IMG/VR virus record: IMGVR_UViG_3300044971_000899
Location: 1 to 30,806 of that record
DNA from: a virus
Reading direction: 5' to 3' (one strand)
DNA: 30,806 nt
A program made the translations under genes and the position numbers. Below are positions 1-30,806 of this stretch, one piece after another. The notes under the pieces are model-generated. The model saw only the letters and a list, made by a program, of their open reading frames with translations. It searched no databases and was not told the DNA's origin. The stretch's first letter is position 1. Every line of letters begins with the position of its first letter.

Positions 1-532
1 AAAGCAATGGAGCATTTTCTTCTCCAGTATAAACTGGTCGACCCCAACCCACTACAGCATTAAGGATACCCTTCTTATTTTTTACATAAGCACGAGTCTT
101 CTCTACACACATTCCGCCGTTGCGCTGGTCTCCCTTTGCAGTGCCTGAAGTGTTTCCTTCAATAACTTGGATTGTTCCATCGCCATTGTTCTTAATGCAA
201 AGACCAACATGTGAAATACGATTTACACCATCATCTGGGAAATCAAAATAAATCCAGTCTCCTGGAGTCGGATCATCATTGCGAGCATCTGCCCAACGAT
301 TATTCTTTTTAAACCAATCTGCTGCTGCAACTGTAGATGCAGACTTTGGATACTTCTTTGGATCTAATCCAGATGTAAATGCAGTCCAAGAAACAAATGA
401 CTGACACCATGGCTGAAAGTTTGCACCTGTCCACTTGCCATACTTTGTTTCGTTGTCTTTTGGACCCTCGATAGTTCCAACTTCTTTCTTAGCAACTTCA
501 ATAATTGCTTCTAATGAGCCCTTGACAGCCAT
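1..532 (-). CDS. CHAP-type peptidoglycan hydrolase (endolysin), 3' end cut by window
   Basis: Reading down from an ATG at 532, the frame stays open to the window edge (177 complete codons), so the C-terminus is missing. The start is set by a strong AGGAGG just upstream. The protein fits a CHAP (NlpC/P60-like) amidase/endopeptidase that cuts host peptidoglycan at lysis. It has an N-terminal helix followed by the nucleophile motif PWCQSFVSW (Cys43), then GDWIYFDF near residue 91, RISHVGL with His108, and VIEGNTS with Glu125/Asn127 as the third catalytic position. There is no signal peptide, so a holin would be needed; two small membrane proteins lie at 7587-8068. It has its own promoter at 559-587. 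Catalytic residues are seen, the family is established, and the lysis role is inferred. A virion-associated hydrolase is the alternative. Confidence 0.85.
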   Translation of the reverse strand, partial: MAVKGSLEAIIEVAKKEVGTIEGPKDNETKYGKWTGANFQPWCQSFVSWTAFTSGLDPKKYPKSASTVAAADWFKKNNRWADARNDDPTPGDWIYFDFPDDGVNRISHVGLCIKNNGDGTIQVIEGNTSGTAKGDQRNGGMCVEKTRAYVKNKKGILNAVVGWGRPVYTGEENAPLL

Positions 533-558
533 AAAAACCTCCTAAGTTTTGTATTACC

Positions 559-587
559 AGTATACCAAAGAATGAGCCTTTTTGCAA
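559..587 (-). promoter_or_regulatory. Sigma70-type promoter for the lysin gene
   Basis: On the minus strand a TTGCAA -35 (582-587) and a TATACT -10 (559-564) are separated by exactly 17 bases. They lie about 27 bases upstream of the lysin ATG, leaving a short leader that holds the AGGAGG site. This would let the lysin be expressed independently of Hsp20 upstream. Confidence 0.6.
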
Positions 588-621
588 CATGCTCAGGTTG
601 TCCCAGGTAGCGCCCTGAAAT

Positions 622-1032
622 TTATTTGATCTTGATTTGCTTTGGCTTTGCTTCTTCTGGGACATTCCTTCTAATTTCAATATGAAGAACCCCATTCTGA
701 AGAGTTGAAGATGCAACTTCCATATACTCACCTAAAGAAAATGTTCTTTGGAACTTTCTTTTTGCAATTCCTTCATGAATATATGTACCTTCCCAGAAAT
801 CTCCATTAATTTCACCCTCAATAATTAGAGTATTTTTTTCAACAGTGATTTCTAGATGATGCTTTTCAAATCCAGCAACAGCCAAACTAATGTAATACCC
901 TTCTGATTCTGTAAGTTTTACAATATCGTATGGAGGATATGTTTGATTAGTTGGATTCATTTTTGCTAAGTGTTTATCCCAGCCAATAAAAAATGGATCA
1001 TTAAATAGATCCATAGCGAGTTTTGTTACCAT
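622..1032 (-). CDS. Hsp20 / alpha-crystallin small heat-shock protein (IbpA-like)
   Basis: A 136-aa ATP-independent holdase chaperone that binds unfolding proteins. The alpha-crystallin domain starts near residue 34 (PPYDIVKL). It contains the typical YYISLAVAGF and LIIEGE strands, the family signature LQNGVL (111-116) at the end of the domain, and a C-terminal I-x-I motif (IKI, 133-135) used for oligomer assembly. The length is normal for the IbpA group. The start is supported by GAAAGGGGA upstream. Small Hsp20 proteins are known from tailed phages, including T4-like cyanophages, where roles in scaffold or virion folding have been proposed; the role here is inference. A good promoter lies at 1088-1116, and the leader can fold into two hairpins (see 1034-1081). 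Confidence 0.92.
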   Translation of the reverse strand: MVTKLAMDLFNDPFFIGWDKHLAKMNPTNQTYPPYDIVKLTESEGYYISLAVAGFEKHHLEITVEKNTLIIEGEINGDFWEGTYIHEGIAKRKFQRTFSLGEYMEVASSTLQNGVLHIEIRRNVPEEAKPKQIKIK

Positions 1033-1033
1033 A

Positions 1034-1081
1034 TTATTCCCCTTTCAAGCGAATAAGTTAGTGTACCCCCGAAGGCAGTAC
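1034..1081 (-). promoter_or_regulatory. Structured 5' leader of the Hsp20 mRNA, possible RNA thermometer
   Basis: Between the predicted transcription start and the Hsp20 ATG, the minus-strand RNA can form two hairpins. The first (1063-1081) is closed by a C(UUCG)G tetraloop with GUAC/GUAC outer pairs. The second pairs UUAUUC (1051-1056) with GAAUAA (1034-1039), directly next to the AUG. It puts the AAAGGGG ribosome site in the loop and at the stem edge. Weak, AU-rich stems masking a Shine-Dalgarno site before an ibpA-type gene are the hallmark of ROSE or fourU thermometers, but no exact ROSE or fourU motif is visible. The pairing is read directly; the temperature-sensing role is inference. 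Confidence 0.35.
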
Positions 1082-1087
1082 ATTAAT

Positions 1088-1116
1088 ATTATATCATACT
1101 AGTAAAGAATTGTAAA
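1088..1116 (-). promoter_or_regulatory. Promoter for Hsp20 with extended -10
   Basis: TTTACA (1111-1116) and TATAAT (1088-1093) are spaced 17 bases apart, with TG at the extended -10 position (TGATATAAT). The -35 lies just inside the 3' end of the carbamoyltransferase gene. This is one of the best sigma70-like matches in the window. Confidence 0.65.
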
Positions 1117-2520
1117 GTTGTACTCTTGTTCCCATTTTTGAATGTCTGATTTGTCATTAAGCAAAGGCTGTCCTTTAATATTTAAACTTGTATTAAGCAA
1201 GATAGGCACACCAGTCTTATCGTTAAGAATATTTAAAACTTCCCATAAACCAGGATGTTGCTGTTTATTTACAGTCTGGACTCTAGAGGTTCCATCTGCA
1301 TGTACAACTGATGGAATCCTATCTGGCTTTAAGCATTTGACCGTGTATTGCATATACGGTGAAGCAAAGTTCATATCAAACCACTGACTTGCATACTCTT
1401 CCATTACTACTGGTGCAAATGGTCTAAATGATTCTCTTTGTTTAATTAGATTAACCTTGTCTTTAATAGACGGATCTCTTGGATCTGCAAGTATACTCCT
1501 GTTTCCCAGTGCTCTTGGTCCATACTCTGCTCTTCCGCTTGCTACTGCAACTATCTTATCTTTTAATATTCCGTCAACAATTTTTTGAACTGGATATTCT
1601 CCGCCAATATCATGACCTAGGTATGGGTTTTGCCAATCTATGTGTTTTCCATATAGTGCTGCTGCTGCACCTAAAGAACTTCCTGCATCTCCTGGGTTTG
1701 GCATAATCCAGATATCACTAAATATATTCCAGAGAGGTGTGTTGGCTGAAGAATTTAATGCACATCCGCCCATAAAAACTAAATTAGATTTACCAGTCAT
1801 TAACTTTGCCATACGCATAAAGTCGTTAAGCCTTTGCTCATAGACCATCTGCGCTGCTGCTGCTATGTCAAACTTATCCTCTTCTGAAACCCAGCCCCAA
1901 TCTGTAATTCCTTTGTGGAAATTATATTTTTGATTGTAGTAAACTGGAAAGTATTCGTTAACCTTTTTATAATACTTTGTCCAGTCGCCATATGCAGCCA
2001 TTCCCATCATGATATATTCTTCTTGGTTTGGCATAAGGCCAATCAACTGGGTAAAGGCTGAATAAAACAATCCAAAACTAATAGGATAGTTTTGCTTATA
2101 CTTTAATTTTATCTTTTCTCCTTCTCCAACCCAGATTGTTGAGGTATTGTATTCTCCTATTGCATCCAGAACAACTATGACTGCATTATCAAAATTACTT
2201 GTGTAGTAACCAGCGCAGGCATGAGAATAGTGATGACTAAAAGATTTTTTTGGAATACCCGTCAAGTCAAACCTTGGCTTCCATTCCCCAGATCCACCCT
2301 TTAAGAACAGCCTAGAGGCCTTTAGAAGTGGTTTTTCGTAGTAGGCTATATGATCTGGTATCCCGTACTGCAAAGCATCATTAATTAGACTATCACTGAT
2401 ATACCAATCATTTTTTTGTTTGCTATATCTTTCAGAATGCCCTGCAAATAATATCTCACCATCTTTAATTAAAGAGGCTGAAGCATCATGAGATGTTTCA
2501 TTGATACCCAAGATAATCAT
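1099..2520 (-). CDS. NodU/CmcH-family O-carbamoyltransferase
   Basis: A 473-aa enzyme expected to transfer a carbamoyl group from carbamoyl phosphate, through carbamoyl-AMP, to a hydroxyl on a sugar or other small molecule. The Kae1-like N-domain shows GINETSHDASASL (5-17), the metal-binding HHYSH (96-100), GGCALN (251-256) and PGDAGSSLGAA (276-286). The C-domain shows GRAEYGPRALGNRSILADPR (329-348), FRPFAP and NTSLNIKGQP (443-452). It is shorter than the roughly 550-600 aa of NodU or TobZ because the tail stops soon after the NTS motif, but all recognisable motifs are present. It is followed by Hsp20 and preceded by two SGNH-like genes. The substrate is unknown: host or virion glycan or a modified base are possible, glycan being favoured by the neighbours. 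The start lies in a leader shared with the gene at 2605-3570. Confidence 0.88.
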   Translation of the reverse strand: MIILGINETSHDASASLIKDGEILFAGHSERYSKQKNDWYISDSLINDALQYGIPDHIAYYEKPLLKASRLFLKGGSGEWKPRFDLTGIPKKSFSHHYSHACAGYYTSNFDNAVIVVLDAIGEYNTSTIWVGEGEKIKLKYKQNYPISFGLFYSAFTQLIGLMPNQEEYIMMGMAAYGDWTKYYKKVNEYFPVYYNQKYNFHKGITDWGWVSEEDKFDIAAAAQMVYEQRLNDFMRMAKLMTGKSNLVFMGGCALNSSANTPLWNIFSDIWIMPNPGDAGSSLGAAAALYGKHIDWQNPYLGHDIGGEYPVQKIVDGILKDKIVAVASGRAEYGPRALGNRSILADPRDPSIKDKVNLIKQRESFRPFAPVVMEEYASQWFDMNFASPYMQYTVKCLKPDRIPSVVHADGTSRVQTVNKQQHPGLWEVLNILNDKTGVPILLNTSLNIKGQPLLNDKSDIQKWEQEYNFTILY

Positions 2521-2534
2521 TAGTATGTAAACCT
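2518..2534 (-). repeat. Leader repeat, copy 1 (carbamoyltransferase start)
   Basis: The 17 bases ending in the start codon read AGGTTTACATACTAATG. They match 16 of 17 positions of the leader at 3568-3584. Both copies put an AGG 11 bases before the ATG and a YATACT box right next to it. This could be a shared translation signal, a phage promoter box, or a trace of duplication. Confidence 0.5.
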
Positions 2535-2545
2535 ATCCTTATTGA

Positions 2546-2575
2546 TTTTTTTTCTTTTGAGTCTCAGAAAAAAAA
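2546..2575. repeat. Perfect A/T-rich inverted repeat
   Basis: TTTTTTTTCT (2546-2555) is the exact reverse complement of AGAAAAAAAA (2566-2575), with a 10-base spacer holding GAGTCTC. It lies in the 84-base gap before the carbamoyltransferase. It lacks the GC stem followed by a T-run of an intrinsic terminator on either strand, so it is recorded as a structure of unknown function. Confidence 0.45.
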
Positions 2576-2604
2576 TTACTAAACTATAAATTATTATTTT
2601 AAGT

Positions 2605-3570
2605 CTATTCAATTTTGCCAATCCTTTTTTGATACTCTATGTAAAAAAGTTCTGCAATATGCTTGTTTGAATGTATTCCCCAATGCCCATGTCTTTTACC
2701 CATTATAGCATCAGCAGCACGATAGTATATATCATTATACTCGTAATTTTTGTTATACTTTGGAAAATAAAAACATTCATCACTACAAGTATTATCATAA
2801 ACAGGAAAATAATCATACTCTTCATCAAAAAATGGAAATACCTCATTGCTGTCTATCTGAACATAATTATTTAAAATGTTAGGAATATTTTCTTTAAGAT
2901 AATTTATAAAACTTTGATCTTCATAACAGTTCCAGATAAATATAATATTGTTAGATTTACAGTATTGCTCTAGCATCTGAATAAGCATAAAACTATAAAA
3001 TACATAAAACTCTCGTGGCATTATCTCTTCAAGATCATACGGCATTTTTGCAATAGGCATAGGCTCGCCCTTTTGACCAAAACTTTTAGTGATGCGAAAA
3101 TCTTTTGCAGTAAGTTCTGTTTTTGATGGATTATGCTTCCCTAATTTTCCTGGTATATATGGAAACTCTATTCTGTACATTGGGAAGGTACCAACAATAA
3201 TACTAGGGTTTTTAAATTCTTCAAAATATTTAAAAGCCTTATAGACTTGGGCCTGAATGCTATCACCTTGTTCTGCCAATAGCGCATACTTTTTGTTTAA
3301 CCTATTTGAAAAAATATCTCCCCAAGTAAATTCTAGTGGCAGCCCTGTACCATATGTTTGAGAACATCCCAGAATTAAAATATCCTCTGTTCCATCTATA
3401 TCGTACCTACCTCTATATCCTAAGTTATTTAGTTCATAGGCTAGTGCTCTGTTAGCATATTCTTCATGATACAAAGAATTTGCTGGGCCAGTTGAGCATT
3501 CAAAAAGACTTCTATAAAATAAATTATTAAAGGGAATAATATAGTCTTCGTCTGGATTATAACCTAGCAT
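2605..3570 (-). CDS. SGNH/GDSL-hydrolase-like protein, paralog A
   Basis: A 321-aa cytoplasmic protein with no signal peptide. Block I of the SGNH fold is visible as ILGCSQTYG (Ser70 in G-C-S), preceded by LGYRG. The following EQGDSI and SIIVGTFPM lie where blocks II and III are expected. Near the C-terminus HGHWGIHSNKHIAE (294-307) fills block V, but the usual D-x-x-H is not obvious: the region reads K-R-H-G-H, so the catalytic Asp may be missing. It resembles its neighbour at 3644-4537 in motif order and length. Known SGNH enzymes remove or transfer acyl groups on sugars and lipids; which substrate applies here cannot be told. It is very AT-rich compared with the structural and replication genes. 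Its leader is shared with the carbamoyltransferase. Confidence 0.6.
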   Translation of the reverse strand: MLGYNPDEDYIIPFNNLFYRSLFECSTGPANSLYHEEYANRALAYELNNLGYRGRYDIDGTEDILILGCSQTYGTGLPLEFTWGDIFSNRLNKKYALLAEQGDSIQAQVYKAFKYFEEFKNPSIIVGTFPMYRIEFPYIPGKLGKHNPSKTELTAKDFRITKSFGQKGEPMPIAKMPYDLEEIMPREFYVFYSFMLIQMLEQYCKSNNIIFIWNCYEDQSFINYLKENIPNILNNYVQIDSNEVFPFFDEEYDYFPVYDNTCSDECFYFPKYNKNYEYNDIYYRAADAIMGKRHGHWGIHSNKHIAELFYIEYQKRIGKIE

Positions 3571-3584
3571 TAGTATATAAACCT
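3568..3584 (-). repeat. Leader repeat, copy 2 (SGNH paralog A start)
   Basis: AGGTTTATATACTAATG, ending in the start codon of the gene at 2605-3570. It is identical to the copy at 2518-2534 except for one base. Confidence 0.5.
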
Positions 3585-3643
3585 TTTCTTTTTTAAATTC
3601 TTATTTATCTTTCTTTTAATAAAGAAGTTCTTAATTTTTTTTA

Positions 3644-4537
3644 TCATTTATTATCAGACCTGTATTTATCAAAAATAAAATTAGACCAAGCAATATGAAA
3701 TCCTTCACCAAAGTGAATACCATCTTTTAAGAATAAAAACTCTTCTTTATTATTTATAAAAGTTTTTTCAATTACTCCTAAATGCTCAACCACTTTTTCT
3801 ATCCCATATGGATAAAATGTTTGAAAGTTATAAAAAGAAAATATATTGTTTGTTGTTATTTCTGTGCTATCTAACTCTTTATTAAATAGCCTGCCTAGAT
3901 CAATAGAACTATAGTCTTCATTACCAATTGGGGCTGAGTGCCAACTAAAAGAATATAGTTTGATGTTGTTAGAATCACAATACTGGTTAAGCATAAAGTA
4001 GTATTGATAGTTTAAAAGAATTGTATTTTCAAAATCCTTGTTGTCATAAAACCTTCTTACATACCCAGTTACGTCATTACCTTCAAAGTTAACATCAACA
4101 TAGTTTAATGTTCTTGGTTGTTCTGGCAAATTTAAAAATATGTAATCTGGATTTCCGTACAGTTTAAAATAACGAAACAGGTTAATAACAATTTCAATAA
4201 TACCAGCGCCAGGCTGTGCTAAGTTAAAGTATCCAGAGCATTCAACTTCTTTGCTAATTCTTTCATATGTTTTATAAGCCCAGGTCTGAATGTTATTCAT
4301 TTCCCAACCAAACGTATTTGAACATCCAGAGAAAACAAAGTGCTTACCTTTGTGATCTTTTGTAAACTCATCACATGCAAAATTTTTAGAGTTATATGTT
4401 AGGTCAAAGCCTTTATACCTAAGATCGTCACCGATTAGGTCTTCGTTAAAAGAGTTAACTGATCTTAGTATATGATAAACATCATTAATTAAAATATTTC
4501 CATCATCATCTTTTCTTAGATTTTGTATAGTATTCAT
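3644..4537 (-). CDS. SGNH/GDSL-hydrolase-like protein, paralog B
   Basis: A 297-aa protein with a fuller set of SGNH blocks than its neighbour: FVFSGCSNTFGW (block I, Ser73), NLAQPGAGI (block II Gly), DYIFLNLPE (block III region) and KDGIHFGEGFHIAW (block V, D272-x-x-H275). The catalytic Ser and the Asp/His pair are therefore all present, and a working esterase or acyltransferase is plausible. There is no signal peptide. Its ATG overlaps the stop of the upstream DUF-type gene by 4 bases (ATGA), so the two are translationally coupled and probably act together. Similar SGNH-like genes occur in marine and freshwater phages without a proven function. Low GC (about 28 percent in a line I counted) suggests separate acquisition. 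Confidence 0.68.
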   Translation of the reverse strand: MNTIQNLRKDDDGNILINDVYHILRSVNSFNEDLIGDDLRYKGFDLTYNSKNFACDEFTKDHKGKHFVFSGCSNTFGWEMNNIQTWAYKTYERISKEVECSGYFNLAQPGAGIIEIVINLFRYFKLYGNPDYIFLNLPEQPRTLNYVDVNFEGNDVTGYVRRFYDNKDFENTILLNYQYYFMLNQYCDSNNIKLYSFSWHSAPIGNEDYSSIDLGRLFNKELDSTEITTNNIFSFYNFQTFYPYGIEKVVEHLGVIEKTFINNKEEFLFLKDGIHFGEGFHIAWSNFIFDKYRSDNK

Positions 4538-5256
4538 CTATACTCTTTCTTAGATCTCATCTTATTCTTATACCCATTAATAAAAGTACTTCGAAGTTTT
4601 AAGAATTGTCTGTCTGTTGCCTTCTCTGACTGCTCAGCATCTATCGTTTCCATCTGCCATGGCTCTCTTTTAAATGGAAAGACTTGTACTAGCGGTGTAC
4701 CCTGCTTAATAACTCCAACAAATCCTGACTTAACAAAAAAGGATAGGTGTCCACGAGATATGTACTCATCTGTGTCAACCATTGCACCAATTGCTTCAAG
4801 TGGTCCTGGGTCTTGATACATTGGGTTTGCAAAAATTGTACTATACCCTGAAGGCGTTGACACACCCCAAAGAGGATTGATTCTTAAAAGATCTTTATGA
4901 TAATACTGTCTATCATACGGAAGTTCTGCATATTGTTCACGATTATGACTTGAAAAAAGATTTTCTGTAACATCTTTTATTGCTTCTGGAGCAGTATGCT
5001 TTAGTTGTTCTGGATTGCTTGCATCTATGTATATATCGCAAGGCATTAAAAGCATATACCCACTTGTCATTAAATCAAAAAATGGCATACATCTTTTAAT
5101 TGTTGAAGATGTAAACCCCCTACTCAATGTATCTTCATCGCTACCAGAAGATGATTGTTTTTTGTACCAATCTGGAATCATCTTTATTGTAGGTACTGGG
5201 TAAGGAGCAAATACTTCTGACTCAACATTAAATGGATAAAATTTAATGTGATTCAT
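4534..5256 (-). CDS. Uncharacterised protein, faintly DUF6065-like
   Basis: A 240-aa soluble protein whose start is supported by AAGGGG five bases upstream of the ATG. Visible features are an N-terminal KFYPF strand, MIPDWYKK (about residues 27-34), TIKRCMPFFDLMTSGYML (53-70) and a C-terminal segment with GTPLVQVFPFKREPW. The spacing of a W, then C-x-P, then a G-Y segment recalls a family of phage and bacterial proteins of unknown function that I associate with DUF6065; this is from memory and weak. The GTPLVQVFPF segment looks superficially like the end of a dUTPase beta-barrel, but the dUTPase motifs are absent. It is coupled to SGNH paralog B by an ATGA overlap, which points to a joint role. 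Confidence 0.55.
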   Translation of the reverse strand: MNHIKFYPFNVESEVFAPYPVPTIKMIPDWYKKQSSSGSDEDTLSRGFTSSTIKRCMPFFDLMTSGYMLLMPCDIYIDASNPEQLKHTAPEAIKDVTENLFSSHNREQYAELPYDRQYYHKDLLRINPLWGVSTPSGYSTIFANPMYQDPGPLEAIGAMVDTDEYISRGHLSFFVKSGFVGVIKQGTPLVQVFPFKREPWQMETIDAEQSEKATDRQFLKLRSTFINGYKNKMRSKKEYR

Positions 5257-5278
5257 ATCTACCCCTTACCCACACCAG

Positions 5279-6061
5279 TTAAGGCTTAACCAGTACCGAT
5301 TTTGCTGGAAATAATCCAGTGCTTAAGTACTGTGTTGCAACAGCAACTGTTACCGAAGATGTTGTTTGTGGAATTAGTCCAAGTGTAGGTGAGTTAAAGT
5401 TAAACACACCAGCATTATTATCTAGGCTTCCATTTACATCTGTAGATGCATCGGATACATTTCCTGGACTTGTAACTGAAACTGTGTCAGCAATACATGC
5501 TGGATAGTCTACCTTTGTCTTAGGTGCATTTCCAGTTGAAACAAATACAGGTATATTCTTTGACTTAAGTGTTGCGATTAGAGATCTAATTGTTGCATCT
5601 GCTTTGCTCACTCCGCCATAAGGTGCTGTGTTTGTTGTTGCTGGAGAGCATGCTTTATTACCATTAAAAAATCTTGATACTGAGACTGCCCCAACTGTGT
5701 TAGAGTTTGCATTAACCCAGTTAAGTGCATCAATAAAGTTTCCAGCATTTACTTCTGACACAGACTTAGAACTTACTGCTGCAGAAACCAGAAGAATAAT
5801 TGGAACACTCGTGCTTTGCTTTTTTGCTACCTCTGCCATGGCGTTTCCATGGTTGACTGCATGTGACAAAGATGTGTTTGAAATTGTAACCACATCTGTG
5901 CAGGCTGTATTGGTAAGTGTAATACACTTAACATTTGATGCACTAACCTTTGAGTCAAAATATGAATCAATAATTACTAGTGCTTTTTGATTTGATGCCT
6001 GTACTGGCTGGATTACAACGAACCCAAGAACTACTGCTAATGCTAACGCTACCTTTTTCAT
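5279..6061 (-). CDS. Secreted subtilase-like (S8) serine protease or pseudo-protease
   Basis: The start at 6061 was chosen because AAAGGGG sits just upstream and the protein then begins with a clean signal peptide (MKKVALALAVVLGFVVIQPVQA, cut after about residue 22, shown with its break at QA/SN). The 260-aa product follows the S8 order: VIIDSYFD (Asp32), NHGNAMAEVA (His71), PVFVSTGN (oxyanion Asn178) and TTSSVTVAVATQYL (Ser235 or 236). The last motif replaces the usual G-T-S-M-A-x-P. It therefore looks like a small exported subtilase with a diverged Ser loop, active or degenerate. There is no membrane anchor or wall-sorting motif. It ends 22 bases before the DUF-type gene and follows the 60-aa gene by 2 bases. 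Possible targets are host S-layer or surface proteins. The fold call is motif-based; activity is uncertain. Confidence 0.65.
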   Translation of the reverse strand: MKKVALALAVVLGFVVIQPVQASNQKALVIIDSYFDSKVSASNVKCITLTNTACTDVVTISNTSLSHAVNHGNAMAEVAKKQSTSVPIILLVSAAVSSKSVSEVNAGNFIDALNWVNANSNTVGAVSVSRFFNGNKACSPATTNTAPYGGVSKADATIRSLIATLKSKNIPVFVSTGNAPKTKVDYPACIADTVSVTSPGNVSDASTDVNGSLDNNAGVFNFNSPTLGLIPQTTSSVTVAVATQYLSTGLFPAKSVLVKP

Positions 6062-6063
6062 TT

Positions 6064-6246
6064 TTACCCCTTTAGTTTTATTACGTATTGACATGGGTCG
6101 CCACCTGCTTCCCACTCTTCTTGCTCTTCTTCTGTCATGTATGGATCGCCATCATGAGTATTACAAAACGGTTCGGTTACCCATCCCCGCTCAATTCCAT
6201 TAGTTAACCATATCTCAAACTCTAAATAGTTATCGTCATCGATCAT
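6064..6246 (-). CDS. Small acidic conserved-type protein
   Basis: A 60-aa protein rich in Asp, Glu and Trp. Two cysteines and a histidine (FCNTHDGD and GGDPCQY) flank the acidic stretch EEEQEEWEAGG. I recall similar short proteins from actinophages, with no known function; the Cys/His pattern may bind a metal. It lies between the Ntn-hydrolase and the subtilase-like gene with very short gaps, so it is probably in the same transcript. A TATAAT box lies directly in front of the start codon, too close to be an ordinary promoter for this gene. Confidence 0.6.
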   Translation of the reverse strand: MIDDDNYLEFEIWLTNGIERGWVTEPFCNTHDGDPYMTEEEQEEWEAGGDPCQYVIKLKG

Positions 6247-6261
6247 ATTATAATTATACCT

Positions 6262-6792
6262 TTAAACGCTTACTACGTCAACTGGACCCATACAAGATGG
6301 ACTAAACTTAATTGCTGCATTAATAGCAGACACTACTCTATTTCTTGCATTTTTTTGTTTATCTGTTGCATACAAAACTCCATATGCGTACTCAGCCCCT
6401 GATCCCATTGCAAGATACGGTAATGTATACTTAGACAAAGACATGTCTGCAGAACTGTGTTCATAAATATTTCCACGGACTGCAATGATCAAACCAAGAT
6501 CACCATCTTTGGATGTATCAACCCAGAACTCGTTATAGAATTCTTTGAGTTCTTTAATAAACTTAGTCTGCATAAACTTATCTGTATCTTTGATAGTTGG
6601 AGCAGTTGGGTGAAAGTTGTATCTAATTCTTTCTCCATCCATTGAACCAGCGTATCCAATAAGGTAGGGGCCAATCTTCCAAACTTTTGGAGCATCAAGT
6701 GCTAGAATCGTACCATCATCGGATGCACCACGATCACCAGCCATAAAGATCTTATTGTTTAATTCATCACGAACTACTGCAATGCAAGTCAT
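6262..6792 (-). CDS. Proteasome-beta / HslV-like Ntn-hydrolase
   Basis: A 176-aa protein matching the proteasome beta and HslV layout. Met1 is followed by the candidate nucleophile Thr2 (MTCIAVVRD). Then come FMAGDRGASDDG with Asp20, PKVWKIGPYLIGYAGS with Lys36 after a short spacer, and YLAMGSGAEYAYGVL, the conserved late Gly-Ser-Gly segment. Removing Met1 would expose Thr as the N-terminal nucleophile, with Asp and Lys near canonical positions 17 and 33. The length fits HslV (about 175 aa). No unfoldase partner is seen in the window, so it may act alone or with a host ATPase. It could equally be a non-proteolytic Ntn-hydrolase. GGGGGA precedes the ATG, and a promoter lies at 6818-6846. Confidence 0.8.
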   Translation of the reverse strand: MTCIAVVRDELNNKIFMAGDRGASDDGTILALDAPKVWKIGPYLIGYAGSMDGERIRYNFHPTAPTIKDTDKFMQTKFIKELKEFYNEFWVDTSKDGDLGLIIAVRGNIYEHSSADMSLSKYTLPYLAMGSGAEYAYGVLYATDKQKNARNRVVSAINAAIKFSPSCMGPVDVVSV

Positions 6793-6817
6793 CTATTCCC
6801 CCATAAGTTACATATTA

Positions 6818-6846
6818 AGTATATCAGTAAAGTCAGTTTTCTTCAA
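6818..6846 (-). promoter_or_regulatory. Promoter for the Ntn-hydrolase gene
   Basis: TTGAAG (6841-6846), a 17-base spacer and TATACT (6818-6823) with TG at the extended -10 position. The -35 overlaps the 3' end of the methyltransferase gene. It drives the Ntn-hydrolase and perhaps the 60-aa and subtilase-like genes. Confidence 0.5.
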
Positions 6847-7522
6847 GCAGGTTGCTGCGATCACAATATGTGTATAGATACTCATTAATTATCTTATTAG
6901 AAATCTTTAATAAATGTGTTTCATTTGGTAGATTTTTTTTTATAAACTGTTCCCAATGTAAAGAAAGATCAGGGGTTGACTCAAAAATATATGTATTCTT
7001 AACATCAAAAAATTGCAACAAATATTCTTTTTCTAAAGACCAAGCCCAGAATACATCGTGATTAATTTTACTACATATTTCTTTAATATTTTTTAACTTA
7101 AATGGCCAGTCTTCTTTTTCATAATGATCTAAAAATAAACAATCATATTTTTTTTCTGTAGTAACTTTTAAAATGTCTTGGTTAATAATATTAATTTTGT
7201 TACTTATATCGTTTGATAAAAGAAAAAGATCAATAACATCATTTGATATTTCAACCACAGTAACACTTGTAACTTCTGGCTTACTAGATAACCATATAGG
7301 TAATATACCAAACCCAAGTCCAGAAAGAAGAACATCTCCATACGCTTGATCATACTGTGAATAAAATTCTGCTATTTGGTGCTTATTATTTTCACTAAAT
7401 GACATCCATTGTTTGCCATTATTATATAAAAAATATGTTTCTTCTTTGTAAATAATGTCTGCACTACCCAAAGAAGATTCTTTAATATTAAACTTGGGCA
7501 TTTCTAATTTATTATATGACAT
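6833..7522 (-). CDS. Spermidine-synthase-like class I SAM methyltransferase fold protein
   Basis: The ATG at 7522 is preferred over in-frame codons further upstream because GGGAGGGG lies right before it and a promoter lies just upstream. The 229-aa product shows a nucleotide-binding Rossmann core: DVLLSGLGFGILP (motif I, 63-75), VTVVEISNDV with acidic Glu91 ending the second strand, and YDCLFLDHYE (126-135). This spacing is typical of spermidine synthase-like proteins. The DTGGTDE-like active-site loop of real polyamine synthases is not seen, and the reaction is unknown. It may be a methyl- or aminopropyl-transferase, or a binding protein. The C-terminal third has no feature I recognise. Confidence 0.65.
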   Translation of the reverse strand: MSYNKLEMPKFNIKESSLGSADIIYKEETYFLYNNGKQWMSFSENNKHQIAEFYSQYDQAYGDVLLSGLGFGILPIWLSSKPEVTSVTVVEISNDVIDLFLLSNDISNKINIINQDILKVTTEKKYDCLFLDHYEKEDWPFKLKNIKEICSKINHDVFWAWSLEKEYLLQFFDVKNTYIFESTPDLSLHWEQFIKKNLPNETHLLKISNKIINEYLYTYCDRSNLLEEN

Positions 7523-7547
7523 AACCCCTCCCAAACCGATATATTTA

Positions 7548-7576
7548 AGTATACCATCCCTGGAAGGGGCAGTCAA
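7548..7576 (-). promoter_or_regulatory. Promoter for the methyltransferase-like gene
   Basis: TTGACT (7571-7576) and TATACT (7548-7553) separated by exactly 17 bases in the 64-base gap after the membrane-protein gene. This is among the strongest sigma70-type matches in the window. Confidence 0.65.
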
Positions 7577-7586
7577 ACATATTTAA

Positions 7587-7886
7587 CTATGCTGTTTTTG
7601 ATCTTTTCCTGCGTGTTTCTACTACTGCATCCTGCACTGTTACTGCATTCTTATCTGTGGTAGAAAATGCTGCGTTGATCTCGTCTCTTGTAAGTCTGCC
7701 GTCATCCATAAATGCACGAGCCAACTTCTCAACAACGACTGCTACTGCACTAAGTCCAGCAACTGTCATAGCCTTTGCTACTGAGATACCTGCAATTGCT
7801 CCCGCACCGATTACTGCTAGTGCATTTGCTGCAAATACCGCAACAATACGCATAAGAATATTCCAAATGTTTGTGATACTGTTCAT
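7587..7886 (-). CDS. Small membrane protein, holin candidate
   Basis: A 99-aa protein. The N-terminal half is hydrophobic and Ala/Val/Gly-rich and can form two membrane helices: about 10-32, including IGAGAIAGI, and about 37-55, with GLSAVAVVVEK. It is followed by an acidic-basic soluble tail (MDDGRLTRDEINAAF, then RRKRSK at the C-terminus). The MDDG..T.DEI.AAF stretch could be an EF-hand-like or simple helical linker. Similar proteins are familiar in actinophages next to lysis genes. Here it directly follows another small membrane protein by 2 bases, with GAGGAG upstream. Two helices and a charged tail fit a holin or a lysis regulator, but the lysin is 7 kb away. Confidence 0.65.
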   Translation of the reverse strand: MNSITNIWNILMRIVAVFAANALAVIGAGAIAGISVAKAMTVAGLSAVAVVVEKLARAFMDDGRLTRDEINAAFSTTDKNAVTVQDAVVETRRKRSKTA

Positions 7887-7888
7887 GT

Positions 7889-8068
7889 TTACTCCTCTTT
7901 ATTTCTAATAGGACTAGTTATAATCCAAAGACCAAGGGTTGCCATAATTCCATAGCCAACAATAGTCTTTGCGCTACCGTCCAAAACAACCCAGGCAATA
8001 AACATTCCAAGAAGAGTCCATGCCTGATCTACTAGGTCTTTCATTATATTCTTTATTACTTTTACCAT
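7889..8068 (-). CDS. Short membrane protein, holin-like
   Basis: A 59-aa protein starting MVKVIKNIMKDLVDQAW and ending PIRNKEE. It has one or two hydrophobic stretches (LLGMFIAWVVLDG and IVGYGIMATLGLWIIT). The start at 8068 is chosen for the AGGAGG seven to eight bases upstream and because it overlaps the stop of the PA14 gene (ATGGTAA), implying coupled translation. An internal ATG at 8044 lacks a ribosome site. The charge pattern (basic start, charged tail) fits a small class II-type holin or an accessory membrane peptide. It forms a tight pair with the gene at 7587-7886. Confidence 0.6.
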   Translation of the reverse strand: MVKVIKNIMKDLVDQAWTLLGMFIAWVVLDGSAKTIVGYGIMATLGLWIITSPIRNKEE

Positions 8069-10167
8069 TTTCTTCCTCCTCTTGAACCTGGTGAATTGCT
8101 GCCTGAGCCTCCACCAGAACTTCCTCCACCACTAGAGCCTCCTGCTGCTCCTCCTGCTGCAACCGCTGCTGCGTTAATTGCTGCACCTGTTGCTACAACT
8201 GTTGCAACAACCATATCTGTTGCCTCTTCTCTTTCGCTTTCTGTCATGTCGGCACCAATACTTCCAATGGCTGCTAAGGCTGCCCCTGGATCATTGAATA
8301 CTGCTTCTATTAATGCTCCTGGATCTTGAACTAACTCTATATTTGCTGCTACTTCTGCTGTAATTACCAATACCTCGCCAGACTCAGATGTTCTAACTTC
8401 AATTGGTGTTTCTGGTGGAAGGTCTGCATATGAAACTCCAGATGCCTGTACTTGTGCTGCTGATATTGATTCGCCAGGCTTAAGGTCTTCTATTAGTGCT
8501 GCCACCACAACATCTTTTTGCTCTTCAGTTAATTCTTTTCCAGACTCTACGGCTTTTTCTATCTCTTCAACAACCTTTTCTTCTTCTTCTTTAATTGCTG
8601 CTAACTCTTCTGCAATTTCTGCTTCTTCCTCTGCTATGGCTGCTTCTTCTTCTGCTAGAGCATTTGCTATTTCTTGTTCCATAGCCTCTTTCTCAGCAGC
8701 AAGTCTTTCTTCTTCTGCTTTAGCATTTGCCTCTTCTTGTGCTTCTGCTTCTTCTTGTGCAATACGGTCTGCTTCTGCTTGGGCTTCTGCTTCCATCTCT
8801 GCCTCTAATGCTGCAAGATCTGCTGCTATGCGATCAGCCTCAGCATTTGCATCTATCTCTGCTTGTATTCTTGCTGCCTCTTCTGCCATTGCTGCCTCTT
8901 CTTCTGCAACCTTGGCAGCAAGTTCTGCTGCAATTCTATTTGCTTCTGCATTTGCTGCAGCAATTTCTGCAAGCCTATTTGCTTCTGCCTGTGCTGCTGC
9001 AGCCTGTTGTGCAATTAATGCTGCTGTTTCAGCCTGTATTCTTGCTGCTTCTGCTTGTTGTGCTGCTGCTTGGGCTGCAACTTGTGCTGCAATTTCTGCT
9101 TCAGTTGGTCCAGTAGGTGCTACTGTAACTGGTCCTGTTGGAACCGCTGGTGTTGTTACAGTTGTTGTTTCGCTAGGTATTGTAACAGTTGCTGTTTCAG
9201 GTGTTGGTGTTGTAACAGTTACTGTTTCAGGTGTTGGTGTTGTTACGGTTGTTGTTTCAGAGGGGCTGGGAGTCGGAGTAGGGGAAGGCTCTGGAACAGG
9301 TGCTACATATGTAGAACCAGTAACAACATTTGAATTTGTAGAGTAAAGGGCAAATGTATCGTTATCTGATCTAATATGAAATGACCAGACTGTTCCTGCT
9401 GGCATAAGTCCATTTAGCAAAGAATGATCAATTGTAATTGTTGTATTTAATGAATTTGGTCCGCCAACATTTCCAGTAGCAATTCCCCAGCCATTGCACC
9501 CAGTACAATTAAAACTAATTGCATATCTTTCTGGTTGAGTGTTTCCAGTGTCTGGTGCTTCCCAGACCAATACTGTTGATGTCTCATTGCTAGATATAGT
9601 TAAATTTCTTGGAGGTCCTATTGTTTTAACTACTGGTGCTGCTTGTGAAGTAAAGGCTTCTGCTGGGATGATCTGCATTGATCCAGATTGATTCCAGTAA
9701 AGTTTTACATTTGCTCCCCCGCCATTTTCATAATACATTAATTCTATTGTTTTAGGTACTCCCGCTGTAAAAGATATTGGATCAGTTGTAGTTCCTCCGC
9801 CACCTTTGTCAACCCAGTCATTTGCTACTAAAACTCCATCAATGTATAGTTTTGTGCCGTCATCTGCTGTTGCTAAAAATGATATATCTTGAGTAGAATC
9901 GCTTCTAATCGATCCCGTAAAACGAACAATAACATCCTCTGATGGTCCACCTAAAACGCTGCCAAGACCCCACTGAAAGTTAATATTGGATACATTAGTA
10001 GTGACGACTGGAGAGGCTCCTTGGGGTATATAAGGGGCATCATTCTGTCCCAGCACATTATAAACCTGAGCAGTTAAACCTTCTGCTGCGTGGGCTTTAT
10101 CAATTATTAAAAGCAGGGGAAATAGAGCAAGGGATAAGACCAGTGCTACTCTCAATAACTTTTTAAT
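8062..10167 (-). CDS. Secreted PA14 / Fn3-like / coiled-coil surface protein
   Basis: About 701 aa. A start at ATT (10167) gives MKKLLRVALVLSLALFP, a classic signal peptide ending in AHA, with AAGGAG six bases upstream. The nearest conventional start (TTG, 10155) is 18 bases from that site. Domains in order: a PA14-like carbohydrate-binding beta-barrel (about 28-175, ISFLATADDGTKLYIDG and VKLYWNQSG); an Fn3-like domain (about 183-285); a Pro/Thr/Glu linker with 30-bp DNA repeats; a long Ala/Glu coiled coil (about 350-545); a mixed domain (GKELTEEQKDVVVAALIED onward); and a Gly/Ser tail ending SRGGRKW. It could be a host-surface or glycan-binding protein made during infection, or a virion fibre, though a signal peptide is unusual for virion parts. 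The domains are seen; the role is inferred. Confidence 0.78.
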   Translation of the reverse strand: MKKLLRVALVLSLALFPLLLIIDKAHAAEGLTAQVYNVLGQNDAPYIPQGASPVVTTNVSNINFQWGLGSVLGGPSEDVIVRFTGSIRSDSTQDISFLATADDGTKLYIDGVLVANDWVDKGGGGTTTDPISFTAGVPKTIELMYYENGGGANVKLYWNQSGSMQIIPAEAFTSQAAPVVKTIGPPRNLTISSNETSTVLVWEAPDTGNTQPERYAISFNCTGCNGWGIATGNVGGPNSLNTTITIDHSLLNGLMPAGTVWSFHIRSDNDTFALYSTNSNVVTGSTYVAPVPEPSPTPTPSPSETTTVTTPTPETVTVTTPTPETATVTIPSETTTVTTPAVPTGPVTVAPTGPTEAEIAAQVAAQAAAQQAEAARIQAETAALIAQQAAAAQAEANRLAEIAAANAEANRIAAELAAKVAEEEAAMAEEAARIQAEIDANAEADRIAADLAALEAEMEAEAQAEADRIAQEEAEAQEEANAKAEEERLAAEKEAMEQEIANALAEEEAAIAEEEAEIAEELAAIKEEEEKVVEEIEKAVESGKELTEEQKDVVVAALIEDLKPGESISAAQVQASGVSYADLPPETPIEVRTSESGEVLVITAEVAANIELVQDPGALIEAVFNDPGAALAAIGSIGADMTESEREEATDMVVATVVATGAAINAAAVAAGGAAGGSSGGGSSGGGSGSNSPGSRGGRKW
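9181..9260 (-). repeat. 30-bp tandem repeats coding a T/P/E/V linker
   Basis: Two units (9181-9210 and 9211-9240) differ by one base, and a third, more diverged unit follows. They encode the decapeptide TPTPETVTVT-type linker between the Fn3-like and coiled-coil parts. Such repeats expand and contract easily, so linker length may vary between related phages. Confidence 0.75.
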
Positions 10168-10211
10168 ATTTAACTCCTTGTAGTCGTAGTGGTGATATGA
10201 CTATTAAGGCT

Positions 10212-10220
10212 ATTATATCA
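10212..10220 (-). promoter_or_regulatory. Extended -10 promoter for the PA14 gene
   Basis: A perfect TGATATAAT (TGn-TATAAT) lies about 45 bases upstream of the proposed start, just after the terminator of the preceding gene. No good -35 is visible; the T-run of the terminator occupies that region. Extended -10 elements can work without a -35. Confidence 0.45.
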
Positions 10221-10231
10221 TTTTATGCAAC

Positions 10232-10259
10232 AAAAAAGGGAGCCTATTGCTAGACTCCC
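10232..10259 (-). terminator. Intrinsic terminator after the S-layer-like gene
   Basis: On the minus strand GGGAG-T-CTA / GCAA loop / TAG-G-CTCCC forms a 9-bp stem with one G-T wobble and a GNRA-type tetraloop (10238-10259). A run of six T follows (10232-10237). It lies 22 bases past the stop of the gene at 10282-11985. This is the clearest terminator in the window and isolates the surface-protein gene from the next one. Confidence 0.85.
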
Positions 10260-10281
10260 CTAATTGTTGGACTATTAAGAG

Positions 10282-11985
10282 TTACTTCTTAAGAATCTTG
10301 TTCACAAGAGCAGTCAACGCTGTCAACTGCTTCTTTAGATTTGCAAGTGCTGTGTTAACAGACTTTGTAAGTGCTGCAACTGCTGCAGAAGCATTTTCTG
10401 CTGCAAGTGTTGCTGCATCTGCTGCCTTTACTGCCTCAAGAGCAGCATCTGTTGCTGCGTTAGCAGCCTTTGCTGCATCCTCAGAAGCCTTTGTAGCAGC
10501 CTTAGCAGCAGTGTTTGAAACAACTGCTGATGCTGTAACTACAACCTGACCTGCTACTGGAAGAGATGATCCACCAGTTGCTGAGATTGTTACTGTATTT
10601 TCTGTCAATGGCATAAATACCTTGTATGACTTTACAGTTTCTGTATCAGTTGTGATTGATGTTGCTGTAAGAACATCTGAACCTGAACCAAATGCATAAG
10701 TAGAAACAATTCCACCTGTTGCAAATGCGTTAGCGTGTGTCTTTCCAGATACTGGTAGACCTGCTGCATCAAGAATCTGAACCTTAATGGTTGCTGCTTC
10801 TCCTGGGACATATTCAGTCTTGTCAAATGACAACTTAACTGTTGCTGCTGCTGCCTCTACACGAGTAGAAACTGGAGCAGATACAATTGTTCCTGCTGCA
10901 TTTCTAACTGTAACTGCAACTCCGCCAGCCTTGACACCTGTAAGTGTAAATACTGCTTCACCGTTTACGATTGTTGCTGCTGTACCTGAATCAGATACTG
11001 TTAGAACATCGGATGAGTTAGCATAAAGTGTTCCTGCTCCAACTGTTACGCCAGATGCATCCTTAGCAACTGCCTTTACAGTGGTTGTGTTTGCACCAAC
11101 TGCGATAACAGACTTAACTGGAGTAGCAACGATTGTTGCGATATCACCATAGAATGTTACCTGCTCTGTTGCAAGAACTGTACCTGTAAGTGTTGTAAGA
11201 GTAATTGTTCCAACTCCTGCTGTACCGTCAGCAAATACACCAATGTGATTTCCTGTAGGGATTACCAATGCACGACCAAGAGCAGAGATAGTTGTAGCGT
11301 TTGTGCCATAACCAATCAAGCCTGTTCCTGAAACTGTTGCAAGAATTGATTCAGTTGCTGATCCGCCTGCTGCATTCTTAGGTGTAACAACAATTACTGC
11401 TGCTGCATCTGTAGAGGTAGCCTTTGGAGCAAACACAGAATCATCTGCTGTTGCTGTAGTAACTTCACCACGGTTAAGAATTGAAGTTGTTGTTGCTGCA
11501 GAAGGTGTGATATCTGCTGCCTTAACTGTTACTGTCCATGCAACTGATGGACCTGTTGATGGGCGAGTTGTTAGAATACGTGCTTCATATGTACCAGCAA
11601 CTGATGGAGCAACCAATGAAACTGTGAACTTTGCAGTTACATATCCTGGTGTACCAACTGTTGAATTAACATCTGCTGAAAGTGAACCTGCTGCAATTGC
11701 AACTGTAGAGGTTGTTGTTTCAAGCAATGATAGTGTTGCTGACTTGTTTGAGCCTGAAGGCTGTGTGAAAATAGCAGATAGCACAGTTGCTGTGTCTGCT
11801 GCTGTTTCCGAAATAAATGACAATGTAACTACTGCTGTAGCAGTCTCACCAGCGGTGATTGTATCTGTAGCAGAGTCAATCGTTAGCGTTGGTGCGATTA
11901 CAGCAGCACTTGTCGGAAGTGCTGAAATAACGCCAAAGGTCATCGCTGCAGCAAGACCTAGGGCAATTTTCTTAAATGAATTCAT
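10282..11985 (-). CDS. S-layer-like secreted protein with Ala-rich coiled-coil tail
   Basis: A 567-aa protein with a strong AAGGAG before its ATG. Residues 1-27 are a signal peptide (MNSFKKIALGLAAAMTFG..., cut after PTSA). The mature part is almost all short, Thr/Ala/Val/Ser-rich beta-strand segments (about 28-490) recalling repeated Ig-like or invasin-like domains, for example LTIDSATDTITAGETATAVV and LSFDKTEYVPGEAATIKVQI. It has very few Cys, Trp or His residues. The last 75 residues form an Ala-rich coiled coil ending in LTALVNKILKK. This architecture is what I recall for abundant surface/S-layer-type proteins of freshwater Actinobacteria. It lies 14 bases after the terminase, with no clear promoter of its own, and ends in a strong terminator. 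A role in host-surface replacement, superinfection exclusion or capsid decoration is inferred. Confidence 0.72.
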   Translation of the reverse strand: MNSFKKIALGLAAAMTFGVISALPTSAAVIAPTLTIDSATDTITAGETATAVVTLSFISETAADTATVLSAIFTQPSGSNKSATLSLLETTTSTVAIAAGSLSADVNSTVGTPGYVTAKFTVSLVAPSVAGTYEARILTTRPSTGPSVAWTVTVKAADITPSAATTTSILNRGEVTTATADDSVFAPKATSTDAAAVIVVTPKNAAGGSATESILATVSGTGLIGYGTNATTISALGRALVIPTGNHIGVFADGTAGVGTITLTTLTGTVLATEQVTFYGDIATIVATPVKSVIAVGANTTTVKAVAKDASGVTVGAGTLYANSSDVLTVSDSGTAATIVNGEAVFTLTGVKAGGVAVTVRNAAGTIVSAPVSTRVEAAAATVKLSFDKTEYVPGEAATIKVQILDAAGLPVSGKTHANAFATGGIVSTYAFGSGSDVLTATSITTDTETVKSYKVFMPLTENTVTISATGGSSLPVAGQVVVTASAVVSNTAAKAATKASEDAAKAANAATDAALEAVKAADAATLAAENASAAVAALTKSVNTALANLKKQLTALTALVNKILKK

Positions 11986-11999
11986 CTTTCTCCTTGTTT

Positions 12000-13778
12000 T
12001 TATAATAAATTGAATTTGTCCAGGAAATCACGCACATCATCCGTCATTTGCCTAGGTTCTAATTCTATCATACTTCTCTTTTTCTGTGCAAGTTGAGCAG
12101 CAGAAGCAGACCAAGTATGTACTTCAATAACTGTATTAGTAGTCTTTGGGGTATGTGATATAGCCCCAAATACTGCACCAGATACAGCATCTGCTAAGTC
12201 TTTAGATTTTTTACGGGGGTGATCAACACGATTGCCCTTCATAATCTTTAACTCAGACATTTCTTCTAGCAGTAATGGAATCATAGGAATTGCTACACGC
12301 TCTTCATATACCATCATTGCTAAATCTTCATAGTGTTTTTTTGCAACAGAAACAGTTTCAGTTCTAATTCCAACTGCCTGTAACTCATTCTGAATGTCAA
12401 AAGATTGCCATCGGTCAAAAGAAACCATGCCAATATTAAATCCCTGTCTACGCAAATTCATAATCCACTGTTTAACTTCCGAAAGGTTAACTGGACCTTC
12501 AGACTTTGGTTCCCACCAAGCAACAGCATCAACAATGACCATTGGTGCTACCTGTTCATAGTCTTTGATTACCTGAATGTTCACCCACTTATCTACGTGA
12601 GCAATAGCAACAGCACACTTGTCGTGCTTCTGTGCAAGGTCTGCATGGATATAGTATGTCTTGTCTGGGTCTGGTTTAAATGACTCATCAAACCTTCTAA
12701 ATTGATCTAGAGGGTTTCTAATTGTCATTACCTTTTCTAGTTTTGTTTTATCTTTAAAGAAGGCATCTGATGCATAGGTTGGCATACATGCAAAACGCAT
12801 CATCGCATCACCAAGGTCTGTATAAAATGCTATCTTAAAATCATCAATATGACGAGTTGGGTTTACTTCCCATGTAGGTCTTTTAAATGCTAGGACTCTT
12901 GGTATCTTGTATGAGATGATTGTGTCTTCATCCCACGAAATTTCAAACCTATTGCCTGGATCTTCATGTGGCAAGTCTTCATTGATAATGAATGTATGCT
13001 TGCGCTCTATAGTTTCTTTTTCTGCAATTACAGACTCATATTTTTGAGATATAAAGTCGCCTTGATATCTTGGGAATGATAGCAATGCCACCTTACCAAG
13101 ATCAGGGAAACGAGAATCTACAGTACCACGGAATGCTTTGTAAATGTTTTCTGCAGTCTTTCCTTGTTCATTACCAGTACCAACTTCTGAAGCAAAACCA
13201 GAGATTTCATCAAGTACCGCCATGAATAGGTTCAAACCCTCATGTGATTCACGCTCTGAGTGACCAGAGTAAACTGTTACAGACTTATCAAAATCAATTG
13301 AATCTGCCTTTGGGTTGTACTTTCCTGCAAACCATGGTGATCTTTCAATCTTAGACTTAAAACCTTTAAAGAAAACATTCTTAGCCTGCTGAGCATTAAT
13401 AGCAACGTTAATAATGTCAATAGCATCTCCTGCTGGCTTACCATAATAAACAGCGGGATCCTTTAGGCATAGCAACTTATATACTACATATGCACATGCT
13501 ACGGTAGATACAAAGTCCTTACCGCTACCTTTGCCAAGTTGCAAAATAATTTCATTCTTTGTAAATTTTCTATAGTATGCTTCTCCAGCAACATCCCCCA
13601 GCAAAGTCTGAAGATCTTCTTTCTTGTATATCTGACTCATTGCTTCTACAATTTGATATTGAATATCGGATAGTGGTGGCTGTCCAAGATAGTCTGGAGA
13701 CTCTACAAATGTCTTTGCATCTACAGGAGTTTCTACAAAATGATTTTCCTTAAGTACTTCAAGGAACTCATTGAACAT
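12000..13778 (-). CDS. terL: Terminase large subunit
   Basis: A 592-aa packaging motor: an ATPase that pumps DNA and a nuclease that cuts concatemers. The ATPase part has a Walker A-like GKGSGKD (82-88) and Walker B LFMAVLDEIS (184-193, Asp190/Glu191). The RNase H-fold nuclease shows YYIHADLAQKHDKCAVAI with Asp381, VSFDRWQS with Asp456, and a final acidic cluster in KDLADAVSGA (about 528-531). The ATG at 13778 overlaps the small-subunit stop by 11 bases. A TTG three codons upstream is possible, but neither has a strong ribosome site, so coupling is likely. The length is normal for the family. Confidence 0.93.
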   Translation of the reverse strand: MFNEFLEVLKENHFVETPVDAKTFVESPDYLGQPPLSDIQYQIVEAMSQIYKKEDLQTLLGDVAGEAYYRKFTKNEIILQLGKGSGKDFVSTVACAYVVYKLLCLKDPAVYYGKPAGDAIDIINVAINAQQAKNVFFKGFKSKIERSPWFAGKYNPKADSIDFDKSVTVYSGHSERESHEGLNLFMAVLDEISGFASEVGTGNEQGKTAENIYKAFRGTVDSRFPDLGKVALLSFPRYQGDFISQKYESVIAEKETIERKHTFIINEDLPHEDPGNRFEISWDEDTIISYKIPRVLAFKRPTWEVNPTRHIDDFKIAFYTDLGDAMMRFACMPTYASDAFFKDKTKLEKVMTIRNPLDQFRRFDESFKPDPDKTYYIHADLAQKHDKCAVAIAHVDKWVNIQVIKDYEQVAPMVIVDAVAWWEPKSEGPVNLSEVKQWIMNLRRQGFNIGMVSFDRWQSFDIQNELQAVGIRTETVSVAKKHYEDLAMMVYEERVAIPMIPLLLEEMSELKIMKGNRVDHPRKKSKDLADAVSGAVFGAISHTPKTTNTVIEVHTWSASAAQLAQKKRSMIELEPRQMTDDVRDFLDKFNLL

Positions 13779-14304
13779 CGTGGACAACTGTAATCACTTC
13801 TCCTTCTCGTGCAATTGCAGACAAGCGTTGCATAATTATGTCACGAACTTCTGGATGCTCCGAAGCAATATCTCTTAATATGCCAACAAGAACTTCTTGA
13901 CGGCGCTCAATCTCAACTACTTCTTCTGCAAGTTCTTTGTTCTCTAAAAGTCCAGCCTTTTGAAGCATGTCAATTCTTTTAGACTCAATATCCATAACAA
14001 GTTTAATTGCAGCAGTCTTTGCGCTAAGATTATTAGTCATAGTCGCTTCATCAATAACTTCATAAGATTTTGAAATAAGTTTTGTGTAGTGTGTGTCTGC
14101 TCCAACCAACGCTTCTTTTGCTCTAGCACGAATTGCAGCATTGTCAGAAGCCATGGCTTTCCACTCATTAATAAGTGTAACAACACGAGTGCGTGGAATG
14201 TCTAATTCTTTTGAAATTACGGTTGGATCATTTCCCTTTAAGTACTCGCTTACAACAGTATTTACCTGATCAAGGTGTTTAACTATGTCTTCTTCAGTTG
14301 ACAT
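13768..14304 (-). CDS. Terminase small subunit-like DNA-binding protein
   Basis: A 178-aa protein directly before TerL. The N-terminal 50 residues contain a helix-turn-helix (PTVISKELDIPRTRVVTLI) as in small terminases that recognise the packaging site. The middle and C-terminal parts are long charged helices (AIKLVMDIESKRIDMLQKAG, then ELAEEVVEIERRQEVL) suited to ring oligomerisation. GAAGG precedes the ATG, which overlaps the end of the DUF3310 gene. The position and helix-turn-helix support the call; a generic regulator is the less likely alternative. Confidence 0.78.
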   Translation of the reverse strand: MSTEEDIVKHLDQVNTVVSEYLKGNDPTVISKELDIPRTRVVTLINEWKAMASDNAAIRARAKEALVGADTHYTKLISKSYEVIDEATMTNNLSAKTAAIKLVMDIESKRIDMLQKAGLLENKELAEEVVEIERRQEVLVGILRDIASEHPEVRDIIMQRLSAIAREGEVITVVHDVQ

Positions 14305-14536
14305 ACTTGCCTTCTAGCCTATTGATTTCATCTTTAATGTAGAAGATTGCTTTCTCTAAATCTTGAATGGTTTTTTCCTCGTCTTTAATTCCTGCTCTCC
14401 AAAGATATTTAAATGCGTTTCCAATATTAAAATTTCTATGGCGTGTAATCTGAATGCACTCTACGCCAGAAGGATCTGTTGTGTAGTGTATTGGGTGATT
14501 GACTTGATCTACTGTTATGTTAAGATTTTCACTCAT
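14294..14536 (-). CDS. DUF3310 protein
   Basis: An 80-aa protein, essentially a single DUF3310 domain: VNHPIHY near the start, GVECIQI, FKYLWRAG, then DLEKAIFYIKDEI. It is common in tailed phages, sometimes called nucleotide kinase-like, but no P-loop is present and the function is not settled. The ATG at 14536 is preferred over an upstream TTG because GGAAG lies just before it. It overlaps the preceding membrane peptide by 8 bases and the terminase small subunit by 11. Confidence 0.85.
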   Translation of the reverse strand: MSENLNITVDQVNHPIHYTTDPSGVECIQITRHRNFNIGNAFKYLWRAGIKDEEKTIQDLEKAIFYIKDEINRLEGKYVN

Positions 14537-14648
14537 CGTCTTCCCAATCAAATACTTCTGGCAAACCTCTTAGTGCTGTAACAACATAGGTTAACCCTAC
14601 TGCACCAGCAAGTCCTAAACCAATAACTACCTTTTGCAATTTGTTCAT
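14529..14648 (-). CDS. 39-aa single-span membrane peptide
   Basis: A small gene: a basic start MNKLQKVV, one hydrophobic helix (IGLGLAGAVGLTYVV) and an acidic end (LPEVFDWEDDE). The same plan of one helix followed by an acidic FDW tail is familiar in actinophages. Its ATG shares an ATGA with the stop of the upstream HTH gene, and its stop lies inside the DUF3310 gene, so it is held in a chain of coupled genes. The function is unknown. Confidence 0.65.
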   Translation of the reverse strand: MNKLQKVVIGLGLAGAVGLTYVVTALRGLPEVFDWEDDE

Positions 14649-14800
14649 CGTCTTGACTTCCTTAATCCAAATTTAGCAAGGTAAACATAGATAGTCTCTA
14701 CGCTTGCCCCACACTCTTTAGCAATATCTTCTGGACTCCTCTTGTCCATTAAATACCGCTTGCGTAGCCAAACTTCGCTTGTATATAGTTTACCAGTCAT
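14645..14800 (-). CDS. 51-aa helix-turn-helix protein
   Basis: A short basic protein with a clear helix-turn-helix: WLRKRYLMDKRSPEDIAKEC followed by the recognition helix GASVETIYVYLAKFGL and a basic end RKSRR. It resembles the sigma-like/resolvase-type HTH domains found alone in many actinophages. It may be a small transcription regulator. The stop overlaps the next start (ATGA). Confidence 0.7.
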   Translation of the reverse strand: MTGKLYTSEVWLRKRYLMDKRSPEDIAKECGASVETIYVYLAKFGLRKSRR

Positions 14801-14804
14801 AGTA

Positions 14805-15374
14805 CTATTTGTCAACCCCTATTGCCTTTGTCCAGTTGCTTAGAGCCCAATGACCAATACCGCAAGCATCGGCTACATCATTATCTTCAATCTGCCTATC
14901 ATAAATAGTATTAATAAACTTAATGGTTCTTTCTTTTCTAAGGTTTCTTTCATACGACTTATACCATGATACAGATTTGGCAGGGTTAGCGGAACGAATA
15001 ACCAACTGCTCTTCCTTAGATATTTTTTTATTACCAATAAAGTTTTGCCATGTAATGGGAGAAACCTTTCCAACAATCTGTGTTCCAGTCTGACCTGCTG
15101 CACCCAAGATAGCACCTTGAACTAATGCTAAGTCTGCAGCAGTTTTAGGGCTATTCATAAATACCGTATGCTCAATTATAATTGCTTCAAAACCACCATA
15201 GTGATCAAACACAGCCTTAACTCTTTCGCCAGCATTTAAAACCTTTTCATATATATCATTGCCTTCAAACTGTATTTTTCCTATAAAGCCTAGTTCTTTA
15301 GATTTGGTATTAAATAAAGCAAAAGCAAGATTGTTTGTGCTAGCATCTATAGCACAAATGGTCTCTGGCATCAT
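14805..15374 (-). CDS. RuvC-like Holliday junction resolvase
   Basis: A 189-aa RNase H-fold nuclease with the RuvC pattern: ICAIDASTNNLAFALF with the first catalytic Asp (Asp10), AIIIEHTVFMNSP with Glu68, and a C-terminal EDNDVADACGIGHWAL carrying the last acidic residues. It would resolve branched DNA before packaging. I chose the ATG at 15374 because GGGGAG lies five bases upstream. A longer form from 15401, with AAAGGGG ten bases upstream, is possible and would overlap the zinc-ribbon gene. A second nuclease candidate of similar purpose lies at 16836-17120. Confidence 0.82.
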   Translation of the reverse strand: MMPETICAIDASTNNLAFALFNTKSKELGFIGKIQFEGNDIYEKVLNAGERVKAVFDHYGGFEAIIIEHTVFMNSPKTAADLALVQGAILGAAGQTGTQIVGKVSPITWQNFIGNKKISKEEQLVIRSANPAKSVSWYKSYERNLRKERTIKFINTIYDRQIEDNDVADACGIGHWALSNWTKAIGVDK

Positions 15375-15387
15375 GGGAACTCCCCAC

Positions 15388-15678
15388 TTACTCTTGTTCA
15401 TATTCTATGAACCCCTTTAACTCTTTTAGCATTTTTGCCACTTGCTTTGCACTAACATTACAATTTGCACAAAACCCTGAATCATTATAAATAGATAGAG
15501 ATGTATCACAACCGCCAAGACATTTACGAACCTTTCCGATTCTTTTTTGTCTTTTTGTTGCTTGATATCTTTCAGCAATTTTTTCTCTTGTAGATTCTTC
15601 TCTACAAGTTTCGCTGCAGTATATCTGATAAGTTACTTTCGGATGAAAGTAGGCTTCACATCTACTACATAGTTTCAC
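15388..15678 (-). CDS. Double zinc-ribbon protein
   Basis: A 96-aa basic protein with two metal-binding clusters. The first is CSRC...YCSETCREE near the N-terminus and the second is KCLGGCDTSL...FCANCN (about 53-74). A basic helix lies between them. It starts at GTG, with GGAGG six bases upstream, and overlaps the Cas4-like gene by 14 bases. Such proteins recur among actinophage replication genes and probably bind nucleic acid or act as adaptors; no enzyme motif is seen. Confidence 0.72.
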   Translation of the reverse strand: MKLCSRCEAYFHPKVTYQIYCSETCREESTREKIAERYQATKRQKRIGKVRKCLGGCDTSLSIYNDSGFCANCNVSAKQVAKMLKELKGFIEYEQE

Positions 15679-16498
15679 TCAATTCCTCCAGAGAAGCGAT
15701 CTTTATAGTTCCCGTGCCAGCCTCTTCACACGCTGCCTTTACTGGGCATGTCTTACAGATCTTTGAGTTACCACGATAGTTCTTAGTTGGTAGTGTCTTA
15801 TCTACCCAAGCCTGACGAACTTCACGCATCCAACTAAATGCACCCTCAACCCATTGACGATAGTTATCATTAACCTGAACAGGAATGATCATAAGGTCGT
15901 GAGTATTCTTGTTCTCATAAATTAGAGCACCCTTAGATTTACCAAATATCTTCATGTAAATAAGCAACTGAACTAAGTGACCAGTCTTAGGCTTATTTGT
16001 TTTCTTGCGGTACTCAAAACCCTCGTTCATCATTGTCTTGATTTCACCAAGGATTTCTTCTCCTTCCCAATTAAGCATTACGTCTCCGTAACCAAAAATT
16101 GGTGGATCATTATAAATTACCTTAAACTCTGTAGTTACTTCGCCCTTATCGTTAACATATGGAATACCAACTCCAGAATTTAACATAGCCTTCTGAATTC
16201 TATCGTGTCCCATGGTTCCAGAACTCATGTTGGCAGCACCGTATGCATCTGTATAGTCATCAAAAATAACACCATTAAATGCTAAGAACCAGTATCTAGG
16301 GCACTGTCCATGTTGGTATGCAATTGTAGATGGAGCAAAGGACTTCTTGACTGTATGCTTTGGTCCTCTGTCGGAAATGTATCCAGTCTGGATCTTCTTA
16401 ACCATTTCTTCTGCATTAAATATTTCATTCTGTTTAGCCATGGCATCTCTGTGCTCTGACTCCTTTAGCATTACCTGCTTTAATAAACTCTTTGTCAT
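15665..16498 (-). CDS. Cas4/RecB-type PD-(D/E)XK exonuclease
   Basis: A 277-aa nuclease with Cas4 features. CPRYWFLAFNG gives the first Cys (66), GYGDVML gives Asp139, GEIKTM gives the E-x-K (152-154), and KICKTCPVKAAC near the C-terminus adds Cys248, 251 and 257, making four Cys for an iron-sulphur cluster. There is no CRISPR array or other Cas gene in the window, so a role in DNA end processing and recombination with RecA is more likely than spacer acquisition. AAGGGG precedes the start, and a TATACT box without a good -35 lies in the 33-base gap upstream. Confidence 0.87.
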   Translation of the reverse strand: MTKSLLKQVMLKESEHRDAMAKQNEIFNAEEMVKKIQTGYISDRGPKHTVKKSFAPSTIAYQHGQCPRYWFLAFNGVIFDDYTDAYGAANMSSGTMGHDRIQKAMLNSGVGIPYVNDKGEVTTEFKVIYNDPPIFGYGDVMLNWEGEEILGEIKTMMNEGFEYRKKTNKPKTGHLVQLLIYMKIFGKSKGALIYENKNTHDLMIIPVQVNDNYRQWVEGAFSWMREVRQAWVDKTLPTKNYRGNSKICKTCPVKAACEEAGTGTIKIASLEELSETM

Positions 16499-16531
16499 TG
16501 TTATCCCCTTGTTTTATATAAGTATAGCAGG

Positions 16532-16834
16532 TTATCGCATAATGTATTTTAATGCTGATACTAAATTATTGACTGCTTCTGCTGCTGTGTAATAGATGTT
16601 TTTCTTTGCACGATTGTTTTTGTCTACATTGGCCATCCAGGTAGCCTTTAGTGCTAACTTTCCTGCAATTGCCTGAAGTCTAACAATCTCAATTGCTGCA
16701 ACTGGCATGGGGATGTCTGGCTTAATAATTAACTTAGCAATCATTGTGAGTGCTATCGTCAACTCTTCATCTTCCATAAAGTCAGCAATCTCTGCCAAGC
16801 CATTAACCATATCTAATGTTGTATTTTCTGTCAT
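16532..16834 (-). CDS. Conserved-type hypothetical protein
   Basis: A 100-aa mostly helical protein: an acidic N-terminal helix (NGLAEIADFMEDEELTIALT), a middle segment PVAAIEIVRLQAIAGKLALK, and a C-terminal helix with YYTAAEAVNNLVSALKY. I recall this pattern from actinophage replication blocks, with no known function. AAGGAG supports the start. The gene is one base from its upstream neighbour. Confidence 0.65.
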   Translation of the reverse strand: MTENTTLDMVNGLAEIADFMEDEELTIALTMIAKLIIKPDIPMPVAAIEIVRLQAIAGKLALKATWMANVDKNNRAKKNIYYTAAEAVNNLVSALKYIMR

Positions 16835-16835
16835 C

Positions 16836-17120
16836 TTATTCTCCTTCTACTAACTGTTCTAACATATCTAATTCAATTATAGCAAGTCTTACCTTTTGTG
16901 TACCCTCGCCAAGAACAATGATCAAGGCTGGATCCATACTCTTTTTAAGTGCATCTGTAACAGCCTTAGCCCACACATCTTGATTTAGAGTAAAAGACTT
17001 TGAACACTCTTTAAAGTCAATAACAAAGTTATGCCAAGAAGCGTCACCTTTAGTGTTATTTCTTCCAGAGTTCTTGTGCTGTTTTGCACCTATTCTTTTA
17101 GATTCAGAGCGCTCACTCAT
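16836..17120 (-). CDS. Small PD-(D/E)XK-like nuclease, Holliday-resolvase type
   Basis: A 94-aa protein that looks like a minimal restriction-endonuclease fold. KGDASWH supplies an Asp (26), IDFKECS supplies D-x-K (35-37), and a helix with WAKAVTDALKK, then LIIVLGEG, follows, as in Hjc/VRR-type nucleases. The start at 17120 overlaps the upstream zinc-ribbon gene by 8 bases and has no strong ribosome site. It sits beside RecA and the Cas4-like gene, which fits recombination. The call rests on motif spacing alone. Confidence 0.5.
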   Translation of the reverse strand: MSERSESKRIGAKQHKNSGRNNTKGDASWHNFVIDFKECSKSFTLNQDVWAKAVTDALKKSMDPALIIVLGEGTQKVRLAIIELDMLEQLVEGE

Positions 17121-17298
17121 CGGCAAAATCTTTCTTGGTTTTTTTCTTTGCCATAAGTTCAACCTTGCTTATATGTTTTTTAGTGCACATCCAGGTTGTA
17201 TCTCCAGAGTCAAGCCAGAACCTCATAGACTGCACTGGCTCACTGCATTTCTTACATGTAAACTTTCCGTTAAAAACTATGAAATCTTTTTCAGCCAT
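17113..17298 (-). CDS. Small zinc-ribbon protein
   Basis: A 61-aa protein with CKKC (15-18) and a second half-site MCTKKH, then a very basic segment (AKKKTKKDF). The pattern fits one zinc ribbon. Its ATG overlaps the RecA stop by 8 bases (ATGGCTGA), so it is coupled to RecA. The function is unknown; nucleic-acid binding is likely. Confidence 0.62.
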   Translation of the reverse strand: MAEKDFIVFNGKFTCKKCSEPVQSMRFWLDSGDTTWMCTKKHISKVELMAKKKTKKDFADE

Positions 17299-18307
17299 TA
17301 ATAAGTTTACTCTTTAAACTTTCTTGAAGGTCAAGATCTTCTTTAACACGATTAATAAATCCATCTCTACCTTGAACCTTTGTACCATCATCAAGTTGAT
17401 ACCAAGCACCTGTACGATTAACTAGCCCTGCTGCTTCTGCTGTATCTACAAGATCACCAATAGAGTCAATACCAATGTCATCACCTCTAAAATAAAAATC
17501 ATATTCTCCTGATTGAAACCCTGGAGAAGTTTTAGAGAACTGCAATTCCCATCGAATCTTTCTACCAACCTTTTCTTCAATCAACTTATCACCAATCTTT
17601 ATCTTTCCTTTGATTGCTTGATTGTCCGATTCAGAAGAAAATAATTTAATAACAGTAGAGGAATAGAACTTAGTAGCCTGACCACCAGTAGGCTGCTGGC
17701 TAGTATACATAGCATTAATATTATTACGGCTTTGACTAATAAGGACAAAAAGAGTCGGCTTAACTTTATTATTTGCATAATTAATCATCTTCCATGCATT
17801 GGAAAAGTCACGAGACTCTGCACCAATTTGTTTTGTATTTTCAAGTTGCTTAAGTTCATCTGAATCCTTTTCAAAATAAATTGCAGGAAGCAAAGATGTA
17901 ATTGAGTCAACAACAACAATATCTACTCCAGCATTAATAAGATTAGTTCCTACATCAACCATTTCATTAATGGTTCTTGCTTGTGAATAAATGAGTTGAG
18001 ATGAATCAACTCCAAGTCTTTCTGCCCACTTTGGATCGTATGACATTTCTGCATCTATCCACGCACACACCTTGCCTTGCTTCTGCGCTAGACCTATCAT
18101 CTGAAGGCATAGAGAGGACTTTGCAGAGGACTTTGAGCCCCATACCAATACTTGCCTGCCATAAGGAAGTCCACCTGCCAGAGCACGGTTTAAACCAAAA
18201 CTAGGTGTCTCTGCATATTCTATTGGTGGCACTGAGTCCCCAACCATAATAGTCTTACGCAACTTAGGGTTAAGTTGTGCCAATACTTCTTCCATACTAA
18301 CTGACAT
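17291..18307 (-). CDS. recA: RecA-like recombinase
   Basis: A 338-aa ATP-dependent strand-exchange protein. It has Walker A GSKSSAKSS (57-65), CAWIDAEMSYDPKWAERLGVD carrying the conserved Glu, Walker B VDIVVVDSITSLLP (128-141) and LFVLISQSRNN. The start at 18307 is chosen because GGAGG lies six bases before it; extra N-terminal codons upstream have no ribosome site. It overlaps the polymerase gene by 11 bases. The Walker A is Ser-rich compared with host RecA (GPESSGKT), typical of phage versions. Confidence 0.9.
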   Translation of the reverse strand: MSVSMEEVLAQLNPKLRKTIMVGDSVPPIEYAETPSFGLNRALAGGLPYGRQVLVWGSKSSAKSSLCLQMIGLAQKQGKVCAWIDAEMSYDPKWAERLGVDSSQLIYSQARTINEMVDVGTNLINAGVDIVVVDSITSLLPAIYFEKDSDELKQLENTKQIGAESRDFSNAWKMINYANNKVKPTLFVLISQSRNNINAMYTSQQPTGGQATKFYSSTVIKLFSSESDNQAIKGKIKIGDKLIEEKVGRKIRWELQFSKTSPGFQSGEYDFYFRGDDIGIDSIGDLVDTAEAAGLVNRTGAWYQLDDGTKVQGRDGFINRVKEDLDLQESLKSKLING

Positions 18308-21300
18308 GAACATCCTCCAATGTAACTGTTCCATCTTTTGTTTTACCAAAACTAAATTTATATGCCTTGCCTTCTTCTAGATGCATGTATGCTTTAGAAA
18401 ATGCTGTAGGAAATACAGTGATTGAATGCAAGTCTCTTGTAGTATCTGCAAGGGTGAGGGTTGCCATCTTCTTACCTGCCTTTGTCATTCTTGGTTTAAA
18501 TGATACTACAAACATTTCCTCATCCTTAAAGGGTAATTGCTTGTAACTTAAGAATTTAACCAATGCATTGCTAGAATTTTTTATTTCATCAGCAGGTATT
18601 GCAGATACAATCCTATTGTCACTTGCAAGAATAAGATAACTGCGACCAGTCTCAATGGTCGTACCTTCATCATCAAATATGCCGATGCTCCCAGTTTTGT
18701 CCAAAATTTCAATTCTTGACCATCCAGTTCCTCGTTTAATAGATTTTACCATACCCATTAATATAAATGAGCCTTTCTCCTCAAAGTCTTCAACATCATT
18801 AATAAATGCATAATAATGCGAAGGTATTGTAATGTTGAACTCTGGAAGATTTAAATACTCGTATAGATTTTCTTTAATATCATTATCATTTCTAGGGTTA
18901 TCTACAAATGTTGCAGCACCAATAGATCTTAGAGCCTGAAGTGCACGAGAGTTTACTCCGTTACCTTTTGTGAAGGTGAACTCTTCAAGTTCTTTGTAGG
19001 ACCTAAAAGGCCTTGCTGTAATATATCTTTCTGCAATCGTGTCAGATATGTACTTGATAGCGGTGAGTCCAAACCGAATACCTTTACCCTCAATTTTAAA
19101 ATCTTTATCCGAATCGTTAATGTGAGGTAACTTAACAGGAATGCCCATTCTTTTCGCTTCAATAAGATAATCAGTTCGCCCATCTTTATCCTTCTCATTC
19201 TTTAATAGTGAATACATAAATTCTAGTGGGTAGTAGTATTTGAGCCACGCTGTCCAGTACGAGACAGTAGAGTAAGCAACGGCATGCGACTTGTTGAAGG
19301 AATACCCAGCATGCGCTTCAAAATCCTGCCAAAGATCAAGAGCATCATTAGGGGAAATAAACTTAGAAGCACCACTAATGAACCTATCCTTGAACTCATC
19401 AAACTCTTTAGCATCTTTCTTCTTACCAATGATTTTTCTAACTTTATCTGCTTCCGACATGGACATACCGCCCAAGTGTACGCATGCTTGCATAACTTGC
19501 TCTTGGTAAAGAACGCAGCCATATGTGTCTCCTGTAAACTCTTTCATAATTTGATGGATATAAGATACATTTTGCTTACCGTGTTTGCGAGCAATGTAGT
19601 CTTTACCAATTGTATTCATAGCACCTGGACGAACCAGAGCATTAGATGCAGCCAACTCATTAAGATTTTTTACACCCATCTTAACTAAAAGGTTCGTATA
19701 TGGTGTTGCTTCACACTGAAACACACCCTTTGTAAAACCACTTGATAGCATTTCATAAACATTTGCATCTTCAAGGTCAATCTCTAAAAGGTTGATATCT
19801 TTAAAATGATTTTCTTTAACCATTTCCAGTGTATCTTTAATGACGCTCAATGTCTTAAGACCAAGTGCATCAATCTTAATTAAACCAATTCTTTCAGCCT
19901 CTTCCATATCGACTGCAACCACTGGAATCCTATCGTCAGATCCAGTAGCAGAGCGAGTCTCCATCGGCGCAAACCTAAAGATTGGATCTTTACTAGTAAC
20001 AACTCCTGCAGCGTGAATACCAGTACCCCTAATGCGACCACGTAATTGCTCTCCATAAACTTCTACCTCTGGATATTTCTCTCTAAATTCTTTTGTTGAT
20101 TTTGATGTGCAAAAATCATCCCACGTATCTACAGTCTTTAAGACCTTGTTTACATCTGACAAAGGAATGTTCAACACTCTTGAAACATCTCTAACAATAC
20201 CCTTGCCAGTAAACTCTAAGAATGTGGCAATAGATGCAACATGTCGATACTGTCTAACAAGATAATCCTTTACCTCTTCACGACGAGTATCTTGAATATC
20301 TGTGTCAATATCTGGAAAGTCATTACGATCTGGATTAATAAATCTAAAGAACAGTAGTCCATATTTGATTGGGTCAATATCAGTAATACCAAGAGAGTAA
20401 CACAGAAGTGAACCAGCAGAAGAACCACGGCCTGGACCTACTAAGATTCCTTCTTTCTTAGCCCAAGCAATCATGCTTTGAACAACAAGAAAGTAGGGAC
20501 CAAAACTCTTTGCCTTAATGATTTCTAACTCTTCATCAAGACGAGCAAGATACGCTTCATCTTTATCTAAACCACGAGCCTTAAGACCCTCAATTGCAAG
20601 CAACCTAAGTTCTTTATCTGGATTCTTATACTGTACTGGTAGAAGATTTAGACCATCCTTAATATCGTAGTCTTCTACCTTATCGGCAATACTAATAGAG
20701 TTGACATACATATCTTCTCTTACTATACCCTGGGATTCCATGGCTACCTTCATCTCATCATAAGACAAAAGGTGGATATCGAATTTATTAAAAGACATCT
20801 GTCTATCTTCACCGTATAGATAGTCAAGTCGCTTCATCATGTCATCATGCTTTGCTGACTTATCGTATGTGGCAGTTTTCTCTACTTTAGCGTGAGAGTT
20901 CATCAATAGTTTAAACTCTTGAATTTCCTTTTGTGATGGATCAACATGGTGACAGTCTGGGGTAACCACTGTTTGTATTTTAAATTCGTCTGCAAGTTCT
21001 GATAATTGTTTGTTAACTTCTGCCCCATTGTGTGGCATTAATTCCATATAGAAATCATCTTTGAATACACGACTAAACCACTCAATGTGCTTCTTTGCCT
21101 GTGCATACTCTCCAAACTCAAGAGCCTTTGCAATGATACCGCTTAGACATCCAGATAAAACAATAATACCTTCTGAGTACTTTTCAAGAACTTCAAAGTC
21201 AAAGCGTGGCTTATTGAAATATCCTTCAGTCCAAGCGATTTCATTAATCTTGTTTAGATTCTCTAAACCAAGTTGGTTCTTAGCGAGAAGGATAATGTGA

Positions 21301-21572
21301 TTATAGATTAGATCTGTTGGCTCTGTGCGTTCTGCCTTCGGCCTCTTATCAAATCTATCAGCACAAAAATATCCTTCTACGCCAAGAATAGGTTTAACAC
21401 CCTTTGCTTTTGCAATTCGGTACAGTTCCCGATGCCCAGATAAAGTTCCATGATCTGTGATAGCCAATGCTGGCATACCAAGTTCAACTGCTCGGTCAAT
21501 ATATTCTTCTGGAGTAGCAACACCATCAAATAATGAATAGTGTGTATGGATGTGTAGACCTACGTAATTCAT
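18297..21572 (-). CDS. dnaE: C-family DNA polymerase III alpha subunit (DnaE-like)
   Basis: A 1091-aa replicative polymerase. The N-terminal PHP domain keeps its metal ligands: HIHTHYSLFDG with His7/His9/Asp16, ITDHG with His41, and GVEGYF with Glu66. It may therefore retain proofreading or pyrophosphatase activity. The palm has GRGSSAGS (381-388), PDIDTDI with Asp421/423/425, and the third catalytic Asp in IDALGLKTLSVI (Asp568). Helix-hairpin-helix and fingers regions follow. Two OB-like beta segments occupy about 935-1060, including KKMATLTLADTT. Its ATG is 2 bases after the SSB stop (TAATATG), pointing to coupled translation. It is slightly shorter than bacterial DnaE. Confidence 0.95.
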   Translation of the reverse strand: MNYVGLHIHTHYSLFDGVATPEEYIDRAVELGMPALAITDHGTLSGHRELYRIAKAKGVKPILGVEGYFCADRFDKRPKAERTEPTDLIYNHIILLAKNQLGLENLNKINEIAWTEGYFNKPRFDFEVLEKYSEGIIVLSGCLSGIIAKALEFGEYAQAKKHIEWFSRVFKDDFYMELMPHNGAEVNKQLSELADEFKIQTVVTPDCHHVDPSQKEIQEFKLLMNSHAKVEKTATYDKSAKHDDMMKRLDYLYGEDRQMSFNKFDIHLLSYDEMKVAMESQGIVREDMYVNSISIADKVEDYDIKDGLNLLPVQYKNPDKELRLLAIEGLKARGLDKDEAYLARLDEELEIIKAKSFGPYFLVVQSMIAWAKKEGILVGPGRGSSAGSLLCYSLGITDIDPIKYGLLFFRFINPDRNDFPDIDTDIQDTRREEVKDYLVRQYRHVASIATFLEFTGKGIVRDVSRVLNIPLSDVNKVLKTVDTWDDFCTSKSTKEFREKYPEVEVYGEQLRGRIRGTGIHAAGVVTSKDPIFRFAPMETRSATGSDDRIPVVAVDMEEAERIGLIKIDALGLKTLSVIKDTLEMVKENHFKDINLLEIDLEDANVYEMLSSGFTKGVFQCEATPYTNLLVKMGVKNLNELAASNALVRPGAMNTIGKDYIARKHGKQNVSYIHQIMKEFTGDTYGCVLYQEQVMQACVHLGGMSMSEADKVRKIIGKKKDAKEFDEFKDRFISGASKFISPNDALDLWQDFEAHAGYSFNKSHAVAYSTVSYWTAWLKYYYPLEFMYSLLKNEKDKDGRTDYLIEAKRMGIPVKLPHINDSDKDFKIEGKGIRFGLTAIKYISDTIAERYITARPFRSYKELEEFTFTKGNGVNSRALQALRSIGAATFVDNPRNDNDIKENLYEYLNLPEFNITIPSHYYAFINDVEDFEEKGSFILMGMVKSIKRGTGWSRIEILDKTGSIGIFDDEGTTIETGRSYLILASDNRIVSAIPADEIKNSSNALVKFLSYKQLPFKDEEMFVVSFKPRMTKAGKKMATLTLADTTRDLHSITVFPTAFSKAYMHLEEGKAYKFSFGKTKDGTVTLEDVHVS

Positions 21573-21573
21573 A

Positions 21574-22230
21574 TTACCAATCTGTGTTGGTAGCAGAAGT
21601 TGTTGTAGGACCGTCAAAGCCTAGATAAAAGGCTTCTTGCTCCGCATATGGAATCTTCTTGAGTGCAAGTTCCAATGGGAATGGTTGAACATTAGACCAG
21701 TCAAATGGTTCCTTGTCTGGTGCAGATGGAATAAGTGTGTAATTGGTTTCAGTACCCTGACCATTACGCTTCAACTTCCACTGAACATTTGAGATGCTAC
21801 CTGTTTCAAGTGCATACTCACGAATAGTGTTGAATGATGATTGCTTGCTGATACCCATTGACCAGATTGCAACATATGGCGCTTCAATGCCATCATCTAC
21901 TAGTACATTGCAGTAGAATCGTAGACGGGCTCTCCAGCCAGCCTTTGGATCCTTGCGATGCATTTCTTCAGCCCAGTCACGGCCTTCTGATTCCATAGTG
22001 TCTACAGCCTTGCGCTTATAGTCCTTTGGGTTTGTGTGTTCCTTAACGACAAGTGCAAGTCCACGACCTTCGTTGTAGTTTGCTGAGTCTTCGTCTAGTT
22101 CTTCAATAAAGCGAATCTTTACTGATTGACCATCGGCAAGTTTTAGCCACTTTACCTTTGGTGAGTTTTCGTCATACTTTGGCTTATCGAGCAGGGCGTT
22201 GATTGCTTTTAATCCCTTTACTACGCTCAT
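21574..22230 (-). CDS. Phage single-stranded DNA-binding protein
   Basis: A 218-aa protein in the SSB position of the replication block. The core KVKWLKLADGQSVKIRF is an OB-type strand pair seen in phage gp32-like SSBs. Further motifs are WRARLRFYCNVLVDDG, SSFNTIREYALETGS and a long loop. The C-terminus ends in a flexible Thr/Ser/Asn stretch with Asp-Trp, in place of the acidic tip typical of SSBs. It begins after AAGGAG, and a promoter at 22257-22286 drives it together with the polymerase and RecA. The family call rests on context and overall pattern. Confidence 0.72.
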   Translation of the reverse strand: MSVVKGLKAINALLDKPKYDENSPKVKWLKLADGQSVKIRFIEELDEDSANYNEGRGLALVVKEHTNPKDYKRKAVDTMESEGRDWAEEMHRKDPKAGWRARLRFYCNVLVDDGIEAPYVAIWSMGISKQSSFNTIREYALETGSISNVQWKLKRNGQGTETNYTLIPSAPDKEPFDWSNVQPFPLELALKKIPYAEQEAFYLGFDGPTTTSATNTDW

Positions 22231-22254
22231 GTTTTCTCCTTCGTGTTGTTTATA

Positions 22255-23178
22255 TTAGTTTAGCATAGACGATATAGATTTGTCAAAATCAAACTCAAGG
22301 CTCTTAATTGAATCATCATCCATATCCCCAATGTCTTTATATTTTTTATCTAACTGAATTACGCTAACAGCAGAACCAAGTTTTTCAATTAACTTATCTT
22401 TCATAATGCCACCAGCCTCATCATTATCTGCAACTAGTACAATGTTTGGAAAGTACTTCTCTAATAGTCTAACTTGTGAGATAGACACATTAGCACCCAG
22501 AGTTGCAACTGCTGGGAAACCTACTTGATCTAGTCGTATTGCATCAAACGATGACTCTACAACATATACCGTACTTGAACTTTTTACTCTGTGCAAGTTA
22601 AATAGTATCTTGCCTTTAGGAAGTCCAGGTGTATTCTTAAATTCTTTGCCTTCAATTGTTCTCGCAACAAAACCGATTGTCATTCCATCTGGAGACTGCA
22701 TTGGTATTGTAACTGAGTCTTGCTTTTCAGAAAATCCTAAATTAAATTTTACCACAGATTCACGAGTTATCCTTCTTCCTTCAAAGTATCTCATGGCTCT
22801 TGGAGACTCTAATGCTTGATTATTTAATCTTTTAATAAGTAACTCGTCGTATTGAACAAAATCTGGGGCTGCGTACATTGCCTTATTGACAACCTTTTCA
22901 ATATCTGTTTCTGTTTGCTTACTCTTAATGTAGCGAACAGTTTCAAAATATGTTCTGCCAGTCATATGCATTATAAATTCTTCAAGACCCTTTGTTGTTT
23001 GACATCCAAAACAAAAAAACAAGCCACTCTCATTAGATACTTCTCCTGCTGGAGTTCTACTATTGTTGTGGTATGGGCAAAAGATTATAAAGTTATTTCC
23101 AAACTCTGCCTCAATATCTACTCCAGCACCGTTTAGCACTCTGCGAATTTGTTCTTCGCTATAAATATTACTTGCCAT
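22255..23178 (-). CDS. DnaG-like primase
   Basis: A 307-aa primase making RNA primers. The N-terminal CHC2-type zinc finger is CPYHNNSRTP (Cys34/His37) with CFGC (56-59). A TOPRIM domain follows, with VVESSFDAI (Glu208), a GANVS turn, and VLVADNDEAGG (Asp251/Asp253). The usual C-terminal helicase-binding domain of DnaG is missing, as in many phages where primase and helicase are separate short proteins. The ATG at 23178 has AAGGA upstream and overlaps the helicase gene by 11 bases. Confidence 0.9.
   Translation of the reverse strand: MASNIYSEEQIRRVLNGAGVDIEAEFGNNFIIFCPYHNNSRTPAGEVSNESGLFFCFGCQTTKGLEEFIMHMTGRTYFETVRYIKSKQTETDIEKVVNKAMYAAPDFVQYDELLIKRLNNQALESPRAMRYFEGRRITRESVVKFNLGFSEKQDSVTIPMQSPDGMTIGFVARTIEGKEFKNTPGLPKGKILFNLHRVKSSSTVYVVESSFDAIRLDQVGFPAVATLGANVSISQVRLLEKYFPNIVLVADNDEAGGIMKDKLIEKLGSAVSVIQLDKKYKDIGDMDDDSIKSLEFDFDKSISSMLN
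22257..22286 (-). promoter_or_regulatory. Promoter before the SSB gene
   Basis: A perfect TTGACA (22281-22286), an 18-base spacer and TAAACT (22257-22262) with TG at the extended -10 position. It lies in the last codons of the primase gene and can boost SSB, polymerase and RecA expression. Confidence 0.5.
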
Positions 23179-24391
23179 CTTCAAAGTCCTTGTATCTATA
23201 GTAGCCCTTGTCAAAGTCGACCTGTACTAAAAAATCACCCATAAAGCCATTACGGTTTTTTCTAAAGACACATTCAATAATATCGCTATTGGCTCCTCTG
23301 CCAAGTGCAAGTAGCCAGTCAGCATCATAAGAAATCTGTCTTGACCATGCGGTTTGTCCAAGAGTAGGTGGAGTGCTTAAGTCTTTTACATCATCAGGTG
23401 TGGCAGATGAGATAGCAATGATAGGCACTTCTTCACTAATAGACATTAGTTTAAGTTCTCGTGAAAGGTTCTTCATCTTTACCGTTTCGTTATCAGCCCT
23501 TTGGTTTGGACTCATCAACTGAAGATAATCTACTACAACAAAGTCAGGCTTGTACTGGTCAATTTTTCCACGGATCACAGAAGGTGTTACCTCTCCACCT
23601 GAATCATTTGAAATAATGTGAAACTCTGGGCGACCCTCTACCTTATTTGCATGCCATTTGCGAAGCATGTCAATCTCAACCTCACCATTTGACAATTTAC
23701 GATGAGACCAAAGTCCCTCACCCATAATTGCAAATACACGATTACGAACTTCTGTCTCAGACATTTCAAGTGAGATAATCATAGGAGACTTTCCTTGCTT
23801 CCATGCCTGTACAGCAAAGTACAAAGCCATCCAAGACTTACCGATACCTGGATAAGCAAGAAACACTCCAAGTTGACCTGGCATAATTCCAGCAGGAAGA
23901 TAGTTATCAAAACCTGGAAGACCAGTTTTAATACCAATGGCTCCTAATTCATTTTGCTTTTTAACTCTTTCAAAATATGCAACCGCATCTTCAAGATCTG
24001 TTGCATCAATATCACGAATTGCTGCGGTATTTTTTTTAAGTTCTGATGTCTTTGTAATAAGATGTTCGAGTGCACCAACACCATTTCCGCCTTGAACCTC
24101 TCCTGCTGCATTACGAAGAATATCCTTTAGGCTGTCATTTAAATATTCTGTTTGAAGTTCTTCTAGGTGATGCTTTGTAGAACCTACTCCAGGAACGGGC
24201 TCAAAGTCTCTAAACTTTTCTCTAACAAGATCTGCTGGGGGAAGACACTGATTGTTTTCAGAGTATAAACGAATAAAGTTCCAGATATCGTTGTGGGTTC
24301 TTAGCAGTGTTTCAACATTGGCTTGTAGCAAAACATGTATCTGCTTATCTTCTAGTAAAGCAGAAATTACTTTTGCCTCTGTGTTATTCAC
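23168..24391 (-). CDS. DnaB-like replicative helicase
   Basis: A 407-aa RecA-fold helicase. It has an N-terminal helical domain (1-120), a linker, then GIKTGLPGFDNYLP, Walker A AYPGIGKSW (179-187), a MSETEVRNR motif, Walker B VVVDYLQLM (285-293), and ISSATPDD followed by the RQISYDADWLLAL region. It starts with GTG, seven bases after AAGGAG. It unwinds DNA ahead of the DnaE-like polymerase and works with the primase encoded next. No gene is clearly a loader, though the 102-aa protein upstream is a candidate. Confidence 0.92.
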   Translation of the reverse strand: MNNTEAKVISALLEDKQIHVLLQANVETLLRTHNDIWNFIRLYSENNQCLPPADLVREKFRDFEPVPGVGSTKHHLEELQTEYLNDSLKDILRNAAGEVQGGNGVGALEHLITKTSELKKNTAAIRDIDATDLEDAVAYFERVKKQNELGAIGIKTGLPGFDNYLPAGIMPGQLGVFLAYPGIGKSWMALYFAVQAWKQGKSPMIISLEMSETEVRNRVFAIMGEGLWSHRKLSNGEVEIDMLRKWHANKVEGRPEFHIISNDSGGEVTPSVIRGKIDQYKPDFVVVDYLQLMSPNQRADNETVKMKNLSRELKLMSISEEVPIIAISSATPDDVKDLSTPPTLGQTAWSRQISYDADWLLALGRGANSDIIECVFRKNRNGFMGDFLVQVDFDKGYYRYKDFEDGK

Positions 24392-24692
24392 TTAACCACT
24401 CCTTAGCCAATGCCCTGCGCTCTTTACGCTCTTTGTAATCTTGTTCTACTTCTAGTTTACCACTAATAATTTTTTCTGCATTATAAGCAAAATAATTCCA
24501 TGTTGGCTCTTGAGATATGGAAAAGTAATATTCTAAAAGATCGTAGCATTGAGAAATACCGTACGACTCTATCAGAGCATCTGCTGACCATTGGTCAACA
24601 TTAAGATTCATGTTTGACTTTTGCTCATACCTTTGAAGATATAGTTTATTAAATCTACTGAGCAAAGCCATTCGGTCTTTGCGGTCAGCCAC
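24384..24692 (-). CDS. Small helical protein before the helicase (possible loader)
   Basis: A 102-aa Lys/Glu/Tyr-rich helical protein: RMALLSRFNKLYLQRYEQKS, then LIESYGISQCYDLLEYYFS, PTWNYFAYNAEKII and a highly charged C-terminal helix. It starts at GTG sharing a base with the upstream stop, and its own stop overlaps the helicase start. I recall similar proteins from actinophages beside the helicase. A loader or helicase adaptor would fit the position, but there is no motif proving it. Confidence 0.6.
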   Translation of the reverse strand: MADRKDRMALLSRFNKLYLQRYEQKSNMNLNVDQWSADALIESYGISQCYDLLEYYFSISQEPTWNYFAYNAEKIISGKLEVEQDYKERKERRALAKEWLSE

Positions 24693-24898
24693 TATTCGTT
24701 AATTTCTTCTTTGGCTTCGTTGATCTTGTCAGTAAGTTTATCTTCAACAAACTTGTATACACGCTCAAATGCTTCGTTTGTTGTTTCTCCATCACGCTTG
24801 CTGTCAACTACACCAAGGTCAAGTCTCAATGACTGAAAGTTGCCTAGATTTAGTGTATAGCCTAGCGTTACATTTATCTTAGTTGAATCGTTTTCCAT
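24692..24898 (-). CDS. Small hypothetical protein
   Basis: A 68-aa acidic protein with a beta-rich first half (INVTLGYTLNLGN, LRLDLGVVD) and a helical second half (AFERVYKFVEDKLTDKINEA). GGTGGGGA immediately precedes the ATG. I recall similar small proteins in actinophages. No function is suggested by the sequence. Confidence 0.58.
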   Translation of the reverse strand: MENDSTKINVTLGYTLNLGNFQSLRLDLGVVDSKRDGETTNEAFERVYKFVEDKLTDKINEAKEEINE

Positions 24899-24916
24899 TC
24901 CCCACCCGTTTCTATT

Positions 24917-25459
24917 TTAAATACTTTCAGACCAGACTGGTATATATCTTCCATCTTCGGTCCTTGTATATGTAAGTATACCGTCTCCCATTCGCCGTGT
25001 CAATTCTTGGCTAGTAGGAGTCATGTTGTTTGTTATTAATTTGTCTTTTCTTGGTTGTCCAATATGTATACTTGCAAGTATAGCACGTATTTCTCTTACC
25101 TGTGATTCTGAATAGTATGCTCTTACTTGCCAATGTCTCTCTCCATTTAACTGTGCCCCAATTGGTGCTGGGATCATTCCTCGTTTAATTAATGTTGGAA
25201 TATACTTCCTATGTCTATTGACAAGAACAGCAGTTTCTGCTACACTATATGCTCGCTCTTTACTTTTTTTAAAATCTGATAAGAGGCATGTCTCTAATCT
25301 ATCTTTAGTAATATTGTAAAACGTAACCATGCCAGTAGATCTTGATCTATGATGAACTCTTACTAAGTCACCATTAAGAAACCATACTCTAACTTTGCCT
25401 TTTATTACAGGCTCGTTATTGTATTCTTCGCTCTGGATTTTTCCTTTAGTAGTAGCCAT
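24917..25459 (-). CDS. MerR/excisionase-like DNA-binding protein
   Basis: A 180-aa protein. A beta-rich N-terminus (VRVWFLNGDLVRVHHRS) is followed by a winged-helix region of MerR type: AYSVAETAVLVNRHRKYIPT, LIKRGMIPAPIGA, then ERHWQVRAYYSESQVREIRA (residues about 70-130). This is the usual layout of an excisionase or MerR DNA-binding head. It probably regulates early genes or binds an origin. AGGAAGG supports the ATG. Its first 55 bases overlap the preceding zinc-ribbon gene. Confidence 0.72.
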   Translation of the reverse strand: MATTKGKIQSEEYNNEPVIKGKVRVWFLNGDLVRVHHRSRSTGMVTFYNITKDRLETCLLSDFKKSKERAYSVAETAVLVNRHRKYIPTLIKRGMIPAPIGAQLNGERHWQVRAYYSESQVREIRAILASIHIGQPRKDKLITNNMTPTSQELTRRMGDGILTYTRTEDGRYIPVWSESI

Positions 25460-25596
25460 TTGCCTTCCTGACTTTGTGTTGGGGGGTGGTAAAATGTTCT
25501 AAATCCGCACATCATGCAAAAAGTTTCCATATGATCTATGCTTGTATACTGTCTATCAAGAAACACTCTGCCCTTGCACTTACCACAGACTAGCAT
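25405..25596 (-). CDS. Small zinc-ribbon protein
   Basis: A 63-aa protein with two CxxC pairs, CGKC (4-7) and CMMC (27-30), forming one zinc ribbon, then a polar tail (KWLLLKEKSRAKN). The tail overlaps the next gene in another frame by 55 bases, longer than other overlaps here. It is typical of short zinc proteins in actinophage early regions; the function is unknown. Confidence 0.6.
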   Translation of the reverse strand: MLVCGKCKGRVFLDRQYTSIDHMETFCMMCGFRTFYHPPTQSQEGKWLLLKEKSRAKNTITSL

Positions 25597-25610
25597 ATCA
25601 AATCTTTCAT

Positions 25611-26054
25611 TTAGTTTGGTATTCCAATTATAATTAAGTTAACAGCCAAAGACAAATCTCCTGATGCACCAAACCTAACAACTCCATCTACCTTGGATGT
25701 TGTTATATTTTGCAAGATTACTGTTACATTTTGACCAGCAGGTGTTCCACCAACGTTGACTGCTGTTGCAGTAACGATAGGAGCATACTTATAATCACTA
25801 GGAAAACTGTAAGAAAATGGTTTTTCGGATGATGCTGAAACGGTACTGTTGTTTGCAATGCTAACATATCCACCAACAAATCTGGTTTCTGATGTCTTTA
25901 CGCTTTGCTTGCCTGCTGTTCCAGAATCAATAGTTGTATAGTTATATGTAGCAGAAGATACTTGTGTTGATAGATCATTAATCGTATCTGCTAATTGATA
26001 AATATATGAAACATCAAGAGGTTGCCCTCTTTCTGGTAGTGGTACTTTTGCCAT
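25611..26054 (-). CDS. Virion structural protein, tail-associated
   Basis: A 147-aa protein: a short N-terminal segment with LPERGQPLDVSYIYQLADTI (an oligomerising helix with a DTINDL repeat), then a beta-rich domain, including YSFPSDYKYAPIVTATAVNV. Such small beta-sandwich proteins with an N-terminal helix accompany tail fibres and baseplates. It follows the tail genes, has AGGAGG before the ATG, and has a promoter at 26071-26098. There is no enzymatic motif. The structural role is inferred from position and pattern. Confidence 0.55.
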   Translation of the reverse strand: MAKVPLPERGQPLDVSYIYQLADTINDLSTQVSSATYNYTTIDSGTAGKQSVKTSETRFVGGYVSIANNSTVSASSEKPFSYSFPSDYKYAPIVTATAVNVGGTPAGQNVTVILQNITTSKVDGVVRFGASGDLSLAVNLIIIGIPN

Positions 26055-26070
26055 TATTTCCTCCTGTTAA

Positions 26071-26098
26071 AGTATATCATTAAACTGTCCAAGGTCCA
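26071..26098 (-). promoter_or_regulatory. Possible promoter before the small tail protein
   Basis: TGATATACT (TATACT at 26071-26076 with TG in the extended position) and a TGGACC -35 (26093-26098) with a 16-base spacer. The -35 is inside the upstream gene. It matches the -10 of other promoters here. Confidence 0.4.
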
Positions 26099-26580
26099 CC
26101 TTGATAAACCCTTAAAAAATTAGTGTCTCTAGATATTGGAGAACCCTTTAGATAAATTTCAACAGAAAGTCTATTTGGTGCTGAGGCTTGAACAATATTG
26201 TTTTTAGTATATGTTGTTGGAGTAATCAAAGAAATGTTTGACGTATCTACTCTTGAACGATATTTCCAGTCTCCACCATCTTCTCTATCCCACTTTACCC
26301 AAACATCATAAGATAACGCTTCTTTAATTAAAACTGATCCCTTTTTAATTTCAACAGAGTTCCAGGCAACTGTGCTTACATCCCCAGCCTTGCTATGATG
26401 AATTGTTCCAGGCACATATGTAAATTCTGGTTTAACTAAAAAGATGGGAGACCAATGAGAGGTTCTGTTCTTATCTTCAGATACTATTCTATAGCGCACT
26501 TCATACCCCTGAGTTATAGAATTAATTGCTGGAAGCCTGGACTCAAGTATTTTTGCTTTTTTAATTGTCTCATTAGTCAT
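26080..26580 (-). CDS. Virion structural protein, Fn3-like strands
   Basis: A 166-aa beta-rich protein. YEVRYRIVSEDKNRTSHWSP and SYDVWVKWDREDGGDWKYRS resemble the strands of fibronectin type III domains common in tails. It begins at an ATG that shares a base with the stop of the upstream tail protein (TAATG). The gene lies in the tail cluster, so a role in tail or fibre assembly is inferred. There is no signal peptide. Confidence 0.6.
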   Translation of the reverse strand: MTNETIKKAKILESRLPAINSITQGYEVRYRIVSEDKNRTSHWSPIFLVKPEFTYVPGTIHHSKAGDVSTVAWNSVEIKKGSVLIKEALSYDVWVKWDREDGGDWKYRSRVDTSNISLITPTTYTKNNIVQASAPNRLSVEIYLKGSPISRDTNFLRVYQGGPWTV

Positions 26581-27743
26581 TAAGAAACGCCTATCGAAAA
26601 TCTAAACTCAATGTAATTACTTGTATTTGGTGATTTAATTATTGTAGATGCTGTTTCATTTTGAATAACAGAATAACCAGTCAAACCGTATAGTGGATTT
26701 AAAGATGAAACATTTTCTAATCTCATTGCATCTAAAGCAACGTAGTAGTCGGAAGATGGTGTGCTTCCTGTCAGTGTTGTTACATATATTTTTGCAACAG
26801 TAACCGCATCCCATGTAAAATTTGAACTTACATAAAGGCTCTGCAACTCTTTTGAAATAACAAAATATCTATTTGAATCAAAATCATATTCTCCAGGACC
26901 AGTTCCATTTACAAGTTCTGCCTCAAACCTAGCAAATGCATCTGGAGAGGAAGAGTCTGTTGAAGCAAAATCAACTAAAACTCTAACAATATCTGGAGAA
27001 GATGCGTTTTGCAATGTCTTAGATTCTCCATCTTTGTTGATAATAGAAAATGCCAAACGAAGTTGATCTGTTGGAGAGTTTTTACTAAAGTCAACACTTG
27101 GTCCAGTTAGGTGTATGTGGTTGGATCCGTCTTCAATTATAAAATGATCCTGTCCTGGTCCGCTCTCAGAACTAATTGTTAAGTCAGCGTCATCTCCTCT
27201 CATCACAATAACATTATTAAAAAATCTTGGCCTTTCGTATCTTTCTAGTCTTGAAGGTACATAAAAAATTGTATTATCAGCATTAGTTTGAAATACTGGA
27301 TTATCAGTTGCAATAACGTTATCACCATTTGGAGAATCAAGAGGCTCTGTTATTGACTCAATTGCTACTGCAGAAGCGCTGGCATGATATTGCCAGTTCT
27401 CTGTTTGTGTAAATGCAAAAACAGTTTTGCTATCATATGCTCCAGCAGATGAGTTTACTCCAGCAGAATATATTCCTACCTCTGTTATTTCGTATCTTTC
27501 TTCTGTGGGCATTTCTGCTGTCAAAACAATCTTCTCTAGTCCGTCTTCATTGATAAAGCCTCTTGAGGATATTGGAACTCTAAACATCTCAAAGTCAAGA
27601 TTTTTTTGCTCAGAGTAGTCTCCCAAGGCATCACTTGTCAGCAATGGCTTTTTCCCACACCCAACCGCAATATACGATGCATACGCAGGTGCCTGACCTA
27701 AAAGGTATTTGCCAATAATAGACTTACCCGAATTAGTTATCAT
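26580..27743 (-). CDS. Tail/fibre-type structural protein
   Basis: A 387-aa protein. The first 130 residues (MITNSGKSIIGKYLLGQAP, then YASYIAVGCGKKPL) look like the start of a family of phage tail proteins I know from metagenomes. The rest is beta-rich with a jelly-roll-like part near VRVLVDFASTDSSSP and a DYYVALDAMRLENVSSLNPL end, as seen in fibre or adhesin modules. It overlaps the upstream gene by 4 bases (ATGA), and GGAAG precedes the start. The receptor-binding or fibre role is inferred. Confidence 0.62.
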   Translation of the reverse strand: MITNSGKSIIGKYLLGQAPAYASYIAVGCGKKPLLTSDALGDYSEQKNLDFEMFRVPISSRGFINEDGLEKIVLTAEMPTEERYEITEVGIYSAGVNSSAGAYDSKTVFAFTQTENWQYHASASAVAIESITEPLDSPNGDNVIATDNPVFQTNADNTIFYVPSRLERYERPRFFNNVIVMRGDDADLTISSESGPGQDHFIIEDGSNHIHLTGPSVDFSKNSPTDQLRLAFSIINKDGESKTLQNASSPDIVRVLVDFASTDSSSPDAFARFEAELVNGTGPGEYDFDSNRYFVISKELQSLYVSSNFTWDAVTVAKIYVTTLTGSTPSSDYYVALDAMRLENVSSLNPLYGLTGYSVIQNETASTIIKSPNTSNYIEFRFSIGVS

Positions 27744-28252
27744 GATTCTTCCATTCCAAGTTGTGACTCATATATTGTACCATTTATGATAATTTGTATT
27801 TCTACCTGTTCATCTGCCTCTAAATTTACAGCCTCAACAACAATATCTCCTGTTTGAATATCTGAATAAACATATTTATTGTTTGGTCCTGTTGGAAAAG
27901 ATGGAACTTTTCTGTCAAGTTTAATAGGAAAATTATTAAAATATTTATTTGAGGTAGACTGTAAAGCAAGTATGTTGTTTGGATTATACTGTTGTTCAAT
28001 ATCAGATAAATTTTTAATCAACTGATAGGATACTGACTGACCATTAACTGTATCATTTCTAGCAATATTTATTAATTCTTGTCCACCAATATCTTCAAAA
28101 ATAAGATCAGTCATTAACTCTATGGGAACTAGATCATCATCAAATAAAATGTTTCCAGGGATAGAGGTCTTGACTTGATTTGTAGCATTTGATGTCACAT
28201 ATGCCAAACCTGAGTTTGACGGAGTTTCTGGTGTTGAACTAACTGCTGCCAT
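27740..28252 (-). CDS. Tail-cluster structural protein
   Basis: A 170-aa soluble protein with no motif I recognise. It has an N-terminal low-complexity Ser/Thr/Asn segment, then alternating strands (LVPIELMTDLIFEDIGGQEL, DIQTGDIVVEAVNLEADEQV, IQIIINGTIYESQ). It sits one base after the large tail protein, with GAGG upstream, and overlaps the next gene. Its position implies a tail or fibre-assembly part. Confidence 0.5.
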   Translation of the reverse strand: MAAVSSTPETPSNSGLAYVTSNATNQVKTSIPGNILFDDDLVPIELMTDLIFEDIGGQELINIARNDTVNGQSVSYQLIKNLSDIEQQYNPNNILALQSTSNKYFNNFPIKLDRKVPSFPTGPNNKYVYSDIQTGDIVVEAVNLEADEQVEIQIIINGTIYESQLGMEES

Positions 28253-28253
28253 T

Positions 28254-30806
28254 TTATACCTCGCTCACATAAACTTTCATATTAGGTCCTTCAGGATTTC
28301 TAGAGTATTCAATATTGTATACTACAAACCTAGATGACTCGGGAGAAACTAAGTCTAAGCCACTATCATCCTTGTAGTTAATAGAAACAATGTCTCCCAG
28401 TTGAATCGTTGGTATTGCAAATATATCAAGACCAACAGATTTTTTAGGTTTCATTAATTTATCAATCATCCACCCCATTAACGACTCTGCAGAATCACTT
28501 GTTTGAATGTACGGACTGCTAATTGAAAATTCATTTTTTCCATAAATCATTCTACTTTGCTTGATCTGGTCATACTTAAGTCGTTCAACAACGGGAGAAA
28601 CAATAACCTCATTGCCTTTAAGTTCTGGGTCTGCAAAATTGCTTCTCTTTTTAAAGTATTCATCTACGGTAAGTTCTTGAGTTGTGTCTTGTGTAAATGT
28701 GATTCCCTGTATTCTTAAAAAGTTTCCTGTTGTTTCGTCAAGCGCTAAGGCTTTGTCGGTTGCATTAAAAATTAAAAACTCTGCTCCGTATGAGTTTGCT
28801 TGAAATCCAGATGTTGTATATCCTTTAATTCTATTAAATGTTGGAGATAGTTGTGCATACAATGCTGGATAAGCACGATCATACCTAATATCAAAATAGG
28901 CACACTCTCTCATGATTGTTCCAAATTCATCAAAATACATATTGTATTTTGGAGATTGCTGGGAACTAACTCCCGATAAGTAGGTTGACTGTACTGCTCC
29001 GCTTACAGCATACTTTCTAAATGAGTCATTTAGATTTATTCCACCATCGCCGAATGCTTGTGATAATGTATCTGTAACTGTGGACACTGTATTCTGAGAA
29101 TAGTTTTGTGCAACAGAATAAACATTTTCAAACATGCATCTTGATGAGCCACGAGTAAAAAGCGCTATGTTATTGTAGACTGGAAGTGGATCTACGTCAT
29201 CTACTATCTGAATAAGTTTATTATTTACATATAGATAGAACTTTCTTGTTTTTCCAATATCTTGATACTCTACAGATAAATCATATACCGTTGGATTTTC
29301 TTCACCCGTCATACGATATTGTCCAGTAAATCGACCATCGTCTACCAAGATATTTGTTAGGCCTCCCCAAAGTTTTACTGGAATTGCTTCTGTAGTTCCT
29401 GTTTTTTGCATTACTTTATAAAAAACTATATTGTTTACTAACTCTCCATTAGAGTAAGACTCAATATTATTTTCTGTTAAAGCAATTATTTCAAAATAAT
29501 ATCCATTATTAGTTTCTGGGTTAATCAAAACAGCAAGACCACCAGAACCACCACCTATGCTTGAATTTTGATTAGACAATGATCCAGTAACCTGGTAGTA
29601 CGAAGTACTTCCAATTGGTGTCTGAGATCTTCCAACATTATTTTCAATTTTTCCAACGACCCTAATTCTTGTTCCAAAATGTTTGTAGGCATTATCCAAC
29701 TTCTTATATACATATGATAGAAAGTTTACTGGTGTTTCTGTTGTCTTAAATGATGGACCATTTAATATTAAGGCAGATGATTGAACAGTTCCTGATTGTG
29801 TTGTTTTTAATTTATTTACTTCAGTTTCTGTTAAATAATTTGTAGCCATGAAGTTTTTAATAACTCCATTTCTAGTTGTCTGTTTAGCAAGCGAGTCATT
29901 TTTACCTGCAGTGCCAACAGACAGTCCTAGAGATTTAACTTCAGCCTGTACACTTTCTGTTGAAGACAAACTAAATAAATATTCTTTAGCCTTCATGTCA
30001 CAGCCACGAACATTGTCTGGATTTGACCAGTACTCGTTTATACCAGCAGAGTGAGAAGTTATTGCTGTTCCAAATTGACCTCTACCGTGAGATTCTACAG
30101 CACCATTTTTAAACCTTGTGATTCCTGAAACTGTTTCATAATATGGTGTAGAGAAAATTCTTACAAGTCCAGTAGGGTATATCTTTCCGTTGAATGGTAA
30201 AGAAGAAAAGTATTGCTGGTATTCTTCATTACTTGATATCCACACATTACTACCACCCTGCCTATTACTATTTCTCCAAGACCTTATGTCTTCTTCTTTT
30301 GTAATATTCATTGGTGCAAGTTTTCCAGGAAGTACTACTTGGGGCTTTGATGTATCAAGTGATCCATCAGTTTTGATTGGGTACCAAATTGGCAAAGTCA
30401 CATTAAACTGTACGGCATCATATTTAATAATTTCAGCATTAGCATAAAAGTATCCACTGTATCTTGTTAGCCAATAAACATTTTCACCAAGATCAATAAT
30501 ATTATTAGTTAAAACATTGTTAACTACAGTTGGTGCAGAACCTGATATATCAGAGTTAATTGGCATTGCACCTAAAACATAACTGCTTTGCTTAGAGGCA
30601 ATCTCATTGATTGTTTTTGTATTTTCTGTACCCGAAACTTCCCACAGCAAAGATGGCTTATAGATCCAAGTCTTATCTTGATCAATCATAGTTGATTGTC
30701 TGATAGACCCATAGGATCTTTGGATATATCTGCTGGTATAACTAATATTTCCATCATTAAATATTTTTTTATCTTCTGAAGATATAGACAATATGTTTGG
30801 CAGTTT
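28254..30806 (-). CDS. Large minor tail protein, 5' end outside window
   Basis: The frame is open to the window edge (at least 850 codons). The TTG at 30791 is not a convincing start: the frame continues upstream as L-P-N-I, so the real start is beyond the edge. The protein is beta-rich. Two jelly-roll or LamG-like segments are suggested by VVGKIENNVG and GGLAVLINPETNNGYYFEII (about 380-450), and by RKFYLYVNNKLIQIVDD (about 515-530). The C-terminal 200 residues (FDEFGTIMRECAYFDIRYDR, then IPTIQLGDIVSINY) recall tail-hub or baseplate modules. No lytic motif is evident. It is the first gene of the visible tail cluster. Confidence 0.65.
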   Translation of the reverse strand, partial: KLPNILSISSEDKKIFNDGNISYTSRYIQRSYGSIRQSTMIDQDKTWIYKPSLLWEVSGTENTKTINEIASKQSSYVLGAMPINSDISGSAPTVVNNVLTNNIIDLGENVYWLTRYSGYFYANAEIIKYDAVQFNVTLPIWYPIKTDGSLDTSKPQVVLPGKLAPMNITKEEDIRSWRNSNRQGGSNVWISSNEEYQQYFSSLPFNGKIYPTGLVRIFSTPYYETVSGITRFKNGAVESHGRGQFGTAITSHSAGINEYWSNPDNVRGCDMKAKEYLFSLSSTESVQAEVKSLGLSVGTAGKNDSLAKQTTRNGVIKNFMATNYLTETEVNKLKTTQSGTVQSSALILNGPSFKTTETPVNFLSYVYKKLDNAYKHFGTRIRVVGKIENNVGRSQTPIGSTSYYQVTGSLSNQNSSIGGGSGGLAVLINPETNNGYYFEIIALTENNIESYSNGELVNNIVFYKVMQKTGTTEAIPVKLWGGLTNILVDDGRFTGQYRMTGEENPTVYDLSVEYQDIGKTRKFYLYVNNKLIQIVDDVDPLPVYNNIALFTRGSSRCMFENVYSVAQNYSQNTVSTVTDTLSQAFGDGGINLNDSFRKYAVSGAVQSTYLSGVSSQQSPKYNMYFDEFGTIMRECAYFDIRYDRAYPALYAQLSPTFNRIKGYTTSGFQANSYGAEFLIFNATDKALALDETTGNFLRIQGITFTQDTTQELTVDEYFKKRSNFADPELKGNEVIVSPVVERLKYDQIKQSRMIYGKNEFSISSPYIQTSDSAESLMGWMIDKLMKPKKSVGLDIFAIPTIQLGDIVSINYKDDSGLDLVSPESSRFVVYNIEYSRNPEGPNMKVYVSEV

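Follow-up and report, generated by a model that had tools for sequence, protein, structure and literature searches.

A putative phage-borne allele of a hypervariable S-layer-like surface protein of the Nanopelagicales

Recombination-driven variation of the bacterial surface layer is known from sapA of Campylobacter fetus and the slpA cassettes of Clostridioides difficile, both of which are chromosomal. These loci resemble those described below in combining constant ends with swapped surface-layer bodies, but differ in that here phages also hold alleles. A phage-borne protein of S-layer type is found in Melnitz, a marine phage of OM43, whose Gene_23 is a putative S-layer gene postulated by its authors to protect against superinfection (PMC9004378), meaning that the general idea of S-layer-based exclusion by phages is already in print. 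Although Gene_23 is similar in kind to the gene considered here, phage and host are both different, the comparison is by description only, and the available parts of that account name no host homologue, allelic slot or sharing of a tail (PMC9004378). According to the accessible portion of PMC10202952, the Nanopelagicales dominate freshwaters worldwide, have genomes without CRISPR-Cas and have had few phages assigned to them. No account of a surface-allele system shared by these bacteria and their phages was found amongst the top matches listed from the open-licence PMC literature, and the available parts of PMC6802176, PMC11411942 and PMC9703825 bear on it in general terms at most, or not at all.

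The stretch of DNA analysed here in its entirety (the window) is a complete IMG/VR viral record (IMGVR_UViG_3300044971_000899) of 30806 bases, in which every assigned protein lies on the minus strand (minus-strand ORFs were searched, plus-strand ORFs only listed). The gene for the large terminase subunit, terL (12000–13787, minus strand; phrog_2), serves as the marker of the phage group and directly precedes the gene of interest, termed the slot gene. The product of terL is approximately 54 % identical to that of Stanwilliamsviridae (Streptomyces phages), and a DnaE-like polymerase displays up to 57 % identity to Streptomyces phages, including Karimac, which is filed under Stanwilliamsviridae. 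With both markers related, and a similar polymerase–RecA–Cas4–RuvC–terminase order, the window is Stanwilliamsviridae-like, although its closest records are only 54–57 % identical; Karimac, unlike the window, harbours an HNH gene and tRNAs 3′ of terL and lacks the slot gene. In the window, the slot gene is placed between the packaging and lysis genes. Near the latter lies an HslV/proteasome-like peptidase gene (6262–6792), which many relatives also possess. Elsewhere in the window, a fast-diverging secreted protein (5279–6115, and 14578–15459 in the related locus L012) shows 26–63 % identity between the relatives compared; the 5279–6115 protein has no Pfam match, and its pattern is reminiscent of a degenerate subtilase.

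The slot gene itself (10282–11985, minus strand) has an ATG start and encodes 567 aa, and its start codon (11985–11983) is separated by 14 nt from the terL stop, which ends at 12000; size, position and spacing are thus as given in the first-pass annotation, which had not recorded the strand. A Shine–Dalgarno sequence, AAGGAG, is located at 11990–11995 (minus strand), with SD-like sequence preceding the slot gene in 115 of 116 loci. Directly 3′ of the gene lies an intrinsic terminator (10236–10261, minus strand), formed by a hairpin of 11 pairs followed by TTTT. This had been described as the only strong terminator of the window, and it does rank first amongst terminator-like sites there, but the raw number of such sites is no higher than in shuffled sequence; what places the hairpin above chance is its conservation behind the slot gene, a terminator-like hairpin being found in 110/116 related loci compared with 0/114 control stretches inside terL.

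The encoded protein has three parts. Residues 1–27 (11905–11985, minus strand) resemble, when read by eye, a Sec/SPI signal peptide with its KK, hydrophobic core and TSA/A, in keeping with the clean signal peptide previously claimed, and the start of this phage-type leader is kept in all body classes described below; the most hydrophobic 19-residue stretch after it is weaker (1.35 versus 1.77). Residues 28–489 (10519–11904, minus strand) constitute the body, and residues 490–567 (10285–10518, minus strand) an Ala-rich helical tail of 78 residues that, by identity to host tails, is common to phage and host proteins. The composition of the whole (A 19 %, T 17 %, V 11 %, no Cys) fits the Thr/Ala/Val beta repeats initially noted, and an AlphaFold2 model (mean pLDDT 72, pTM 0.40) places beta strands at 33–489 and a single helix at 492–566, in agreement with the proposed beta body and coiled tail.

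A structure prediction had been called for in search of Ig-like repeats, and Foldseek and VIA comparisons of the model do return strings of Ig-like domains: complement C3/C5, the Bacillus anthracis S-layer protein Sap (9g93), SbsC (5ftx), invasin (1cwv), FdeC and, as the highest VIA row, an Ig domain of the bacteriophage Chi neck protein (Z 11.9 over 93 residues), in a list from which a true structural neighbour may be absent. Sap, SbsC and invasin share the Ig-like string with the slot protein, but at 13–16 % identity and through a generic fold that also extends to complement, such that these predicted neighbours would be indicative of fold class rather than of function. A weak Pfam match to the bacterial Ig-like family Big_1 (residues 289–371; 10873–11121, minus strand) lies under the curated cut-off, and the same family is matched in 9/14 control genomes; one host relative (L133) exceeds the cut-off at 45.6 bits. 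Pfam yielded no SLH, CWB2 or other known S-layer anchor, whether in the slot protein (E-values up to 1) or in another five proteins from phages and hosts (up to 0.1), and a reading based on such domains was rejected. Similarly, no PHROG family was matched at up to 0.1, and a sequence search of solved structures returned only a chance-like hit (E 0.33).

The first-pass annotation had proposed a search of Nanopelagicales proteomes. Genomes of the order were reached by way of a 16S probe, which we take to be acI-852, and those of 11/17 probe loci were searched. A model of the slot protein finds one match each in 8/11 (E 8.6e-16 to 2.3e-84), of which five are near full-length, starting at residue 3 or 22 and reaching the end, whilst three are partial (151–568, 377–568 and 468–568); an initial scan with two short patterns, a weak test, had given no match and is contradicted by this result. 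All six named chromosomes (LanE-43, IMCC26103, IMCC25003, IMCC19121, Ca. P. versatilis and Ca. P. lacus) hold one relative, four full-length and two partial, with the match in LanE-43 limited to the last 101 positions of the model. Across the order, the whole-protein model matches 73/296 genomes and the tail model 77/296, exactly once in 68 of these 77, leaving 219/296 without a match. A sample of the class gave matches in 13/178 genomes, all of them order members already seen. It is thus very likely, on sequence grounds, that the slot protein is a homologue of a usually single-copy surface protein of the Nanopelagicales, which lends good support to the proposal of a secreted, S-layer-like host-surface protein; the term ‘S-layer-like’ refers to resemblance in architecture and fold, with any lattice being putative.

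In the host, the gene appears within a recurrent neighbourhood. A sigma-70 family gene lies beside it in 13/14 contexts, with relatives of a Wzy_C-like membrane protein and of a UDP-sugar dehydrogenase each present in 10/14, as named from the P. versatilis locus alone, where Wzy_C scores 30.0 bits, just under its cut-off of 31.7. Amongst 50 order genomes without a match to the surface protein, 47 also lack one to the sigma gene, suggesting that the genes of the locus are acquired or lost together, or are jointly absent from the assembly. In one of the remaining three (G047), the sigma gene precedes long proteins of leader type that end in a different tail. Within the locus, variation is very uneven: in the five closest host pairs the sigma genes are 94–99 % identical and the tails 96–97 %, whilst the bodies share only 27–46 % in four pairs and 73 % in the fifth. 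For 250 random pairs of 60 host proteins, the median identities of leader, body and tail are 0.72, 0.27 and 0.47, respectively. By these alignments, the host locus combines a conserved leader and tail with a hypervariable body.

Relatives of the slot protein are encoded on at least 387 IMG/VR viral stretches, and the best 80 of these were used for locus comparison. In this set, terL lies directly 5′ of the slot gene in 74/77 loci with enough sequence, and a gene of the PA14 family directly 3′ in 65/69. Three loci (L050, L056 and L057) have neither neighbour, their slot-type gene, unchanged in body and tail, being located near a thioredoxin-like gene instead of terL, and L008 lacks the PA14-family gene. 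Amongst 50,697 records of isolated phages, which may or may not include the two cultured Planktophila phages, no relatives were detected at E 1e-3 for the window protein, the LanE-43 host allele or the allele of phage L153. The 3′ neighbour in the window (8062–10155, minus strand; PF07691, E 3.5e-8) lies outside the slot and is a secreted PA14/coiled-coil protein; alignment reveals an N-terminal head that varies (PA14 in the window, but different stretches in its relatives), a coiled stalk of Glu/Ala and, at the C-terminus, a conserved region that closes with Gly-rich sequence resembling GSRGGRKW. As a candidate second host-derived gene it was rejected, with only weak and local matches in 2/151 genomes.

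The start of the gene behind terL is near invariant: amongst 140 distinct terL loci with at least 400 nt of sequence beyond terL, the next gene, once trimmed, begins with MNSF in 136 and with VNSF or MNSL in four. As this set mixes loci fetched by slot similarity with those fetched by terL, two sets retrieved through terL only are less biased, although each still comprises the best 80 out of at least 600. Where terL is ≥83 % identical to that of the window, the leader gene lies behind it in 71/71 informative loci (nine of the 80 being left out, seven as too short and two as duplicates). In the more distant set it is found in 31/69 informative loci (11/80 left out), those carrying it having a terL 73–78 % identical to that of the window. 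By a reading of the gene listing, the other 38 comprise 21 with another leader-like ORF, 12 with a putative nrdI directly behind terL, four with another gene and one with a leaderless ORF; nrdI, like nrdE, is presumed from its motif. Near the window, therefore, the slot is filled in every case, and further out it is accessory. Distant relatives such as L332, L340, L343 and L367 have a different leader-like protein of approximately 300 aa in the slot, ahead of putative nrdI/nrdE, and in some further ones the slot gene is absent.

Clustering of 133 slot proteins of sufficient length for comparison at 45 % gives five body classes, 0–4, with 91, 21, 11, 5 and 5 members (four groups result at 40 % on the terL-fetched loci). 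Between classes, DNA identity falls from 0.87 in the SD stretch and 0.83 in the first 27 nt to 0.61 for the remaining leader, 0.56 for the body and 0.57 for the tail, the last two being near the shuffled values of 0.51–0.54. From this pattern, the bodies can be read as cassettes swapped behind a constant start. In the window class (class 0), median dN/dS over 150 pairs is 0.26 for the body and 0.10 for terL, indicative of purifying selection; these are Nei–Gojobori values from non-independent pairs, and codon bias would lower dS. Divergence of the body is uncorrelated with that of the adjacent terL in the same 150 pairs (r −0.02 for pS and 0.03 for pN), suggesting that the slot gene moves separately from terL.

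Phage and host alleles were compared for tail and body separately. Over its last 72 residues, the window protein shares 78 % identity with that of Ca. P. versatilis, whilst the best host identity of its body, 39 %, is to a different genome; in phage L077, likewise, the tail is 92 % identical to LanE-43, and the best host body (38 %) lies in another genome. Class 0 tails are of type A in 61/91 and type B in 22/91. For 25 of the 61 type-A tails, mean best identity to 80 host tails is 0.73 (0.61–0.90), as opposed to 0.36 (maximum 0.44) for shuffled tails and at most 0.40 for the unrelated Ala-rich coil of the PA14 protein. The type-B tail (W-N-x-K-N-P-K-x-K) is common to class 0 (L071, L034, L021 and L045) and many class 1 proteins (e.g. 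L175); searches for its bacterial source gave 0/296, 0/394 and one weak match in 296 genomes (986 genome searches, some genomes repeated), and its host may be another lineage.

Bodies of classes 0, 3 and 4 match 65, 24 and 44 of 80 host ORFs, respectively, those of class 1 match 0/80 and those of class 2 a single one weakly; these ORFs were found with class 0 and type-A-tail models, which puts any hosts of classes 1 and 2 at a disadvantage, and amongst them are fragments, overlapping copies and an unrelated protein of 2337 aa. Clear relatives in hosts are thus seen for classes 0, 3 and 4, and practically none for classes 1 and 2. Maximum body identities of classes 0, 3 and 4 are 0.41, 0.63 and 0.42 to host proteins versus 0.33, 0.32 and 0.35 to other phage classes, whilst for classes 1 and 2 the values are 0.27 and 0.30 to hosts versus 0.30 and 0.31. 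This comparison covered 12/91, 12/21, 11/11, 5/5 and 5/5 members of classes 0–4, and takes the maximum on both sides, which shrinks the class 0 and 4 margins relative to an earlier version setting a host maximum against a phage mean. The slot protein of L153 is 61 % identical to host protein L308 at full length and 84 % over the last 80 residues, but 29 % in the leader. The one class 4 protein compared, L279, shares 41 % of its body but only 33 % of its tail with its nearest host by body, L128. Overall, phage copy and host locus are alike in kind of leader, Ig-like body, Ala-rich tail and body variation between constant ends, so that by architecture and homology the phage copy belongs to the surface family. 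They differ in that the phage leader is MNSFKK and the host leader MSTKTTFKR, and in that the phage copy sits behind terL with no sigma-70 gene before it or Wzy_C-like gene behind it. Its place between terL and the PA14 gene makes it a homologue carried by the phage, and not an orthologue at the host locus. The view of a phage S-layer-like gene accordingly stands as regards host-surface type, but is refined from a lone phage invention to an allele occupying a phage slot that parallels the hypervariable locus of the host.

Taken as a whole, the chances are somewhat better than even that the slot gene is a phage-borne allele of the hypervariable S-layer-like host protein, recoating the infected cell and probably excluding superinfection. 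The viruses of this group probably infect the commonest lake bacteria, the Nanopelagicales. The protein would probably be made in quantity during infection from a terminated unit behind terL, exported by the host Sec system, as the leader suggests, and placed on the cell through a coiled tail of host type, either alongside the host protein or in its place, as tail identity suggests. With a leader, no equally hydrophobic second stretch, and a tail and body of host type, an exported coat protein is the straightforward reading, and display on the infected cell is likely. Since the exposed body is unlike the resident allele and the tail is kept, the cell would show a different face. Receptors for other phages, siblings included, would most likely be hidden or replaced, and progeny would not be wasted on debris or on cells already infected. 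Hiding or replacing receptors would call for just such a foreign face, borne by an anchor that matches the host, and superinfection exclusion is therefore preferred as the main benefit, at odds close to, if not quite, even.

Ranked second is maintenance or reinforcement of the coat, whereby host transcription has stopped, an intact coat is needed until lysis, and the phage supplies its own, with the difference in body being incidental. The host-type tail, the high output suggested by a strong SD and own terminator, and the position between packaging and lysis genes all agree with this, but alone it leaves unexplained five body classes in one slot and divergence independent of terL, and we regard it as unlikely. 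Masking, in which a changed coat alters recognition of infected cells by protists (or in an antibody-like manner), draws on the same surface variation and hypervariable host locus as does exclusion; no finding links the slot gene to grazing, however, and infected cells live only briefly, making this improbable. No better are the prospects of a virion protein, i.e. an Ig-like decoration or fibre with an incidental leader, whose host-type tail binds the host coat at attachment. Ig-like domains are common on virions, the top VIA row is the phage Chi neck protein and the gene adjoins terL, but a signal-peptide-type leader is kept across all classes, there is a host chromosomal homologue (near full-length in five of eight matches) and the PHROG-named tail genes of the window lie away from the slot gene, at 26580–30806. 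A soluble decoy, shed at lysis to absorb free phage of competitors or neutralise receptor copies on debris, would accord with the leader and the weaker later hydrophobic stretch, but conserved host-type tails favour retention on cells over release, and it is very improbable.

Returning to the recoating allele, a wider form of this reading, held tentatively and at slightly less than even chances, is that phages and hosts draw on one pool of surface-layer alleles, whose constant leaders and tails would serve the protein as functional ends and the gene as arms for recombination. Hosts would reshuffle the bodies, some of them through an inversion switch worked by a tyrosine recombinase, and the phage would keep an exchangeable allele in its fixed slot with which to recoat the cell, giving it a foreign face on an anchor of host type. 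Were this so, the host of uncultured phages could be read from their tail type. More generally, the tail is a sequence tag that may link such phages to host lineages, and a phage-borne coat allele would offer a testable mechanism for phage–phage competition in lakes and a concrete candidate for a host receptor or coat under selection. In this way, a vague annotation becomes a defined hypothesis of two-sided gene exchange.

Several host loci display further rearrangement. In L292, L309, L317 and L413, a gene matching Phage_integrase (PF00589, tyrosine recombinase) sits between two surface-protein genes that converge on it, and inverted repeats of 181–312 nt (88–92 % identity) extend over the 3′ ends of the surface genes. 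L292 and L309 have a second inverted pair over the leaders (157 nt at 95 % and 175 nt at 96 %, respectively), whilst L320 contains three surface-protein genes, two integrases and two inverted pairs. From their arrangement, these recombinase-flanked loci (L413 4829–6337, L292 4334–5964, L309 3308–4753, L317 1436–3029, and L320) look like candidate invertible S-layer switches. In the host genome of L298, the sigma gene and surface-protein gene are duplicated in tandem, with 84 % DNA identity over 2 kb in an alignment assigned to this locus by its coordinates.
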